64,000 nucleotides of DNA, taken from assembly GCA_014654775.1 (NCBI GenBank), contig JACVZW010000083.1:1-64000 (forward strand), in the 5' to 3' direction. Numbering within the stretch: position 1 is the stretch's first letter; each line of letters starts with the position of its first letter. Made by a program: the position numbers and the translations under genes. Below, in pieces: positions 1-64,000 of this stretch. A model generated the notes under the pieces. The model had not been told where the DNA came from and ran no database searches. It was given only the letters and a program-made list of their open reading frames with translations. The DNA comes from Paracoccaceae bacterium. Lineage in GTDB: Bacteria > Pseudomonadota > Alphaproteobacteria > Rhodobacterales > Rhodobacteraceae.

Positions 1-139
1 CCCGGAGGAGGCGCGCAGGCGCCGACGACAGGAAAGGCGTGCGCGTCAGCGCTCCGCATCATGGGTCGGGCAGATGACTGGCGGCGGCTTGCCCCGGCCG
101 GCGGGGCGGCATAGCGTCCGGGGCAAGAGGAGATCCCCC

Positions 140-1168
140 ATGACCGACACCCGCCCGCTGATCCTGTCCTGTCCTTTGCCGCGCAGCCTGCCGCTGATCT
201 TCGCGCCCGAGCTGCTGGCCGACCTGCGGGCGCGCTACCGGATCGTCGAGACGACGGATGCCGAACTGCCTGCGCTGCCCGATGCGGTGCTGGGCGAGGC
301 GCGCTATATCATCGGGCAGCCACCGCTGGACGAGGCGACGCTGGCGCGGCTGTCCGCCTTGCGCTGCATCTTCAATGTGGAATCCAACCTTCTCAACAAC
401 ATGCCTTATGACGAGGTGTTCCGCCGGGGCATCCATGTCGTCACCACGGGGGCGGTCTTCGCCCCGCCGGTGGCCGAGATCGGGCTGGGGTTTGCGCTGT
501 CGCTCTTGCGCAACATCCACGGGGCGGATGCGGATTTCCGCGCGGGGCGAGAGCTTTGGGGCGGCGAGGGGAACGCTTCGGCGCGGCTTCTGGCCGGGGC
601 GGAGGTGGGCATCCTTGGCTTTGGCGATCTGGGGCGGGCCTGCGCGCAGGTGCTGGCGGGGTTCCAGACGCGGTTGAAGGTCTTCGATCCGTGGTTGCCG
701 CCCTCGCGGATCCGGGCGGCCGGGGCGGTCCCGGCCAATCTGGCCGAGGTGATGTCGGGGTCCGATATCGTCTTCTGCACGGCCGCCGTGACCAGTGAGA
801 ATCGCGGCTTCCTCGGCGCGGCGGAATTCGCGGCGATGCGGCGGGGGGCGATCTTCCTGCTCTTGTCGCGCGCCGATGTGGTGGATTTCCCGGCGCTGAT
901 GGCGGCGGTGCGCGACGGGCATATCCTTGCCGCCTCGGATGTCTTTCCGGAAGAGCCGCTGCCGTTGGATCATCCCGTCCGGTCGATCCCCGGTTTCCTG
1001 CTGTCGGCGCATCGTGCGGGCGCGCTCGACATCGCGTTCAAGCGGATGGGCGAGATGGTGCTGGAGGACCTTGCGCTGCTCGACCGGGGTCTGCCGCCCA
1101 TGGTCTGCAAGCGGGCGGAGCGCGAGACGGTGGCGCGGTTCCGGTCAAAGCCCGTCAGCGTGAACTGA
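140..1168 (+). CDS. NAD-dependent D-2-hydroxyacid dehydrogenase
   Basis: The 342-residue product has the two-domain fold of the D-isomer 2-hydroxyacid dehydrogenases. A dinucleotide-binding motif (GILGFGDLG) lies near residues 155-163, followed by the expected catalytic Arg (in LLSRADVVD, about 243), Glu (FPEEPLP, about 270) and His (LSAHRAG, about 290). The family reduces or oxidises 2-oxo/2-hydroxy acids with NAD(P)H in the cytoplasm; substrate cannot be read from the sequence. I start it at the ATG at 140 because a purine-rich AGAGGAGA sits just upstream; an in-frame upstream extension begins at 74 but has no such site. The next gene follows after about 80 bases. Confidence 0.85.
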   Translation: MTDTRPLILSCPLPRSLPLIFAPELLADLRARYRIVETTDAELPALPDAVLGEARYIIGQPPLDEATLARLSALRCIFNVESNLLNNMPYDEVFRRGIHVVTTGAVFAPPVAEIGLGFALSLLRNIHGADADFRAGRELWGGEGNASARLLAGAEVGILGFGDLGRACAQVLAGFQTRLKVFDPWLPPSRIRAAGAVPANLAEVMSGSDIVFCTAAVTSENRGFLGAAEFAAMRRGAIFLLLSRADVVDFPALMAAVRDGHILAASDVFPEEPLPLDHPVRSIPGFLLSAHRAGALDIAFKRMGEMVLEDLALLDRGLPPMVCKRAERETVARFRSKPVSVN

Positions 1169-1251
1169 TCCGCCGAAGGCGGGCCCTGCCGCTTGCCGGG
1201 GGCGGGCGCGCGGGGATAGCCTTGCAGCAGGGCATTGAGCGGGGGGTATGG

Positions 1252-3213
1252 ATGCGCTGGCTGTTCCGGGTGCTGGGGGTTCTGGCGGTGCTGGTCGTGC
1301 TGGGGGCGGGGGCGCTGCTCTTGATCCCGTCGGACCGGGTGGCCGCGCTGGCGGTGGAGCAGTTCGAGCGCGTCACCGGGCGGCAGCTGACGATCGAAGG
1401 GGGCGTCACGCCGACGCTCTGGCCCGTTTTGGGGGTAGAGACGGGGCGGATCAGCATCGCCAATGCCGATTGGTCGGAGGACGGGCCGATGCTGGTGGCC
1501 GAAGGCATGGCGATTGGGATCGATGCCAATGCCCTTGTGGGGGGGGCGGTCAGGATCACCGCGTTGGAACTGACCCGACCCGAGATCTTGATCGAGGTGA
1601 GCGAGGAGGGCGTCGGCAACTGGGTCTTCGGCGGCGCGCAAGGGGGCACGGCCACGGCCGAGATGGCGGGGGCGGACACGCCCTTCACGCTGGACCTTGG
1701 GGTGATCCGCGACGGCAGCCTTGGTTACATCGACCATCAGACGGGCCGCGCGGTGCAATTGACCGGGATGAACCTTGAGGCGCGGCTGGCCGATTATGAA
1801 GGGCCCCTCGAGATGGACCTGACGGCCGAGGCGATGGGGCAGGCGGTGACGCTGGACCTTGTGCTGGCGGCCTTCCGCACCGCTTATGAGGGGGGCGTGT
1901 CGCCCGTGACGCTGTCGGCCAGCGTGGGGGCGGCGACCGTCGCCTTCGAAGGCCGCGCCGGGATCATGCCCGCCAGTGCGGAGGGGCGGCTGGAGGCCGA
2001 TCTGGCCGATCTTTCGGCGCTGTCGGCGCTGTTGGGAATGGAGCGGCCCGTGCTGCCGCAGGGCTTTGGGCGCGACAGCGTGCAGGTGGCGGGCGCGGTA
2101 ACCCTGACCTCGGCAGGATCGGTGCATCTGCGCGGCGGGCGGATCGTGCTGGACGGCACGGCGATCACCGGCGATCTGGACCTGACGCAAGGAGAGGATC
2201 GGCCCAAGCTGGTGGCGCGGCTGGCGACGGGCGATCTGGCGATTGCTGAAAACGTCGCGGGCGGCACCGGGGCGGGCGAGGGCGGCGGCGCGGTCGCCAC
2301 GGCGGGCTGGTCGGATGCGCCCATCGACGTGGCGGGGCTGTCGGCGTTGGATGCGGAACTGGGGCTGAGTGCGGCCTCGCTGGACCTTGGCGCGGTCAAG
2401 CTTGGCCCCGTGGCGGCGAGCGTAACGCTGGATCGGTCCCGCGCCGTGGTGCGGCTTACGGATGTCGGGGCCTATGGCGGCACGGTGGCGGGGGAATTCG
2501 TGGTGAATGGCCGCAAGGGCCTGTCGGTGGGCGGCGATCTGGCCTTTCGCGACATCGCGCTGCAACCCATGCTGTCGGATCTGACGGGTTTCGCCCGGCT
2601 GGTGGCGACGGGAGACCTGTCGCTGAACTTCCTCGGATCGGGCAATTCGGTCGATGCGATCATGCGCAGCCTGTCGGGGTCGGGCGTTCTGAACCTTGGC
2701 GCGGGAGAGATACAGGGTTTCGACATCGCGGGCATGATCCGCACGCTGGACACGGGCTTTGTCGGCGAGGGGCAGCGGACGGTCTTCGACTCGCTCTCGG
2801 CCAGTTTCGACATGGACGGGGGGGACCTCTTCAACAGCGATCTGCTGATGGCAGGCCCGGTCATCAGCGCCGAGGGCGCGGGCCGCATCGGCCTTGGGGC
2901 GCGTGATCTGGAATATCGGCTGCGGCCCACCGCGCTGCGCGGGTCGGACGGGGCGGGGGGAATTACCGTGCCGCTCTGGATCACCGGGTCTTGGGCGGCA
3001 CCCAGCTTTGCCCTCGATCTGGAGGCCTTGGCGCAGCAAGAGTTGCAGGACGAGGCCAAGGCGCTTGAGGATGAGTTGAAGGCCAAGGCAGCCGAGGAAC
3101 TGGGCCAGCTGGAGGGTGAAAGCCTCGAGGATGCCGCGCGCCGCAAGCTGGAGGAGGAATTGCAGCAGGGCGCGGGCGATCTGCTGCTGGATCTTCTGGG
3201 GGGCGGGAACTGA
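1252..3213 (+). CDS. AsmA family protein
   Basis: A 653-residue protein with one N-terminal membrane segment (about residues 4-25, MRWLFRVLGVLAVLVVLGAG) and a long periplasmic beta-rich region with the AsmA pattern (TGRQLTIEGGV, then repeated LDLGAV-type strands). The last 60 residues are a charged helical tail rich in Glu and Leu, ending in a Leu/Gly-rich stretch. AsmA-like proteins are thought to take part in lipid transfer or outer-membrane assembly; that is family knowledge, not visible here. The start is the ATG at 1252, which puts the hydrophobic segment at the very N terminus; a TTG 30 bases upstream is possible. Confidence 0.82.
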   Translation: MRWLFRVLGVLAVLVVLGAGALLLIPSDRVAALAVEQFERVTGRQLTIEGGVTPTLWPVLGVETGRISIANADWSEDGPMLVAEGMAIGIDANALVGGAVRITALELTRPEILIEVSEEGVGNWVFGGAQGGTATAEMAGADTPFTLDLGVIRDGSLGYIDHQTGRAVQLTGMNLEARLADYEGPLEMDLTAEAMGQAVTLDLVLAAFRTAYEGGVSPVTLSASVGAATVAFEGRAGIMPASAEGRLEADLADLSALSALLGMERPVLPQGFGRDSVQVAGAVTLTSAGSVHLRGGRIVLDGTAITGDLDLTQGEDRPKLVARLATGDLAIAENVAGGTGAGEGGGAVATAGWSDAPIDVAGLSALDAELGLSAASLDLGAVKLGPVAASVTLDRSRAVVRLTDVGAYGGTVAGEFVVNGRKGLSVGGDLAFRDIALQPMLSDLTGFARLVATGDLSLNFLGSGNSVDAIMRSLSGSGVLNLGAGEIQGFDIAGMIRTLDTGFVGEGQRTVFDSLSASFDMDGGDLFNSDLLMAGPVISAEGAGRIGLGARDLEYRLRPTALRGSDGAGGITVPLWITGSWAAPSFALDLEALAQQELQDEAKALEDELKAKAAEELGQLEGESLEDAARRKLEEELQQGAGDLLLDLLGGGN

Positions 3214-3362
3214 AGCCGGGGCGTTCCTGCCTGCGCCAAGGGCCAAGAACGCGGTGGTGAAACGGGGCGATGAAACGGGACGAAACAATTCGTCGGGGCC
3301 TGCCCTCTTCCGTGCCGCGCGCTTCCGGTTTATGGCAGCGCTAACACATGCGGAGCCTGTCC

Positions 3363-4544
3363 ATGTCCGATCTTCCTGCCGCGCGCCGGGGCCGTTGGGC
3401 CGTGGCGGCGATGTTTCTGGCCAATGGCTTCATCATGGGGACATGGGCACCGCAGATCCCGCTTTTGCTGCCACGGCACGGGATCGATGAGGGGACGCTG
3501 GGCATCCTGATCCTTGTCCTCGGTCTTGGCGCGGTCGCGGCGATGCTGTTCTCGGGGCGCCTGATCGCGCGCTTTGGCGTGCTGGTGGTGCTGCGCTTCT
3601 TCGCGCTGGCCTTCATCCCGGCGCTGCCTGCGGTGGTCTATGCGCCCAATCTGCCCTTGCTGGCGGCGGCGATGGCCCTGCTGGGCGCGCTGCTTGGCTG
3701 CATGGATGTGGCGATGAACGCCAATGCGGTGGAGGTGGAACGGCGGCTGGGCCGGGCGATCATGTCCTCGTCCCACGGGTTCTGGAGCCTTGGGGGCTTT
3801 TTCGGTGGCGGTCTGGGCGGCTGGGTCATCGCGCAATGGGGCGCGGAGGGGCAGGCGATCTGGGCCGCGAGCGTGGCGGGGGTGATCGTGCTGGTGGCGA
3901 TGCCCTTCCTGATGGCCGACACCGCACGCCCTGCGCCCGTGCCGGGCGAGGCCGCGGTCCGCACGGCGCTGCTGCCGCGTGATGCGGCGCTGTGGATGCT
4001 GGGGGTTCTGGCGCTGTTTTCCATGGTGCCGGAAGGGGCGGTGCTGGATTGGGCGGCGCTTTATCTGCAGCAGGAGTTGGGGTCCGATCTGGCGACCTCG
4101 GGTCTGGCCTTCGCGCTGTTTTCCGGCGCGATGGCGGTGATGCGCTTTGCGGGCGACGGGGTGCGCAACCGCTTTGGCGCGGTGGCGACGCTGCGCTGGT
4201 CGGGGCTGATCGCGGCGGCGGGGATGATGGGGGCGGCGGCCGCACCGACCGACACGCTGGCCATCGCCTGTTTCGCCTTCGCGGGTCTGGGGGTGGCAAA
4301 CATGGTGCCGATCCTGTTCTCGGCCGCCGGAAATCATCCGGGGCTTGCCCCCGGGGCGGGCATCGCGGCGGTGACGATGATGGGCTATTCGGGCATCCTC
4401 GTCGCACCCTCGACCATCGGGTTTGTGGCCGAACATGCGGGCTTCCGCGTGACCTATGCGGCGCTGGCCGCCTGTCTGGTGGTGGTGGCTATGCTTGCCC
4501 CGCGCGGGGCGGCGGCGGATGGGATCAGACCGATCACCGCCTGA
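3363..4544 (+). CDS. MFS transporter
   Basis: A 393-residue, very hydrophobic protein with about twelve predicted membrane segments, consistent with the major facilitator superfamily. The N-terminal stretch (RWAVAAMFLANGFIMGTWAP) and the internal GxxxGxxxG-rich helices (SLGGFFGGGLGGW) resemble the small-molecule MFS permeases often annotated as YbjJ/fucose-permease-like. Substrate is unknown. The ATG at 3363 is chosen over the one at 3348 because GGAG sits 8 bases before it, while 3348 has no ribosome-binding sequence. The AsmA gene ends 150 bases upstream, and the following gene is convergent. Confidence 0.8.
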   Translation: MSDLPAARRGRWAVAAMFLANGFIMGTWAPQIPLLLPRHGIDEGTLGILILVLGLGAVAAMLFSGRLIARFGVLVVLRFFALAFIPALPAVVYAPNLPLLAAAMALLGALLGCMDVAMNANAVEVERRLGRAIMSSSHGFWSLGGFFGGGLGGWVIAQWGAEGQAIWAASVAGVIVLVAMPFLMADTARPAPVPGEAAVRTALLPRDAALWMLGVLALFSMVPEGAVLDWAALYLQQELGSDLATSGLAFALFSGAMAVMRFAGDGVRNRFGAVATLRWSGLIAAAGMMGAAAAPTDTLAIACFAFAGLGVANMVPILFSAAGNHPGLAPGAGIAAVTMMGYSGILVAPSTIGFVAEHAGFRVTYAALAACLVVVAMLAPRGAAADGIRPITA

Positions 4545-4571
4545 CCCTCGGCCCCGACGCTCCCCTAAGCC

Positions 4572-5063
4572 TTAGCCGCCCATGTAATCGCCCTTGCCGA
4601 TCTCCACCCCGTTATGGCGCAGGATGTTATAGGCGGTGGCGATGTGGAAATAGAATTGCGGCAGGGAATAGAGGTTCAGGAAGGCCTCACCCGGCATCTT
4701 CACCTCATTGCCCCGGATCTTGATGCGGATCTCGCGCGCCTCAGCCCCGTCATAGGCAGACGGGTCGAAACCCGCCATATAGCCCCGCGCGGCGCGGATG
4801 CGGTCCTGCAATTCGGCGAAGGTGGTTTCCGTGTCGGGAAAGGATTTCGGCTCCTCCCCCGCCAGTCGGGCGGCGGCGCGGGCGGCGAAATCGCAGGACA
4901 GCTGCACCTGTTTCACGAAGGGGAACATGTCGGGGAAAAGGCGGAAGGTCAGCATCGCCTCGGGCTTGATGCCCTTGGCGGTGCAATGCGCCTCAGCCTT
5001 GGTCAGCAGGGTCGAGAGATTGGCGAGAAAGCGGTCATAGACCGCGACGGAACGGTGATGCAT
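4572..5063 (-). CDS. DUF1993 family protein
   Basis: A 163-residue protein matching the DUF1993 pattern: an N-terminal helical stretch (YDRFLANLSTLLTKAEAH), the FRLFPDMFPFVKQVQLSCDFA segment in parts, then KSFPDTETTFAEL, and a C-terminal PQFYFHIATAYNILRHNGVEIGKGDY region. The family has a four-helix DinB-like fold, and no reaction is established. It is convergent with the MFS gene and lies downstream of argF on the same strand, separated by two palindromes that probably end the argF transcript, so it should have its own promoter. Confidence 0.8.
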   Translation of the reverse strand: MHHRSVAVYDRFLANLSTLLTKAEAHCTAKGIKPEAMLTFRLFPDMFPFVKQVQLSCDFAARAAARLAGEEPKSFPDTETTFAELQDRIRAARGYMAGFDPSAYDGAEAREIRIKIRGNEVKMPGEAFLNLYSLPQFYFHIATAYNILRHNGVEIGKGDYMGG

Positions 5064-5145
5064 GGAAGGCCCCCCTCTGGTTCGGGGGGAGCCTCTGCCT
5101 GTCGACGGCCCGTGTCAACGGGGCGGCGGTGGGGCGGCGTGCGCC

Positions 5146-5189
5146 CAAATTTCTTCGAAGAAATTTGCAAAAATCTTCGAAGATTTTTG
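5146..5189 (-). terminator. Two abutting perfect palindromes after argF
   Basis: Two perfect 22-bp palindromes lie end to end: 5146-5167 (core AAATTTCTTCGAAGAAATTT) and 5168-5189 (core AAAAATCTTCGAAGATTTTT). They start six bases beyond the argF stop codon in its direction of transcription. Each can fold into a hairpin whose 3' arm ends in a T run, so they look like tandem intrinsic terminators. Related AT-rich palindromes occur at 10962-11019 in this window, so this is probably a family of elements in this genome. Termination activity is inferred. Confidence 0.6.
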
Positions 5190-5194
5190 GCCCG

Positions 5195-6121
5195 TCACAC
5201 CCCCAGACACCAGCGCATGATGGCCTTCTGGGCGTGCAGGCGGTTCTCGGCCTCGTCGAAGATCACCGAATGGGGGCCGTCCATCACCGCGCTCGTCGCC
5301 TCGTCATTGCGATGCGCGGGCAGGCAATGCATGAACAGGCTGTCGGGCTTGGCCCGGCTCATCAGCTGTTCGTTGACCTGATAGGGGCGCAGCTGGTTGT
5401 GGCGGCGTTCCTTGGCGGATTCCGGGTCATGCATCGACACCCAAGTGTCGGTCACCACAAGGTCCGCGCCTTCGACGGCGGTGAAAGGGTCGCGCTGGAT
5501 CGTGACCTTCGATCCCTTCTCGCGGGCGAAAGTGACGAATTTCTCTTCGGGGTCGAGCGTTTCTGGCCCGGTGAAGGTGAAGTCAAAGCCGAACTGTCCC
5601 GCCGCATGGAGGAAGGACGCGCAGACGTTGTTGCCATCGCCGCACCACACCACCTTGCGCCCGCCGATCGGGCCGCGATGTTCCTCATAGGTCATCACAT
5701 CCGCCATGATCTGGCAGGGATGGGTCCGGTTCGTCAGGCCGTTGATCACCGGGACGGTGGCATGTTCCGCCATCTCCAGAAGCGTCGCCTCCTCAAACGT
5801 GCGGATCATGATCAGGTCGACATAGCGGCTTAGCACGCGCGCGGTGTCGGCAATCGTCTCGCCATGGCCAAGCTGCATCTCCTTGCCCGACAGGACCATC
5901 GTCTCGCCCCCCATCTGACGGACGCCCACGTCGAAGGACACGCGGGTGCGGGTCGAGGGTTTCTCGAAGATCAGCGCGACCATGCGGCCCTTCAGCGGCG
6001 TGTCGTCATCGGGCGATCCCTTGGGGCGGCCATTGCGCGCCGTCTTCATCGCATGGGCGCTGTCGATCATGGCCCGCAACTCGGTGGCGTCGGTCTTGTG
6101 GATGTCGAGGAAGTGTTTCAT
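5195..6121 (-). CDS. argF: Ornithine carbamoyltransferase
   Basis: A 308-residue protein that joins carbamoyl phosphate and ornithine to make citrulline in arginine biosynthesis. The carbamoyl-phosphate loop STRTR is at residues 56-60, the HPCQ motif near 134, and the ornithine-site HCLPAHR near 265. The length is normal for anabolic OTCases. It is the last gene of an operon with argD and a GNAT acetyltransferase: its ATG overlaps the stop codon of the upstream GNAT gene (ATGA, 4 bases shared), implying translational coupling. Two palindromes follow the stop codon. Confidence 0.96.
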
Positions 6122-6699
6122 GTCATTCCGTTTTTCTTGAGCGGAGGCCGCCGGGGGCTGTCTGCCCCCGGACCCCCGAGAGTATTTTCACCAAGATGAA
6201 GGGGCGGGGCGAATTCCATCACGAGGACGGGGTCGCCGTCTTCGCAGGGCGCGATGCCGTGGGGGGCGAAGCCCGCGCGTCGATAGGCGCGGATGGCGCG
6301 GTCATTGGCGGGATCGGGGTCGATCACCACCGCCGCCGCGCCGTCGGCCAGCAACTGGTCGCAGCGCTGGCGCAGGTAGCGCGGTGCATGGCCCCGGCCC
6401 AGATAGGCGGGATCGCCAAGGAAGGTGTCCATCCCCCGCGTGCCGGGCGGGAAGGGCGCGAAGTGCGGTGCGCCCCAGTGATGCGCGGGGTAGTCCTGCA
6501 CATAGGCGAAGGGGTGGCCCGCCAGCAGCACAAGGCGCATGTCGGTGGGCCCTGTCTCGATATCTTCCTCGATCAGCGCGATCTCCTCTTCGGGATCGCC
6601 CCACCATGCCCGGACATGGGGCTGCGCGAGCCAGCCCCGCAGCAGGGGATAATCCACGCGCCTTAGGCGGGGAAAGCTATAGACCTCAGGCTGCGGCAT
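6118..6699 (-). CDS. GNAT-family acetyltransferase in the arginine operon
   Basis: The 193-residue product has the layout of the AAC(6')/siderophore-type GNAT acetyltransferases: an N-terminal [21 protein letters not shown] segment in parts, a YPAHHWGAP segment, an acetyl-CoA region ([22 protein letters not shown]), then [20 protein letters not shown]. Acceptor is unknown. It overlaps argD by 14 bases and argF by 4, so it is translated with both. Odd feature: the last 27 or so residues are not conserved-looking and are the translation of a dispersed hairpin element (6151-6201), as if the gene had read into intergenic DNA after losing its original stop. A resistance role cannot be claimed. Confidence 0.78.
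6151..6201 (+). repeat. Dispersed hairpin-plus-tail element, copy A
   Basis: A perfect 8-bp stem with a 5-base loop (CCGGGGGC 6151-6158, GCCCCCGG 6164-6171) is followed by a short spacer and a 22-base tail at 6180-6201 that begins GAGTATTT and ends CCAAGATGAAG. A second copy with the same order is at 19448-19546, where 19 of 22 tail bases match. From memory, similar sequences are common between genes in Rhodobacteraceae genomes. Here the element is embedded in the 3' end of the GNAT gene, upstream of argF. Confidence 0.6.
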
Positions 6700-7870
6700 C
6701 GGCCTTCACCCGGGTTGCGGCGCGGTCGAGCCGGGCCAAGGCTTCGGCGATATCGGCGTCGGGGATGTTCAGCGCGGGCAAGAGGCGGATCACGTTATCC
6801 GCCGCGGGCACCGTGAGAAGCTGTTCGGCATAGGCAGCCTTCACCACATCCGTATTGGGCGCCTTGCATTTCAGGCCCAGCATCAGGCCCTGACCGCGCA
6901 CAGCTTCGAACACCTCGGGATGGCTGGCCACCAGCCCCTCCAGCCCCTGACGGAAGCGCGCGCCCTTCTGGCCCACGGCAGCAAGGAAGGCATCGTCGGC
7001 CACGATCTCTACCACCTTGGCACCCACCGCGCAGCCCAAGGGGTTGCCGCCATAGGTCGACCCGTGGGTGCCCGCCACCATGCCCACGGCGGCGGCTTCG
7101 GTCGCCAGCACCGCGCCAAGGGGGAAGCCCCCGCCGATGCCCTTGGCCACCATCATGATGTCCGGGGTCACCCCGGCCCATTCATGCGCGAAAAGCTTGC
7201 CGGTCCGGCCCATGCCGCATTGCACCTCGTCAAAGACCAGCAGCGCGCCGGTCGCGTCGCAAAGGTCGCGCAGACCCTTGAGGCAGGCATCGGGCAGGGT
7301 GCGGATGCCGCCCTCGCCCTGCACGGGTTCGATCATCACCGCGGCAGTCTTCTCTGTCACCGCCGCGCGCAGGGCGTCATGATCGCCGAATTTCAGATGG
7401 GTGAAGCCCGGCATCAGGGGGCCGAAGCCCTTGACCATCTTTTCCGACCCCGCCGCCGCGATGGCCCCGGTGGACCGGCCATGGAAGGAGCCTTCGAAGG
7501 TGATGATCTGGGTGCGGTCCGGCTGACCTTTCTCATACCAGTGCTTGCGCACCATCTTGATGGCGAGTTCCGCCGCCTCCGTCCCCGAATTGGTGAAGAA
7601 GACGGTGTCGGCGAAGGTGTTGGCCACCAGAAGATCGGCCAGCCGTTCCTGTTCCGGGATGCGGTAGAGGTTCGACACATGCCAAAGCTTTGCCGCCTGT
7701 TCGGTGATCGTCGCCACCAGCGCCGGATGGGCATGCCCCAGCGCATTCACCGCGATCCCCGCGCCGAGATCGAGGTATCGGCTGCCATCCTCCGCCACAA
7801 GCCAAGAGCCTTCGCCATGGGTGAAGGCGAGCGGGGCACGGTTATAGGTCGGCAGCACGTGCGGGATCAT
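6686..7870 (-). CDS. argD: Acetylornithine aminotransferase
   Basis: A 394-residue class III PLP aminotransferase that converts N-acetylglutamate 5-semialdehyde to N-acetylornithine. The PLP-phosphate GTEAAE motif ([17 protein letters not shown]) is near residue 95, and the Schiff-base lysine is in [15 protein letters not shown] at about residue 243, preceded by [11 protein letters not shown]. The length is typical of bacterial ArgD. It is the first gene of the argD-GNAT-argF operon, and the GNAT start codon lies inside its last codons. About 470 bases of non-coding DNA lie upstream. Confidence 0.94.
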
Positions 7871-8341
7871 GAGAGATGTCCTTGAAAGCGAAGCCCTAGC
7901 CGTAAAGGCCGGGGGCGGGGGGTGTCAACGAGGGAAGGGCGGCCCGCAGCGGCGGGCCATGGCAGAGCGGCCGACGATCAGCGTCGGCGTCGTGGCAGCG
8001 CGAAGGGGGCGATGCGGTGGCTCATGACGCGATGCATAGGGCAGAATGGACGCCATGGGAAGGGGGCGCGGGGCCGCCTTAGGGCCGGCTGCGGGCTGTC
8101 AGTGGGCCGACAAAGCGCTGCCATGAAGTTGCCACAGTGATTCGACGCGATTCACCCTAGGGTTGCAGCCCCTGCGGGAAATAAATCTTAACAAAGAAAC
8201 AATCGTTAACGACGCCCCGGATCATCCACGGCATTACGGCAGAAAGTATGTAAATTCGGCCAAAAGTTGACCTTATTGCGGCAAAGGTCCTAGCGAAAAA
8301 GGGCAACCGGATGGAGTTCCATCCCAACTGACAGGTATCCG
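7871..8341. other. Non-coding region between divergent argD and the coiled-coil gene
   Basis: I find no credible gene in these 471 bases. The argD half is very GC-rich. The half next to the coiled-coil gene is AT-richer and looks like a promoter region. It holds a pair of GATTC sites (8139-8153), a weak TTGACC box at 8267, and a 6-bp hairpin at 8309-8324 (GGATGG-AGTT-CCATCC) that would lie in the leader of the downstream mRNA. Confidence 0.6.
8139..8153 (+). promoter_or_regulatory. Paired GANTC methylation sites
   Basis: GATTCGACGCGATTC contains two GATTC pentamers five bases apart. GANTC is the site methylated by the alphaproteobacterial CcrM enzyme, and GcrA acts with sigma-70 at promoters carrying methylated GANTC. 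The pair lies 190 bases before the coiled-coil gene, and gcrA itself is the gene after that. A regulatory role is inferred from position only. Confidence 0.35.
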
Positions 8342-10072
8342 ATGTCCCCCTACGCCCCCCGTACCACTGCCCTTTTCTCGGCCCTTCTGCTGTCCGTCGC
8401 CCTCCCCGTTTCAGCATCTGCTGCAACGGCAGGTGATGACCTTTGCTTGCTTGCAGCCGCCGATCCGGCGGCCTTCGCCAGCCACCCGGAATTCGATGAA
8501 CGCCTGCTCGAGATGGCCGGCGTCTGCGACGACCTGATCTTCGCGATGACCGCTGTCACCGGGTCGATCCCCACCGTCGGCACCACCCCCACCGGCGGCG
8601 CCTCGACCGAGGTCGCGGCACCTGACTACAGCGATCTGATGGCGCGCCTGGAAAAAGCGACCGCCTCTCTGGAAGGCGCCACTGCCGATGTGGAGCGGAA
8701 GCAGGATGCGCTGGAGCGCACGATCCGCCGCGCCAAGCGCGTGGGCCTCGACATCGGGGAAATCCGTCTGATTGACAGTCTGGACCGTGATGGCGACGAC
8801 TTCGACTATGATCGTCTTCGCAACGTGCTGCCCGATTTCACCGAAGCCAAGCGCCGCGCGCTGCAGAACGTGCTGAATGCACGCGACGCGCTGAACGAGG
8901 CCGAAGAGCGTCTGGCCGACGCCAAGGAAGAGGCCAAGCCGCTGGTCGAGAAGGCGCTGCAGCTGTCGGGTCTGGCCGACGAGGCGCAGGGCGATCTGGA
9001 CGCCGTTCTGGGCGGCCTGACCGCCGACGAGATGAACGCGCAGATCAAAGCCACGATCGATGCGGCCAAGAAGGAGGCCGACGAGCTTGACAAGAAAGCC
9101 AAGGCGGCGGCTGCCGCGCTCGACCAAGTCGAAAAGGACCTGAAGAAGGCGCTGGGCAGCGAGAAATATCTCGATGCGAAGGACGAAGTCGCAGATGAAG
9201 AGAAGGACGTCGCCAAGGAAGAGTCCAGGGTGGCGAGGGCGCAGACGGAGTTTGACCGGGCGCGCGCTCGGCTCAGCCCGCAAGAGCTGAACAACGCCAA
9301 CAGCTGCGGGTCGAGCAACTGCCGGGCGTTCCGGGACGCGCGGGGCAAGTTGGGCGACGCCAAGGAGGAACTTGAGGAGGCGAAGGAAGATCTGGAAGAC
9401 GCCAAGCGTGACCTTGCCAAGGTTGAGAAGTTCCTGAAGATCCCGGAACTCCAGACGCGGAAAGTCACCCTTTCCGGCGAGATCGACGCCCTGACCAAGG
9501 CCGAGGATGAAGCCACCGCCAAGGCCAAGGCTGCCGAGGCCAAGGCTGACGAGCTTGCCAAGCTTTTGGCTGATGCCTGCGATGCGCTGAACAAGGCGAG
9601 AACAGCCGCGCTCGAAGCGCAGGCCGCGACGGCCGAGGAAGAGCAGGACGTGGTGGAGGCCGAGCAGGCGCTGAAATCGGCGATGGAATGGGCCAAGATG
9701 ACGCTGGCCGGCAGCGCCGAGGAAGAAGCCGCGCTGCAGGCGGTTCTGGACGCGCAGGCCGAACTGGTGAAGGCACTCGCCGCGCTGGGCGCAGCACAGG
9801 ACGTGGCCGAAGCTCTGGTCGAAGAGGTTGCCGCCATCGACACCGCTCCGGCCGATGTGACCGAAGCCACGGAAGAGATGACCGAGGAATCCACCGAAGG
9901 GCAGCAGGCTGCCGAAGAGGCGCAGGAAGCCCTCGACGCCGCCGAGAAAGCGATCGCCGATCATGAAGAGGCGACCGAGGCCCTGCAGGACGCCGTGGGT
10001 GAGAAGGACCCGACGGAGCCTGCCGCCCAAGCTCCCGGTGCGGCCGTGACCTCGCCGGACACGGGGGTCTGA
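8342..10072 (+). CDS. Secreted Ala/Glu/Lys-rich coiled-coil protein
   Basis: I do not recognise a family. The 576-residue product starts with a clear Sec signal peptide (residues 1-28, hydrophobic core TTALFSALLLSVALPVSAS, cleavage likely after ASA). After about 70 residues it is almost wholly helical and charged, with long coiled-coil stretches (VEKDLKKAL, KEELEEAKEDLEDAKRDLAK, AKAAEAKADELAKL). An acidic segment DRDGDDFDYD near residue 145 could bind cations. One Cys pair (NSCGSSNCRAF, about 321-326) interrupts the coils and could form a disulfide. The last 60 residues are Ala/Glu/Pro-rich and low in complexity. A periplasmic or surface structural role is plausible but not shown. A hairpin terminator follows. 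Confidence 0.7.
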   Translation: MSPYAPRTTALFSALLLSVALPVSASAATAGDDLCLLAAADPAAFASHPEFDERLLEMAGVCDDLIFAMTAVTGSIPTVGTTPTGGASTEVAAPDYSDLMARLEKATASLEGATADVERKQDALERTIRRAKRVGLDIGEIRLIDSLDRDGDDFDYDRLRNVLPDFTEAKRRALQNVLNARDALNEAEERLADAKEEAKPLVEKALQLSGLADEAQGDLDAVLGGLTADEMNAQIKATIDAAKKEADELDKKAKAAAAALDQVEKDLKKALGSEKYLDAKDEVADEEKDVAKEESRVARAQTEFDRARARLSPQELNNANSCGSSNCRAFRDARGKLGDAKEELEEAKEDLEDAKRDLAKVEKFLKIPELQTRKVTLSGEIDALTKAEDEATAKAKAAEAKADELAKLLADACDALNKARTAALEAQAATAEEEQDVVEAEQALKSAMEWAKMTLAGSAEEEAALQAVLDAQAELVKALAALGAAQDVAEALVEEVAAIDTAPADVTEATEEMTEESTEGQQAAEEAQEALDAAEKAIADHEEATEALQDAVGEKDPTEPAAQAPGAAVTSPDTGV

Positions 10073-10154
10073 TCCCGCGCTCCGGATACGGTGGGGGGCA
10101 TCGGAGGCCGGAGTGCAGGGGCCAAAGGGCGGGGTGACCCGTCCGGTCGGCCGG

Positions 10155-10191
10155 AAGGGCCGCGCGGGACACCGTGCGGCCCTTTCCTTTT
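10155..10191 (+). terminator. Intrinsic terminator
   Basis: A perfect 9-bp stem (AAGGGCCGC at 10155-10163, GCGGCCCTT at 10176-10184) is followed by TCCTTTT. It lies 83 bases after the coiled-coil gene and before gcrA, so it separates the two transcripts. Confidence 0.75.
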
Positions 10192-10305
10192 GCGCCCGAC
10201 CTAGGTCCTGCACGGCGCCATGGACGCTTGATCTTGCTACGCCCCGCTTGTATCCCGCACCGTCCCGTCTAGAATGGCGGAAAAACAGCCATCAAAGGGG
10301 TTGCC

Positions 10306-10899
10306 ATGTCCTGGACCGACGAGCGCGTCGAGACGCTCAAGCGCATGTGGGCCGAAGGCCAGTCGGCCAGCCAGATCGCCAAGGAACTGGGCGGGGTCAC
10401 CCGCAACGCCGTGATCGGCAAGGTGCATCGCCTCGGCCTGTCCAACCGCGCCCCCGGCGGGCGCGAGGACGAAGAGGAGACGCCCGTCGCGGCGAAGCCC
10501 GAACCCAAGGCCGAACCGGCCGCCGCCGCAGCGCGGCCCGAACCCGCCGCGCCGCGCCCCACGCCGGAACGGCCCGCCGCAGCGGCATCTGCGTCGAATG
10601 TGACGCCGCTGCCGGTGCGCAAACCCATCGTGCCCGCAGGCCAGCCCCTGCCGCCGCAGCCGTCGGCCAACGAGATCAGCCCCGAAGCGCTGGCCTCGGT
10701 GCGCGAGGTGGAAAAGCGCGCGCGCCGCCTGACGCTTATGGAACTGACCGAACGCACCTGCAAATGGCCGATCGGCGATCCGGCGACGGATGACTTCTGG
10801 TTCTGTGGCCTGCCGTCGCTGCCGGGCAAGCCCTATTGCGAAGCCCATGTCGGCGTCGCCTTCCAGCCGATGAGCGCGCGGCGCGACCGGCGGCGCTGA
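10306..10899 (+). CDS. gcrA: GcrA cell-cycle regulator
   Basis: A 197-residue protein with the diagnostic N-terminal DNA-binding helix-turn-helix of GcrA (SWTDERVETLKRMWAEG, then SASQIAKELGGVTRNAVIGK) in residues 2-45, a Pro/Ala-rich linker (about 50-125) and the conserved C-terminal sigma-70-contacting module (ERTCKWPIGDP, then FCGLPSLPGKPYCEAH). GcrA binds with RNA polymerase sigma-70 at CcrM-methylated GANTC promoters and times cell-cycle gene expression in alphaproteobacteria. It is monocistronic, between an upstream terminator and a cluster of palindromes, and is convergent with hrpB. Confidence 0.95.
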   Translation: MSWTDERVETLKRMWAEGQSASQIAKELGGVTRNAVIGKVHRLGLSNRAPGGREDEEETPVAAKPEPKAEPAAAAARPEPAAPRPTPERPAAAASASNVTPLPVRKPIVPAGQPLPPQPSANEISPEALASVREVEKRARRLTLMELTERTCKWPIGDPATDDFWFCGLPSLPGKPYCEAHVGVAFQPMSARRDRRR

Positions 10900-10913
10900 C
10901 CCGCAGGGTCGGC

Positions 10914-11019
10914 GGGAAAATTTCCACATGGAAATTTTCCCTGCCCGGCCTGTGGCCGGGTGAAAAATTTTCGGCGAAAATTTTTCGGGAAGAGAAGATT
11001 TTTCGTACGAAAAATCTTC
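10914..11019. terminator. Four stacked palindromes between convergent gcrA and hrpB
   Basis: Four consecutive hairpins fill the gap between the two convergent genes. 10914-10941 has 13-bp perfect arms; 10944-10960 is CCCGGCC-TGT-GGCCGGG; 10962-10986 has 11-bp arms (GAAAAATTTTC) with a GGC loop; 10994-11019 is an uninterrupted 26-bp palindrome centred on CGTACG with GAAGATTTTT arms. T runs are present on both strands, so this looks like a bidirectional terminator. The last palindrome shares the AAAAATCTTC arm with those after argF. Confidence 0.65.
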
Positions 11020-11037
11020 GGACGCCGCTGCGCGCCG

Positions 11038-13479
11038 TCACGTCCCGCGCGGCTTGGCGCGCAGGGTGGGCTCGGCTTCCGTCGGGTCTTCGGGCCAAGG
11101 ATGGCGGGGATATTGCCCGCGCATGTCCTTGCGCACATCGGCGTAGGAGGTCGCCCAAAACCCCGGCAGGTCCATGGTCACCTGCACCGGGCGCTGGGCG
11201 GGGGACAGCAAAGTGATGCGCAGCGGCGTCCGCGCCGCGCCCACGACCGGATGGCTGGTAACCCCGAACATCTCCTGCAGCCGCACCTCGATGCCCGGGG
11301 CTTCGCCGTCGTAATCAATGGGCACGCGGCGGCCGAGCGGGGTGTCGAACTGCCCCGGCGCGATCCGCTCCAAGGCCTGCATCTGGTCCCAGTCAAGCAT
11401 CGCGCGCAGCGCCTCGGTCAGGTCCAGCGCGCGCAGATCGGCCTCGGTCCTTGCCCGGCCCAGATGCGGCAGAAGCCAGTCCTCCAGACCCGCCAGCAGC
11501 GCGGCATCCGTCATCTCGGGAAAGCCCGCCCCGCCGCCCCGCGCAAGTTCCACCCGCGCCCGGAAACGCCGCGCGGCGGGTGTCCAGGGCAGGCCGATCT
11601 GGCGGATGCCGTCCAGTGCCGCCCGCGCCACCGCCTCGGCCGGGGCCTCGGGCCAGGTCCGGTCGTCCAGCAGCAGCGCGCCCAGCCGCTCCTGCCGCCG
11701 GGCCAGCACCTTGCCTTCGCGGCGCGACCATTCGCAGATGTCGTGCCAGCCGATCCGGTCGGCATAGAGCGCGCGGACCTCCGCCTCGGAAATCGCCACG
11801 GCCTGCCGCACCTCTGCCTCGCGCGGGTCGCCGTCAAGGTCGGTCGCCACGATCAACCGCGCCCCCGCCAGCGGCAGGCCCGCCGCCATCGCCGCGCCCT
11901 TGCCGCCCGACAGAACCCAGCGCGGCGCCTCGCCTTTGCGGCGCAACCCGATCCGGTCCGGATAGGCCAGCGCGGCCATTTGCGGCGCCGACAGGCCCGT
12001 CTGTGTCCCCTTGGGCACTGCCCGGGCCAGCCGTTTCGCCTCGTCCCGGATGCGCTCGATCGTGCCGCGATGGGCCTGCGGCGGGGGGCGATCCACGGCC
12101 TTCAGCCGCGCCAGAAGATCGGGCGGCTCGCCCCTGAGCGGGTCGCGTTCCGCCAACAGCGCGGCCAAAGGTGCGGCTTCTGGCCCCGCCACGGCCAGCA
12201 TATGGCCAAGGCGCGGGTGCAGGGGCAGGGCCGCCAACCGCTTGCCGTGATCGGTGATCCACCCCGCGCCGTCCAGCGCCCCAAGATCAGCCAAGAGCGC
12301 GCGCGCCTCGGCCAGAATGCCGGGATGCGGGGGCGTCAGGAAGGGCAGATCGGCACTGCCCCAGAGCGCGAGTTCAAGGGCCAGCGGCGTCAGATCCGCC
12401 GCATCGATCTCTGCCGGGGGAAAGGCGGCAAGGCCGCCCTCTTCGCCGCGCGTCCAGTAGCGATAGCAGACCCCTTCCGCCACCCGCCCCGCGCGCCCGC
12501 GTCGCTGTTCGGCTTCCGCCCGTGTCACCCGTTCCGTCACCAGCCGCGACATGCCCGACGGCGCGTCGAATCGCGCCCGCCTTGCGCGGCCGCCATCTAC
12601 CACCACCCGCACGTCCGGAATGGTCAGCGAGGTTTCGGCGATCGACGTGGCCAGCACCACCTTCCGGCCCTGCACAGGTCCAAGCGCCGCCCGCTGCGCG
12701 GCAAACTCCATCGCCCCGAACAGGGGCCGGATCACCACGCCTGCAGGCAGGCGGCCCGTCAGCGCCGCCTCCACCCGCCGGATCTCGCCTTCGCCGGGCA
12801 GAAAGACCAGCACCCCACCCGTCTCTGTTTCCTCCAACGCCTGCTGGACAAGGTTGGCCATCCCCGCCTCGAACCGCAGCGAGGCATCGGGCGGGCGGGG
12901 CAGCCAGCGCGTCTCGACCGGGAAGGCGCGGCCTTCCGAGGTGACCATGGGCGCATCCCCCATCAGCCGCGCCACCGGGGCCGCATCCAGCGTGGCCGAC
13001 ATCACCAAAAGCATCAGGTCCTCGCGCAGCGCACCCCTTATCTCCAGACAGAGCGCCAGCCCCAGATCGGCATTCAGGCTGCGTTCGTGGAATTCGTCGA
13101 AGATCACCGCCCCGATCCCCTCCAGCCCCGGATCGGACTGGATCATCCGCGTCAGGATGCCCTCGGTCACCACCTCGATCCGCGTGGCGGGCGACACCTT
13201 CGCCTCACCCCGGATGCGATAGCCGACGGTGCGGCCCACAGGCTCGCCCAGCGTTTCGGCCATGCGTTCGGCGGCGGCGCGGGCGGCAAGGCGGCGGGGT
13301 TCCAGCATCACGATGCGCCCCTCGGGCACCAATCCGGCGGCAAGGATATCCAGCGGCACCCGCGTGGTTTTCCCGGCCCCCGGCGGGGCCTGCAGCACCG
13401 CCATCCCGCGCGCCGCCAGCGCCGCCCGCACGTCGGGCAGCGCGGCATCGATGGGCAGGGTGGGCCTTGAGTCGCTCAT
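11038..13479 (-). CDS. hrpB: ATP-dependent helicase HrpB
   Basis: An 813-residue DEAH-box helicase of the HrpB type. Walker A is APPGAGKTT (residues 31-39), the DEAH-like box DEFHE is at 128-132 followed by RSLNADLGL, motif III is SATLD, and motif VI is QRRGRAGR. The C-terminal region is the HrpB-specific domain with the late DLPGFWATSYADVRKDMRGQ signature in parts. A 3'-5' RNA helicase activity is presumed from the family; its physiological role in this group is unclear. It is preceded 38 bases upstream on the same strand by the DUF3108 gene, so the two probably share a transcript. Confidence 0.92.
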   Translation of the reverse strand: MSDSRPTLPIDAALPDVRAALAARGMAVLQAPPGAGKTTRVPLDILAAGLVPEGRIVMLEPRRLAARAAAERMAETLGEPVGRTVGYRIRGEAKVSPATRIEVVTEGILTRMIQSDPGLEGIGAVIFDEFHERSLNADLGLALCLEIRGALREDLMLLVMSATLDAAPVARLMGDAPMVTSEGRAFPVETRWLPRPPDASLRFEAGMANLVQQALEETETGGVLVFLPGEGEIRRVEAALTGRLPAGVVIRPLFGAMEFAAQRAALGPVQGRKVVLATSIAETSLTIPDVRVVVDGGRARRARFDAPSGMSRLVTERVTRAEAEQRRGRAGRVAEGVCYRYWTRGEEGGLAAFPPAEIDAADLTPLALELALWGSADLPFLTPPHPGILAEARALLADLGALDGAGWITDHGKRLAALPLHPRLGHMLAVAGPEAAPLAALLAERDPLRGEPPDLLARLKAVDRPPPQAHRGTIERIRDEAKRLARAVPKGTQTGLSAPQMAALAYPDRIGLRRKGEAPRWVLSGGKGAAMAAGLPLAGARLIVATDLDGDPREAEVRQAVAISEAEVRALYADRIGWHDICEWSRREGKVLARRQERLGALLLDDRTWPEAPAEAVARAALDGIRQIGLPWTPAARRFRARVELARGGGAGFPEMTDAALLAGLEDWLLPHLGRARTEADLRALDLTEALRAMLDWDQMQALERIAPGQFDTPLGRRVPIDYDGEAPGIEVRLQEMFGVTSHPVVGAARTPLRITLLSPAQRPVQVTMDLPGFWATSYADVRKDMRGQYPRHPWPEDPTEAEPTLRAKPRGT

Positions 13480-13517
13480 GCCCCCTTATCGCGGGGCGCG
13501 CGACGCAGGACCAGACC

Positions 13518-14261
13518 TCAGCGCCGGATCAGTCGCGCCTTGCCGTACAGGCTGTCCATCGTCACCTCCACCACCCGCATCTGCCCGCCCTCGGTCGGCA
13601 CATAGGTGAGCGAGAAGGGAAAGCTGGTCTTTTCTGCCATATCCTCGGGCGCAAAGCCCGCGACGCGGCGGTATTCGCCAGAACAGGTCACCGCCCCGCC
13701 TTCCAGCGCCTGCGGCGGCCCCAGCGTCAACTGGCTGGCCCGTCGCCCGTCGAACATCCTCAGCGCGCGGTTGCATTCCGCCCCCGGGGCCACATCGCGC
13801 AGCGTGGCGTAAAGCGCGGTCAGCGGGTCCAGCGTCCCGCCCTGCGTGCTGGCCTCCACATCCCATGCGGCGGGGTCGCGCGGCGGGTTGTAGACGCGCA
13901 CCTGCGGCACGCCGTCCTTGTACTCCATCACCGATTCCGATTTCCGCTTGCCGGTATCCGCCGTCTCGGCATAGCGCGAGGGGATATGGCGCCCCTCCCG
14001 GATCACCCCTTCGGCGCGGGCGTCATAGGCCACGCGCCGGATCATCGCCATGATGCCGGACGAGGCCAGCCGTCCCACCACGACATAGCCTTCGCCCTGC
14101 TGATTGGCGGAAAAGGTCAGGCTGCCCGCCGTGATGCCCTTCATCACCAGATCGAACTGCGCCTGATCCTGCACGGTCTGGGCTGTGGCGGGCGGGGGCG
14201 CTGCGGGCAGGGCCAGTGCCCCCAGCAAGGCGAGCGCGCAAAGGCGGGCGGTGATCGGCAT
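13518..14261 (-). CDS. DUF3108 domain periplasmic protein
   Basis: A 247-residue protein with an N-terminal signal peptide (MPITARLCALALLGALALPA, probable cleavage near residue 28) and a DUF3108-type beta-rich domain (FDLVMKGITAGSLTFSA, then YDARAEGVIREGRHIPSRY). The family is exported and of unknown function, often encoded next to hrpB in Rhodobacterales. I start it at 14261, where the signal peptide begins; the reading frame stays open 156 bases further upstream but that part looks non-coding. It is divergent from meaB. Confidence 0.8.
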   Translation of the reverse strand: MPITARLCALALLGALALPAAPPPATAQTVQDQAQFDLVMKGITAGSLTFSANQQGEGYVVVGRLASSGIMAMIRRVAYDARAEGVIREGRHIPSRYAETADTGKRKSESVMEYKDGVPQVRVYNPPRDPAAWDVEASTQGGTLDPLTALYATLRDVAPGAECNRALRMFDGRRASQLTLGPPQALEGGAVTCSGEYRRVAGFAPEDMAEKTSFPFSLTYVPTEGGQMRVVEVTMDSLYGKARLIRR

Positions 14262-14431
14262 TCTCGGCCCTCTCGCTGTGCTGCGGCGGATGCGCCGCGC
14301 CTGTCCCCACTGGCATAACCCGCGCAGGTCGGGCACAAAAGCCCCGCATCCCCCGCGCGCGGTCATTTCCGCGCGAGCGGGGGCGTGATCGGCAGCGGGT
14401 CGCCGAGGCAATGGCATATCCGGGGGACGGC

Positions 14432-15424
14432 ATGGCCCGAGGCGAGATCGACGTGGCGGCGCTGACCGCAGGCGTGGCGGCGGGGGACCGCCGGGCGCTC
14501 GCCCGGGCCATCACGCTTGTGGAAAGCGGGCGGGCCGATCACCGGGCGCAGGCGCTTGATCTGCTGGGCCGGCTGCGCGGGGCCGTGCCGGGGCGGCAGG
14601 CGCTGCGCCTTGGTCTGTCGGGCACACCGGGGGTGGGCAAATCCACCTTCATCGAAGCGTTCGGCCTGATGCTGACGGGGCAGGGCAAGCGCGTGGCGGT
14701 GCTGGCGGTCGATCCCTCTTCCGCGCGCTCCGGCGGGTCGATCCTTGGCGACAAGACGCGGATGGAGCGGCTGTCGCGCGACCCACAGGCCTTCATCCGC
14801 CCCTCGCCGTCACAGGCCCAGATGGGCGGCGTCGCCCGCCGCACGCGCGAGGCGGTGGCGCTCTGCGAGGCGGCGGGCTTCGACCTTGTCCTGATCGAAA
14901 CCGTCGGCGTGGGCCAATCCGAAACCGTGGTGTCTGAACTGTGCGACCTCTTCCTCCTTCTCCTCGCGCCCGCAGGTGGCGACGAGTTGCAGGGGGTCAA
15001 GCGCGGGATCATGGAGATGGCCGACCTCATCCTCGTGAACAAGGCCGACGGCGATCTGAAACCCGCCGCCCTGCGCACCATGGCCGATTATGCGGGCGCG
15101 CTGCGCCTCTTGCGCCGCCGTCCGCAGGACCCGGAGGGGTTTCCCAAGGCGCTCTGTGTCTCGGCGCGGGAAACCTCCGGGCTCACCGCCGCATGGGAAG
15201 AGATGCAGGCGCTGGCCCTCTGGCGGCAAGAGAACGGCCATTGGACCGCCCGCCGCGCCGCGCAGGCCCGCCACTGGTTCGAAGAGGAGGTGCGCCAAGG
15301 CCTGCTTTCCGCTCTGACCCGCGATCCGGCGCGCACAAGGATGGAAGAGCTTGGGCAGGCCGTCACGCAAGGTGCCCTCACCCCCGAAGCCGCCGCCGTA
15401 GACCTGCTGCGCAGCCTGACTTGA
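14432..15424 (+). CDS. meaB: MeaB GTPase, mutase chaperone
   Basis: A 330-residue G3E-family GTPase. The P-loop GTPGVGKST is at about residues 64-72, followed by VLAVDPSSARSGGSILGDKTRM, the ETVGVGQSE switch II region, and NKADGD as the guanine specificity motif. MeaB protects and reloads B12-dependent acyl-CoA mutases (methylmalonyl- or ethylmalonyl-CoA mutase), consistent with the ethylmalonyl-CoA pathway common in this family; no mutase gene is in the window. The ATG at 14432 follows GGGGGA at a good distance; an in-frame ATG at 14411 is the alternative. Confidence 0.92.
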   Translation: MARGEIDVAALTAGVAAGDRRALARAITLVESGRADHRAQALDLLGRLRGAVPGRQALRLGLSGTPGVGKSTFIEAFGLMLTGQGKRVAVLAVDPSSARSGGSILGDKTRMERLSRDPQAFIRPSPSQAQMGGVARRTREAVALCEAAGFDLVLIETVGVGQSETVVSELCDLFLLLLAPAGGDELQGVKRGIMEMADLILVNKADGDLKPAALRTMADYAGALRLLRRRPQDPEGFPKALCVSARETSGLTAAWEEMQALALWRQENGHWTARRAAQARHWFEEEVRQGLLSALTRDPARTRMEELGQAVTQGALTPEAAAVDLLRSLT

Positions 15425-15574
15425 CCCTGTCCATCTTCTGTCTGAAAAACCCTTGGGGAATCGCGGGCGCGGCACGCGCCTGCGATGGGGGCTGGCCCCC
15501 CTCTTTCTTCCCCCATCCCCCACTGCGGGGGCCAAAAAACCCGCCCCGCACACGCCGATTGCGCCAAGGGTCGC

Positions 15575-15602
15575 TTGACGCGGGACGGCTTTCCACTTAC
15601 AC
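15575..15602 (+). promoter_or_regulatory. Candidate rpmB promoter
   Basis: TTGACG at 15575-15580 and TTACAC at 15597-15602 are separated by 16 bases and lie about 70 bases before the rpmB start. The -35 is strong and the -10 is weak. The remainder of 15425-15573 holds only GC-rich hairpins (for example GGGGG-CTGG-CCCCC at 15487-15500), which may end the meaB transcript. Confidence 0.3.
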
Positions 15603-15673
15603 GCCCCCAATCGAATTCGGACGCCCGGGGTGACTCGGGCCTAAGTCCTGTTTACACACGAAGGAACACGACG

Positions 15674-15961
15674 ATGTCGCGCGTTTGCGAACTGACGGGC
15701 AAGGGCCCGATGACCGGCAATACCGTGAGCCACGCGAACAACAAGTCGCGTCGCCGCTTCCTGCCGAACCTGAACGAAGTGACCCTGATCTCGGACGTGC
15801 TGGGCCAGTCCTTCAAGCTGCGCATCTCGGCTGCCGCGCTGCGGACGGTCGATCACCGTGGCGGGCTGGATGCCTTCCTCGCCAAGGCGAAGGATGACGA
15901 ACTGTCGTCGAATGCGCTGAAGATCAAGAAAGACATCGCCAAGGCGCAGGCTGCCGCCTGA
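15674..15961 (+). CDS. rpmB: 50S ribosomal protein L28
   Basis: A 95-residue protein with the L28 signature at its N terminus ([20 protein letters not shown], then [11 protein letters not shown]). It is a structural protein of the large ribosomal subunit near the exit-tunnel side. GAAGGAA lies 12 bases before the ATG. It appears monocistronic, with a strong intrinsic terminator 24 bases after the stop. Confidence 0.97.
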
Positions 15962-15984
15962 TCGCCCTGACTGCGACGGATAGG

Positions 15985-16014
15985 AAGGCCCCGCCCCCAT
16001 GGCGGGGCCTTTTC
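15985..16014 (+). terminator. Intrinsic terminator of rpmB
   Basis: An 11-bp perfect stem (AAGGCCCCGCC at 15985-15995, GGCGGGGCCTT at 16001-16011) with a 5-base loop is followed by TTTT-CC. This is a textbook rho-independent terminator. Confidence 0.9.
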
Positions 16015-16074
16015 CGTCTGACGCGACCTTTGGCCGTCTTTTCATCGCCGCGCAGGTCGCGTAACGCTGCGCGC

Positions 16075-16416
16075 ATGATGCAGCGTCTTGCCGCCCTTCT
16101 GCTCTCGCTCTGCCTTGCGCTGACTTCGGTCACGGCGGCGGTGGCGCATGTGCAATCGGCGGGCGCGCAGCAGATCACCCTTTGCGGCACGCCGGGGGTG
16201 GAAGAGACCATCACCCTCAACGCGATGGGCGAGCCGATCCAGACGCCGCATCACTGCCCGGACTGTCTGGCCGTCACGGCGGGCGCGGCCCCGTCTGCCC
16301 CGCTTCTGGAACGCCCGCAAACGCGCGGGAAACGGCAAACGCTGGCCCTGATCGCCGCGCCCGATCCGGCGCAGGCCCTGTCCCCCAGCGCGCGCGGCCC
16401 CCCGGCCCGGATCTGA
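16075..16416 (+). CDS. Small exported DUF2946-like protein, copper context
   Basis: A 113-residue protein with a signal peptide (MQRLAALLLSLCLALTSVTAAVAH). The mature part carries an HCPDC motif (PHHCPDCLA, about residues 60-66) and one more Cys (TLCGTPG). This resembles DUF2946/DUF2946-like small exported proteins found beside copper genes; the cysteines and histidines could bind copper. It lies 64 bases before the PCu(A)C fusion gene on the same strand and is probably co-transcribed. The function is inferred from the neighbour. Confidence 0.6.
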   Translation: MMQRLAALLLSLCLALTSVTAAVAHVQSAGAQQITLCGTPGVEETITLNAMGEPIQTPHHCPDCLAVTAGAAPSAPLLERPQTRGKRQTLALIAAPDPAQALSPSARGPPARI

Positions 16417-16480
16417 CCGGCAGGGTGTCCCCCTGCAGATGAAGCCAATGCAACACAGACTTCACATCAGGAACGATCCG

Positions 16481-17443
16481 ATGACCTTTCGCATGACCTT
16501 TGCCGCGCTTGCGGCTGCCCTCTCCCTGTCGCTGCCCGCCACCGCCGAGGAGCATCCCGAGGGGATGCATGTCCACGACGTCTATGCCCGGTCCATGGGG
16601 CAAATCGGGGCCTCGGGCGCTGTCTTTTTCATGATGCACAACAACAGCGCAACCGACGACCGCCTTCTCTCCGCCTCTGCCGATGTGGCGGAACGGGTGG
16701 AGCTGCACACCCACAAGGAAGATGCCAATGGCGTCATGCAGATGCTGCATGTCGAAGAGGGCTTCCCCCTTACCGCGGGCGAGATGCATGAACTCGCGCG
16801 CGGCGGGGATCATGTGATGCTGCTGGGCCTGACGCGGGAGTTGAAGGATGGCGACACCTTCCCCCTGACCCTGACCTTCGAACAGGCGGGCGAGATCACC
16901 GTCGAGGCCGTGGTCGACAACGCCCGCAAGCCGGGCGATGGCATGATGGATCATGACCATTCCGGCCATGGGATGGAGCATGGCGATGCCTCGGGCGCGA
17001 TGCAGCATGACCACAGTGGCCACGGCCACGGCGATCAAGCCCAGAGCGGCCACGGCCATGGCGGGCATGACATGGCGTCGATGGTCGATCAGACCGGACT
17101 TTCCGATGCCGAGGCCGTGGTGGCCGTCATGAAGGCCCAGTTCGACACGCCCGAAAACCCGCTGACCGTCACGCCCGTGGTGATCGAAGGCGCGCATGCC
17201 CTTGCGTCCTGGGAACAGGGCGGCGAAGGCGGCCGTGCCCTGCTGCGCAAGGCCGATATGGGCTGGGAAATCATCCTCTGCGGCGGCGAAGACCTGCGCA
17301 TGCCCGCCTTCCTTGGCCAGCACGGGGTTTCGGGGGCGGAACAGCTTTCGGCGCTGTTCAACGCCGAAGAAGACAAACTGGGGTCCGACAAGGTCGCGCT
17401 CTATTCCAGCTTTGAAGGCGTGGTGATGGTGGCGGGCCACTGA
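16481..17443 (+). CDS. PCu(A)C copper chaperone fused to a copper-uptake-associated domain
   Basis: A 320-residue exported protein in three parts. After a signal peptide (FRMTFAALAAALSLSLPATA) comes a PCu(A)C domain (about 30-145) with the copper ligands recognisable as ELHTH, VMQM and GGDHVM. Next is a linker of about 45 residues made largely of His, Met, Asp and Gly (DHDHSGHGMEHGD). Then a C-terminal domain (about 205-318; PENPLTVTPVVIEG, GRALLRKADMGW) resembles proteins annotated as copper-uptake-system associated. PCu(A)C delivers Cu(I) to the CuA/CuB sites of cytochrome oxidase in the periplasm. The ATG at 16481 is chosen because AGGAA precedes it and it starts the signal peptide. Confidence 0.82.
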   Translation: MTFRMTFAALAAALSLSLPATAEEHPEGMHVHDVYARSMGQIGASGAVFFMMHNNSATDDRLLSASADVAERVELHTHKEDANGVMQMLHVEEGFPLTAGEMHELARGGDHVMLLGLTRELKDGDTFPLTLTFEQAGEITVEAVVDNARKPGDGMMDHDHSGHGMEHGDASGAMQHDHSGHGHGDQAQSGHGHGGHDMASMVDQTGLSDAEAVVAVMKAQFDTPENPLTVTPVVIEGAHALASWEQGGEGGRALLRKADMGWEIILCGGEDLRMPAFLGQHGVSGAEQLSALFNAEEDKLGSDKVALYSSFEGVVMVAGH

Positions 17444-17510
17444 TCCTGCCTGCCTTTGCCGGGTGCACAGGGCCTTGCCCTGCCGCGCCCGGCCCCGCTA
17501 AGGAGGGGCC

Positions 17511-17957
17511 ATGACCACCCGCATCCTCTTTGTCTGTCTTGGCAATATCTGCCGCTCTCCCACCGCCGAGGGCGTGTTCCGCCAGCTTGCCGCCGCCCAA
17601 GGCCTGCAGGTGGAGGTGGACAGTTGCGGCACCGGCGGCTGGCATGCGGGCGAACCACCCAATCCGCCCGCCGTCACCGCCGCCCGCGCGCGGGGCTATG
17701 ACCTGTCGGGCCTGCGCGCACGGCAATTGCTGGTGTCCGATTTCACCCGTTTTGACCGCATTCTCGTGATGGACCGCGCCAATCTGCGCGACGCCCGCGC
17801 CCGCCGCCCCGACGGCGGCACGGAGCCGGAACTGTTCCTGACCTACGCGCCGCAGCATGGCACCGACGTGCCGGACCCGTGGTATACGGGCGAATATGAC
17901 CGCGTGCTGGACATGATCGAGGATGCCGCGCGCGGCCTGATCGCCGCCCTGCGCTGA
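17511..17957 (+). CDS. Low-molecular-weight protein-tyrosine phosphatase
   Basis: A 148-residue LMW-PTP. The catalytic P-loop CLGNICRS (Cys9, Arg15) sits at the N terminus and the general-acid motif DPWYTG is near residue 124. Substrates may be phosphotyrosine proteins; in some bacteria these enzymes act on polysaccharide kinases, but no such genes are nearby. AAGGAGGGGCC precedes the ATG. It is convergent with the next gene, with only seven bases between stop codons. Confidence 0.92.
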   Translation: MTTRILFVCLGNICRSPTAEGVFRQLAAAQGLQVEVDSCGTGGWHAGEPPNPPAVTAARARGYDLSGLRARQLLVSDFTRFDRILVMDRANLRDARARRPDGGTEPELFLTYAPQHGTDVPDPWYTGEYDRVLDMIEDAARGLIAALR

Positions 17958-17964
17958 CGCTGGG

Positions 17965-18279
17965 TCAGCCTGCGCAATAAGCCTCGGCCGTGGCGCCGAA
18001 ATTCTTGTAGCGCTCCCAGAAGGCGTCGTCGCTTTCGCGCTGCGACATCCATGTCTCATGCGCCCGGTCGGGATCGGCGAAGAACTTCGCCGCCCGCCGC
18101 TGGTCGCCCCCGGGCAGCGTCATGTCGGCCACCTGCTGGATGCAGGAACATACGGCGCGGTTCGCGGCATCGCGGTCTGACCGCATGCAGGCGCGTTCGA
18201 TCGGCCCCGCATGGGCCGCCGACAGCATCACGGAAAGCAAAGGCACGGCCAGTGCCGCGCCGGAAAGGAAGGTTTTCAT
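17965..18279 (-). CDS. Small exported protein with a conserved Cys pattern
   Basis: A 104-residue protein with a signal peptide (MKTFLSGAALAVPLLSVMLSAAHA) and a mature part of about 80 residues containing ERACMRSDRDAANRAVCSCIQQVAD and a C-terminal ATAEAYC in parts. Homologues in Rhodobacterales are sometimes labelled arginine transporter, but nothing here supports transport: there are no membrane segments beyond the signal. The function is unknown; the four cysteines suggest disulfides in the periplasm. Confidence 0.7.
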   Translation of the reverse strand: MKTFLSGAALAVPLLSVMLSAAHAGPIERACMRSDRDAANRAVCSCIQQVADMTLPGGDQRRAAKFFADPDRAHETWMSQRESDDAFWERYKNFGATAEAYCAG

Positions 18280-18477
18280 CGTCTCTGCCTCTTGCCGCGC
18301 GGCTTTTGCCCGCGATCATTTTCTGCGCCGGAGTATGCCGATTGCGCGGGTTTTTTCAATCCACCCGACACCCCGCCCGGATCACATTTCGCCGCAGTCC
18401 CGACGCGACGGTGGCCTTGCTGTTGCATCGGGCTTGCGAAAGGATGCCTGCAGGACAGACGCAGCGGGAGCGGGGCG

Positions 18478-19437
18478 ATGCAAGACACCTATTGGCCAGC
18501 CTCGTCCTCGCATCTGCCGCGCTATGCCGGACCGGTCAGCTTTTTCCGGCTGCCGATGCTGGACGATCCGGCGCTGGTGGATGTGGCGCTTCTGGGCCTG
18601 CCCTATGACGGCGGCACGACGAACCGCGCAGGCACCCGCCACGGCCCGCGCGCCATCCGCGAGATGAGCATGTTCATCCGCCCCTATCACCATGTCACCC
18701 GCCGCTCGCCCTATCAGGTGGCGCGCGTGGCCGATCTGGGCGACGCGCCCATGAACCCGATCGACGTGGCCGAGGCGCTTTCGCTGATCACCGCCCATTA
18801 CGAGTCAATCCATGCAGCCGGGGCCGTGCCGCTGACGGCGGGGGGTGATCACCTGATCACCCTGCCCATCCTGCGCGCCATCGCCAAGGACGGCCCCGTG
18901 GGCCTGATCCAGTTCGACGCCCATTCCGACACCAATGACAGCTATTTCGGCGGCCACCGCTATACCCATGGCACCCATGTCCGCCGCGCCGTGGAGGAAG
19001 GGCTGATCGATCCGAAGCGGACGGTGCAGATCGGTATTCGCGGCACGCGATATGCCCCTGACGGGACGGATTTCGCCGATCAGGCCGGGATCACCACCCT
19101 GTATATCGAGGATGTTTACCGCCTCGGCCCCGAGGGCGTGGTCGATGCCGCCCGCCGCATCGCCGGGGGAGGGCCCACCTACCTGACCTTCGACGTGGAC
19201 GGGATCGACCCCGCCTTTTGCCCCGGCACCGGCACGCCCGAAGTGGGCGGCTTCACCGTGCACGAGGCGCAGCGCATGATCCGCGGCCTTGCCGGGCTGG
19301 ACCTGATCGGCGCCGATGTCGTGGAGGTGGCGCCGCCCTTCGACCCGTCGGGCAACACCGCCCTCGTCGGCGCCACGATGATGTTCGAGATCCTCTGCCT
19401 TTTGGCCGAGGCGCGGGCCGCCCGTCGCCCCGGCTGA
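18478..19437 (+). CDS. speB: Agmatinase / ureohydrolase
   Basis: A 319-residue arginase-family enzyme. The manganese ligands are in GGDHLITLP (His), FDAHSDTND (Asp, His, Asp) and [18 protein letters not shown] (two Asp). Agmatinase hydrolyses agmatine to putrescine and urea. The family also includes guanidinobutyrase and guanidinopropionase, which the sequence alone does not exclude. Putrescine use fits the polyamine-type importer and PuuC-like dehydrogenase encoded at 31-38 kb. The start at 18478 follows GGGAGCGGGG. Confidence 0.85.
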
Positions 19438-19447
19438 TCCGGCCCGG

Positions 19448-19546
19448 GCGGGGGGGCAACGGCCCCCCCGCACCCCCCGTTTTCCCCCTGTCCCAAGGGT
19501 GCGCGGGGTGGCGGGCGGAGCGGTGAGTATTTGGGCCAAGATGAAG
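19448..19546 (+). repeat. Dispersed hairpin-plus-tail element, copy B
   Basis: A perfect 9-bp stem (GCGGGGGGG at 19448-19456, CCCCCCCGC at 19463-19471) follows the agmatinase stop. The characteristic 22-base tail lies at 19525-19546 (GAGTATTT, then GGG, then CCAAGATGAAG). Compared with copy A at 6151-6201, the stem-to-tail spacer is longer. It sits between agmatinase and lepA. Confidence 0.6.
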
Positions 19547-19597
19547 CCGCGATCCTTTCGGGTGCGGGGGCTTTCCGCGCCTTGTGGGACAGGCTAT

Positions 19598-21406
<1,809 letters not shown>

Positions 21407-21447
21407 GGGAGGCTTTGACTCACCCTCTTCAACGGTTGCGACCGCAA

Positions 21448-21846
21448 TCAGATTGCACGAAACTTCGAACCCTTGTTTAGTGGTAGCAGGAACAAGCCAT
21501 TTGCGTTGTTCATGCGTTGGTTCAGAATACGGTCCCATTGCCAAATTATGGTTGCCGCCTGCTCGTTAATGCGAGCTTTCTGAATAGCGGGTGCCAAGTA
21601 GACGCCCAGCACACCTGATCGAAGAAGCGCAGCGCGCTCTGGCTTCCTGCTAGCGTTTGCCACGTCCTTGGAAATGAAAATCCAATTCCGTTCTCTTCCC
21701 AACGCCTCAAAAAGGTCTATGTCTCTGATATTGATCGGGAACTTATCTCTAAGCGCGTAGGCTTCGTGGCCGTCGCTCTTTATTAAAACGTCCAGCGCAC
21801 GGGCAATAACTGGAGGCATGTTGTGGTCAAATAGGACCTTTACCAT
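21448..21846 (-). CDS. VapC45-like PIN-domain toxin
   Basis: A 132-residue protein resembling the PIN-like VapC45 group: it begins KVLFDHNMPPVIARALDVL with an acidic residue at position 7, then DIDLFEALG and IFISKDVA, giving the spaced Asp/Glu residues expected of a PIN nuclease. Length and gene order match M. tuberculosis Rv2018/Rv2019 (VapB45/VapC45), where the toxin gene follows a longer antitoxin gene. It overlaps the upstream antitoxin gene by 20 bases. Both genes are visibly richer in A/T than the flanking genes, suggesting horizontal transfer. Confidence 0.7.
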   Translation of the reverse strand: MVKVLFDHNMPPVIARALDVLIKSDGHEAYALRDKFPINIRDIDLFEALGRERNWIFISKDVANASRKPERAALLRSGVLGVYLAPAIQKARINEQAATIIWQWDRILNQRMNNANGLFLLPLNKGSKFRAI

Positions 21847-22522
21847 ATACTTCCTGCGCTGCGTCGAGACGTTGCTCGAACCTTATGGCGTCATTAACAT
21901 AACGTATAGGCATCTCGTAAATCTTTGAAAGATAACGAGGGTCCTTGAAGGTTTGCCACTCAAAGTAGATCGTCCGTGTGGACACGCCAAATTCATCTAA
22001 GATTGGCTCACCAAAAAGGCGCTTAGGGTCGATTACAACATGATTGGCTGACGCAGGTCGCCAGCGAGATACGTAGTCATCATCATATTCAAGGTCACTC
22101 AATGACTGTTTTACGACCTCGGAAAACACCTTCTGGCCCGGGTTCTTCCGAGCCAAGCTGACCAAATCACCGTCGTTCTCCAAAGCATCCATCAGGATTT
22201 CGCTGCCCAAGAGTTGAAAGCGTCGTGTTGCCAAGGGACGGCTAACACCGAAGCGGTTCTCTGCAACATCCAGTGCGAAACGTATTGCCTGTAGCGACAC
22301 GCCTGCCCGACGCAATGACTTTACAACGCGAACCTCCACCAAATCCAAAAAGCTTAGTTCGGACGAGTCCTCGAGAAACTGATAATGCGCTTTCCAAAGG
22401 GGGTCACTGGGGCCACTGCCACGAGTCCAGCGAAGAACTTCCTGTGAGTTGCCGCCCACAAGACGCGCGACTTCGCGCGGCGAATAAATTCCTGCCCCCA
22501 AGATGGCTTCGTCAAAGGGCAC
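21827..22522 (-). CDS. VapB45-like antitoxin (HTH plus DUF433)
   Basis: A 231-residue protein with an N-terminal MerR-like helix-turn-helix (IYSPREVARLVGGNSQEVLRW in parts) and a C-terminal DUF433-type segment (FGEPILDEFGVSTRTIYFEW). This two-domain arrangement is that of VapB45-type antitoxins, which bind both their own promoter and the toxin. I start it at the GTG at 22522: a perfect GGAGG lies six bases before it. A GTG at 22543 in the same frame has no such site. It forms a tight pair with the toxin gene. Confidence 0.68.
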   Translation of the reverse strand: MPFDEAILGAGIYSPREVARLVGGNSQEVLRWTRGSGPSDPLWKAHYQFLEDSSELSFLDLVEVRVVKSLRRAGVSLQAIRFALDVAENRFGVSRPLATRRFQLLGSEILMDALENDGDLVSLARKNPGQKVFSEVVKQSLSDLEYDDDYVSRWRPASANHVVIDPKRLFGEPILDEFGVSTRTIYFEWQTFKDPRYLSKIYEMPIRYVNDAIRFEQRLDAAQEVYGKGPI

Positions 22523-22656
22523 CCTAAACCTCCAAACGCGCACGCATTTATAGGAGCCCAGTAAACGGTCAAGTCAACCAACAATTTCTTGCGGAGCTTA
22601 TGTGCTGTTTGGACCTGCAAGCAAGCGTAGGGTAGGGTTCCACCCCACCGGACCCG

Positions 22657-22755
22657 TCAAAACACCCCGTCCCCGCCTTGCGTCTCTTCCACCACCGCAT
22701 CCACCCAACCGCCCCCGGCAGAGCACCTCATCCCCGCCCTCCCGACCCGGCGCAT
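22657..22755 (-). pseudogene. Degenerate copy of the 45-residue lipoprotein gene
   Basis: Read on the minus strand, the frame ends DAVVEETQGGDGVF followed by TGA, which matches the C terminus of the intact lipoprotein at 23604-23741 (ADTVAEETQGGDGLF). DNA similarity runs over roughly the last 65 bases of the gene and beyond the stop codon (shared CCCCGCCTTGCGTCTCTTCC). Upstream of that the frame no longer encodes a signal peptide or lipobox. I read this as a 3' remnant of a duplicated gene. The two copies are in the same orientation and bracket the SnoaL-like gene. Confidence 0.55.
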
Positions 22756-22780
22756 GCCCCCGGCGCTCCGGCGTCGCGGG

Positions 22781-22820
22781 TGTGGTTAACGAAATGTTGG
22801 TGTGGTTAACGAATTGTTGT
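22781..22820 (+). repeat. Two-unit 20-bp tandem repeat
   Basis: TGTGGTTAACGAAATGTTGG (22781-22800) is followed directly by TGTGGTTAACGAATTGTTGT (22801-22820); 18 of 20 bases match. Each unit has the palindrome GTTAAC. It lies 158 bases before the SnoaL-like gene and could be a regulator-binding site. Confidence 0.5.
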
Positions 22821-22978
22821 CGTCCGGGCGCGTTGCGTGAGGTCGGGGCCTTGTCAGGGTTAACGCCGCGTCACATCTTCCCGCTGCTGGGGCAGCCGCC
22901 CGGCCCGGCACCCTCTCTGCCGGTTATGGCCCCCCGTCCGGGGCGCGCCTTTTGATCCTGTAACAAGTGGAACGAGTC

Positions 22979-23542
22979 ATGAGCAAAAGAACCCTGTCGG
23001 CCGCCATCATCGTCGGCACCCTTTCTGTCGCCGCTGTGGCCTCTGCCGAGGCGGTTGTCGTCTCCAAAGCCATCACCGAGGCCGAGGTCGCCGCCGCGCA
23101 GCAGGCGTGGTGCGGCGCATTGGAAGACATCGGCGCAACCTATGAACGCGACGGGCAAGAGGCGGCCAAGACGCTGGCCGGGAACGTGATCGATGCCGCC
23201 TATGGCTATCAGATGGGCGTGGTTCTGTTCAAACCGACGCTGACCGTCGCCCCGCAGACCTTCCGCTCCACGCGCGAAGGCGCGCTGGCCTATTTCGTCG
23301 GCGGCGATCCGGAATTCCCGAATGATACGGGCTTTGCCCTGAAAGGCTGGACCAACTGCACCATCGCCAACAACGCCATCCTCATCACGGGCGACAGCGC
23401 GACGACGATGGGCAATGTGTCGATCACCGGGAAGGACGGTTCGGTGACGACGGTCGACAAGACGTGGCAATTCGTCAAGGACGATGCCGGGGCCCTGCGC
23501 ATCGTGCTGCATCATTCGTCGCTGCCCTACGTGGCCCAGTGA
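22979..23542 (+). CDS. Exported SnoaL/NTF2-like protein
   Basis: A 187-residue protein with a signal peptide (LSAAIIVGTLSVAAVASAEA) followed by a SnoaL/nuclear transport factor 2-like domain: AWCGALEDIGATYERDG, then DAAYGYQMGVVLFKP, ALAYFVGGDPEFPNDTGFALKGW in parts, and a C-terminal VDKTWQFVKDDAGALRIVLHHSS. From memory, homologues occur in marine bacteria and some are labelled phosphoribosyl-AMP cyclohydrolase, which the sequence does not support. The pocket residues suggest small-molecule binding in the periplasm; the ligand is unknown. The ATG at 22979 follows GGAACGAG. Confidence 0.65.
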   Translation: MSKRTLSAAIIVGTLSVAAVASAEAVVVSKAITEAEVAAAQQAWCGALEDIGATYERDGQEAAKTLAGNVIDAAYGYQMGVVLFKPTLTVAPQTFRSTREGALAYFVGGDPEFPNDTGFALKGWTNCTIANNAILITGDSATTMGNVSITGKDGSVTTVDKTWQFVKDDAGALRIVLHHSSLPYVAQ

Positions 23543-23603
23543 TCCTGCCCTAAGGCGGAGGGCGGGGGGCACCCGCCCTTCGCCTGCCTGACATTGGCCC
23601 CTG

Positions 23604-23741
23604 TCAGAACAACCCATCCCCGCCTTGCGTCTCTTCCGCCACCGTATCCGCCACCACCGCCCCGGCCCCGACAAGGACCACGGGCGCGCAGGCGGGCAGG
23701 GTGAGGAGGGCGATCAGCGTGGCGATCCGGGCGTGGCGCAT
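23604..23741 (-). CDS. 45-residue lipoprotein
   Basis: A very short gene encoding MRHARIATLIALLTLPAC and then APVVLVGAGAVVADTVAEE and TQGGDGLF. The hydrophobic stretch ends in a lipobox (LPAC, Cys18), so a 27-residue lipoprotein would remain after signal peptidase II. AAAGGA lies eight bases before the ATG. The QGGDGLF tail is also present in the decayed copy at 22657-22755. The function is unknown. Similar micro-lipoproteins occur in Rhodobacterales, as far as I recall. Confidence 0.65.
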   Translation of the reverse strand: MRHARIATLIALLTLPACAPVVLVGAGAVVADTVAEETQGGDGLF

Positions 23742-23865
23742 CGGGCAGTCCTTTCCATGGGTCCGGCCCCCAGACTATGGCATCCGCCGCACCCCTGTCA
23801 CCGACCCAGACCGCCCCATTCATGCCGCGACTGCATGGTTAATGGGGGATTCACCCACCGTGCGT

Positions 23866-23913
23866 TGCGTGCCCACAGTTTGCTGCACAAAAGGCGGCAC
23901 AGAACAGGGCACA
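23866..23913 (-). repeat. Four-unit 12-bp phased TGTG array, copy 1
   Basis: On the minus strand (23913 to 23866) four 12-base units follow each other without gaps: TGTGCCCTGTTC, TGTGCCGCCTTT, TGTGCAGCAAAC, TGTGGGCACGCA. The last two units are identical to those of copy 2 at 61167-61214. A GAATC (CcrM-type site) ends 13 bases before the first unit (23927-23931). A second GAATC (23848-23852) and TTAACC (23837-23842) follow the last unit. It lies in the intergenic region between the lipoprotein gene and the ParA-like gene. Confidence 0.7.
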
Positions 23914-23956
23914 GCCTGTGCGGGGTGATTCCGCCGCATTGACGCGCTGCAGCGAA

Positions 23957-23975
23957 AATGCTGCAATGCAGCATT
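23957..23975 (+). promoter_or_regulatory. Inverted repeat before the ParA-like gene (PhaR-like site)
   Basis: AATGCTGCA, one A, then TGCAGCATT form a perfect 19-bp inverted repeat 19 bases before the parA-like start codon. Its core is CTGC-AAT-GCAG, which fits the CTGC-N3-GCAG pattern I recall for PhaR, the polyhydroxybutyrate regulator of Rhodobacter and Paracoccus. Autoregulation by the ParA-like protein or its partner is the alternative. Confidence 0.45.
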
Positions 23976-23994
23976 AGGGGGAGTGGAGAGTCGC

Positions 23995-24621
23995 ATGGGC
24001 AAGGTCATCACCGTGGCGCAGCAGAAGGGCGGGGCGGGGAAAACCACCCTCGCCGTCAACCTTGCCGTGGAATTTCTGCAGCGCGGTCAACGGGTGGCAC
24101 TTCTGGACACCGATCCGCAGGGCAGCCTTGGCCGCTGGTTCATGGCCCGGCGCGATGGGGTGGGGGTCGACGGCCTCGACTTTTCCACCGCCTCGGCCTG
24201 GGGTGTCAGCTATGAATGCGAGAAACTGAGGAAAACCAACGACTTGGTCATTGTGGATACGCCCCCCAAGGTGGATGCCGACCTCCGCCCCGCCCTGCGC
24301 GAGGCCGACTTGGTGCTGATCCCCGTCGCCTCCAGCCACCTTGATCTTTGGGCGGTGGACGGGGTCCTCGACCTCATCCTGCGCGAATCCCGCCCTGCTT
24401 TGATCGTGCTGAACCGCTGGAAATCCGGCACCCGTCTGGCCGACGAAGTCGCGCAAGCCGCTGAAGGAAAAGCGGAAATCGCCACGGCCCGGCTCGGCTC
24501 ACGCGTGGCATTTGCCGAAGTGCTGGGGCAGGGACGCGGGGTGGGCGAAGGCCCCAAGACCCCCGCGCGCGTCGAAATGGCGGCCTTGGCCGACGAGATC
24601 GCCGCCCGCCTTCAACCCTGA
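23995..24621 (+). CDS. ParA-family ATPase (orphan)
   Basis: A 208-residue deviant-Walker ATPase: KGGAGKTTLAVNLAVEF (residues 11-27), the switch I region LLDTDPQGSLGRWFMAR, and switch II VIVDTPPK. It is the short form without an N-terminal DNA-binding domain, and no parB gene is adjacent, so it is not the chromosomal segregation ParA. Such orphans position cargo such as chemoreceptor clusters, carboxysomes or polymer granules. The ATG at 23995 follows GGAGAG; a GTG 12 bases upstream is less likely. Its 3' end overlaps the convergent small membrane protein gene by 10 bases. Confidence 0.85.
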   Translation: MGKVITVAQQKGGAGKTTLAVNLAVEFLQRGQRVALLDTDPQGSLGRWFMARRDGVGVDGLDFSTASAWGVSYECEKLRKTNDLVIVDTPPKVDADLRPALREADLVLIPVASSHLDLWAVDGVLDLILRESRPALIVLNRWKSGTRLADEVAQAAEGKAEIATARLGSRVAFAEVLGQGRGVGEGPKTPARVEMAALADEIAARLQP

Positions 24622-24803
24622 TCCGGCCCCTTCACGATCAGCACCCAGAAGGCGTAACCCCCTGCCGCGCCAAACAAAACCGCCCAAAGCGGGTTGCCCA
24701 GCCACAATTCGAATCCCGCCCAGACCAGCGGCACAAGGGCCGTGGCCCAGCGCACCCAGACGCGCCGGAACATCGGGTGGTTTGCGTCGAGAAAGCCTTT
24801 CAT
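24612..24803 (-). CDS. Small two-helix membrane protein
   Basis: A 63-residue protein with two hydrophobic stretches (ATALVPLVWAGFELWL and LWAVLFGAAGGYAFWVLIV) and a basic N-terminal loop (NHPMFRRVWVRW). The ATG at 24803 has GAGG six bases upstream; in-frame ATGs at 24830 and 24857 do not. I recall conserved hypothetical proteins of this type in Rhodobacterales; the function is unknown. It is convergent with, and overlaps, the ParA-like gene. Confidence 0.6.
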   Translation of the reverse strand: MKGFLDANHPMFRRVWVRWATALVPLVWAGFELWLGNPLWAVLFGAAGGYAFWVLIVKGPDQG

Positions 24804-24942
24804 CCGAACCTCTTGCGCGTTTTCCTTCATATGGGGCAGACGGCGCGGTTTGTCCAAGGCTTCGCGACGTGGGCCTGTCGGGGATGGGATGGCGGGGGGC
24901 GGGGGGCTGGTCTAGGCTGGCGGCGACCAGTTGGGCCAAGCC

Positions 24943-26913
24943 ATGGAAATGACGACAAAACCCGCGATGTTCCCGCATCTTTTCACGCCCCTCACCATCC
25001 GGGGCGCACGCATCCGCAACCGCATCCTGTCGACCGGGCATGACACGGTTCTGCCGACCGACGGCACCGTGAACGAGGCGCTGATCGCCTATCACCGTGC
25101 GCGGGCCAGGGGCGGTGCCGGGCTGATCATCACGCAGGTGGCAGGCGTCCATGACACGGCGCGCTATACCTCGCACCTCCTGATGGCGACGGATGACGCC
25201 TGCATCCCCGGCTATCGCGCATTGGCCGAGGCGCTGCATGCCGAAGGGGCGGCGGTGTTCTCGCAACTCTTCCATCCGGGGCGCGAGATCATGGAAAGCG
25301 CGGATGGCCTTCTGGCGGTGGCCTATGCGCCGTCCTCCGTGCCCAACGAACGCTTCCACGTCATGCCACGCGCCCTGACCCTGCCGCTGATCGACGAGAT
25401 CGTGGCGGGCTATGCGGCGGCGGCGCGGCGGATGCGCATGGCAGGGCTAGATGGGGTGGAGGTGGTGGCCAGCCACGGCTATCTGCCCGCGCAATTCCTG
25501 AACCCAAGGGTGAACCTGCGGACGGATGGCTATGGCGGGGATGACAGCGGTCGCCAGCGCTTTCTGCGTGAGGTGCTGCAGGCGATCCGGGCTGCGACCG
25601 ATGCGGAGTTTGTCATCGGCCTGCGGATCAGCGCGGGCGAGCGGGAGGAGGACGGGCTGACGGCGGCAGAGGCACTGGCCGCCTGCATCGCGCTGCAGCC
25701 CGATCTGGATTATGTGAATGTCACCACCGGCACCTCGGCCACCCTAGGAGGCGCGGTACATATCGCGCCGCCCATGGCTTTTGCCCCCGGCTATGTCGCC
25801 CCCGATGCGGCGGCCTTCAAGCGGGCGCTGAAGGTGCCGGTCTTCGTGGCGGGCCGGATCAACCAGCCGCACGAGGCAGAGGCCATTCTGGCGGCTGGGC
25901 AGGCTGATATGTGCGGCATGACCCGCGCGCTGATCGCTGACCCGGAGATGCCCGCCAAGGCCGCGCGGGGCGCGGTGGACGACATCCGCGCCTGCATCGG
26001 CTGCAATCAGGCCTGCATCGGGCATTTCCACAAGGGGCTGCCCGTGTCTTGCATCCAACATCCCGAAACGGGGCGCGAACTGGCCTATGGCCGCCTGACC
26101 CCTGCCGCACGGCGCAAGCGGGTGATGGTTGTGGGGGCGGGGCCTGCGGGGATGAAGGCGGCGGTCACGGCGGCGCAGCGGGGGCATGAGGTGACGCTCT
26201 GGGAGGCGGCCGCGCAGCCGGGCGGGCAGGCGCTGCTGGCGCAGCTTCTGCCAAGACGGGCGGAATTCGGCGGCATCGTCACCAACCTGCTGCGCGAGGT
26301 GGAGCGGGCGCAGGTCCGCCTGCGGCGTGGCGTACGGGTGACCGAAGACGTGCTGCAGGCGGAGCGCCCCGATGCTGTCATCCTTGCCACGGGGGCGGTG
26401 CCGCATGTGCCGGACCTGCCTACGGATGGCGAGATGCAGGTGGTGACCGCATGGCAGGTGCTGCGCGGCGAGGTGAAGCCCGGCGCGCGAGTGGTGGTGG
26501 CAGATTGGCGCTGCGACTGGATCGGGCCGGGGGTGGCCGAGGCGCTGGCGAAGGCCGGGTCATCGGTGGTGTTGGCCGTCAACGGGCTGCATGCGGGCGA
26601 GGTGCTGCCGCTTTACGTGCGCGACAACATCGCGGCCGAGATGCACCGGCTGCGGGTCGAGGTGCGCCCCTATGCGCGGCTTTACGGGACGGCGGGGGAT
26701 ACCGTCTTTCTGCAGCACACGCCCAGCGGCGAGGCGATGGAGGTGGAGGGCGTGGCGACACTTGTCCTCTGCCTTGGTCATCGTCCGGTGGACGATCTGG
26801 CCGAGGCCGTGGCGCGGCTGGGGATCGAGCTTCACATGGCGGGCGACTGCCTTGCCCCCCGCACCGCCGAAGAGGCGGTGTTCGAGGGGCTGAAGGCGGG
26901 CGTCGCAGTCTAG
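24943..26913 (+). CDS. OYE/2,4-dienoyl-CoA reductase-type flavoprotein (N-methylproline demethylase-like)
   Basis: A 656-residue FMN/4Fe-4S/FAD enzyme. Residues about 1-340 form the FMN TIM barrel (LFTPLTIRGARIRNRILSTG). The iron-sulfur motif is CIGCNQACIGHFHKGLPVSC, a C-x2-C-x3-C-x11-C spacing. A C-terminal FAD/NAD domain begins with VMVVGAGPAGMKAA. Unlike the gene at 28805, it lacks the cysteine that binds FMN covalently in trimethylamine dehydrogenase. The closest recognisable group contains demethylases of N-methylproline and other betaine products; the substrate is not certain. Its stop codon overlaps that of the convergent eptA-like gene through a shared CTAG. Confidence 0.82.
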   Translation: MEMTTKPAMFPHLFTPLTIRGARIRNRILSTGHDTVLPTDGTVNEALIAYHRARARGGAGLIITQVAGVHDTARYTSHLLMATDDACIPGYRALAEALHAEGAAVFSQLFHPGREIMESADGLLAVAYAPSSVPNERFHVMPRALTLPLIDEIVAGYAAAARRMRMAGLDGVEVVASHGYLPAQFLNPRVNLRTDGYGGDDSGRQRFLREVLQAIRAATDAEFVIGLRISAGEREEDGLTAAEALAACIALQPDLDYVNVTTGTSATLGGAVHIAPPMAFAPGYVAPDAAAFKRALKVPVFVAGRINQPHEAEAILAAGQADMCGMTRALIADPEMPAKAARGAVDDIRACIGCNQACIGHFHKGLPVSCIQHPETGRELAYGRLTPAARRKRVMVVGAGPAGMKAAVTAAQRGHEVTLWEAAAQPGGQALLAQLLPRRAEFGGIVTNLLREVERAQVRLRRGVRVTEDVLQAERPDAVILATGAVPHVPDLPTDGEMQVVTAWQVLRGEVKPGARVVVADWRCDWIGPGVAEALAKAGSSVVLAVNGLHAGEVLPLYVRDNIAAEMHRLRVEVRPYARLYGTAGDTVFLQHTPSGEAMEVEGVATLVLCLGHRPVDDLAEAVARLGIELHMAGDCLAPRTAEEAVFEGLKAGVAV

Positions 26914-28565
26914 GAGCAGGCCATCAGGTCGAGCGCGGGATCGCGCACCTCGGTCTGAATATCCATCAGGCCGAGAACGGTGTGAAAGACAATGTCCTGA
27001 CTTTGCGGTTGGGTCGCCTTGGCATCAAGACAGGGGCGATCCACGTTGAAGGCGTGGCGATAGCTGTCGGGCAGCCACATGACCATCGGCACGGTCGTCT
27101 GCGTCTCGGGTGCCATGAAATAGGGCGCGGCGTGCAGGTAGAGGCCGTCTTCGCCAAGGCTTTCGCCATGATCCGACAGGAACAGCACGGCAGGCACCAC
27201 ATCGGATTGCGCGGCAAGCAGGTCGATCGTCTGGGCGATCACCTGATCAGTGAAGCGGATGGAATTGTCATAGGCGTTGACGATTTCCTCGGTCGTGCAA
27301 TCGGCGAATTCAGGGGTCTGGCAGGCGGGGGTGAAGTGTTCGGCCGCCTTGGGATAGCGCAGGTAGTAGCTTGGCCCGTGGCTACCGATCATGTGTAGAA
27401 AGATCACGGTGTCGCGGGTGATCTTGGGCAGCGCGTTCTTCAGCGGGTTCAGGAAGACAGCGTCCGTGCATTCCCCTTCCGCGCAAGCGGCGGGGTCATC
27501 CATGGCCGTCATCCGGCGCGGCTCTACGATGCGGGAGGCCGTGCCCTGATCGCCGGTGTTGTTGTCCCACCACAGGACATCGACATCGGCATGATGCAGG
27601 ACGTCGATCAAGTTCTCCTGCCTTATGGAGCGGTCGTAGGAATAGCCGTCTTGCGTCAGGTTCGACATCATGCAGGGCACGGACACGGCGGTGGAGGTGC
27701 CGCAGGATGTGACGTCGGTGAAGTTGATCACGTCGCGCTGGGCAAGTTCGGGCGTTGTGGGGCGGGCATAGCCGTTCAGGCCGAAATTCTGCGCACGGGC
27801 GGTTTCGCCCACGAAGACGACAGTCAGCACGGGCTTGGCCAGCGCGCTGATCAGCGGGCCTTTCTTCGCATCGCGGCCCAGCGGGGCGACGGTCACGTCC
27901 TTGGCTTTCAGCATCATCTTGGCATAGCGCGCGGCCCCGCCGATGGCGGCCCCGGGTTGATAGCTGGACAAGACTTCCTTCCGTTCGCGGGCCACGGCGG
28001 AATAGGCCTTGAAATCGCTGAAAAGCGCGCCGGTGAAGACGGCCAGCGTGACGATTATGGTCAGCGCCCAGCGCCAGAGATTGCCGAAGAAATGCGTCGG
28101 GCGGACCTTCACCCAGAGCGCGGCCGCAGCGGGCAGGAGCCCCCAGATCGCCACGTGGATCAGGAAGTCGAAAGTGATGAGGTGCTTGGATTCCGTGACC
28201 GTCGTCAGCATCGCGTTCTGTATCATCTCGCGATCGATGATGATGCCGAGGCTGTCCATGTAGTAGGAGGTGACGGCAGCGAGGATCAGCAGGACCGCCG
28301 CCATCGGGCGCAGAAGCCAGCGAAAACCGAAAAGCGTGAGTGTGAGCAGCGTCAGCATCGAGACAGCCAGACCCCAGCCCGCAAGCTGGCGCAGGTTGCC
28401 GTCGAAGACCTCCCATCCGCGCTGCCAGAAGGTGGCGTTGTCGAAGACCATGATGAAGGCCGTAACGGCAAGACTATAGGGCAGGGCGGCGACCACGGGG
28501 CGGGTCGGGCGGAACCGAAGAACCGCAACACGGGACGGCGGGACGGGTGTCGTGGTGGGATGCAA
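26910..28565 (-). CDS. eptA: Phosphoethanolamine--lipid A transferase
   Basis: A 551-residue protein of the EptA/MCR family. The first 190 or so residues contain about five membrane segments. The rest is a periplasmic alkaline-phosphatase-like domain with FVGETARAQNF (metal ligand Glu), the nucleophile motif SCGTSTAVSVPC (second Thr, residue 292, by analogy with MCR-1), HMIGSHGP and FLSDHGESLGEDG. The enzyme transfers phosphoethanolamine from phosphatidylethanolamine to lipid A, lowering negative charge. The frame opens with a TTG at 28565 and the true start is uncertain. It is convergent with the upstream flavoprotein gene. Confidence 0.9.
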   Translation of the reverse strand: MHPTTTPVPPSRVAVLRFRPTRPVVAALPYSLAVTAFIMVFDNATFWQRGWEVFDGNLRQLAGWGLAVSMLTLLTLTLFGFRWLLRPMAAVLLILAAVTSYYMDSLGIIIDREMIQNAMLTTVTESKHLITFDFLIHVAIWGLLPAAAALWVKVRPTHFFGNLWRWALTIIVTLAVFTGALFSDFKAYSAVARERKEVLSSYQPGAAIGGAARYAKMMLKAKDVTVAPLGRDAKKGPLISALAKPVLTVVFVGETARAQNFGLNGYARPTTPELAQRDVINFTDVTSCGTSTAVSVPCMMSNLTQDGYSYDRSIRQENLIDVLHHADVDVLWWDNNTGDQGTASRIVEPRRMTAMDDPAACAEGECTDAVFLNPLKNALPKITRDTVIFLHMIGSHGPSYYLRYPKAAEHFTPACQTPEFADCTTEEIVNAYDNSIRFTDQVIAQTIDLLAAQSDVVPAVLFLSDHGESLGEDGLYLHAAPYFMAPETQTTVPMVMWLPDSYRHAFNVDRPCLDAKATQPQSQDIVFHTVLGLMDIQTEVRDPALDLMACS

Positions 28566-28713
28566 GGCGGATATCCTGTGACAGGGACCGGTCGCTGGTC
28601 CATGTCACCCGGATAGGCCCCTCCTTGCGCGCGCGCCATAACACCGGGGGGGTGGCAATACCGTTTGCAACCTAAGTTGCAGAGGCCGAAAGAGGGCTTT
28701 GGCGGGTCTCGAC

Positions 28714-28731
28714 AGGGTGCCAGAGCACCCT
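28714..28731 (-). terminator. Stem-loop after the TMADH-like operon
   Basis: AGGGTGC-CAGA-GCACCCT forms a 7-bp perfect stem about 75 bases beyond the stop codon of the minus-strand flavoprotein gene. There is no clear T run, so termination would be weak; it may protect the 3' end of the long operon mRNA. The rest of 28566-28804 has an AT-rich patch near 28740-28800 and no gene. Confidence 0.4.
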
Positions 28732-28804
28732 GCGCAGCTTTAGATTTTCGAACAGAACACTAAGGATTCTGCCCTAAAACACAGCCTAAGTTTTAACTTT
28801 TCGA

Positions 28805-30895
28805 TCATGGCGTCAGGCGCGGGGCTTCCATCAGCTCTGCGATTTCGCGCCGGAAGGAGAGGGCATCGCCTTGGTCCGGGGCATCCAGTTCTTCGGCATA
28901 GCGGCGGCCCGCATAGGTGGCCCAAGCGATGGGGCCGGGGGCTGCGGCATCGCCGATCAGCTTCAGCGACGCGATCCCCGCCGCCTGCCAGTCGCAGGTT
29001 TTGAGGGCGTGGTAAAGCGCATCCTCGGGTCTGCGTGAAGTGACCATCAGGATGGCGTCGCAATCCAGCGCAAGGGTCTTCCCGCTCCATATGCAGGTCA
29101 GATCGGCCCCGGTGGCATGGATGGCGTCGGGGGCATGCGAGAGGTGCAGGATGACCCCCAGATCGGCAAGGCGGCGCTGGATCGTGGCCTGTTCCAGTGT
29201 GTTGTCCGTCCATTCGGCAACCTTCACGGCAGGGGTGACGAAATGCACGGTGCAGCCGCGCGCGACCAAGAGTTCGGCCAGAACAGAGCCCATGTAGAAA
29301 TGGTCGTCGTCATATAGCATCACGGTCCCGCCCGCCGGACCGCCGCCCGCCATCAGATCATCCGGCGTGAAGATCGGCATGGCCGGATCGGTGGGGATCG
29401 GGTGCAGGTGCAGCCGCGCCACCGCATCGCGCCGCCACTGGCAGCCGGTGGCGATGGCGACATGCTGGATGCCGAAACCAAGGATGTCTTCGGCGGTCAG
29501 GCGGCTGTCGAGATAGGTCTGCACATTGGGCATGGGCCCAATCTGGCCCGCGCGATAATCGGCCACGCGGCCCCATGCGGACAGGCCCGGCAGCAGCCGT
29601 TCGCGGGCCACGCGGCCGCCCAGAACCGTGCCCGCCTCGGCAAGCGTTACCTGATAGCCCCGCTTGCCGAGGATATGGGCGGCCTCTAGCCCCGCCGGAC
29701 CTGCGCCGACGATCAGCACGCTTTCCGACCGCCCCTTCGGATGCATCCGTTCGGGATGCCAGCCCTTGCGCCATTCCTCCATGAAGGCGGTGTTCTGGGT
29801 GCAGCGGCTGATGCCTTGGGTCATGTCGCCGGACACACAGATGTTGCAGCCGATGCATTCGCGGATGTCGTCGAAACGGCCTTCCTCGATCTTCTTGGGC
29901 AGGAAGGGATCGGCGATCGATGGCCGTGCGGCCCCGATGAAATCGAGGATGCCCGCCCTGATCTGCCGCACCATGGCATCGGCGCTGGTGAAACGTCCCA
30001 CGCCCACGACGGGCTTGGAGGTGAGGGCCTTGATGCCCTTCACCAGATCCTCTTGAGCGCCTTCTGGCTTGAAGCGGGAGGTGCCGGAGCAGGCCTCCCA
30101 CGTGCCTTGGGCAAGGTCCCAGATATCGGGCAGGTCGCCATGCATTTCGATGAAATCGCGCAACTCGGCGTTGGAGAACCCCATCTCGCCCGCCTCGTGC
30201 AGCGACAGGCGGAGCGAGATGGCGAGTTCGCCTTTGGTTTCCTCGCGCGCCTCGTCCACGATCTCGCGCAGGAAGCGGGCGCGGTTTTCCAGACTGCCGC
30301 CATATTCGTCGCTGCGGTGGTTGGTGTTGCGCGACAGGAAATGTTGCAGGATGCCAAAGCCGTGGGCACCGTAAAGGCAGATCAGGTCGAAGCCAGCGGT
30401 CTGTGACCGGCGAAAGGCGTTGCGGAACCAGCGCCGCAGGTCGCGGATGTCTTCGCGGTCCATGGTGCGGGCCTGCACCGGGTCGGAGGTGAAGGTGAGG
30501 ATGGGGCCGCCCGAGACGGCCAGAGGCACCTCGCGGGAATAGAGGTTGGGGCCGTTGATCCCGGAATAGGCCAGCTGAATGCCTGCCAGCGCGCCGTGGG
30601 ATTTCATCGCCTCGGCCATCCGAGCCAGCGCGGGGATGTCGCGGTCGTCCCAGAGATGCTGTTCGATGAAGGGGGTGATTTCCGAAGTCGGGTGAATCTC
30701 CGTCTGTTCGGTGAAGATCACGCCCCAGCCGCCTTCGGCCTTGGTGCGACGCATCTCTACCACCGCCGAAGGGTCGCGATAGCCGCCGCCATTGCAATGG
30801 GGCACCTGATAGAAGCGGTTCTTCGCGATCTTTGGCCCGATGCGGAGGGGTTCGAACAGGATGTCGTAGCGGCTGTCGCGGCTGTCTTTGGGCAT
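28805..30895 (-). CDS. Trimethylamine dehydrogenase-family flavoprotein
   Basis: A 696-residue enzyme collinear with trimethylamine dehydrogenase, dimethylglycine demethylase DgcA and histamine dehydrogenase. It starts YDILFEPLRIGPKIAKNRF and then YQVPHC, where Cys34 corresponds to the TMADH cysteine that binds FMN covalently. LYGAHGFG supplies the Tyr and His of the active site. The iron-sulfur motif is CIGCNICVSGDMTQGISRC (C-x2-C-x2-C-x11-C), and the FAD/ADP domain begins VLIVGAGPAGLEAA. It oxidises an amine C-N bond, passing electrons to ETF. It is the last gene of a six-gene operon with a polyamine-type importer. The start at 30895 follows GAGG; upstream in-frame sequence overlaps the amidase gene. 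Confidence 0.85.
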   Translation of the reverse strand: MPKDSRDSRYDILFEPLRIGPKIAKNRFYQVPHCNGGGYRDPSAVVEMRRTKAEGGWGVIFTEQTEIHPTSEITPFIEQHLWDDRDIPALARMAEAMKSHGALAGIQLAYSGINGPNLYSREVPLAVSGGPILTFTSDPVQARTMDREDIRDLRRWFRNAFRRSQTAGFDLICLYGAHGFGILQHFLSRNTNHRSDEYGGSLENRARFLREIVDEAREETKGELAISLRLSLHEAGEMGFSNAELRDFIEMHGDLPDIWDLAQGTWEACSGTSRFKPEGAQEDLVKGIKALTSKPVVGVGRFTSADAMVRQIRAGILDFIGAARPSIADPFLPKKIEEGRFDDIRECIGCNICVSGDMTQGISRCTQNTAFMEEWRKGWHPERMHPKGRSESVLIVGAGPAGLEAAHILGKRGYQVTLAEAGTVLGGRVARERLLPGLSAWGRVADYRAGQIGPMPNVQTYLDSRLTAEDILGFGIQHVAIATGCQWRRDAVARLHLHPIPTDPAMPIFTPDDLMAGGGPAGGTVMLYDDDHFYMGSVLAELLVARGCTVHFVTPAVKVAEWTDNTLEQATIQRRLADLGVILHLSHAPDAIHATGADLTCIWSGKTLALDCDAILMVTSRRPEDALYHALKTCDWQAAGIASLKLIGDAAAPGPIAWATYAGRRYAEELDAPDQGDALSFRREIAELMEAPRLTP

Positions 30896-30905
30896 GGCTG
30901 CAGCC

Positions 30906-31670
30906 TCAGATCGGACGGTAATCGGCAAGTTGCGTCTGCAGCAGCGCGGGGTCGGGCTGACGGTCCAAATCGGCGACCAGCAGCGCAGGCCCGGGGCCAG
31001 CTGAGGCAAGGATGGCGGCATCGGGCGCGGCGATGACGGAGGCGCCGCAATAGGTGATATCGCCTTCGGTGCCGCAGTAATTGGCGTAGACGATGGTCAG
31101 GCCATGGTTGATGGCATGCGTCGGCACAACAAGGCGGCTGACATGGGTGTTGGGTTCGGGGTTCGCCGTAGGAACGAGGATCAGGTCGGCCCCCTCTTCC
31201 GCCAGCGCCTTGGTCAGATGGGCGAATTCCACATCATAGCAGATCAGCATCGCTGCACGGATACCGCCCAGATCGAAGGTCGAGACGGCCTCACCGGGGG
31301 CGTAGATCGATTTCTCGCGCGCACCGAACAGCTGGATCTTGCGGTAATGACCGATCTCTCGGCCTGCGGCGCTGATGGCGATGGCTGAGTTGTAGACGCG
31401 GTCGCCGTCGCGTTCGGCATAGCCGATGACGATGCCGCAGCCGTGGCTTTGGGCCAACGCGGCAAGGCGCTGGTGCCACGCACCGCCCCTCGGCTGGGCG
31501 CGGGCGGGGATGTCGGGCTGGTTGTAGCCGGGAAAGAAGACCTCGGGCGCGACAAGGGTGATGGCGCCCATCGCGGCTGCCGCGCGGAGGGCCGCGTCAA
31601 GCGCGGCGAAGGCGGCCTCGTCCGAACCGTCGGGCGAAGGGCCCTGCCAGAGGGCGATGGGAAAAGACAT
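30906..31670 (-). CDS. Nitrilase-superfamily carbon-nitrogen hydrolase
   Basis: A 254-residue nitrilase-fold enzyme with the catalytic triad visible as Glu in APEVFFPGY, Lys in HYRKIQLFG and Cys in AMLICYDVEFAH. It hydrolyses an amide or N-carbamoyl bond; the fold includes N-carbamoylputrescine amidase and the omega-amidases, and the sequence does not decide. Position within the operon, 10 bases before the TMADH-like gene and after the binding-protein gene, implies that its substrate derives from the imported compound. GGAGG lies four bases before the ATG at 31670. Confidence 0.85.
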   Translation of the reverse strand: MSFPIALWQGPSPDGSDEAAFAALDAALRAAAAMGAITLVAPEVFFPGYNQPDIPARAQPRGGAWHQRLAALAQSHGCGIVIGYAERDGDRVYNSAIAISAAGREIGHYRKIQLFGAREKSIYAPGEAVSTFDLGGIRAAMLICYDVEFAHLTKALAEEGADLILVPTANPEPNTHVSRLVVPTHAINHGLTIVYANYCGTEGDITYCGASVIAAPDAAILASAGPGPALLVADLDRQPDPALLQTQLADYRPI

Positions 31671-31714
31671 TAGGCCTCCGTTCCCCCCGGAGGGGGCTTG
31701 GGAAAGGGGGGGTG

Positions 31715-31738
31715 AGGGGGGCCGGATGCGGCCCCCCT
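31715..31738 (-). terminator. Intercistronic stem-loop after the binding-protein gene
   Basis: AGGGGGGCC (31715-31723) and GGCCCCCCT (31730-31738) form a 9-bp perfect stem six bases past the binding-protein stop codon. Stem-loops in this position commonly stabilise the mRNA of the abundant binding protein relative to downstream genes. No T run follows, so read-through into the amidase gene is expected. Confidence 0.55.
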
Positions 31739-31744
31739 GTGGCG

Positions 31745-32773
31745 TCACTTCTTCAGGTTGGTCCAGATCGCGTCATAGAGCTTTTGCGTTTCCGCATCGC
31801 AGGCCTGGGCAAAGACGCCCGGCGTCGCATCGGCGGGCGGGTTGTTTTCCGGGCTGTTCTTGATCGCGTCGTCAAGGAAGGGTTCGACCCCCGTCACGCC
31901 CGCCGTATAGGCCGCATAGTTGGTGACGGCGGCTGCGTTTTCCGGGAGCAGAAGGAAGTTCATGAACTTGATGGCGTTTTCGCGGTTGGGCGCGTCCTTC
32001 AACAGGACCATGTTGTCCATCCACAGGACGTGGCCTTCCTTGGGATAGGAATACTCCACATTGGCCCCTTCGGCGCGGGCCTTGGCCGAGAAGCCGTTAT
32101 AGATCATCCCCGCCGCCGCGTCGCCCGACACCAGCACGTCCTTCGACGTGTCAGAGCCGAAAGAAGCCCAGTGCTGCTTGGCGTTCAGCAGCATGTCGTT
32201 GAGCGCCTTGAGCTGTTCGCGGTCGGTCGTGCATTGCGGGATGCCGAGGTAGAGCGAGCCGAGGATGAGCACCTCGTTCTGGCTGTCGAGCACGTTGATC
32301 TTGCCCTGCAGTTCCGGCGGCGGATCGAAGATGATGGCCAGCGAAGAAATGTCGCCCGGATAGACATCGCGGTTGACCGAGAAGGAGGTGCCGCCCCACT
32401 GGTAGGGGATAGAGGATTTGCGGCCGGGGTCGAAATAGACGTCCATCCATTGCGGCGCGATGTTGCCGTGGTTGGGCATCTCCTCGGTCGTGAAGGTGTC
32501 GAGCATGCCTTCGTCGGTCATGATCTTGACCATGAAGTCGGCGGGGACGGCAACGTCATACTGGCCAAGCTTGCCAGCCTTCAGCGCGGCAAGCATGGAT
32601 TCGTTGCTGTCATAGGTGTCGATCGTCACCGCGATGCCGGTTTCGGCGGTGAACTTGTCCACCAGTTCCTGCGGAATGTATTCGAACCAGTGATAGACCG
32701 AGAGGGTGCCTTCGGCTTGCGCGGCCCCGGAAAGCAGCGCGAAGGCGGTTGCGGTGGTCAGTAGCCTTTTCAT
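31745..32773 (-). CDS. Polyamine-type ABC transporter substrate-binding protein
   Basis: A 342-residue PotD/PotF-type periplasmic binding protein. The signal peptide is MKRLLTTATAFALLSGAAQA, and the mature protein begins GTLSVYHWFEYIPQELVDKF as PotF-family proteins do. YDVAVPADFMV, IPYQWGGTSFSVN and YPKEGHVLWMDNMVLLKDAP are characteristic. The ligand is probably a polyamine or related cationic amine, but the family also binds other compounds. The permease gene is 18 bases upstream and a stem-loop follows. Confidence 0.9.
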   Translation of the reverse strand: MKRLLTTATAFALLSGAAQAEGTLSVYHWFEYIPQELVDKFTAETGIAVTIDTYDSNESMLAALKAGKLGQYDVAVPADFMVKIMTDEGMLDTFTTEEMPNHGNIAPQWMDVYFDPGRKSSIPYQWGGTSFSVNRDVYPGDISSLAIIFDPPPELQGKINVLDSQNEVLILGSLYLGIPQCTTDREQLKALNDMLLNAKQHWASFGSDTSKDVLVSGDAAAGMIYNGFSAKARAEGANVEYSYPKEGHVLWMDNMVLLKDAPNRENAIKFMNFLLLPENAAAVTNYAAYTAGVTGVEPFLDDAIKNSPENNPPADATPGVFAQACDAETQKLYDAIWTNLKK

Positions 32774-32791
32774 GGATAACTCCCGTTGGGT

Positions 32792-33595
32792 TCAGGCTCG
32801 GGTTCTCTGCCCGATGCGGTTGACGAGGTAAGAGAGCGTTACGAAGATCACGGAGACGGCCAGCATCATGGTGGAAATGGCCATGATGTTGGGTTTGATG
32901 CCCTGCTTGACCGATCCGAAGATGGCGGTCGGCAGGGTCTCCATCCCGGCGCCCTTGACGAAATTCGTGATGATGAAATCGTCAAGCGAGATGATGAAGG
33001 CCAGAAGGAAGCCCGACAGAATGCCGGGCATCATCAGGGGCAGCAGGATCAGGCGAAAGGCCTGCGCGCGGCTGGCGTAAAGGTCGCGGGCGGCCTGTTC
33101 GTAGGTGTCCTCGATCCCCTGCAGGCGCGCCGCGATGGGCAGATAGGCGAAGGGGATGCAGAAGGTGATATGGGCGATCAGGATGGTCAGATAGCCCGTG
33201 GTCAGCCCGATGGTGGTGAAGAAGATCAGGCAGGCCACGGCGACCACGATCTCGGGCACCATGAGGGGCAGGTTGATCAGCGCGAAGGTGGCCGATTTGC
33301 CCCGGAACCGCCCGCCCCGGATCATGGCAAGGCTGGCGGCCACGGCGATGGCGGTGGCGGTGGTGGCGGCCAGAACGGCGATGGTGATGGAATTCCACGC
33401 CGCCGCCTTGAAGCGCGGCGCCTCCGGCCCGGTGAAGACATCCGCATACCAGCGCCAAGAGAACCCGCCCCATGTGGTGATGGAGGTGGAGCCGTTGAAA
33501 CTGTAGATCATGACCACGATCAGCGGCGCGTAGAGGATGATCAGGCAGGCAACCGCCATGGGCAGAAAGCCGGGATAGTGACGCACGCCCTTCAT
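32792..33595 (-). CDS. Polyamine-type ABC transporter permease (PotC/PotI-like)
   Basis: A 267-residue inner-membrane permease with about six helices and the EAA loop ([22 protein letters not shown] in parts, then [16 protein letters not shown]) that contacts the ATPase. It pairs with the upstream permease, whose gene it overlaps by four bases (ATGA). The operon order matches the potFGHI layout except that the binding-protein gene comes after the permeases. Confidence 0.9.
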
Positions 33596-34512
33596 CGCGC
33601 CTCTCCCTTCGTCTGCGCACGGGCATAGATCATCAGCACGATCAGCACGAGCGTCATCAGGATCATCGCCGCCGCCGCCCCGAAGGGCCAGTTGCCCTGC
33701 GATCCCCGGAACTGTTCATCGATCAGGGACCCGATCATGAAGGTCTTGGCCCCGCCCAGCAGGTCGGGCGCGAGGAAGGCGCCGAGCGAGGGCACGAAGA
33801 CAAGGATGCAGCCCGCGATGATGCCGGGTTTAACCACGGGCAATACGATCTCGCGCAGTGTCACCCAGCGTGAGGCGTAGAGGTCGGCTGCTGCCTCGGA
33901 CAGGGCGAAGTTGTAGCGTTCGACGGCGGCATAGATCGGCAGCACCATGAAGGGCAGATAGCTGTAGAAGAGGCCCAGCTGCACGGCGAGGTTCGTGTTT
34001 ACCAAGGGAAGGGGGTCCGTGATCAGCCCGATGGACATCAGGCTTTCGTTCAACGGCCCGTTCTCGCGGATCAGGAATTTCAGGCTGACCGTCCGGATCA
34101 GCAGGTTCACCCAATAGGGGATGGTGACAAGGAACAGCCAGATCGCCCGCGCTTTGGGCGGGCGGGTGGCGATGAACCATGCGGTCGGAAAGCCCACGAT
34201 CAGACAGATCAGCGTGGCCAAGGCCGCCTGCCAGATCGACCGCCAGAAGATGGTGATATAGGTCCATTCCAGCGTTGGCGGTTCATCCCCGAAAAGGCCC
34301 CGGTTCAGGAAGAACTGGTCATAGGCGGCCAGCGTGAAATCCCAGATCACGCCGCCGCGGAATTCCTTGGTCAGGAAGGAATAGACCGCCATCAAGGCCA
34401 CGGGCAGGACAAGGAAGATGCCGATGACCACCCATGTGGGCAGCAAAAGCGGCCCGACGAGGCTGCGATAGCCCGTGCCGTTGCCCTTGGGCGTTGGCGT
34501 CATTCCGGCCAT
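33592..34512 (-). CDS. Polyamine-type ABC transporter permease (PotB/PotH-like)
   Basis: A 306-residue permease, with a cytosolic N terminus and six membrane segments ([20 protein letters not shown] first). The EAA loop is [20 protein letters not shown], then [19 protein letters not shown]. The PotB hallmark [15 protein letters not shown]-type periplasmic loop is present. Its ATG shares one base with the ATPase stop codon (TGATG), so translation is coupled. An in-frame ATG nine bases later is possible. Confidence 0.9.
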
Positions 34513-35567
34513 CAGTCGGCCAGAAGGCGGGCCGCGCCTTCCTCCAGATGCAGGGCGACGGTTGATCCGGGGGGGGGCAGCGCCGTCCGGGCCGAATTCT
34601 GCAGGCGGATATGGAATTCCTCGCCCGTGGTCAGGCGCGTGAGAAGCTGCAGGTCGGTGCCAAGATAGACGATGCGTTCCACCACCGCTTCCAGATCGCC
34701 GGTCGCGGCCAGCGACAGCCGTTCAGGGCGGATGGAAATGTGGTGCTTGCCCGGGCCGTTTCCGACCGCGGCACAGGTGATGGCATGGCCACCCGGCAAG
34801 ATAACGCGGGCGGTGTCGCCCTCGATCCGCTCCACCGTGACCTCCAGAAGGTTCGTCTCGCCGATGAAATCGGCCACAAAGCGGTTGACCGGCGCCTCGT
34901 AGATGTCGCGCGCCGTGCCGATCTGCTGCACCCGGCCTTGGCTCATGACCGCGATGCGGTCGGACATCGTCAGCGCCTCTTCCTGATCATGCGTGACGAA
35001 GATGAAGGTTATGCCGGTCTGCTCTTGCAGGGTCTTCAACTCCACCCGCATGGCCTGCCGCAGCTTGAGGTCCAGCGCCGACAGGGGTTCGTCCAGAAGC
35101 AATACCTTGGGTTCCGGGGCCAGCGCCCGGGCCAGTGCCACGCGTTGCTGCTGGCCACCCGACAGCTGCGAGGGCAGGCGGTCGGCGAAGGCGGAAAGAT
35201 GCACCATCTCGAGCATCTTTCCCGCTCGCGCCGTGCGGTCGGCCAGACCCATGCCCTTCATCTTCAACCCGAAGGCCACGTTGTCCAGCACGGTCATATG
35301 CGGGAAGAGGGCATATTGCTGGAACACCGTGTTGACGGGGCGGTGGTTCGGTTCAAGCCCCGCGATGTTCTGCCCGAACAGGCGAATCTCGCCTTCGGTC
35401 ACATCCTCGAACCCGGCGATGCAGCGCAGGAGCGTGGTCTTTCCACAGCCCGACGGGCCCAAAAGGGTGAAGAATTCATTGTCGGAGATGGACAGCGATA
35501 CCCCGTGCAGCGCCGTGGCGGTGCCATAGCGCTTGACCACGGAACGGATGTCGATGGCGGTTGACAT
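34512..35567 (-). CDS. Polyamine-type ABC transporter ATPase (PotA/PotG-like)
   Basis: A 351-residue ABC ATPase. Walker A is GPSGCGKTT (about residue 37), the signature is LSGGQQQRVALARALAPEP, Walker B is LLLDEPLSALD and the switch His is in FVTHDQEEAL. The C-terminal 110 residues are a TOBE regulatory domain. It is the first gene of the six-gene operon potA-potB-potC-binding protein-amidase-TMADH-like. The divergent LuxR-type gene starts 75 bases away, with a perfect palindrome in between. Confidence 0.93.
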   Translation of the reverse strand: MSTAIDIRSVVKRYGTATALHGVSLSISDNEFFTLLGPSGCGKTTLLRCIAGFEDVTEGEIRLFGQNIAGLEPNHRPVNTVFQQYALFPHMTVLDNVAFGLKMKGMGLADRTARAGKMLEMVHLSAFADRLPSQLSGGQQQRVALARALAPEPKVLLLDEPLSALDLKLRQAMRVELKTLQEQTGITFIFVTHDQEEALTMSDRIAVMSQGRVQQIGTARDIYEAPVNRFVADFIGETNLLEVTVERIEGDTARVILPGGHAITCAAVGNGPGKHHISIRPERLSLAATGDLEAVVERIVYLGTDLQLLTRLTTGEEFHIRLQNSARTALPPPGSTVALHLEEGAARLLAD

Positions 35568-35618
35568 GCGGCCCCATACCCCTTGCAGTATCGGGGAAGG
35601 TTAAGTTTGGCCCGGTCG

Positions 35619-35634
35619 GGGGGTATATACCCCC
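35619..35634. promoter_or_regulatory. Perfect 16-bp palindrome between divergent operons
   Basis: GGGGGTATATACCCCC is a perfect palindrome 51 bases before the ATPase start and 8-11 bases before the LuxR-type gene start. It is placed where one dimeric regulator could control both directions, and the adjacent LuxR-type product is the natural candidate. Because it nearly touches the regulator start codon, binding would probably repress the regulator gene. Confidence 0.55.
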
Positions 35635-35642
35635 AGAGAGGT

Positions 35643-36437
35643 ATGATGCAGCCGCTGCCCAACAGCGCCGAAGGGCAATTGGCCCGGGTCATTCGCCGCA
35701 TCGGCGGGGCCGGGTTCGAGGGTGCCCTGCAGGACTGGTTCCGCCGCTGCGTCGCGCCCGACAACCTGATCATCCTTGCCTATCGCGACGCGGGCCCGCC
35801 GCAGGTTCTGTTCCGGCAGGCGGATCAACCGCAGGTCTTTTCCCAGCTCGACAGCACCTATCTGGCCGGGGCCTATCTGCTCGACCCCTATCACGATCTG
35901 CACATGAGCCGGGTGCCAGCGGGGGCCTATCGGCTGCGCGACGTGGCCCCCGATGCCTTTCACCGCAGCCGCTATTTCATCGAGTATTACCAGCAGACCA
36001 CGCTGGTGGATGAGATCACCTTCCTTCTTTACCCCGTGGCGGATGTGTCGCTGAATATCTGCATCGGGCGGGATGCGGCTTCGGGCCAGCCCTTCACCCC
36101 GCGCGAGGTGGAGATGTGCCAGCGCCTTGCCCCGGTGGTGACGGCCTTGGGCGAGGCGCATTGGCAGGGCCTGCGGGCCGAACAGGGCGCGGCGGATGAT
36201 GTGACGATGCAGTTGATGCGTGGGCTTGAAGGGGCGCGCGGCATCCGCTTGTCGCCCCGTCAGGCAGAGGTGGCGCTTCTGATCCTGCGGGGTCATTCGA
36301 CCGTGTCCATCGGCCTGCGGTTGGGGGTCAGCGCGCAGACGGTGAAGGTCTTTCGCAAACAGCTTTACGCCCGCTGTGGCATCACCTCGCAGGCGGAATT
36401 GTTCGCGTTGATGCTGCCGCTTCTGTCCGCGGCTTAG
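35643..36437 (+). CDS. LuxR-type transcriptional regulator without receiver domain
   Basis: A 264-residue regulator. The C-terminal LuxR helix-turn-helix is clear (LSPRQAEVALLILRGHST, then SAQTVKVFRKQLYARCGI) in about residues 205-260. The N-terminal 190 residues show no receiver or autoinducer-binding signature that I recognise; they contain aromatic-rich stretches (YLLDPYHDLHM, YFIEYYQQTT) and may bind a small ligand. Two tandem ATGs (35643, 35646) follow GAGAGG; the second has better spacing. It is divergent from the importer operon and 88 bases before the aldehyde dehydrogenase gene, so all are likely one regulon. Confidence 0.82.
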   Translation: MMQPLPNSAEGQLARVIRRIGGAGFEGALQDWFRRCVAPDNLIILAYRDAGPPQVLFRQADQPQVFSQLDSTYLAGAYLLDPYHDLHMSRVPAGAYRLRDVAPDAFHRSRYFIEYYQQTTLVDEITFLLYPVADVSLNICIGRDAASGQPFTPREVEMCQRLAPVVTALGEAHWQGLRAEQGAADDVTMQLMRGLEGARGIRLSPRQAEVALLILRGHSTVSIGLRLGVSAQTVKVFRKQLYARCGITSQAELFALMLPLLSAA

Positions 36438-36524
36438 GTTTTTCCGAAGCAGTGGGGCGGAAATCTGTTGTCACGGGCGGTGGGTCGTGCTGGCAGTTTG
36501 GGGCGCGAACTGGGGGGATTGATC

Positions 36525-38009
36525 ATGGCGGATGGGGCGGACTGGCGGGCCTTGGCGGCGGGAATGCAGCCGCGCACCGGGCTTTGGATCGACGGGCGCT
36601 GGCAGGAGGCGGCCTCTGGCGCGCGCTTTGCTAGCGTGAACCCCGCCACCGGCGCGGTGCTGGCCGAAGTGGCGCGGGGCGACGCAGCCGATGTGGACCG
36701 CGCCGTGCGGGCCGCCCGCCGCGCCTTCGAGGATGGCCGCTGGTCGCGCAAATCGCCAGCCGAGCGCAAGGAGGTGCTGCTGCGCCTTGCCACTCTGATC
36801 CGGGCCCATGTGCCGGAATTGGCGCTGCTCGACACGCTGGACATGGGAAAGCCGATTGCCGAATCCTCCACCATCGACGCGCCGGGATCGGCGCATTTCT
36901 TCCAGTGGCATGCCGAGGCCATAGACAAGCTTTATGATGAGATCGCGCCGACAGGTCCCGGTGACATCGCCATGATCCGGCGCGAGGCGCTGGGGGTGGT
37001 GGGGGCGGTGGTGCCGTGGAACTTTCCCCTCGACATGGCGACATGGAAACTGGCCCCGGCTCTGGCCATGGGGAATTCCGTGGTGCTGAAGCCTGCGGAA
37101 CAATCGCCCCTTTCGGCGCTGCGTCTGGCGGAACTGGCGGCCGAGGCGGGGGTGCCAGATGGGGTTCTGAACGTGGTGCCGGGATACGGGGCCGAGGCGG
37201 GGCAGGCGCTGGGCCTGCATCCTGATGTGGATTGCCTTGCCTTCACCGGATCGACCGAGGTGGGCAAACTGTTCCAGACCTATGCCGGGCGGTCGAACAT
37301 GAAACAGGTCTGGCTGGAGACGGGGGGCAAGTCGCCCAACCTGATCTTCCCCGACGCCGATCTGGACCGCGCCGCCGACATGGCGGCCTTCGGCATCTTC
37401 TTCAACGCGGGCGAGGTTTGTTCCGCCAATTCACGCCTTCTGGTGCATCGCGATGTGCATGACGCGATGGTGGAACGGCTGGTCGCCCGCGCCGGGGCGG
37501 TGGTGCAGGGCGATCCGCTGGATCTGGCCACGACGATGGGGCCGATGGTGGACAGCCACCATGCGGGCCGGGTCGCGGGTTTCATCGACCGGGCCCGGGG
37601 CGGGGCGCGCCTTGTGACGGGCGGGGAACGGGTGACGCGGTTCGGATCGGACGCGTGGATCACACCCACGATCTTTGACCGGGTCGACCCGACAAGCGAG
37701 TTGGCACGGGAAGAGGTGTTCGGCCCCGTCCTCGCCGTGATCCCCTTCGCGGACGAGGCCGAGGCGGTGCGCATTGCCAATGACACAGCTTACGGGCTTG
37801 CCGCGTCGGTCTGGACGCGCGACATCGACCGGGCTTTCCGGGTCAGCGCCGCGTTGAAGGTGGGAACCGTCTCGGTCAACACGGTGGATGCGCTATCGGC
37901 TATGACGCCCTTCGGCGGGGTGAAGCAATCGGGTTTTGGGCGGGACCTGTCGCTGCACAGCTTTGACAAATACAGCGCGCTGAAGACCGTTTGGGTTAAA
38001 ATTGGTTGA
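36525..38009 (+). CDS. PuuC-like aldehyde dehydrogenase
   Basis: A 494-residue NAD(P)-dependent aldehyde dehydrogenase. Catalytic residues are Glu in VWLETGGKSPNLIF and Cys in FFNAGEVCSANSRLLV; the cofactor motif is FTGSTEVGK. The pattern is closest to PuuC/KauB enzymes that oxidise 4-(gamma-glutamylamino)butanal, 4-guanidinobutanal or 4-aminobutanal. That fits a route in which the TMADH-like enzyme makes an aldehyde from an imported amine. GGGGGA lies seven bases before the ATG at 36525. Confidence 0.9.
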   Translation: MADGADWRALAAGMQPRTGLWIDGRWQEAASGARFASVNPATGAVLAEVARGDAADVDRAVRAARRAFEDGRWSRKSPAERKEVLLRLATLIRAHVPELALLDTLDMGKPIAESSTIDAPGSAHFFQWHAEAIDKLYDEIAPTGPGDIAMIRREALGVVGAVVPWNFPLDMATWKLAPALAMGNSVVLKPAEQSPLSALRLAELAAEAGVPDGVLNVVPGYGAEAGQALGLHPDVDCLAFTGSTEVGKLFQTYAGRSNMKQVWLETGGKSPNLIFPDADLDRAADMAAFGIFFNAGEVCSANSRLLVHRDVHDAMVERLVARAGAVVQGDPLDLATTMGPMVDSHHAGRVAGFIDRARGGARLVTGGERVTRFGSDAWITPTIFDRVDPTSELAREEVFGPVLAVIPFADEAEAVRIANDTAYGLAASVWTRDIDRAFRVSAALKVGTVSVNTVDALSAMTPFGGVKQSGFGRDLSLHSFDKYSALKTVWVKIG

Positions 38010-38023
38010 CGCCGGGTAAGGCT

Positions 38024-38053
38024 TTGCGACTCGTTCCCAGACGCGTGTATAAG
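38024..38053 (+). promoter_or_regulatory. Candidate promoter, receiver gene
   Basis: TTGCGA (38024-38029) and TATAAG (38048-38053) are 18 bases apart. They are about 180 bases before the receiver gene, so a long leader would result. Between them and the gene I see no open frame. Confidence 0.3.
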
Positions 38054-38231
38054 GGCGCTGTATCCGCGCAGAGTTCCGACCGCTGCGATTGCCGAGTCTT
38101 CGGAAACAATTCGTTCCGTTAACTTTGTTGGAAAATGGAAAGCAGTCATTGACGCAACGTCACTCCGGCGTCACGCTGCAGGTGTCTACGGGTCGGGGAT
38201 TACCGGTGGACAGGCGCTTCGGGGGGTGCCG

Positions 38232-38621
38232 ATGGCAGAATTGAAGCGGATTCTTCACGTCGAAGACGATGAGGATATCCTGATGATCGCACGTCTGGCG
38301 CTTGCCGATCTCGGCGGGTTTGAGGTCATGCAGTGCATGTCCGGCCCGGAGGCCGTGGAAAAGGGCGCGGCCTTTGCGCCCAATCTTCTTCTGCTGGACT
38401 TCATGATGCCCGAGATGAACGGGCTGCAGACGCTGCAAGCATTGCGGGCGCAGGCGCCGCTGGCAGATGTGCCCGCGATCTTTATGACCGCCAAGCAGAT
38501 CGAGGTCGGGGATGCCGAATTCGGCGGTCTCGGGGTGCTGGGCAAGATCACCAAGCCCTTCGATCCGGTCGCCCTGTCCAATGACATCATGCGTCTTTGG
38601 GGCCAGCGGCCGCAGCCCTAG
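38232..38621 (+). CDS. CheY-like single-domain response regulator
   Basis: A 129-residue receiver with no output domain. The acidic pocket is EDDED (residues 11-15), the phosphoacceptor is Asp56 in LLLLDFMMPEMNG, the Thr is in IFMTAKQ and the Lys is in KITKPFDP. It is likely to relay phosphate, with the HPt gene immediately convergent (16 bases between stops) and a histidine kinase gene behind it. The start at 38232 follows CGGGGGG; a GTG two codons upstream is possible. Confidence 0.88.
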   Translation: MAELKRILHVEDDEDILMIARLALADLGGFEVMQCMSGPEAVEKGAAFAPNLLLLDFMMPEMNGLQTLQALRAQAPLADVPAIFMTAKQIEVGDAEFGGLGVLGKITKPFDPVALSNDIMRLWGQRPQP

Positions 38622-38629
38622 GGCAGGGC

Positions 38630-38646
38630 GGGGGCGTCACGCCCCC
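38630..38646. terminator. Hairpin between convergent receiver and HPt genes
   Basis: GGGGGCG-TCA-CGCCCCC is a perfect 7-bp stem that spans the end of the HPt gene and the short gap to the receiver gene. It could end transcription from both sides, though no T run is present. Confidence 0.4.
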
Positions 38647-38999
38647 TTGGTGATGGTTTCGTCAATCTCGTCCAAGAGGGATTCCAGCGCCAGATGCAGT
38701 TCGGGCGGGACCTCGATCACCGCAAGGGCCTCTTTCCAAGGGTTCAGCATCTCGTCCACCTCGCCGGCGGCCTTTCCCAGACGGTCAAAGCCGAGGGTCG
38801 GCGCCACACCGCGCACCTTGTGGGCATCTTCCTGCAGCAGACGCATCACCGCCGGGTCCGGGTTGCGGAAATCGGCCGAGCGCAGATAGGCCGTCAGACG
38901 TTCGCGGCGCGGACCGAGTGTGGCCACGAAATGCGCGCGGATCGGCGCAAGGCGGGCGGCCAGATCGGCCTGCTGGGGAACATCAACCTGGAACGTCAT
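38637..38999 (-). CDS. Histidine phosphotransfer (HPt) protein
   Basis: A 120-residue helical protein with the HPt phosphoacceptor His60 in LQEDAHKVRGVAPTLGF, flanked by the usual small residues. HPt domains shuttle phosphate between receivers. It begins five bases after the histidine kinase stop, so kinase and HPt are co-expressed. With the convergent receiver this gives most parts of a phosphorelay. Confidence 0.85.
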   Translation of the reverse strand: MTFQVDVPQQADLAARLAPIRAHFVATLGPRRERLTAYLRSADFRNPDPAVMRLLQEDAHKVRGVAPTLGFDRLGKAAGEVDEMLNPWKEALAVIEVPPELHLALESLLDEIDETITKGA

Positions 39000-39003
39000 G
39001 TCT

Positions 39004-40428
39004 TCAGTCCTTCAAGGGAAAATCGATGACGAAGGTGGTGCCTTCGCCAAGCGTGCTCGTGTAATCGACGCTGCCCCCATGCGCCGACATGATTTCCTGT
39101 GCGATGCACAGGCCCAGCCCCGTGCCGCCATGCGAGCGGCGGTCCGAGGAATCGACCTGGGTGAACTTTCCGAAGACCTTTTCGCGCGAATTGGCCGGAA
39201 TGCCGATGCCGTGATCCTGCACCTCCACCCAAGCGCGGCCAGCCGTGCGGCGGATCCGCACTTCGACCTTCTCGCCACGCTTGGAGAATTTCACAGCGTT
39301 CGAAAGCAGGTTGTCCAGCACCTGATGCAGCCTGTCGCGATCCGCCCGCACGAAGACGCGCTGCGCGCCCGGCGAGAAGTCGATGCTGATACCATAGGTC
39401 TGGGCGAAGGTTTCCATTGCCCCAATGCATTCCTCGACGATGTCGGCAAGGTCAACCTCGTCAAAGCTGTAGCTCATCTGACCGGACTCGAGTTTCTGCA
39501 GATCGAGCAGGTCATTGATCAGCGCCGAGAGGCGAATGCTGTTTTTGTGGGCGATTTCAAGAATGTTGCGCGCCTTGGCGGGGTCATTGTCATAGGCCCC
39601 TGTCCGCAGAAGCCCGAGCGCGCCGTTGATCGAGGTAAGCGGCGTGCGCAACTCGTGGCTGACGACCGAGACGAATTGCGACTTCACCTCGTAGGCGGCC
39701 TGCACGCGGTCGCGTTCGCGCCGCAACTCATCCAACTGGTCGAGGCCGCGCCGATAGAGCCTGAGGAAGATGATCGAACATTCGATCACAAAGAACAGGA
39801 CGAAGACCACGGTAAACAGCTGCAGCCAAAGGAAGTTCTTCAGCGGCGGCATCACCGCAAGCAGGTCCGAGATCGGGATGTAGAGGAAGACGCCCGTGTA
39901 GACGACCAGCCGCAGCAGCAGGATCTGCGGGATCTGGTGATTGTTCACCGCCGCGAAGAGACCCGCCGAAAACAGGAAGAACAGCGGCATGAAGTGAGAG
40001 GATATCCCCTCCAGATGCGCCACGATCCCGGCCCAGAGGGCGATGGAGATACTGCTGAGCGTAGCGGTCAGAAACAGTAGGTTCCGATAACGCCGCGCCT
40101 CGCGCAGGCTGCCGCCTTTCCAGCGCACGATACGCAGCGACACCCAAGTATCTGAAAACTCGCAGAACTGGATGAAGAGATAGCAGAAGACCGCGATCTC
40201 GATGTCGTAATAGAAGCCGCACAAAAGCCCTGCAGCGGCATAGATCGTCTGGCGCTTCCAGAACAGCACGAGGCCGCCGTTCACATAGTCGCGCACCTGC
40301 TTTTCAAGCCGCGCAGCGCTTGTCTCCATCTTCAGCATGCCGCGGATGTAGCGACGCGCGCGTGCAAAGGCGGAGGGCCGCTGATTGCGGTCTGCCGAAG
40401 CGCTGGCGCTGAGCGGGGCGGATGTCAT
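39004..40428 (-). CDS. Membrane-bound sensor histidine kinase
   Basis: A 474-residue kinase. The first 225 or so residues hold about six membrane helices arranged in pairs (for example TIYAAAGLLCGFYYDIEIAV and LLFLTATLSSISIALWAGIV) with little periplasmic sequence, so it may sense within the membrane. A short coiled coil leads to the HisKA box VVSHELRTPLTSINGALGLL (His near 258). The ATPase domain has DNLLSNAVKFS (N box), DHGIGIP (G1), FGKFTQVDSS (F) and GGTGLGLCIAQ (G2). It is followed by the HPt gene. Confidence 0.9.
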   Translation of the reverse strand: MTSAPLSASASADRNQRPSAFARARRYIRGMLKMETSAARLEKQVRDYVNGGLVLFWKRQTIYAAAGLLCGFYYDIEIAVFCYLFIQFCEFSDTWVSLRIVRWKGGSLREARRYRNLLFLTATLSSISIALWAGIVAHLEGISSHFMPLFFLFSAGLFAAVNNHQIPQILLLRLVVYTGVFLYIPISDLLAVMPPLKNFLWLQLFTVVFVLFFVIECSIIFLRLYRRGLDQLDELRRERDRVQAAYEVKSQFVSVVSHELRTPLTSINGALGLLRTGAYDNDPAKARNILEIAHKNSIRLSALINDLLDLQKLESGQMSYSFDEVDLADIVEECIGAMETFAQTYGISIDFSPGAQRVFVRADRDRLHQVLDNLLSNAVKFSKRGEKVEVRIRRTAGRAWVEVQDHGIGIPANSREKVFGKFTQVDSSDRRSHGGTGLGLCIAQEIMSAHGGSVDYTSTLGEGTTFVIDFPLKD

Positions 40429-40448
40429 TCCGATGCGGCCTTCTATCC

Positions 40449-40832
40449 CTAGTGCAGCCGCACCCGGCGCAGCGCGTCCATCGCCACGTCGATCGTGGCG
40501 GGAATCAACTGCTCGGGCAGCGGAACCCGGCGATAATCAAGCATTAGAAAGGTGGTGTCGATGCACGTTGTCCTATGGGGCACATAGTCCGCCTGCGCAA
40601 AGGTTCCATGGGCCTCGATCGCATCTCCGAGTGAAACATCACCGAGGAAACGCTCCATCAGCACGGGATCCGACAGGGTGAAGGTCGTGCGATGCGGATA
40701 GGGGTTGCGACCGGGTGCCGTCTGGGCGGGTTCGAGCGAGATGTCCACGAGAAGGCGGCGCTCCGGACGTTCCAGAAGCAGCAGGTCGGCGACTTCGCCG
40801 AAAACGCGGAAGGATTGAAAGTAGCGCGGCAT
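40449..40832 (-). CDS. Conserved hypothetical protein upstream of the kinase
   Basis: A 127-residue protein of no family that I recognise. It starts MPRYFQSFRVFGEVADLLLL and continues with a basic/acidic mix (PHRTTFTLSDPVLMERFLGDV, YVPHRTTCIDTTFLMLDYRR). It looks soluble and has no signal peptide. It lies 20 bases upstream of the histidine kinase gene on the same strand and is probably in that operon. The reading frame is open 96 bases further upstream, but that part is Arg-rich and looks non-coding. Confidence 0.55.
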   Translation of the reverse strand: MPRYFQSFRVFGEVADLLLLERPERRLLVDISLEPAQTAPGRNPYPHRTTFTLSDPVLMERFLGDVSLGDAIEAHGTFAQADYVPHRTTCIDTTFLMLDYRRVPLPEQLIPATIDVAMDALRRVRLH

Positions 40833-41393
40833 CACGGGCCCCCGGGGATGGTCTTGCGTCGTCCTGCGATGGGCGTTTCGACGCCTGCAGCATTTCATGG
40901 CCCCGGTTTCGCCGTTCACTTGGACCATTTTGTGGTCGCGCTGCGGTGATTTCTGGCGTTTTCGCGCCGGAACAGGGCGAATCGCGCAAAAGCTGACTTG
41001 AAAAATTGGAATTCCCGTGTAGGGAGAATGTTGCGGAATGAGAAACAGTGGCCACCGCCCGATCTATGGGCAGATGTCGTGAATCGTCAAATTCAGCAGG
41101 AAGGGCCACATGAGGACCAACCTACAAAATGTTGTATGGCAAGGCTTTTTCCTCTTTGCGGATTTGCCACAGTTTCGCCAGATTCGCAGAAACTGGGTAA
41201 AATGGGTTAGCGTTTTGCCAAAGCCCATGCCCTTGTAAATTAAGAATTGTTACCAAGTGAGCGCGCAATGGCTAGCCTACCACCCCAAAGACGCGACGAC
41301 CGCTTTGCTGCGGCGCCGGGTGCAAAGGTGACCGACGGGAAGTCTCTTCCCGTCATCGGACCTGCGCGAGAGGCAGGTGGAAGCGGGAGCGTG
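40833..41393. other. Non-coding region before the luxI homologue
   Basis: About 560 bases between divergent genes. The stretch 40980-41270 is AT-richer than the flanks and promoter-like, with TTAAGAATTGTTAC at 41240-41253, an imperfect match to the CtrA TTAA-N7-TTAA site (spacing 6, one mismatch). The frame of the luxI homologue is open from 41268, so part of this may be coding if that earlier ATG is used. I see no convincing small gene. Confidence 0.5.
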
Positions 41394-41981
41394 ATGCTGA
41401 CAACGACCCTGTCCTTCCAGAACATGCATCAGCACGGCGACCTGTTCGTGAACCTTCTGCGCGCGCGCCGGAACTCCTTTATCGTCAAAAACAACTGGCG
41501 CCTGCCCGAAGCCGAAGGCATGGAGTTCGACCAGTACGACACCCCTGCCAGCCGCTGGATCGCGGTGCACGAGAATGGCGATGTGCTGGCGGGCGTGCGG
41601 CTCACGCCGACGACCGCGCGGGTTGGCATGTACACTTACATGATTCGCGATGCTCAGCGCGGGATGCTTGAGTCGATCCCGTCCGACCTGATGGATTTCG
41701 AAGCGCCGGTCGATCCGAAGATCTGGGAAGCCTCGCGAATCTTTGTGTCGAATGCGGTGCCCGCCCGGCTGCGCAAGAAGGTTCAGGGCGATCTGATGTA
41801 CGAGATGATCCGCACCGCCCGCTCGCTCGGAGCGCACAAGATCATCGCCTTCGGCCCGGCAGTCTGGCCGCGCTGGATCGGGCGGCTTGGCCTGAAGGCC
41901 ACGCCCGCCGGTCCGATCATGGAACTTGACGGCGTGCGGGTCCAGGTTGCTGTGATGGACCTTGACCCACGCCTGCATTGA
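41394..41981 (+). CDS. LuxI-type acyl-homoserine-lactone synthase
   Basis: A 195-residue AHL synthase homologue. The conserved features are Arg in LLRARRNSFIV, NNWRLPEAEGMEFDQYDTP with the invariant Trp, Glu, Asp and Asp, GVRLTPTT, and the EASRIFV strand. The enzyme makes an acyl-homoserine lactone from S-adenosylmethionine and an acyl donor. I start it at 41394, since GGGAG precedes that ATG and family members begin about this far before the Arg; an ATG at 41268 would add 42 low-complexity residues. No luxR partner with an autoinducer domain is next to it. Its 3' end overlaps the opposing gene by 65 bases. Confidence 0.8.
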   Translation: MLTTTLSFQNMHQHGDLFVNLLRARRNSFIVKNNWRLPEAEGMEFDQYDTPASRWIAVHENGDVLAGVRLTPTTARVGMYTYMIRDAQRGMLESIPSDLMDFEAPVDPKIWEASRIFVSNAVPARLRKKVQGDLMYEMIRTARSLGAHKIIAFGPAVWPRWIGRLGLKATPAGPIMELDGVRVQVAVMDLDPRLH

Positions 41982-43023
41982 GCTCGCCGCGCAGGCGGGC
42001 AAGATCGTCCGTCAGCATCTGGCGCAGCATGCCCTCATAGGCCGTGCGGTCCTGTTCGCCGCGATAGCGCGCGAGTGACCGTTCCGGCAGGCTGCGCGGC
42101 AAGGGCGCGGGCTGAACTGCGTTCTGCAGCTTGCGTTCCACGGCCGCCGCCGCCTTGTTCACCGATTGCAGCGATCCGAAGCGGGTGATGGATCCCAGCG
42201 ACATTCGGTCGCCCACGGCGACGGTGATGCCCTGTCCGGACAGGATGGAGCCGTTGATATGCGCCTCGATATCCTCGGGCGTCAGGCGGCTGCGGTTGTG
42301 GCTGATGGCAAGGAAGATGCCATTGCCCCGATAGGACAGGACGCTGCCTTCGCCCTCGGTCGCCTCGGCAAAGGCCTGTCCCACCATGCGCAGACGGGCC
42401 AGAAACTCCGACGGGCGATGCTGGGCATGCATGCGTTCCACATCCTGCACCTTCAGCGCGATCACGTTCGACGTGAAAAGCCGCGCCCGGGTGAGGGACA
42501 GGATGTAATTCTCGAAGGAAAGATAGGCGATGGTGCGCGGCAGCGTTCCCAGATCAACCGGATCATGCAGCGACACGGCGGGGAATGTCTTGATCTCGCG
42601 CTTCAGTCTTTCGACCATGGTCTGGCTGTCTGCCAGACGGTTGCGCTCTTCCACCAGCCGGTGCGCCATGCCGATGCGGGCCGACAGTTCCAGCAGGTCG
42701 AAGGGTTTGGTGATGTAATCGGTGGCCCCGGCCATGAAGGCGCGTTCAATATAGTCACGCTGCGACATCGCGGTCAGCATCAGGACAGGGGTCATCGCAT
42801 AGGCATGCAGGCCGCGCACTTCGCGGCAGAGCGCGATGCCGTCCATTCCCGGCATCTGGATATCAAGGAGCAGGCAGTCGAAAGGCGTCGTGGTGGCTGC
42901 GATCACGCCCAGTGCTTCATGCGCCGAACGTGCACGCGCCATGCGTTCATGGCCCGCCAGCGCCAGCGCCTCGGCCAGAAGGTCAAGAATCGTGTCGTCA
43001 TCATCGACGGCGAGTATCTTCAT
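41917..43023 (-). CDS. Response regulator with degenerate GGDEF-like domain
   Basis: A 368-residue protein. Residues 1-120 are a receiver with the acidic cluster DDDD (7-10), Asp54 in LLLDIQMPGMDG and Lys in YITKPFDLLEL. A helical linker follows, then a GGDEF-fold region in which the active-site motif appears as YRGNGIFLAIS, so the catalytic GGDEF residues are missing and diguanylate cyclase activity is unlikely. A role as c-di-GMP effector or structural partner is possible. The ATG at 43023 starts the receiver; it overlaps the luxI homologue tail-to-tail. Confidence 0.75.
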   Translation of the reverse strand: MKILAVDDDDTILDLLAEALALAGHERMARARSAHEALGVIAATTTPFDCLLLDIQMPGMDGIALCREVRGLHAYAMTPVLMLTAMSQRDYIERAFMAGATDYITKPFDLLELSARIGMAHRLVEERNRLADSQTMVERLKREIKTFPAVSLHDPVDLGTLPRTIAYLSFENYILSLTRARLFTSNVIALKVQDVERMHAQHRPSEFLARLRMVGQAFAEATEGEGSVLSYRGNGIFLAISHNRSRLTPEDIEAHINGSILSGQGITVAVGDRMSLGSITRFGSLQSVNKAAAAVERKLQNAVQPAPLPRSLPERSLARYRGEQDRTAYEGMLRQMLTDDLARLRGELNAGVGQGPSQQPGPARRQVP

Positions 43024-43401
43024 GCTGCAACCAGGTGCCTGAGGGCGTCCGCAGGTCTTCACCGGTACACGATCCGCGCAGTCGGACTTCCGCACGGGCA
43101 CACAAACAGCACTGGCATTACTGAACCCCCTCTCTTCGGGCAAATCATGTCCAGAGCGGGGCAGAAATCCGGCGTTTTGGCCGAAAGGCCGCGGAATCTT
43201 CGCGGCGGCCTGCGCATTGTTGCGCCCCGCGCGACAGGATCGACAGCGCGCAGCTGCGGCGCCGTGCGGGAAGACCGGCCCGACGCCGGACGAAAGCTGC
43301 GTCATATTATTTCATCAAGGGAAAATAATTTGACGCGCATTGCGTGCCGCGATTAGCCTTCCCGCAACAAACCACAAAAGACGACTGACATGGAGGGTGA
43401 C
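43024..43401. other. Non-coding region between divergent response regulator and tmm
   Basis: These 378 bases hold no gene that I can support. Near tmm there is an AT-rich inverted repeat (ATTATTT at 43306-43312, AAATAAT at 43323-43329). A candidate promoter overlaps its right arm: TTGACG at 43330-43335, then 17 bases, then TTAGCC at 43353-43358. The repeat could be an operator for tmm. Confidence 0.5.
43330..43358 (+). promoter_or_regulatory. Candidate tmm promoter
   Basis: TTGACG and TTAGCC are 17 bases apart and end 43 bases before the chosen tmm start. The -35 box is good and the -10 is poor, as expected for a promoter needing an activator. An AT-rich inverted repeat abuts it upstream. 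Confidence 0.35.
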
Positions 43402-44745
43402 GTGAAGAAACGTGTGGCGGTGATCGGGGCCGGGCCGTCTGGGCTGGCGCAACTCAGGGCGTTCCAATCCGCCGCGGCCAAGGGGGCGGATATCCCCGAG
43501 GTCGTCTGTTTCGAAAAGCAGTCGAACTGGGGCGGTCTGTGGAACTACACGTGGCGCACGGGTCTGGATGAGAACGGCGAGCCGGTCCACTGCTCTATGT
43601 ACCGCTACCTCTGGTCCAACGGCCCGAAGGAAGGGCTTGAATTCGCGGATTACTCCTTCGAGGAACATTTCGGAAAGCAGATCGCCAGCTATCCGCCGCG
43701 GGCTGTGCTCTTTGACTATATCGAAGGCCGGGTGAAGAAGGCGGGGGTGCGCGACTGGATCCGCTTCTCCACCACCATCCGCATGGTCAAGTACAACGAG
43801 GCGAAGGGCAACTTCACCGTCACCGCGCATGACCTGAAGGCCGACCGGATGTATGACGAGGAGTTCGACAACGTGATCGTCGCCTCGGGCCATTTCTCGG
43901 TGCCGAATGTGCCGGAATATCCCGGCTTCGACAAATTCAATGGCCGCGTCCTGCATGCCCATGACTTCCGCGATGCGCGCGAATTCACGGGCAAGGACCT
44001 GCTGATCATGGGCACCTCCTATTCGGCCGAGGATGTGGGGTCGCAGTGCTGGAAATATGGCGCGAAGTCGATCACCAGCACCTTCCGCCGCGCCCCGATG
44101 GGGTTCAAATGGCCCGCCAACTGGGAAGAGAAGCCCGGTCTGGTCCGGGTCGACGAAACGCATGCCTATTTCGGCGACGGCAGCAGCAAGAAGATCGACG
44201 CGATCATCCTGTGCACCGGGTACAAGCACCACTTCCCCTTCCTGCCCGATGACCTGCGGCTGAAGACGGCGAACCGGCTTGCGACGGCCGATCTCTACAA
44301 GGGCGTCGCATGGGTGCATAACCCCAAGCTCTTCTATCTGGGCATGCAGGACCAGTGGTTCACCTTCAACATGTTCGACGCGCAGGCCTGGTGGGTGCGC
44401 GATGCCATCATGGGACGGATCGCCATTCCGGCCGACAAGGCCGCGCTTCTGAAGGATGTTGAGGATCGTGTGGCGGGAGAGGATGCCGGGCAAGATGCCC
44501 ATGACGCCATCCACTATCAAGGCGATTACGTGAAGGAACTGATCGCCGAGACGGACTACCCTTCCTTCGATGTGGATGGAGCTTGCGAGGCCTTCTTCGA
44601 ATGGAAGGACCACAAGAAGAAGGACATCATGGCCTTCCGCGACAATGCCTACAAATCGGTCATCACTGGCACCATGGCCCCGATCCACCACACGCCATGG
44701 AAAGAGGCGTTGGAGGATTCGATGGAAAGCTATCTGCGCAATTGA
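43402..44745 (+). CDS. tmm: Trimethylamine monooxygenase
   Basis: A 447-residue flavin monooxygenase that oxidises trimethylamine to TMAO with NADPH and O2. The FAD motif is [11 protein letters not shown] (residues 7-17), the FMO signature is [13 protein letters not shown] (about 183) and the NADPH motif is GTSYSAED. The sequence is close to marine Rhodobacteraceae Tmm throughout ([18 protein letters not shown] in parts). I start it at the GTG at 43402: GGAGG lies exactly five bases before it, inside an apparent ATG start at 43390 that has no ribosome-binding site. The product would then begin [10 protein letters not shown] strong terminator follows, so it is transcribed alone. Confidence 0.94.
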
Positions 44746-44791
44746 TCCGTAGCGTCGGGCGGACAGCACCCGCCCCGCAGTCGGCCAACAG

Positions 44792-44824
44792 GCGGCCCCG
44801 GCTTTGTCCGGGGCCGCTTTGCTT
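44792..44824 (+). terminator. Intrinsic terminator of tmm
   Basis: A 10-bp perfect stem (GCGGCCCCGG at 44792-44801, CCGGGGCCGC at 44808-44817) with loop CTTTGT is followed by TTTGCTT. Confidence 0.85.
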
Positions 44825-44844
44825 TGCATCCCCAGTTGTTTCCA

Positions 44845-44944
44845 ATCAGGCAGGAATTGATGAAAGATTGATCCATTTGCAGGCAATCTGCCTGATAGAT
44901 GATCATTATATGTCGCGTTTCGACCTTGCCGTGAAACAAAGTTG
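44845..44944 (+). promoter_or_regulatory. Inverted repeats upstream of amtB
   Basis: ATCAGGCAG (44845-44853) is repeated in inverse as CTGCCTGAT (44888-44896), and the right copy also forms CAGGCA-ATC-TGCCTG (44880-44894) locally. Farther down, CCTTGCCGTGAAACAAAGTT (44924-44943) shares GTGAAACA with the region before tdm. The whole 44746-45048 gap (303 bases) otherwise contains the tmm terminator and no gene. Confidence 0.4.
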
Positions 44945-45048
44945 CCGCAGATCAAGATTTGCGGTCCGGGCTCTGCCCGCCCGTGCTTAAGTTTGGCGGT
45001 CAGCCCCCGGGTCACATGGGGGCGACGGAACAGCTGGGGAGTGTAAGC

Positions 45049-46437
45049 ATGGAAGAACAGATCGCCGCCTTGACGGCGGAACTGGCCGCGCTGAAGGACG
45101 CGACGGCCGGCTTGAACAAGACGACGGCCGAAACCTTTTACTGGTTGACCATCCCTCTCATGGTGCTCATCCATGCGGGGTTTTTGTCTTACGAGATGGG
45201 GGCCTCGCGCGCCAAGAACGCGCTGGCCTCGGGGATCAAGAACATCCTCGCCTTCGCCTTCATCATCCCGACCTTCTACTATGTGGGCTGGTTCATCTAC
45301 TGGGCCTTCCCGACCGGCCTCAGCATGTCGCCCGGCCCGATCGGCACGTCGGGACTTGAATATGCCCTTGCCGTAGCCAGCCCGGTGGGCACCGCCATGG
45401 GGCCGAACGTCGCCGACAGCGCCACGGGCGTCTTCTTTGGGGCCTTCGCCATGTTCGCGGCGACCACCGCCTCGATCATGTCGGGGTCGCTGATCGAACG
45501 CATCCAGATCGTGGGCTTCACCATCCTCGCCATCGTTCTGGGCAGCTTCGTGTGGATCCTCGGCGCGGCTTGGGGCTGGCATGCGGATGGCTGGCTGGTG
45601 ACGAGCCTTGGCTATCACGACTTCGGTGCGTCCGGTGTGGTGCATGCCATCGCGGGCTTCTTCACGCTGGGGGTGCTGATCAACCTCGGCGCGCGGGTCG
45701 GCAAGTTCAACCCGGACGGCACGGCCAATGCCATCGCGGGCCATTCCATGCCTGCAGCGCTTGTCGGGCTGATGCTGATCATCGCGGGCTTCTGGGGCTT
45801 CCTTATGGGCTGCGTGATCTTCCCGGGCGAGGCGTGGTCTTGGGGCACGGGCATCTTCCACAACATCTACGGCACGCCGGTTACCCTCTCGGCGATGACC
45901 TTCAACATCCTGATGGGCTTCGCCGGGGGCGCAATCGCGGCTTGGGTGATGACGCATGACCCGTTCTGGATGATGTCAGGTGCGCTGGGCGGGATCATCT
46001 CCGTCGCCGGTGGGCTTGATCTCTACTGGCCGCCGATGGCCTTCGTCATCGCTGCGATTGGCGGGGTCATCATGCCCCTCGTCGCCAGTTTCGTAGAGCG
46101 GATGAAGATCGACGATGCCGTCGGCGCGGTCGCGCTGCATGGGGTCGTCGGGCTGTGGGGCGTCATCGCCGTGGGCATCTTCGCGGCAGGCTATCCCGCG
46201 CTGCCCGCCGAGGGTGCGCCGACGATCACGCTCTACGGTCAGGTGATCGGTGCGCTGGTCATGGCGGTGCTTGGTTTCGTGCCGGGCTATGTCGTGTCCC
46301 TGATCCTCAAGAAGCTCGGCATGCTGCGCGTTCCGAAAGAGGCGGAGCTGATCGGTCTGGACAAGGTGAAAGTGCCGATCGAGGCCTATCCCGAATTCTT
46401 CGGCAACGCCGTCGCCACCAAGACGCCGGCAGAGTGA
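45049..46437 (+). CDS. amtB: Ammonium transporter
   Basis: A 462-residue Amt/Rh-family channel with about eleven membrane segments. Signature regions include YYVGWFIYWAF, the AGFFTLGVLINLGARVG region with HAIAGF, AIAGHSMPAALVGLMLI in parts and DDAVGAVALHGVVGLWG (pore histidines). It begins with a 25-residue charged helix (MEEQIAALTAELAALKDATA) rather than a signal peptide, which is unusual for AmtB and could form a coiled coil. Standing between tmm and the dmm genes, and not beside glnK, it probably handles ammonium or methylammonium from amine breakdown. GGGGAG precedes the ATG. Confidence 0.88.
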   Translation: MEEQIAALTAELAALKDATAGLNKTTAETFYWLTIPLMVLIHAGFLSYEMGASRAKNALASGIKNILAFAFIIPTFYYVGWFIYWAFPTGLSMSPGPIGTSGLEYALAVASPVGTAMGPNVADSATGVFFGAFAMFAATTASIMSGSLIERIQIVGFTILAIVLGSFVWILGAAWGWHADGWLVTSLGYHDFGASGVVHAIAGFFTLGVLINLGARVGKFNPDGTANAIAGHSMPAALVGLMLIIAGFWGFLMGCVIFPGEAWSWGTGIFHNIYGTPVTLSAMTFNILMGFAGGAIAAWVMTHDPFWMMSGALGGIISVAGGLDLYWPPMAFVIAAIGGVIMPLVASFVERMKIDDAVGAVALHGVVGLWGVIAVGIFAAGYPALPAEGAPTITLYGQVIGALVMAVLGFVPGYVVSLILKKLGMLRVPKEAELIGLDKVKVPIEAYPEFFGNAVATKTPAE

Positions 46438-46465
46438 ACCCCAAGCAAAGGAAAGGACGATCACG

Positions 46466-46627
46466 ATGATTGGAACCACGATCACGGATTGGAGCGCGGT
46501 TGACGGTGCCTATTACGCCGGAGCCGGGTCCGAGGCCTTCTGGCTGTTTCTGTCGATGCTTCTTTGTATCGGTGCCCTGATCGCCGGATCGCGGCACGAG
46601 AAAGCCGCCTACCGCAAGGCAAAATAA
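46466..46627 (+). CDS. 53-residue single-helix membrane peptide
   Basis: A short gene starting 28 bases after amtB with GGAAAGGAC upstream. The peptide has a polar N terminus (MIGTTITDWSAVDGAYYAGA), one hydrophobic segment (FWLFLSMLLCIGALIAG) and a basic end (SRHEKAAYRKAK). Orientation with the positive end inside is expected. It is probably co-transcribed with amtB, because the terminator comes only after it. I know of no named family; a small partner of the transporter is a reasonable guess. Confidence 0.6.
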   Translation: MIGTTITDWSAVDGAYYAGAGSEAFWLFLSMLLCIGALIAGSRHEKAAYRKAK

Positions 46628-46991
46628 GGGCGGAGGGTCACTCTTTCCGCAACACGGCAGAAGGCCCGGGCAGCGCCCGGGCCTTTTCGTTGCCGTGTCT
46701 TCTTCGCTGCGCCGCAGCTAAAGGAAAAAAAGTTTCGCAAGAATAAAAATATCTCGCCATGTGAATGGCTCCGTGCTTACTTGCCGCTGTCGGGCGTCGG
46801 GCCGCATGGATCGCATGCCGCTGTCCCGACCGGGGCGGGTGGCCGGATGCGGCCCAGTACCCGCGGCCCATCGGGCCGCTATAGCCGAATGCCGTTCCGG
46901 CGGATGGGCCGGGCCGGACAATCAAAAGCCGGAGCGCGGGCGGGGTGTTCCCGCGAAACCGGCGCCAACAGGGAACGAGGGAGTTATCTAT
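46628..46991. other. Non-coding region before the APC permease
   Basis: These 364 bases contain the amtB-operon terminator, an A/T-rich motif at 46725-46743 related to the one before dmmD (see findings), and a 7-bp hairpin at 46863-46879 (GCGGCCC-ATC-GGGCCGC) likely to lie in the permease mRNA leader. No gene is visible. Confidence 0.5.
46661..46688 (+). terminator. Intrinsic terminator of the amtB operon
   Basis: AAGGCCCGGGC (46661-46671) and GCCCGGGCCTT (46675-46685) form an 11-bp perfect stem with an AGC loop followed by TT-CG. Confidence 0.85.
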
Positions 46992-48758
46992 ATGTCGTCA
47001 ACTGCAAGTAGCGGCGAGCTTCAACGCGCGCTGGACTGGAAGGGTGCCTTCTGGGTTGCCGCGGGGGTGCCCCCGCTGGTTTTGTTTTCACTGGGCGGGA
47101 TCGCAGGGGTCGCCGGGCAGGCGGCCTTTGTGGTCTGGATGCTGTCCATGTGCATGGGCTTCCTGCAGTCCTTCACCTATGCCGAAATGGCCGGAATGTT
47201 CGGCAATAAGTCAGGCGGGGCGTCGGTCTATGGGGCCACCGCGTGGCTGCGCTATTCCAAGATGATCGCGCCGCTGTCGGTCTGGTGCAACTGGTTTGCA
47301 TGGTCGCCGGTGCTGTCCTTGGGCTGCGTGATCGCGGCAGGCTATATCCTGAACGCGCTGTTCCCGATCCCGATGGCAGAAAGCCAGCAGGTGGTGGATT
47401 GGGTCGCGGCGAACCTCGCCAGCTACACGGCCGAGACGCCCGCGGTGGCGGAATACATGGCCGCCAATGCCGGATCGACGGTCGAGGCTGCCATCACCGC
47501 TGTTGCAACAAACGACGGCGTTGCCGCGCTGACCCCGGCCTTCCGGACATGGGAGGCGTTCAATATCGCCGTCCCCGGTCTGGGAACGCTGCACTTCAAC
47601 TCCACCTTCGTGATCGGCGTGATCCTGATGTCGATCATCTTCATCATCCAGCATCGCGGCATCGCCTCGACCGCCAGCGCGCAGAAGACGCTCGCAGTGA
47701 TCGTGCTGATTCCGCTTTTGCTGGTGGGCATCGTGCCGATCTTGACGGGCCAGATCGACAGCATGAACGTCACCGGCATCGTGCCGCCGACCGCCGCCTA
47801 TTCGGGCGAGAACGGCGCGTGGGATATCGGCGGCTGGACGCTGTTCCTTGGCGGCATGTATATCGCGGCGTGGTCGACCTACGGCTTTGAAACGGCCGTC
47901 TGCTACACCCGCGAACTGAAGAACCCAAAGACCGATACCTTCCGGGCCATCTTCTATTCCGGCCTTCTGTGCATCGTGTTCTTCTTCCTGATCCCCTTCT
48001 CTTTCCAAGGGGTTCTGGGTCATTCCGGCATGCTAGCCACTGGCATCGTCGATGGCACGGGCATCGCAGCGGCGCTGGGGGGCTTCCTCGGTTCGTCCAA
48101 CGTGATCATCCAGTTGTTCGTCATCCTGATGATCATGGCGCTCTTCCTTGCGATCATGACAGCGATGGCGGGATCGTCGCGCACGCTCTATCAAGGGTCG
48201 CGCGATGGCTGGCTGCCGAAATACCTGAGCAAGGTGAACAAGAACGGCGCGCCCACAGGCGCGATGTGGACGGATTTCGGCTTCAACCTGTTCCTCTTGG
48301 CGCTGGCATCCGACGTGGGCGGCTATTTCTACGTCCTTGCCATCTCGAACGTGGGCTACATCCTGTTCAACTTCCTGAACCTGAACGCGGGCTGGATCCA
48401 CCGGATCGACTCGCCCCATATCGAACGCCCGTGGAAGGCGCCGACCGTGCTGATCGGCATCAACACGGTGCTGGCTTTCGTCAACGCGCTTTTCCTTGGC
48501 GCAGGGGCAAAGGTCTGGGGCTATTCCAACGCGCTCTGGGCGGGGCTGATCTTTGCGGCGCTGATCCTGCCGGTCTTCTACTGGCGGCATTACATCGTCG
48601 ACAAAGGCCACTTCCCGAAAGAGGCGATGGAGGATCTGGGGTTGTCCGATCATGGCGATCTGGGTCCGCGGCGGGCCGGGATGTGGCCCTATCTCGCGCT
48701 GGTCGCGGGGGCTGCGGTGGTGCTCTGGTCCAACTGGTTCTTCGTGCTGCCGGGCTGA
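46992..48758 (+). CDS. APC-superfamily permease
   Basis: A 588-residue permease with about twelve membrane segments, of the amino acid-polyamine-organocation superfamily. The N-terminal AAGVPPLVLFSLGGIAGVAG matches the family TM1 loop; helix 6 is GGMYIAAWSTYGFETAVCYTREL. Between the early helices it has an unusually long soluble loop (about residues 125-200, SQQVVDWVAANLASYTAETP and on). Its place between amtB and dmmD suggests uptake of TMA, DMA, TMAO or another methylated amine, replacing the TmoXWV importer found elsewhere; that is inference. The ATG at 46992 follows GAGGGAG. Confidence 0.82.
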   Translation: MSSTASSGELQRALDWKGAFWVAAGVPPLVLFSLGGIAGVAGQAAFVVWMLSMCMGFLQSFTYAEMAGMFGNKSGGASVYGATAWLRYSKMIAPLSVWCNWFAWSPVLSLGCVIAAGYILNALFPIPMAESQQVVDWVAANLASYTAETPAVAEYMAANAGSTVEAAITAVATNDGVAALTPAFRTWEAFNIAVPGLGTLHFNSTFVIGVILMSIIFIIQHRGIASTASAQKTLAVIVLIPLLLVGIVPILTGQIDSMNVTGIVPPTAAYSGENGAWDIGGWTLFLGGMYIAAWSTYGFETAVCYTRELKNPKTDTFRAIFYSGLLCIVFFFLIPFSFQGVLGHSGMLATGIVDGTGIAAALGGFLGSSNVIIQLFVILMIMALFLAIMTAMAGSSRTLYQGSRDGWLPKYLSKVNKNGAPTGAMWTDFGFNLFLLALASDVGGYFYVLAISNVGYILFNFLNLNAGWIHRIDSPHIERPWKAPTVLIGINTVLAFVNALFLGAGAKVWGYSNALWAGLIFAALILPVFYWRHYIVDKGHFPKEAMEDLGLSDHGDLGPRRAGMWPYLALVAGAAVVLWSNWFFVLPG

Positions 48759-48782
48759 CCCCGACGCTTTTTGAGCAGGGGG

Positions 48783-48810
48783 AAGGGCGGCCGCAGGGCC
48801 GCCCTTTTTC
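48783..48810 (+). terminator. Intrinsic terminator of the APC permease
   Basis: AAGGGCGGCC (48783-48792) and GGCCGCCCTT (48797-48806) form a 10-bp perfect stem with loop GCAG, followed by TTTC. Confidence 0.85.
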
Positions 48811-48912
48811 ATTTGGAGAATCGGTTGCCGATAACAGTCGCCGCACCGCCGCCATGCCCTGCCGTTTCGCTGGGCACAGGGTGGCGGTTTCGGGCGTGCG
48901 AATTCGGTTCTG

Positions 48913-48955
48913 GCGCAAGAACTTTCCCTGAGAGGAAAACTTTTTGCACAAGAAG
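48913..48955 (+). promoter_or_regulatory. Direct repeat upstream of dmmD
   Basis: GCGCAAGAA (48913-48921) and GCACAAGAA (48946-48954) are direct repeats 33 bases apart, about three helical turns. A related TCGCAAGAA lies before the APC permease (46735-46743) and TTTTTGTGAAACAG before tdm (54807-54820, opposite strand sense). This is a candidate operator set for the GlxA/AraC regulator encoded after dmmC. Confidence 0.4.
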
Positions 48956-49020
48956 GTTGATTTCGTGGGGGGATGGTTGGAGAGTAAACGCAACCAAAAA
49001 GTCCATCGGGAGGGACATCG

Positions 49021-50157
49021 ATGACGAATTCCTGGCGCTTCTCCACGCTCGGCGACCGCCACCGGGCGCTTGGATCGAACCTTGAGGACTGGAGCGGGAT
49101 GGGAACCGCCTGGTCCTATGACGGGGACCCGGATGCCGAATACATGGCGATCCGGACCAAGGCGGGGCTGATGGATGTGTCCGGTCTGAAGAAGGTGCAC
49201 ATCACAGGGCCTGCCGCCAGTCATGTGATCGAACGCGCCACCACCCGGAACATGGAAAAGCTGATGCCGGGCCGGTCGGTCTATGCCTGCATGCTGAATG
49301 ATGCGGGCAAGTTCGTCGAAGATTGCGTCATCTACCGCCTTGCGCCCAACAGCTTCATGGTCGTGCATGGATCGGGGCAGGGGCATGAGCAGCTGACCAT
49401 GGCCGCCACCGGCCGCGATGTGTCCGTCCGTTTCGACGACAACACGCATGACCTGTCGCTGCAGGGCCCGCTGGCCGTGGACTATCTGGAAAAGCATGTG
49501 CCGGGTATCCGCCAGCTTCCCTATTTCTCGCAGATGCAGACCAGCCTCTTTGGCAAACCCGCCATGATCTCGCGCACCGGCTATACCGGCGAGCGGGGGT
49601 ATGAACTGTTTGTGCGCGGGCAGGATGCGCCGATGATCTGGGACCGTATCCTGGACGAGGGCAAGTCGATGGGGATCATACCCTGCCGCTTTACCACGCT
49701 CGATCTTCTGCGGACGGAAAGCTACCTCCTGTTCTTCCCCTTCGACAATTCCGAGATGTACCCGTTCGAAGATGAAGGTCCGGGCGACACGCTGTGGGAA
49801 CTGGGGCTCGATTTCACCGTTTCCCCCGGCAAGGTGGGTTTCCGCGGCGCGGAAGAACATTACCGCCTGAAGGGCAAGGAGCGGTTCAAGATTTGGGGCC
49901 TCAAGATGGAAGGCACCAATGTGCCGGGCAACGGCGCGCCGATCTATCGCGACGGCAAGAAGGTCGGTGTCGTGACGCAGGCGATGTATTCGCCGCTGAA
50001 CAAGCTCAACATCGCCATTGCCCGCATCCCCGTCGATTGCGCCAACAACGGCACCAAGCTGGTGGTGAATTGCGCGACCCATGGGGAAATCGCGGCGGTG
50101 ACGCATTCGATGCCCTTCTACGACGTGGAAAAGAAGCGCCGCAGCGCGCAGGGCTGA
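49021..50157 (+). CDS. dmmD: Folate-dependent GcvT-like protein of the DMA pathway
   Basis: A 378-residue protein of the aminomethyltransferase (GcvT) family: VSGLKKVHITGPAASHVIE, LNDAGKFVEDCVIYRL, SRTGYTGERGYELFV and FRGAEEHYRLKG match the tetrahydrofolate-binding fold. In marine Rhodobacteraceae a GcvT-like gene leads the dmmDABC cluster and its product probably takes formaldehyde from dimethylamine demethylation onto tetrahydrofolate; the cluster order here is the same. GGGAGGG precedes the ATG. A 12-bp hairpin separates it from dmmA. Confidence 0.82.
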   Translation: MTNSWRFSTLGDRHRALGSNLEDWSGMGTAWSYDGDPDAEYMAIRTKAGLMDVSGLKKVHITGPAASHVIERATTRNMEKLMPGRSVYACMLNDAGKFVEDCVIYRLAPNSFMVVHGSGQGHEQLTMAATGRDVSVRFDDNTHDLSLQGPLAVDYLEKHVPGIRQLPYFSQMQTSLFGKPAMISRTGYTGERGYELFVRGQDAPMIWDRILDEGKSMGIIPCRFTTLDLLRTESYLLFFPFDNSEMYPFEDEGPGDTLWELGLDFTVSPGKVGFRGAEEHYRLKGKERFKIWGLKMEGTNVPGNGAPIYRDGKKVGVVTQAMYSPLNKLNIAIARIPVDCANNGTKLVVNCATHGEIAAVTHSMPFYDVEKKRRSAQG

Positions 50158-50165
50158 GACGACAG

Positions 50166-50194
50166 GGGGCGCGCCATGCCAAATGGCGCGCCCC
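50166..50194 (+). terminator. Long hairpin between dmmD and dmmA
   Basis: GGGGCGCGCCAT (50166-50177) and ATGGCGCGCCCC (50183-50194) form a 12-bp perfect stem with loop GCCAA, nine bases after the dmmD stop. Only TT follows, so it is more likely to attenuate or to stabilise the dmmD part of the message than to stop transcription. Confidence 0.55.
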
Positions 50195-50229
50195 TTCCGC
50201 AACCGGGGCCAGCCGGAACTGACAGGACC

Positions 50230-50850
50230 ATGAGCCAGACCGTTTTCGAAAAGTCGATCCGCAGCCGCCCCGTCTATGGTGTGCTGCAGCCGCGTGCGGG
50301 CACAGCGCATCTCTGCGTCGCGGACGGCGAGGGGGCAGGGGCAATCCGCGACCTGTTCGCCAAGGCCGGGGCGGATGCGCCCGCGATGCTGGCGAAAACG
50401 CATATCATCTATGTCCCCGGCGCGAACGGCACGGATGAATTCGCAAGCCTTGAGGCGCTTGGGGCCGCGCAATGCCACCGCTCGCCCTCCTTCTGGGCGG
50501 CGGAGTCGCGGCTGCGCAAGGTACTGGCAGACGCCCATATGGGCCTGCAGGTCTATCTGGCGGGGACCGAGACGCTGATAGGATTGGCGCAGCGCGATGT
50601 GATGGAGGCAGGGCTGCCGCATGACGCCGTGCAGACCGAACATCGCGGGTCTCTGTCCCGCCGGGTGCAATGCGTCCATTGCAAGGGGATCACCGAGAAT
50701 GTGACGACGGACCCCTATGTCTGTTCCCATTGCGGGCTGAACCTGTTCGTCCGCGACCACTACTCCCGCCGCCTCGCGGCCTTTCAGGGGGTGAATATCG
50801 ACGCCGAGGAACCGGGCAATGTCCCCCCGGCGGTGGAGCGTTTCAAATGA
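50230..50850 (+). CDS. dmmA: Dimethylamine monooxygenase subunit DmmA
   Basis: A 206-residue soluble protein. A C-terminal zinc-ribbon-like pair of CxxC motifs is evident (RVQCVHCKGITENV, then YVCSHCGLNLFVRDHYSRR). The order dmmD-dmmA-dmmB-dmmC and its length identify it as DmmA, one of three subunits needed to oxidise dimethylamine to monomethylamine and formaldehyde with NADPH and O2. Its stop overlaps the dmmB start (ATGA). Confidence 0.86.
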   Translation: MSQTVFEKSIRSRPVYGVLQPRAGTAHLCVADGEGAGAIRDLFAKAGADAPAMLAKTHIIYVPGANGTDEFASLEALGAAQCHRSPSFWAAESRLRKVLADAHMGLQVYLAGTETLIGLAQRDVMEAGLPHDAVQTEHRGSLSRRVQCVHCKGITENVTTDPYVCSHCGLNLFVRDHYSRRLAAFQGVNIDAEEPGNVPPAVERFK

Positions 50851-51812
50851 GCGTCGGGGCCCCGAGGATAGACGTCGTCGTGACCGAGGTGGTGGAGGTG
50901 AACCCCCTCATCAAGCGGTTCCGGTTCGAACGCGCGGATGGCAGGGACATGCCGCATTTTTCGGGCGGGTCGCATGTGGTGATCGAGATGGACGATCACG
51001 GCACGCGGCGGATGAACCCCTATTCGCTGATGTCCGATCCGCAGGATACCAAGGGCTACGAAATCTCTGTCCGGCGAGATGACGCAGGGCGGGGCGGGTC
51101 GCTGTTCATGCACCGCCATGTCGTGCCGGGGATGCGCATGCAGATCGGGCATCCCGTAAACCTGTTTCCGCCGGACGCGCGGGCGAAAAAGCATCTCTTC
51201 CTTGCGGGCGGCATCGGGATCACGCCGTTCATGAGCATGATGGCCCAACTTGCCCCGCGCGGCGTGCGGTTCGAATTGCACTATTCCGTGCGGTCCGAGG
51301 CGCTGGGGGCCTATGTGCAGCGCCTGCAGGATGCCTATCACGAACGTGTCCATGTCTATGTGGATGACAAGGGCGAGGCGATCGATCTGAAGACGCTGCT
51401 CTCCACCCAACCGCTTGGCACGCATCTTTATGTCTGCGGGCCAAAGGGGATGATCAACTGGGTGAAATCCACCGCCTCTGGCATGGGATGGCCCGCCAAC
51501 ACCGTGCATTCCGAGGAATTCCTTGCCCCGCCCGTGGGCCAGCCTTTCACCGTGGAACTGGCGGCGAGTGGCAAGACCCTGCAGGTCGGTGCCGCGCAAT
51601 CGATCCTCGAGGCGATCGAGGCGGCGGGGGTGGACGCGCCCTATCTCTGCCGGGGTGGGGCCTGCGGGCAATGCGAGACGAATGTGATCCGCTGCGACGG
51701 CCATATCCACCACCATGACCACTGGCTGTCGCAAGACGAAAAGGCCAGCGGAACCAAGATCATGCCATGCGTTTCGCGGTTCGAGGGGAAATCCCTCGTC
51801 CTCGACCGCTAA
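50847..51812 (+). CDS. dmmB: Dimethylamine monooxygenase reductase subunit DmmB
   Basis: A 321-residue reductase of the phthalate dioxygenase reductase/VanB type. The FMN-binding RMNPYSLMS is near residue 56, the NAD(P)-binding LFLAGGIGITPFMSM follows, then CGPKGMI, and the C-terminal plant-type 2Fe-2S ferredoxin CRGGACGQCETNV with the last ligand in MPCVSR. It moves electrons from NADPH to the oxygenase. It starts within the dmmA stop codon, so the two are translationally coupled. Confidence 0.9.
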   Translation: MSVGAPRIDVVVTEVVEVNPLIKRFRFERADGRDMPHFSGGSHVVIEMDDHGTRRMNPYSLMSDPQDTKGYEISVRRDDAGRGGSLFMHRHVVPGMRMQIGHPVNLFPPDARAKKHLFLAGGIGITPFMSMMAQLAPRGVRFELHYSVRSEALGAYVQRLQDAYHERVHVYVDDKGEAIDLKTLLSTQPLGTHLYVCGPKGMINWVKSTASGMGWPANTVHSEEFLAPPVGQPFTVELAASGKTLQVGAAQSILEAIEAAGVDAPYLCRGGACGQCETNVIRCDGHIHHHDHWLSQDEKASGTKIMPCVSRFEGKSLVLDR

Positions 51813-51823
51813 GGGAGGAAGCG

Positions 51824-52867
51824 ATGGGCTTCGAGTTCAACAACGAGACGTTCCGCAACGACTTTACCTTCCGCAACTCGGAACGTGCGATCAAACGCTT
51901 TCCGTTCCCCTTCGACCGGGACGACTACATGTATTCGGTCAATATGGAGCCCCATGTGCCGGGCCGCCCCGGATCGGTCTTCGAACATGCCTTCGATGTG
52001 GACGAGCACTACCTCGCCGAGATGCGCGACCGAGATCTTGTCCTGAAGGAAGACCCGCTGCGCTGCCAGTCCCTGCCGCATATGGAACTGGCGGGCTGGG
52101 ACCTGCTGGAACTGATCATGGAAAGCAAGGCGCGGGACTACCCGCACTGGTTTGAACTGCACAAGACTGGCAAGCGTTGGACTTGGATCAACAAGCCGAT
52201 GCAGATTGAGCAGACCTTCACCTTCCTCGATCCCTCGACGCTGCCTTATGGGCCGATGGAATACATCACCCGCCAAACGCAGGGCGATTTCACCCTTCAG
52301 GACCAGCGCGACGAAAACCTCTGGATCGAAGCGGGGATGGTGACGACGCAGGCCGACTGGTCGCTCGACTTCGACATCGGGATGAGCTTTCACGAATGGC
52401 ACGCCCCCGTGCCACTGGCGCATGAGAAGGGGGTCTTCGACCGCGCGCTGAAGTTCCTTCTGAAGCTGCAGCACGGCGCGCCGGTGCGGCGGTTCAACTG
52501 GACCCACACCGTGGACCCGCTTTTGGACACGAGCCCCGAGAACTATCCCAAATGGGGGCCCACCCGGACCGAGATCACGATGGAAAACCTCGGCCAGCGG
52601 ATGCATCTGCGGGTCGAGTTGCAGACGCTCTGGCGGCTGCCGCGATCCAACGCCATCGCCTTCCCGATCCGCTGCTATCTGATAAAGTATGACGAGCTGG
52701 TCACGATGCCGAAATGGGCCCGGCGGATGCACCGCGTGGTGCGTGACATCCACCCCGACCTTGCCGCCTACAAGGGCTTCCTGCGCAACCGCGATCTGAT
52801 GACGGCATGGCTCGCGCAATATGATGACGGCGCGCCCACCTCGCCGGGCTGGTGGCCCGAAGACTGA
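51824..52867 (+). CDS. dmmC: Dimethylamine monooxygenase haem subunit DmmC
   Basis: A 347-residue protein of the haem-dependent oxidative N-demethylase (DUF3445) family. NWTHTVDPLLDTSP, then MHLRVELQTLWRLPRSNAIAF in parts, are the family core, preceded by NKPMQIEQTFTF. It is the oxygenase component of dimethylamine monooxygenase. AAGGGAGGAAGCG precedes the ATG, and it follows dmmB by 11 bases. Confidence 0.88.
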   Translation: MGFEFNNETFRNDFTFRNSERAIKRFPFPFDRDDYMYSVNMEPHVPGRPGSVFEHAFDVDEHYLAEMRDRDLVLKEDPLRCQSLPHMELAGWDLLELIMESKARDYPHWFELHKTGKRWTWINKPMQIEQTFTFLDPSTLPYGPMEYITRQTQGDFTLQDQRDENLWIEAGMVTTQADWSLDFDIGMSFHEWHAPVPLAHEKGVFDRALKFLLKLQHGAPVRRFNWTHTVDPLLDTSPENYPKWGPTRTEITMENLGQRMHLRVELQTLWRLPRSNAIAFPIRCYLIKYDELVTMPKWARRMHRVVRDIHPDLAAYKGFLRNRDLMTAWLAQYDDGAPTSPGWWPED

Positions 52868-52884
52868 CGCGAAAGGGCACAGCG

Positions 52885-53892
52885 ATGACCGAAGCCGGGC
52901 ACCCCACCACGCTGGGATTTCTGCTGTTTCCCGGCTTTCCGATGGCCTGCCTCACCTCGGCCATCGAACCGCTGCGGGCGGCGAATGAGATCGTGGGGCG
53001 GCGGGAGTTTGCGTGGAAGCTGCTGGCCGAGGAAGCGGGTCCCGTGCGATCTTCGGCCGAGGTGAAGTTCGACCCCGACTGCACATTGACCGAGGCGGAG
53101 GGGCTGGACCATCTCTTCTTCCTCTCCATGCCGCAGTCGAATTTCGTCCATCCCAAACGGTCCAACGCACAAGTGCGCTGGATGGACAGGTCTGGGGTGG
53201 TGCTGGGCGGGTTCTCGGGGGGCATCTTCCCGCTTGTCCGGTCGGGCGTCATGGGTGGGCATGTCTGTTCCGTCCACTGGTGCTATGACGCGGCCTTCAA
53301 GGCGGAATTTCCCGACATCGCCGTCAGCCAATCCGTCATCATCCGCGACAGGCGGCGGCATACGGCCAGCGGGGCAGGGGCCGTCTTCGACCTGATGCTG
53401 CGGATGATCGAGGAAAAGCTGGGCCGCGACACGATGACCGAAGTGGCCTGCTGGTTCCAGCATCCTTTCGTGCGCGCCGATGACGCTACGCAGAAGGTGC
53501 CGGTGCAGAAACGCGGTGGCACGGATGACATGCTGCCCGACATGATCCGTCAGGCGATCCGTGTCTTTTCCGACCATATCGAGGATCCGGTCCAGATCTC
53601 TGACGTGGCCGATGCGCTGGGCATCTCTGAACGCCATCTGGAGCGCAGCTTCAAACAGGCCACCGGGCAATCGCCGTTGAAATACTACCGCCTCCTGCGG
53701 TTGAAGAAGGCACGGCAGAAGGTGCTTTATTCCACGCAGTCGATCACGGAAATCGCTCTGTCGGTGGGCTATGCCTCTTCCACCCCGATGACCCGGCATT
53801 ATGCCGAAGCCTTCGGCGTGAACCCGGCGGATGAGCGGCGGCGTCTGGTCGGCCTGCGCGGTCTGGCCGGGGCCTTGCCACCGACCGAATAG
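52885..53892 (+). CDS. GlxA-family AraC-type transcriptional regulator
   Basis: A 335-residue regulator with an N-terminal DJ-1/PfpI-like domain (GFLLFPGFPMACLTSAIEPL, GGFSGGIFPLVRSGVMGG) and a C-terminal AraC helix-turn-helix pair (ISDVADALGISERHLERSFK, then TQSITEIALSVGYASSTPMT). Regulators of this type (GbdR, CdhR) respond to betaines and methylated glycine. It lies 17 bases after dmmC on the same strand, so it is the likely controller of the dmm, tdm and tmm genes; the inducer is unknown. Confidence 0.88.
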   Translation: MTEAGHPTTLGFLLFPGFPMACLTSAIEPLRAANEIVGRREFAWKLLAEEAGPVRSSAEVKFDPDCTLTEAEGLDHLFFLSMPQSNFVHPKRSNAQVRWMDRSGVVLGGFSGGIFPLVRSGVMGGHVCSVHWCYDAAFKAEFPDIAVSQSVIIRDRRRHTASGAGAVFDLMLRMIEEKLGRDTMTEVACWFQHPFVRADDATQKVPVQKRGGTDDMLPDMIRQAIRVFSDHIEDPVQISDVADALGISERHLERSFKQATGQSPLKYYRLLRLKKARQKVLYSTQSITEIALSVGYASSTPMTRHYAEAFGVNPADERRRLVGLRGLAGALPPTE

Positions 53893-53905
53893 GTCAGGCC
53901 CCCTC

Positions 53906-54748
53906 TCAGGCCAGACCCAACGCCGCGATTCCGGCAAAGACCAGCGCCACGCCACCCCATTGGAAGGCGCGCATGGGTTCGTGCAGGAACTTCCACGCCA
54001 ACAGGATCGTGACGATCCCGAAGATGGACGACGCGACAGAGGCATATTGGGCGTTTTCCATGCCGCCCGCCAGCGTCACCGCGCTGACCGCGCAGACATC
54101 CAGAAACCCCATCAGCAAAAGCGCGGGCCAGATCGTGCCAAGGCCATCCCATGCGGGACGCCGCTGCAGCAGCCAGATCAGCGCGATGGTCAGCGCCGTG
54201 ACGCGCGTGATCGCCGCCACCGGCATATGCGCGCCCGTTTCCGCCGACCATTGCGCCAGCCCGAAGGTGACCGCGAAAGAGACGGAGGCCAGCGCCGCCC
54301 ACCCCGCCGCCGCGACCCGGCTGCCCGTGGAGGTGCCGCCTTCGCCGCGCGCTACGATCGCGACGCCTGCAACGACGGCCAGCACGGCCAGCCATTCCTG
54401 CAGCCCCGCCTCGTCCCCCCGCGCGATGGCGAACAGCACCGACAGCACGGGGTAGGACCCGCAGATCGGGGCCACCAGCGACACAGGCCCGATGGTGAAG
54501 GCACGGTAGAGTGCGATGTTGGCGCTGACCGTTCCCACCCCGGCGGCAAGGGCCAGCAGCGCCTGCTGCATCCCGATTGCCTCCCATCCGCCCACGAACA
54601 GCGCGATGGGGACCAGCGGGATCAGGCCAAAGATCGTGACAAGGGCGAACATCGCCGCCACATCGGCCTTTCCGCCCACACGGCGGATGGTGAAATCATG
54701 CAGGCCCCAGCACAGCGCGGCGACAAGTCCCAAGGAAAGTGCGATCAC
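53906..54748 (-). CDS. DMT-superfamily (EamA) transporter
   Basis: A 280-residue membrane protein with ten helices in two EamA repeats (ALSLGLVAALCWGLHDFTIRR start; ASVASSIFGIVTILLAWKFL in the second). Such proteins often export metabolites; this one could handle a methylated amine or amino acid, but that rests only on position. The frame starts with GTG at 54748. It is convergent with the GlxA regulator and divergent from tdm. Confidence 0.82.
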   Translation of the reverse strand: MIALSLGLVAALCWGLHDFTIRRVGGKADVAAMFALVTIFGLIPLVPIALFVGGWEAIGMQQALLALAAGVGTVSANIALYRAFTIGPVSLVAPICGSYPVLSVLFAIARGDEAGLQEWLAVLAVVAGVAIVARGEGGTSTGSRVAAAGWAALASVSFAVTFGLAQWSAETGAHMPVAAITRVTALTIALIWLLQRRPAWDGLGTIWPALLLMGFLDVCAVSAVTLAGGMENAQYASVASSIFGIVTILLAWKFLHEPMRAFQWGGVALVFAGIAALGLA

Positions 54749-54806
54749 AGCAATGCCCCGTTTTCCTCATCATGGCGCTTGCCCAGAAGGCGGACGCCGC
54801 ATATTC

Positions 54807-54825
54807 TTTTTGTGAAACAGTTTTT
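54807..54825 (+). promoter_or_regulatory. AT-rich motif before tdm
   Basis: TTTTTGTGAAACAGTTTTT lies 32 bases before the tdm start in the divergent tdm/transporter gap. It shares GTGAAACA with the amtB upstream region and its TTGTGAAAC core resembles the reverse of the TCGCAAGAA motif before the permease. Confidence 0.35.
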
Positions 54826-54857
54826 ACACTGATGCAACTCTTCCGGAGGGCGGGGCC

Positions 54858-57233
54858 ATGCTTGATCTCTATCCGAAGGTCATCCCCGGCCCGCCGCGCC
54901 CGAGCCGAATCCTGACCGCCGCCTCCAGCCTGCCGCAGTCAGGGCGTGAACGCTATGAGGTGGCTGGGAATGGCGCAATCCTCATTCGCATTGGGGCCGG
55001 GGATCGCCTCACCATCGGCAATCCCGAAGGTGGTCAGCGGGCCGAATTGATTGCCGCCGATGAAACAGGCCGCATCGATGCCGGAATTCTGGGCGTCGCG
55101 GCCAATTCCGATGCGGGCGGGCTTAAGGCGCTTCTATCGGCAGGGCCACGGCTGGGCAGCGGGATGGGCGGCCTGCGGCTGGGGCTGGAACGGCGCGGGA
55201 TCGACCTTGCCAAGGCCGGGGCGGTGACGGTCTTTGCGGCGGATACCCCGGCCGGGACGGAGCAGGTCTTCACCGCCACCCGCGACGGTGTGCTGGTGAT
55301 CGCGGCGCCGGGCGGCGAGATGGCCCCCGACGGGCAGGAGACGGCGACCCCGATCACGGTGCAGGTGCAACGTTCATCGCTGCTGACGGTCCGGCAGTTC
55401 GACCTTCCCGATCCCCTTGCCGATCCCGTGCTTGACCTGCGGGTGAAATCGGCCACGGCCAAGGCCTATTTCGTCAAGGCAGGCGACTATATCCAGATCA
55501 TCGACGTCGACGGCCGCCAATGCACCGACTTTCAGGCCTTCGCGGCGCGCAAGCTGGACAAGGGCGTCGAACATGCGCTGGATGTGACCACCTCGCGCAC
55601 GCTCATGGGCCACGCCTATTCGATGCCGGGGCTGCATTCGAAATACTATGATCAGGACATGCTGCCGCTTCTGGAAGTGGTGCAGGATACCGTGGGCCGC
55701 CATGACGCCTTCGCCATGGCCTGCGCGGCCAAGTACTATGACGATATCGGCTATCCGGGCCATGCCAACTGTTCGGACAATTTCAACGGCGCGCTGGCCG
55801 AGTTCAGTATCTCCGGGCGACCGGGCTGGATGGCAGTCAACCTCTTCTTCAACACCGGCATCGATGCGCATGGCGTGCTCTATTCCGACGAGCCGTGGTC
55901 GCGGCCCGGCGACTATGTCCTGTTCCGCGCGCTGACCGATCTGGTCTGCGTCTCTTCGGCCTGCCCGGACGACACATCGCCCGCCAATGGTTGGTATCTC
56001 AGTGATATCCATGTCCGCACCTATTCCGGGGCGGAAAAGTTCAGCCGCGCCATTGCGTGGCGCGCCACCCCAGATTCGGAGCCGAAGATGACCAAGGACA
56101 CCGCCTTCAGCGAACGGACCGGGGCGCTGACGCGCAATGTGGTGGAATACAAGGGCTACTGGCTGCCGCAGGTCTATTCCTCCAACGGTGCGATCGAGGA
56201 ATACTGGGCCTGCCGGGAAAAGGCGGTGGTGTTGGATCTGTCGCCCTTGCGGAAGTTCGAAGTGACAGGGCCGGATGCCGAAGCGCTCATGCAATGGACC
56301 CTGACCCGCGACGTGAAGAAGCTGAGTGTAGGGCAGGTGGTCTATTCCGCCATGTGCTATGACCACGGCGGCATGATCGATGACGGCACGCTGTTCCGGC
56401 TGGGGCGCGACAATTTCCGCTGGATCGGCGGCGATGACTATGGTGGCATCTGGCTGCGCGAACAGGCCGAAAAGCTTGGCCTGAAGGTGATGGTGCGATC
56501 CTCGACCGATCAACTCCACAACCTCGCCGTCCAAGGCCCGAACAGCCGCGAGATCATGGCGCGCATGATCTGGACTGCACCGCATCAGCCCTCCATCGCC
56601 GAACTTGGCTGGTTCCGGCTGACCGTGGGCCGTTTGGGCGGGCCGGAAGGGGCACCCGTGGTGGTGTCGCGCACGGGCTATACGGGCGAGTTGGGCTTTG
56701 AAATCTTCTGCCACCCCAAGGACGGCAACGCCGTCTATGATGCGGTGTGGGAGCATGGCCGCGATCTGGGCCTGCGTCCGATGGGCCTTGCCGCGCTCGA
56801 CATGGTGCGGATCGAGGCGGGGCTGATCTTTGCAGGCTATGACTTCAGCGACCAGACCGACCCCTTCGAGGCGGGCATCGGCTTTACCGTGCCGCTCAAG
56901 TCCAAGACCGACGATTTCATCGGACGCGAGGCGCTGATCCGCCGCAAGGAAAACCCACGCTGGAAGTTCGTCGGGCTGGATATCGACGCCAATGTCGATG
57001 TGGGCCATGGCGACTGCATCCATCTGGGCCGCGCGCAGGTGGGGGTGGTCACATCCTCCATGCGCTCGCCGCTTCTGGGCAAGAACATCGCGCTGGCGCG
57101 GGTAGACGTAGCCCATGCCGAGGTGGGCACCGCGCTGGAGGTGGGCAAGCTGGACGGCCACCAGAAACGGCTGCCTGCGGTGATCGTGCCGCTGTCGCAT
57201 TACGACCCGAAGAAGACGCGGCCGCAGTCATGA
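54858..57233 (+). CDS. tdm: Trimethylamine-N-oxide demethylase
   Basis: A 791-residue two-domain enzyme that splits TMAO into dimethylamine and formaldehyde. The N-terminal part (about 1-400) is DUF1989-like with cysteines that could bind zinc (Cys222 in QCTDF, Cys305 in NCSDNF, Cys369 in SSACPDD). The C-terminal part (about 420-780) is a GcvT tetrahydrofolate-binding domain (LDLSPLRKFEVTGPDAEAL, SRTGYTGELGFEIFCHP, FIGREALIRRKE) that channels the formaldehyde. GGAGG precedes the ATG. The length and domain order match Tdm of Methylocella and marine Rhodobacteraceae. Confidence 0.93.
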   Translation: MLDLYPKVIPGPPRPSRILTAASSLPQSGRERYEVAGNGAILIRIGAGDRLTIGNPEGGQRAELIAADETGRIDAGILGVAANSDAGGLKALLSAGPRLGSGMGGLRLGLERRGIDLAKAGAVTVFAADTPAGTEQVFTATRDGVLVIAAPGGEMAPDGQETATPITVQVQRSSLLTVRQFDLPDPLADPVLDLRVKSATAKAYFVKAGDYIQIIDVDGRQCTDFQAFAARKLDKGVEHALDVTTSRTLMGHAYSMPGLHSKYYDQDMLPLLEVVQDTVGRHDAFAMACAAKYYDDIGYPGHANCSDNFNGALAEFSISGRPGWMAVNLFFNTGIDAHGVLYSDEPWSRPGDYVLFRALTDLVCVSSACPDDTSPANGWYLSDIHVRTYSGAEKFSRAIAWRATPDSEPKMTKDTAFSERTGALTRNVVEYKGYWLPQVYSSNGAIEEYWACREKAVVLDLSPLRKFEVTGPDAEALMQWTLTRDVKKLSVGQVVYSAMCYDHGGMIDDGTLFRLGRDNFRWIGGDDYGGIWLREQAEKLGLKVMVRSSTDQLHNLAVQGPNSREIMARMIWTAPHQPSIAELGWFRLTVGRLGGPEGAPVVVSRTGYTGELGFEIFCHPKDGNAVYDAVWEHGRDLGLRPMGLAALDMVRIEAGLIFAGYDFSDQTDPFEAGIGFTVPLKSKTDDFIGREALIRRKENPRWKFVGLDIDANVDVGHGDCIHLGRAQVGVVTSSMRSPLLGKNIALARVDVAHAEVGTALEVGKLDGHQKRLPAVIVPLSHYDPKKTRPQS

Positions 57234-57252
57234 GGTTAGGGGTGGCGGGGCA

Positions 57253-57275
57253 GGGCGGATTGCGCTAATCCGCCC
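57253..57275 (+). terminator. Stem-loop between tdm and purQ
   Basis: GGGCGGATT (57253-57261) and AATCCGCCC (57267-57275) form a 9-bp perfect stem 19 bases past the tdm stop. No T run follows; it may be a weak terminator or an mRNA end stabiliser ahead of purQ. Confidence 0.45.
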
Positions 57276-57304
57276 GCAACCCTTGCCAGCGAAAGGATGC
57301 CAAG

Positions 57305-57973
57305 ATGAAGGCCGCCGTCGTCACCTTCCCCGGGTCAAACTGCGACCGCGATTTGGCTGTCGCCTTCGAACGGGCGGGCTGGCACGTGACCCGCGTCTGG
57401 CACAAGGACACCGACCTACCCGTTGGCGTGGATGTGGTGGGCATTCCCGGCGGCTTTTCCTTTGGCGATTACCTGCGCTGTGGCGCGATTGCCGCGCAAT
57501 CCCCGATCGGCGCGGCGGTAAAGGGCCATGCCGCACGGGGCGGCTATGTGCTGGGCATCTGCAACGGCTTTCAGGTTCTGACCGAGATGCAGCTGCTGCC
57601 CGGTGCCCTGATGCGCAATGCGGGACTGAAATTCGTCTGCCGGATGCAAGGGTTGCGCGTCGCCACCACCGACAGCGCCTTCACCGCCGAATATGGGCGC
57701 GGGCAGGCGATCACCGTCCCTGTGGCCCATCACGACGGCAACTACACCATTGATGCCGAAGGTCTGGCCCGGCTGCAGGACGAGGACCGCATCGCCTTCA
57801 CTTATGACGGCAACCCCAACGGTTCGATGGCCGATATCGCCGGCGTGCTGTCTGAGAATCGCCGCGTCCTTGGCATGATGCCCCATCCCGAGCGGGTGGT
57901 GGACCCTGCGCAGGGCGGAACCGACGGCGCGGCGCTGTTCAAGGCGCTGATGGGCGGGTTGACGCTCGCCTGA
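57305..57973 (+). CDS. purQ: Phosphoribosylformylglycinamidine synthase subunit PurQ
   Basis: A 222-residue class I glutamine amidotransferase that supplies ammonia to PurL in purine synthesis. The nucleophile Cys is in [11 protein letters not shown] (near residue 86), with His and Glu in [11 protein letters not shown]. It begins [16 protein letters not shown] as PurQ proteins do. Its usual partner purS, commonly just upstream, is not here; tdm occupies that position. Confidence 0.95.
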
Positions 57974-58031
57974 CGGGGGCTTCGGGGGCCGCTGCTTGAA
58001 GGGGCCTGCGGGGCGGGCCTAGATTGGTCCC

Positions 58032-59795
58032 ATGCAGGATGCCGACATCCCCAACACCGACTCTGATACCCCGCCGGGCATTTCCTGGCGGGTGAAGCTG
58101 GTCATCGGCCTGCTGGTGCTGGTGGCCATCGGCGTTGTGCTTGTGACCAATCGCTGGCTGTCCGAACGCTTTACCGAAACCACCCGCAACCGGGCCGAGT
58201 TGCGCCTTGCGCTCTACTCCGGGAACATGGTGTCGGAGTTGCAGCGGACGTCGGTCGTGCCGCTGCTTTTGGCTGGCGACCCTGCGCTGATCGAGGCGTT
58301 GCGGAACCAGACCTATGCCGACACCTCGCAGAAACTGATCCGCGTGCAGTCCGAGATCGGCGTCGCCTCCATCCTGCTGATCGATGCCGATGCGCGCACG
58401 GTGGGGGCGACCAACCGCAACCTCTTGGGGACGAACCACCGCAACAGCCCCTATTTCGTCGAGGCGCAGCGCAACAAGGACACCGTCTTTACCGCTCAGG
58501 CGCGCGAGGGCGGGGGGTTCGACTTCACCTATTCCCGCGCCGTGCTGGTGGATGGCCGCTTTGCCGGGGTCATCGTCGTGGCGGTCGATCTGATGAAATA
58601 CGAACGCGCTTGGGCGGGCCTGCAGGACGCCGTGATGGTGACGGACAGCGAGGGGACCGTGATCCTTGCCACCGAACCGCGCTGGCGCGGTCTGTCGATG
58701 GACGAGGCGCTGGCCGTGCGCGACGCGCCCTCGGCCCTGAGCCGCGCGCTGCAGGCGACGGCGGATTGGGCGCAGGCCCCGCCCGATGCCTATGTGCGCG
58801 GCGAGGCGGTGATGAAAACCGAGGCGCGCGTCCCCTTCCGCGGCTGGCGGATGGTCACCTTCACGGCCTACGACTCCGTCCGCGAAAGGGTCAACGGCAT
58901 TCTGGCGCTAGAGATCATGGGCTTTGCCATCCTGATGGCGCTGACCTTCTACTTCCTCTCCCGCAAAGCTTGGTCGCAAAGCATGAGCTTTCAGAAGGAA
59001 TCCGCCGAACTGCGGATGCTGAACGCCCGCCTGCAGCGCGAGATCGCGGAACGCGAGAAGGTGCAGAAAGACCTTGCCGTGGCCGAACTGACGCTGGCGC
59101 AATCGTCAAAGCTGGCGGCGCTGGGCGAGATGTCGGCGGCCGTGTCGCATGAGTTGAATCAACCGCTTGCGGCGATGAAAACCTATCTCGCCGGCGCGCG
59201 GCTCTTGTTGCAGCGCAAGCGGCCGGAAGAGGCGCTGTCGTCCTTCCAGCGGATCGATGACCTTATCGAACGCATGGGCGCGATCACCCGGCAGCTGAAA
59301 TCCTATGCGCGCAAGGGCGGCGAGGCCTTCGAACCGGTCGATCTGCGCTCCGCCCTGTCCAGCGCGCTGTCGATGATGGAGCCGCAGCTGAAGCAGCGGG
59401 TGGTCAAGATCACCCGCACCCTGCCGCGCATGCCCGTCATGGTGATGGCCGACCGCATCCGTCTGGAACAGGTGATCATCAACCTTCTTCGGAACGCGCT
59501 GGACGCCACGCGCGACCGCAGCGACCCGCAGATCGACCTGATCCTGTCCTCGGGCGATGTGGCGATGCTGGCGGTGCGCGACAATGGCACGGGAATCAAG
59601 GACTTGGACAACTTGTTCGAGCCTTTCTACACGACCAAGAAACCGGGCGAAGGGGTGGGGCTTGGCCTCGCCATCTCATCCGGGATCGTGAACGATCTTG
59701 GCGGTCGTCTGACCGCGCGCAACGCCGAAGGCGGCGGGGCGGTGTTCGAAATGCAACTGCCCTTGCTGGGCAAGGAAGTCGAAGCAGCGGAGTGA
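58032..59795 (+). CDS. dctB: DctB-like sensor histidine kinase
   Basis: A 587-residue membrane kinase. One membrane helix (VKLVIGLLVLVAIGVVLV, residues 22-39), a periplasmic tandem-PAS region (about 45-295, GASILL-type strands, YSRAVLVDGRFAGVIVVAV), a second helix (LALEIMGFAILMALTFYFL), a coiled coil, then HisKA (AVSHELNQPLAAMKTYLAG, His near 374) and ATPase motifs NLLRNALDA, DNGTGI and GEGVGLGLAIS. DctB senses C4-dicarboxylates; the ligand is assumed from similarity. The regulator gene follows by seven bases. Confidence 0.86.
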   Translation: MQDADIPNTDSDTPPGISWRVKLVIGLLVLVAIGVVLVTNRWLSERFTETTRNRAELRLALYSGNMVSELQRTSVVPLLLAGDPALIEALRNQTYADTSQKLIRVQSEIGVASILLIDADARTVGATNRNLLGTNHRNSPYFVEAQRNKDTVFTAQAREGGGFDFTYSRAVLVDGRFAGVIVVAVDLMKYERAWAGLQDAVMVTDSEGTVILATEPRWRGLSMDEALAVRDAPSALSRALQATADWAQAPPDAYVRGEAVMKTEARVPFRGWRMVTFTAYDSVRERVNGILALEIMGFAILMALTFYFLSRKAWSQSMSFQKESAELRMLNARLQREIAEREKVQKDLAVAELTLAQSSKLAALGEMSAAVSHELNQPLAAMKTYLAGARLLLQRKRPEEALSSFQRIDDLIERMGAITRQLKSYARKGGEAFEPVDLRSALSSALSMMEPQLKQRVVKITRTLPRMPVMVMADRIRLEQVIINLLRNALDATRDRSDPQIDLILSSGDVAMLAVRDNGTGIKDLDNLFEPFYTTKKPGEGVGLGLAISSGIVNDLGGRLTARNAEGGGAVFEMQLPLLGKEVEAAE

Positions 59796-59802
59796 GGGGA
59801 AT

Positions 59803-61131
59803 ATGGCGCGAGCGATGAAGGTGGCGATCGTCGATGACGAGGCGGACATGCGGCAGTCGATCAGCCAATGGCTGGCGCTTTCCGGTTTCGACACCGAGAC
59901 CTATGCCAGCGCCGAAGAGGCGCTCAAGGGCATCGGGCCGGAATTTCCGGGCGTCGTGGTCAGCGACATCAAGATGCCGGGGATGGATGGCATGGCCTTC
60001 CTGAAACGTCTGATGGGCATGGATTCCGGGCTCCCCGTGATCATGATCACCGGCCATGGCGATGTGCCCATGGCGGTCGAGGCGATGCGGGTCGGGGCCT
60101 ATGACTTTCTGGAAAAACCCTTTAATCCCGATAGGATGACGGAACTGGCCAAGCGGGCGACGCAGGCGCGGCGGTTGACGTTGGACAACCGGGCGCTGCG
60201 GAAGGAACTGTCCGACGGGTCGATCCTGATGAAAAAGCTGATCGGATCGAGCCCGGTGATGGAACGGCTGCGCGAGGATATTCTCGATCTGGGACAGGCG
60301 GACAGCCATGTCCTGATTGATGGCGAGACGGGCACGGGCAAGACGCTGGTCGCCCATGCGCTGCATGCGGTGGGACCGCGCGCGTCGAAGAAGTTCGTCA
60401 CCATCTCTTGCGCCGCATGGTCGGAGGATCAGCTCTCGGCCAAGCTGTTCGGCCCAAGCGAGGACGGGCAGATCCCGCTGGTCGAAGAGGCGCGGGGCGG
60501 CACGCTCTGCCTTGAGGATGTGGAGGCGCTGAGCCATCCGCTGCAGGCGCGGCTGCTGACGCTGATCAACGATCAGGGCACGCCCCCCGAGACGCGCATT
60601 ATCGCCATCTGCAACGAACACGCGCCCGACAAGACGCTGGAAGACCTGCTGCGGTCCGATCTCTACTATCGCTTGGGGGCGATGACGATCCTGTGCCCAC
60701 CCCTGCGCGTGCGGGGCGAGGATATCCTGACCCTCTTCACCCGGATGTCAGAGCAGTTTTCCGAGGAATACGGTTGCGACGCGCCGCAGGTGACCGCGCA
60801 GGAGGCGGCGCAGTTGCTGCAGGCGCCGTGGCCGGGGAATGTGCGCCAGCTTGTGAACATCGCCGAACGGGCGGTGCTGCAGAACCGCCGGGGATCGGGG
60901 TCCATCGCCTCGCTCTTGATGGCCGATAACGAGGCGACGGGGCCTGCGATGACCACCGAAGGCAAGCCGTTGAAGGAATATGTCGAGGCTTTCGAGCGGA
61001 TGCTGATCGACAACACGATGCGCCGCCACAAGGGCAGCATCGTCGCCGTGATGGACGAGCTGTGCCTGCCCCGGCGCACTCTGAATGAGAAGATGGCGAA
61101 GTATGGTCTCAGCCGGGCGGAATATACCTGA
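59803..61131 (+). CDS. dctD: DctD-like response regulator lacking the GAFTGA loop
   Basis: A 442-residue NtrC-type regulator. The receiver has Asp55 in VVSDIKMPGMDG and the typical GAYDFLEKPFNPDRM end. The AAA+ domain has Walker A GETGTGKT and GGTLCLEDVEAL at the Walker B position, but where sigma-54 activators carry GAFTGA the sequence reads AKLFGPSEDGQIPLVEEA. A Fis-type helix-turn-helix ends the protein (MDELCLPRRTLNEKMAKYGL). Without GAFTGA it probably cannot activate sigma-54, as with Rhodobacter capsulatus NtrC; it may act with sigma-70 or repress. AGGGGA precedes the ATG. Confidence 0.85.
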   Translation: MARAMKVAIVDDEADMRQSISQWLALSGFDTETYASAEEALKGIGPEFPGVVVSDIKMPGMDGMAFLKRLMGMDSGLPVIMITGHGDVPMAVEAMRVGAYDFLEKPFNPDRMTELAKRATQARRLTLDNRALRKELSDGSILMKKLIGSSPVMERLREDILDLGQADSHVLIDGETGTGKTLVAHALHAVGPRASKKFVTISCAAWSEDQLSAKLFGPSEDGQIPLVEEARGGTLCLEDVEALSHPLQARLLTLINDQGTPPETRIIAICNEHAPDKTLEDLLRSDLYYRLGAMTILCPPLRVRGEDILTLFTRMSEQFSEEYGCDAPQVTAQEAAQLLQAPWPGNVRQLVNIAERAVLQNRRGSGSIASLLMADNEATGPAMTTEGKPLKEYVEAFERMLIDNTMRRHKGSIVAVMDELCLPRRTLNEKMAKYGLSRAEYT

Positions 61132-61166
61132 AACGGGCTTAACCTGCGGGAATCGCTGAAAAAGCC

Positions 61167-61214
61167 TGTGCCGTATCTTGTGCCGCATTCTGTGCAGCAA
61201 ACTGTGGGCACGCA
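61167..61214 (+). repeat. Four-unit 12-bp phased TGTG array, copy 2
   Basis: TGTGCCGTATCT, TGTGCCGCATTC, TGTGCAGCAAAC and TGTGGGCACGCA follow without gaps. Units 3 and 4 are identical to copy 1 (23866-23913 minus). GAATC lies 12 bases before unit 1 (61150-61154) and TTAACC starts 18 bases after unit 4. The array begins 35 bases past the dctD stop and is 475 bases before rne. Confidence 0.7.
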
Positions 61215-61637
61215 GCGTACGCTCTGCCCGCGTTAACCTTAACCAGAGGTTGAGCGCGTCGCCCTGCCTGCACCCTTTGGTGACGGATTGCAGGAGGGCG
61301 GTGAAATTCACCCATTGTGTTTTACGTCTCTTTGCCGCTAGGGTCGCAGGACGCGGGGTTTGCCCCGCCGATGAATTCTCTGCCCGCCATCGCCGGACCT
61401 TTGGAACGGACCGCGAGGGCGGCAGTCGGATCGGCCGCAAGGTCGTCAGTTTGCCCGTCATGTCATTAGACGCAGCGGGCTTAATCAGGTGGATGCCGCG
61501 AGGCATTCGAAAGAGAACCGCGATGATGCGCGCGATTTCGAGGACGAAAACCGAGGGATGCCCACCGGGCATGGCCCGGCCTTTCGCCCCGCGCCGTCAT
61601 GCCCAGACAAGCCGCCTTCACATGTCCGATCCCGATC

Positions 61638-61653
61638 CCGGAGTTCGCTCCGG
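61638..61653 (+). promoter_or_regulatory. UUCG-capped hairpin in the rne leader
   Basis: CCGGAG-TTCG-CTCCGG folds into a 6-bp stem with a UUCG tetraloop 35 bases before the rne start. It may be part of a structure through which RNase E controls its own mRNA; that is inference from other bacteria. Confidence 0.4.
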
Positions 61654-61688
61654 TCCGGAGTGGCCATGCCGGGGCGCATTAGGATATC

Positions 61689-64000
61689 ATGGCCAAGAAG
61701 ATGCTTATCGACGCCACGCATGCGGAAGAGACCCGCGTCGTGGTGGTGGACGGAAACAAGGTTGAAGAATTCGACTTTGAGACGGTGAACAAGCGCCAGC
61801 TCGCTGGCAACATCTACCTCGCAAAGGTCACTCGGGTGGAGCCGTCGCTGCAGGCGGCCTTCGTCGATTACGGCGGGAACCGTCACGGCTTCCTCGCCTT
61901 TGCGGAAATCCACCCGGATTACTACCAGATCCCCGTCGCGGATCGGAAGGCGCTGCTGGAAGAAGAGCGCGCCTATAACCGCGCGCAGGAAGAGGAAGAC
62001 AACCGCCGGTCCCGCAGCCGGTCGCGCCCGCGCCCCGAAGGCGCGCGCCGCGATGCGGTGAAGACGGTCGAGATCGGCGGGATGGATGTCGTCGATCTGG
62101 ACGAGGAAGAGGACAGCTCTGCCACCGAGACGACGGAGGCCGGTGCCGACACCGCGCCCGAGGCGGCGGCGGAACAGGCCCATTCCCACGATCACGACCA
62201 TGACCACGGGCATGATCATGACCACGCGCATGATCACGCGCATGACCATGATCACGGCGGACAGGGCGGCGAGAACGGGTCCGAAAACGGGTCCGAGAAT
62301 GGCGAACGCCCCTATCGCGCCATGGATCATGCCAGCGACACCGATGACGAGATCGAGTCGGTCGCCGAAGAGGATGTCGCCGAAGAGATCAGCGCGCCGC
62401 GCAAACCCCGCCCGCGCAAGTACAAGATTCAAGAAGTGATCAAGGTCCGGCAGATCATGCTGGTTCAGGTCGTGAAGGAAGAGCGCGGCAATAAGGGCGC
62501 GGCGCTGACCACCTATCTGTCGCTGGCAGGCCGTTATTGCGTGCTGATGCCCAACACCGCGCGGGGCGGCGGCATTTCCCGCAAGATCACGCAGGCTGCC
62601 GATCGCAAGAAGCTGAAGGAAATCGCGGGCGGGATCGAGGTGCCGGAAGGCGCGGGCCTGATCATCCGCACGGCGGGTGCCAAGCGCACCAAGGCCGAGA
62701 TCAAGCGCGATTACGAATACCTGATGCGGCTGTGGGAACAGATCCGCGAATTGACGCTGAAATCCATCGCGCCCGCCGCGATCTATGAGGAAGGCAACCT
62801 CATCAAACGGTCGATCCGCGATCTCTATTCGCGCGAGATCGACGAGGTGCTGGTCGAGGGCGAGGCAGGCTATCGCACCGCCAAGGATTTTATGCGGATG
62901 ATCATGCCGTCCCACGCCAAGGTGGTGAAGCGGTATGAGGATACGATGCCGCTTTTCGCCCGCTATCAGGTGGAAAGCTATCTGGGCGGCATGTTCAACC
63001 CGGTGGTGCAGCTGAAATCCGGGGGCTACATCGTCATCGGCGTGACCGAGGCGCTGGTTGCCATCGACATCAACTCGGGACGGGCCACGAAGGAAGGGTC
63101 GATCGAGGAAACCGCGCTGAAGACGAACCTCGAAGCGGCGGAAGAGATCGCGCGGCAATTGCGCCTGCGCGACCTTGCCGGTCTGATCGTGATCGACTTC
63201 ATCGACATGGAAGAGCGCAAGAACAACGCCGCCGTCGAAAAGCGCCTGAAGGAAAAGCTGAAGACCGACCGCGCCCGCATTCAGGTGGGCCGCATCTCGG
63301 GCTTTGGTCTGCTGGAAATGAGCCGCCAACGGCTGCGGCCGGGGATGCTCGAATCCACGACGCAACCCTGCCCGCATTGCCATGGCACGGGTCTGATCCG
63401 GTCGGATGACAGTTTGGGCCTGCAGGTCCTGCGCGCGCTGGAGGAAGAGGGGACGCGGAAACGGTCCAAGGAGGTGCTGCTGAAGGCGCCCGTGGGGATC
63501 GTGAATTTCCTGATCAACCAGAAGCGGGAACATATCGCGTTGATCGAGGCGCGCTATGGCATGAGCGTGCGGATCGAGGTGGACCCGATGCTGGTCAGCC
63601 CCGATTACGTGATCGAGAAGTTCAAGACCGCGACCCGCGTGGTGCCGGAACCGTCGAGCGTGATCTCGGGCCATGCGGGCCTGATGGGCGCGCCGGTGGA
63701 TGAGGACGAGGACGAGGATCTGCCCTTCGACGAGGATCTGGACGAGGCCGAAGAGGCCGAGACCGTGGAAGAACCGCGCGAGGCGCGGGGCGAGGGGCGG
63801 TCCGAAGGCCGGGGCGAAGGACGCGGCGAGGGCCGTGGGGCCGCGCCGGGCGAAGGCAGCGGCAAGAAGAAGCGCCGCCGTCGCCGGAAGAAGAAGGGTG
63901 GCGGGCCGAACGGGCTGCCGGGTTCCGACGCCGCGATGGCCGCGGGCGAGGGCGGCGAAGGGGCCGAGAGCGACGAGGAGGACGGCGACGAGGCCGACAC
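61689..64000 (+). CDS. rne: Ribonuclease E (5' part, runs off the window)
   Basis: About 770 residues are present and the frame is open to the window end. The S1 domain (residues 35-120, GNIYLAKVTRVEPSLQAAFV) is split by a long insertion from about 95 to 245 that is acidic and contains a His/Asp repeat (HDHDHDHGHDHDHAHD, about residues 165-190). The 5'-sensor and DNase I-like domain follow, with the metal-binding Asp residues in VAIDINSGR and VIDFIDME, and the zinc-link CPHCHGTG (Cys561). An acidic then basic low-complexity tail (KKKRRRRRKKK) begins the degradosome scaffold. The enzyme cuts single-stranded AU-rich RNA. Confidence 0.95.
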   Translation, partial: MAKKMLIDATHAEETRVVVVDGNKVEEFDFETVNKRQLAGNIYLAKVTRVEPSLQAAFVDYGGNRHGFLAFAEIHPDYYQIPVADRKALLEEERAYNRAQEEEDNRRSRSRSRPRPEGARRDAVKTVEIGGMDVVDLDEEEDSSATETTEAGADTAPEAAAEQAHSHDHDHDHGHDHDHAHDHAHDHDHGGQGGENGSENGSENGERPYRAMDHASDTDDEIESVAEEDVAEEISAPRKPRPRKYKIQEVIKVRQIMLVQVVKEERGNKGAALTTYLSLAGRYCVLMPNTARGGGISRKITQAADRKKLKEIAGGIEVPEGAGLIIRTAGAKRTKAEIKRDYEYLMRLWEQIRELTLKSIAPAAIYEEGNLIKRSIRDLYSREIDEVLVEGEAGYRTAKDFMRMIMPSHAKVVKRYEDTMPLFARYQVESYLGGMFNPVVQLKSGGYIVIGVTEALVAIDINSGRATKEGSIEETALKTNLEAAEEIARQLRLRDLAGLIVIDFIDMEERKNNAAVEKRLKEKLKTDRARIQVGRISGFGLLEMSRQRLRPGMLESTTQPCPHCHGTGLIRSDDSLGLQVLRALEEEGTRKRSKEVLLKAPVGIVNFLINQKREHIALIEARYGMSVRIEVDPMLVSPDYVIEKFKTATRVVPEPSSVISGHAGLMGAPVDEDEDEDLPFDEDLDEAEEAETVEEPREARGEGRSEGRGEGRGEGRGAAPGEGSGKKKRRRRRKKKGGGPNGLPGSDAAMAAGEGGEGAESDEEDGDEAD

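Follow-up and report, generated by a model that had tools for sequence, protein, structure and literature searches.

Dispersed arrays of 12-bp TGTG units in a Paracoccaceae genome resemble arrays found beside DUF6538 integrases

REP-type repeats of bacteria are palindromes tied to Y1 transposases, and gene conversion was reportedly proposed for their evolution by Higgins in 1988. The arrays described here resemble REP, BIME and REPIN sequences in forming many short extragenic copies with a bias to gene ends, but they are direct repeats, with no conserved palindrome on either strand across four species. No Y1/RAYT transposase (PF01797) scored over the cut-off in any of the 19 genomes of the genus, where a single sub-threshold match was found (in genome G009). 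A REP/RAYT identity was rejected, as both a conserved hairpin unit and a Y1 transposase over the cut-off are missing.

The STAR elements of staphylococci are described, in the abstract of the report (PMC3532100), as interspersed intergenic direct repeats whose number varies between related species, with loci that differ per species and sequences that are locus-specific. The arrays share with STAR elements, as that abstract presents them, the interspersed intergenic direct repeat; however, array loci are often common to species (44 of the 53 arrays of Tabrizicola sp. TH137) and their sequences are homogenised within species. A different point of comparison is the attP site of ICEMlSymR7A, which has five IntS P/arm-type sites with the consensus TGKTGGTATC (PMC11963761). 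There too several short TG-rich repeats serve as arm sites of a tyrosine integrase, but the consensus is 10 bp long, the element is another one, and its sites are not a dispersed family.

The reading that we prefer, and that in our view has an even chance of being right, is that the arrays form an extragenic repeat family, dispersed over the genome, whose building blocks are arrays like the arm sites of integrases. A direct-repeat unit of integrase type, shared loci and concerted evolution set the family apart from REP and, by its abstract, from STAR. Among the papers listed in searches of open-licence PMC, none dealt with the array family. The arrays offer a natural system in which to measure the homogenisation of very short dispersed DNA tracts in bacteria, and they suggest that phage integrases have a secondary role in host genomes, or have left a legacy there, that had not been suspected.

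The arrays of the window and of the source genome

The window, which is the whole 64,000-nucleotide stretch that was analysed, contains two arrays with the following features around them.

23604..23741, minus strand: small lipoprotein-like ORF of 45 aa, on the same strand as array copy 1 and 3' of it (translation; LPAC motif by eye)
23837..23865, minus strand: 3' arm of copy 1, a CGCACGGTGG-type block with TTAACC at its end (read from the sequence; compare the right-arm consensus of 48 class-A copies)
23866..23913, minus strand: array copy 1, units 23902-23913, 23890-23901, 23878-23889 and 23866-23877
23995..24621, plus strand: gene for a partition ATPase of the ParA family, oriented divergently to copy 1 (Pfam AAA_31/MipZ; NCBIfam NF041546, 193 bits against a cut-off of 180)
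59803..61131, plus strand: gene for a DctD/NtrC-like sigma-54 response regulator (Pfam Response_reg, Sigma54_activat, HTH_8)
61167..61214, plus strand: array copy 2, units 61167-61178, 61179-61190, 61191-61202 and 61203-61214
61215..61244, plus strand: 3' arm of copy 2, with GTTAACCTTAACC at its end (read from the sequence)
61310..61345, plus strand: promoter-like block 5' of the RNase E gene, CCCATTGTGTTTT...CCGCTAGGGT (alignment of 13 genomes; putative promoter role)
61689..63998, plus strand: RNase E/G gene (Pfam RNase_E_G), extending beyond the window

As the original prediction had it, copy 1 consists of four contiguous 12-bp TGTG units on the minus strand (in order TGTGCCCTGTTC TGTGCCGCCTTT TGTGCAGCAAAC TGTGGGCACGCA, positions 23866-23913), flanked by GAATC and TTAACC, and a second copy with two units in common lies at 61167-61214 on the plus strand (TGTGCCGTATCT TGTGCCGCATTC TGTGCAGCAAAC TGTGGGCACGCA). 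Copy 2 starts 35 bp past the stop codon of the DctD-like gene. All 24 bases of units 3-4 are the same in the two copies. The 20-mer TGTGCAGCAAACTGTGGGCA has only these two sites in the window at up to three mismatches (shuffle expectation 0.00), and the pattern TGTG-N8-TGTG-N8-TGTG has four matches there against 0.01 expected, which bears out the claim that the likeness is not due to chance. Neither site is coding, as the original prediction also held.

In the source genome (4.52 Mb, 93 contigs), the three-unit pattern gave 89 forward and 78 reverse matches, overlapping matches inside one array each being counted, and the same pattern read backwards gave 0+0 matches genome-wide. At least 86 arrays were found in 81 stretches (80 fetched ones and the window); the stretches cover the listed match sites other than three, of which contig C85 has two and C87 one, and with the unlisted sites the true number is somewhat higher. 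A typical copy has three or four head-to-tail 12-bp units TGTGC[CA]GNNNNN followed by a 3' arm, TGTNNNCACGCA-GCGNNCGGTG or alternatives to it, which often includes a TTAAC motif. The commonest array is TGTGCCCTGTTT TGTGCCGCCTTT TGTGCAGCAAAC. The arms fall into three types: TGTGGGCACGCAGCGCGCGGTGG-type (48 copies, of which a few have GGT in place of GGG), TGTGGCCACGCGCGGTG (21 copies), and TGTACATACAAATTTGGGCAGAG continuing to GGTTAAGGGTGCG...GTGCACAG (15 copies); the array of locus L117, which lacks the anchor, was excluded from this classing and from the analysis of gene context. Unit 1 comes in two main forms, CCCTGTT[TC] in 56 of 85 arrays and CCGGATGT in 12, with few intermediates.

The 12-bp phasing proved exact, as claimed: a control pattern mis-spaced by one base matched none of the 19 genus genomes, and the correct one matched 11. 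This control is better than the spacing histogram, which is not independent because its loci were selected by the 12-bp pattern, and in which a spacing of 12 bp was counted 109 times in the source genome, 102 in TH137, 29 in genome G006 and 25 in G012, a spacing of 13 bp once (G012) and one of 11 bp never. Forty class A and class C copies drawn at random from the four species could be aligned gap-free across 90 columns. As to the terminal inverted repeats and target duplication of MITE-like miniature elements, class C in the source genome has, by eye, TTAA-type motifs on both sides, and no locus gave a clean empty site. The TGT(G) unit starts and the 12-bp period are kept across species, and the inner bases vary by species. 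A multimeric protein-binding site, as had been proposed, is plausible.

Distribution and change between species

Further copies were looked for both in the genome and in its relatives, and were found in both. With a variant-tolerant pattern, 11 of the 19 genus genomes gave 11-179 matches each (119 in the source genome) and 8 gave none; 82 genomes outside the genus gave at most three matches each. When a stricter pattern was run against a named collection, from which records of the source genome or very near it were possibly left out, only Tabrizicola sp. TH137 was found, with 46 stretches; TH137 and G009 may be one genome and were not counted as two. The array consensus had no match in a phage collection and one record in a plasmid collection. 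A plasmid of Fuscovulum ytuae carries array copies at two places.

To establish orthology, flanks were paired with the arrays masked. In TH137, 44 of 53 arrays pair with a source array (41 distinct source arrays) at a mean flank identity of 89%, and in G006 and G012, with flank identities of 83-84%, 13 of 20 and 9 of 22 do so. Since so many flank-paired arrays are shared across species, many of the positions are old. The array sequences at these positions behave differently. Over 21 variable columns, agreement between orthologues was 0.682 for TH137, against 0.733 between paralogues within TH137 and 0.762 within the source genome; the corresponding values were 0.451 against 0.542 and 0.672 for G006, and 0.598 against 0.714 and 0.766 for G012. 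Among the 44 orthologous pairs with TH137, unit 1 has CCC after TGTG in 34 source arrays and in 2 of their orthologues. As last unit, TGTGGGCAC occurs in 28 of the source arrays and in none from TH137. As read from these alignments, the lower likeness of orthologues than of within-genome paralogues at shared loci is concerted evolution. It is incomplete: orthologues are still more alike than random cross-species pairs in TH137, where none of 2000 permutations reached the observed value, and weakly so in G006 (p = 0.038), whereas in G012 they do not exceed random pairs (p = 0.44).

In the source genome, the variants found in units 1, 2 and 3 and in the 3' arm showed no significant linkage in six pairwise tests (p 0.10-0.98), which used coarse classes and modest numbers. 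This would fit an exchange of tracts one or two units long. At one TH137 locus (L152, 2316-2636) three tandem array copies lie 115-116 bp apart with near-identical spacers, where the source genome (L102) has one; judged by these spacers, local duplication is at work too.

Arrays beside DUF6538 integrases

Outside the genus, the nearest likeness that turned up was to 12-bp repeat arrays beside phage-type integrases, several of these at tRNA-Ser. Loci with similar arrays were collected in two ways. Eight loci outside the genus (L246-L253) were chosen by eye for likeness to the motif, and six of them have nearby an integrase ORF, a tRNA-Ser gene or a by-eye tRNA-Ser 3' remnant; L248 and L253 have neither an integrase ORF nor a tRNA-Ser signal. 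The unbiased sample is the protein-led one, in which viral contigs were searched with integrase proteins only. It comprises the 15 loci where 200 bp or more precede the integrase start, two of which (L287 and L288) hardly differ; L290-L292 and L329 are among the loci with too little upstream sequence. In 13 of the 15, two or three [TC]GTG units stand in 12-bp phase on the strand pointing to the attachment side, the first of them ~20-45 bp upstream of the start of the protein match, from which distances were measured. Phased units occur in 2.8% of 300-bp background segments, which were taken from downstream of the integrase start and are mostly coding. Ten of the 15 loci have TGTGCNGC-type units, the last unit being mostly TGTGCAGCAAAA; the units deviate in L294, L323 and L325, and phased units are absent from L295 and L335. 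A tRNA-Ser was found by ARAGORN in seven protein-led loci (L287, L288, L289, L294, L321, L322 and L326), and a tRNA-Asn in L328. The integrase ORFs listed by an ORF finder do not amount to a count, because the finder missed some integrase frames.

The N-terminal domain of the integrase is DUF6538, on which a search of open-licence PMC found no paper, and the remainder of the protein is not recognised by Pfam PF00589 or by NCBIfam. The integrase profile is matched by XerC/XerD-like chains, the relatives in phage records are annotated as integrase, and R284, K315, R374, H397 and Y404, which from knowledge of tyrosine recombinases we take to be the catalytic residues, do not vary among the 20 aligned sequences. 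Three strands and one helix are predicted for the N-terminus, as in arm-binding domains (mean pLDDT 85, pTM 0.53). The protein's predicted structure has matches in Xer, Tn1549 and lambda integrases, and lambda Int chains align to model residues 1 to 401 (Z 11.7-11.9), a comparison that barely tests the N-terminal part, as the ranges give only the first and last aligned residues and the rmsd is large. From the position and repetition of the integrase-side units and from this domain, we infer that they are arm-type sites.

The dispersed arrays and those beside these lambda-family, tRNA-Ser integrases have in common the 12-bp head-to-tail unit, a last unit that is mostly TGTGCAGCAAAA, repetition in two or three copies, and best conservation of the unit nearest the attachment side. 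Unit 3 of the dispersed copies in the source genome agrees best with unit 3 of the integrase arrays (0.76, other unit pairs 0.18-0.64), as compared over 10 integrase arrays, three of them motif-picked; its end is AAAC or AAAG in dispersed copies and mostly AAAA beside integrases. The dispersed copies differ in being many and intergenic, in not lying, as far as tested, beside such an integrase, and in carrying an extra, fourth unit and a 3' arm, both absent from the integrase arrays.

Within the genus, DUF6538 and the arrays do not co-occur: the domain has no match in the array-bearing genomes G006, G007, G014 and G018, and DUF6538 proteins are found in the array-free G003, G008, G011, G013, G015 and G016. 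The idea that a resident DUF6538 protein determines the copy number was rejected, since its presence does not track the arrays. Only two relatives of the query integrase, both distant, were found in the 19 genomes, and a scan with the start of the L250 integrase found no relative. No DUF6538 integrase was detected when one such protein (L293-type) was compared by tblastn with the fetched array loci of four species; the dispersed copies are therefore not, as far as tested, the attachment sites of resident elements. In an unsystematic look no dispersed copy was met beside a tRNA-Ser gene, and no attachment core was identified.

We hypothesize that the 12-bp unit is the recognition site of the N-terminal arm-binding domain of the integrase, or of its excisionase. 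The dispersed copies would descend from integrase arrays as miniature, non-autonomous elements or, alternatively, would share a recognition module with them; they would act as multimeric docking arrays on DNA, and recombination or gene conversion between copies, in tracts down to one or two units in length, would keep them alike. More speculatively, they may form a class of non-autonomous elements in which dozens of integrase-arm-site arrays at gene ends are edited in concert, unit by unit, via recombinase-dependent or templated copying, to give one uniform version per species at shared, ancient loci; this extension we hold only tentatively. Against the integrase reading, the integrase-side arrays might be excisionase or repressor sites.

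The strongest alternative, which we regard as possible though rather unlikely, is that a host DNA-binding protein, nucleoid-associated or chromosome-organising and not an integrase, docks on the arrays. The likeness to integrase arrays would then be convergent, or would reflect DNA-element ancestry only, and the concerted change would follow the specificity of the protein. The persistence of arrays at the same loci across species where matching-type integrases are missing fits such a protein, as does the retention of TGT(G) starts and 12-bp period while inner bases change by species. However, the two discrete forms of unit 1, with so few intermediates, suggest copying over stepwise adaptation, and the integrase arrays agree with the dispersed ones in unit, period and strongest unit; both speak against such a protein.

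Several DUF6538 or recombinase genes lie near arrays in individual genomes. On the Fuscovulum ytuae plasmid (NZ_CP124537.1; L296, 4001-5218) an array stands between parB and a tyrosine recombinase gene, whose product has an 80% identical counterpart beside a TH137 array (L158) and a 27% relative at a source locus (L086). The source genome itself has a DUF6538 integrase gene at a tRNA-Ser(GGA) (L286/L312, G000:C83:166665) and, close to the start of that gene, a phased pair of units, TGTGTCACCTCG TGTGTTACCTGA; compared with the TGTGCNGC-type integrase loci, the architecture is alike and the unit different. A second source DUF6538 gene is found at a tRNA-Thr (G000:C42:10917-11084 and C42:13425-13452; L112, L301), ~2.4 kb from a dispersed array, a closeness that is possibly due to chance.

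Placement among genes and readings that follow from it

Gene context was assigned for 70 arrays with the hexamer ORF caller of this analysis, after the 15 arrays, of 85, that the caller put inside an ORF had been dropped. Convergent gaps contain 31 of the arrays, same-direction gaps 33 and divergent gaps 6, as compared with 46, 136 and 56 among all gaps of 40-800 bp in the same loci, array-holding gaps included; convergent gaps are enriched (p = 2e-6) and divergent ones depleted (p = 0.0018). Copy 1 is counted among the few in divergent gaps, the 45-aa lipoprotein-like ORF being missed by the caller. Of the 33 arrays in same-direction gaps, 21 are sense and 12 antisense (p = 0.16); the preference is thus for gene ends and not clearly for one RNA strand.

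The interval between dctD and rne, where copy 2 lies, was readable in 13 of 18 loci, the source included, with an array in 8 and none in 5; an array is thus present at the position of copy 2 in 7 of the 12 other readable genus genomes. In place of the array, four of the five array-free dctD ends have palindromic repeats of the GGAATTTGCGTCAAATTCC/GATTTCTGACGCAGAAATC type, and G004 has other sequence. These palindromes (L192, L199, L200 and L201) are found past the dctD stop, where other species of the genus have the TGTG array, and they are apparently a second gene-end repeat family. REP-like inverted repeats of another kind, GTAGGATGGGC...GCCCATCCT, lie just downstream of class-B arrays in L080 and L095.

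The enrichment at gene 3' ends, and the hairpin-type repeats that take the place of the array behind dctD in four relatives, would suit a REP-like 3' element acting at the RNA level, in mRNA 3' end protection, termination or attenuation. When ten source-genome TGTGGGCAC copies (GGG) are taken alone, both strands also yield a consensus stem, of about -12 kcal/mol, though it is not kept in relatives. We nevertheless consider this explanation improbable. The array consensus of four species folds at -1.5 kcal/mol with 4 pairs, none with double changes, so no covarying fold was found; the opposite strand gives a consensus fold of -5.2 with no conserved stem, and the folds of single copies differ from one another. 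Rfam has no match in window positions 20000-64000 and finds only a tRNA in 8 further loci, and the orientation in same-direction gaps is, as given above, not clearly biased.

The original prediction had suggested that the arrays could be a multimeric regulator site tied to cell-cycle control by CcrM, GcrA and CtrA, with conserved GANTC and TTAACC flanks; such a promoter-proximal site we find very hard to credit. The TTAAC part of the flanks did hold up. Of 85 arrays, 54 have a GTTAA/TTAAC motif no more than 60 bp downstream (shuffle mean 2.6), going with the 3' arm, and CtrA half-sites contain TTAA. GANTC, in contrast, is present in the 30 bp upstream of 9 of 85 arrays, where shuffles average 7.5, and in the 60 bp downstream of 19, where they average 13.6; it is not enriched and, being at about shuffle level, is not a feature of the family. 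The depletion of divergent gaps (6 of 70) also speaks against such a site, as does the promoter-like block ~100 bp downstream of the array in front of rne, which all 13 readable genomes retain, with or without an array.

Two individual regulators were rejected as well. CenR, the envelope regulator of R. sphaeroides, has the site TGA-N8-TGA, with an 11-bp period against 12 here (PMC9275681). PhaR sites near phaR, at three loci, are ATGCTGCA/TGCAGCAT palindromes, and the TGCNGCA palindrome is not a feature of the arrays; phaR-type genes are found in 18 of the 19 genus genomes, irrespective of arrays. Between copy 1 and the ParA-family gene, window positions 23958-23974 hold a palindrome, ATGCTGCAATGCAGCAT, and palindromes resembling it lie near the phaR-type gene of the source genome (L282). 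Given this palindrome, the ParA-like gene may be under PhaR control.
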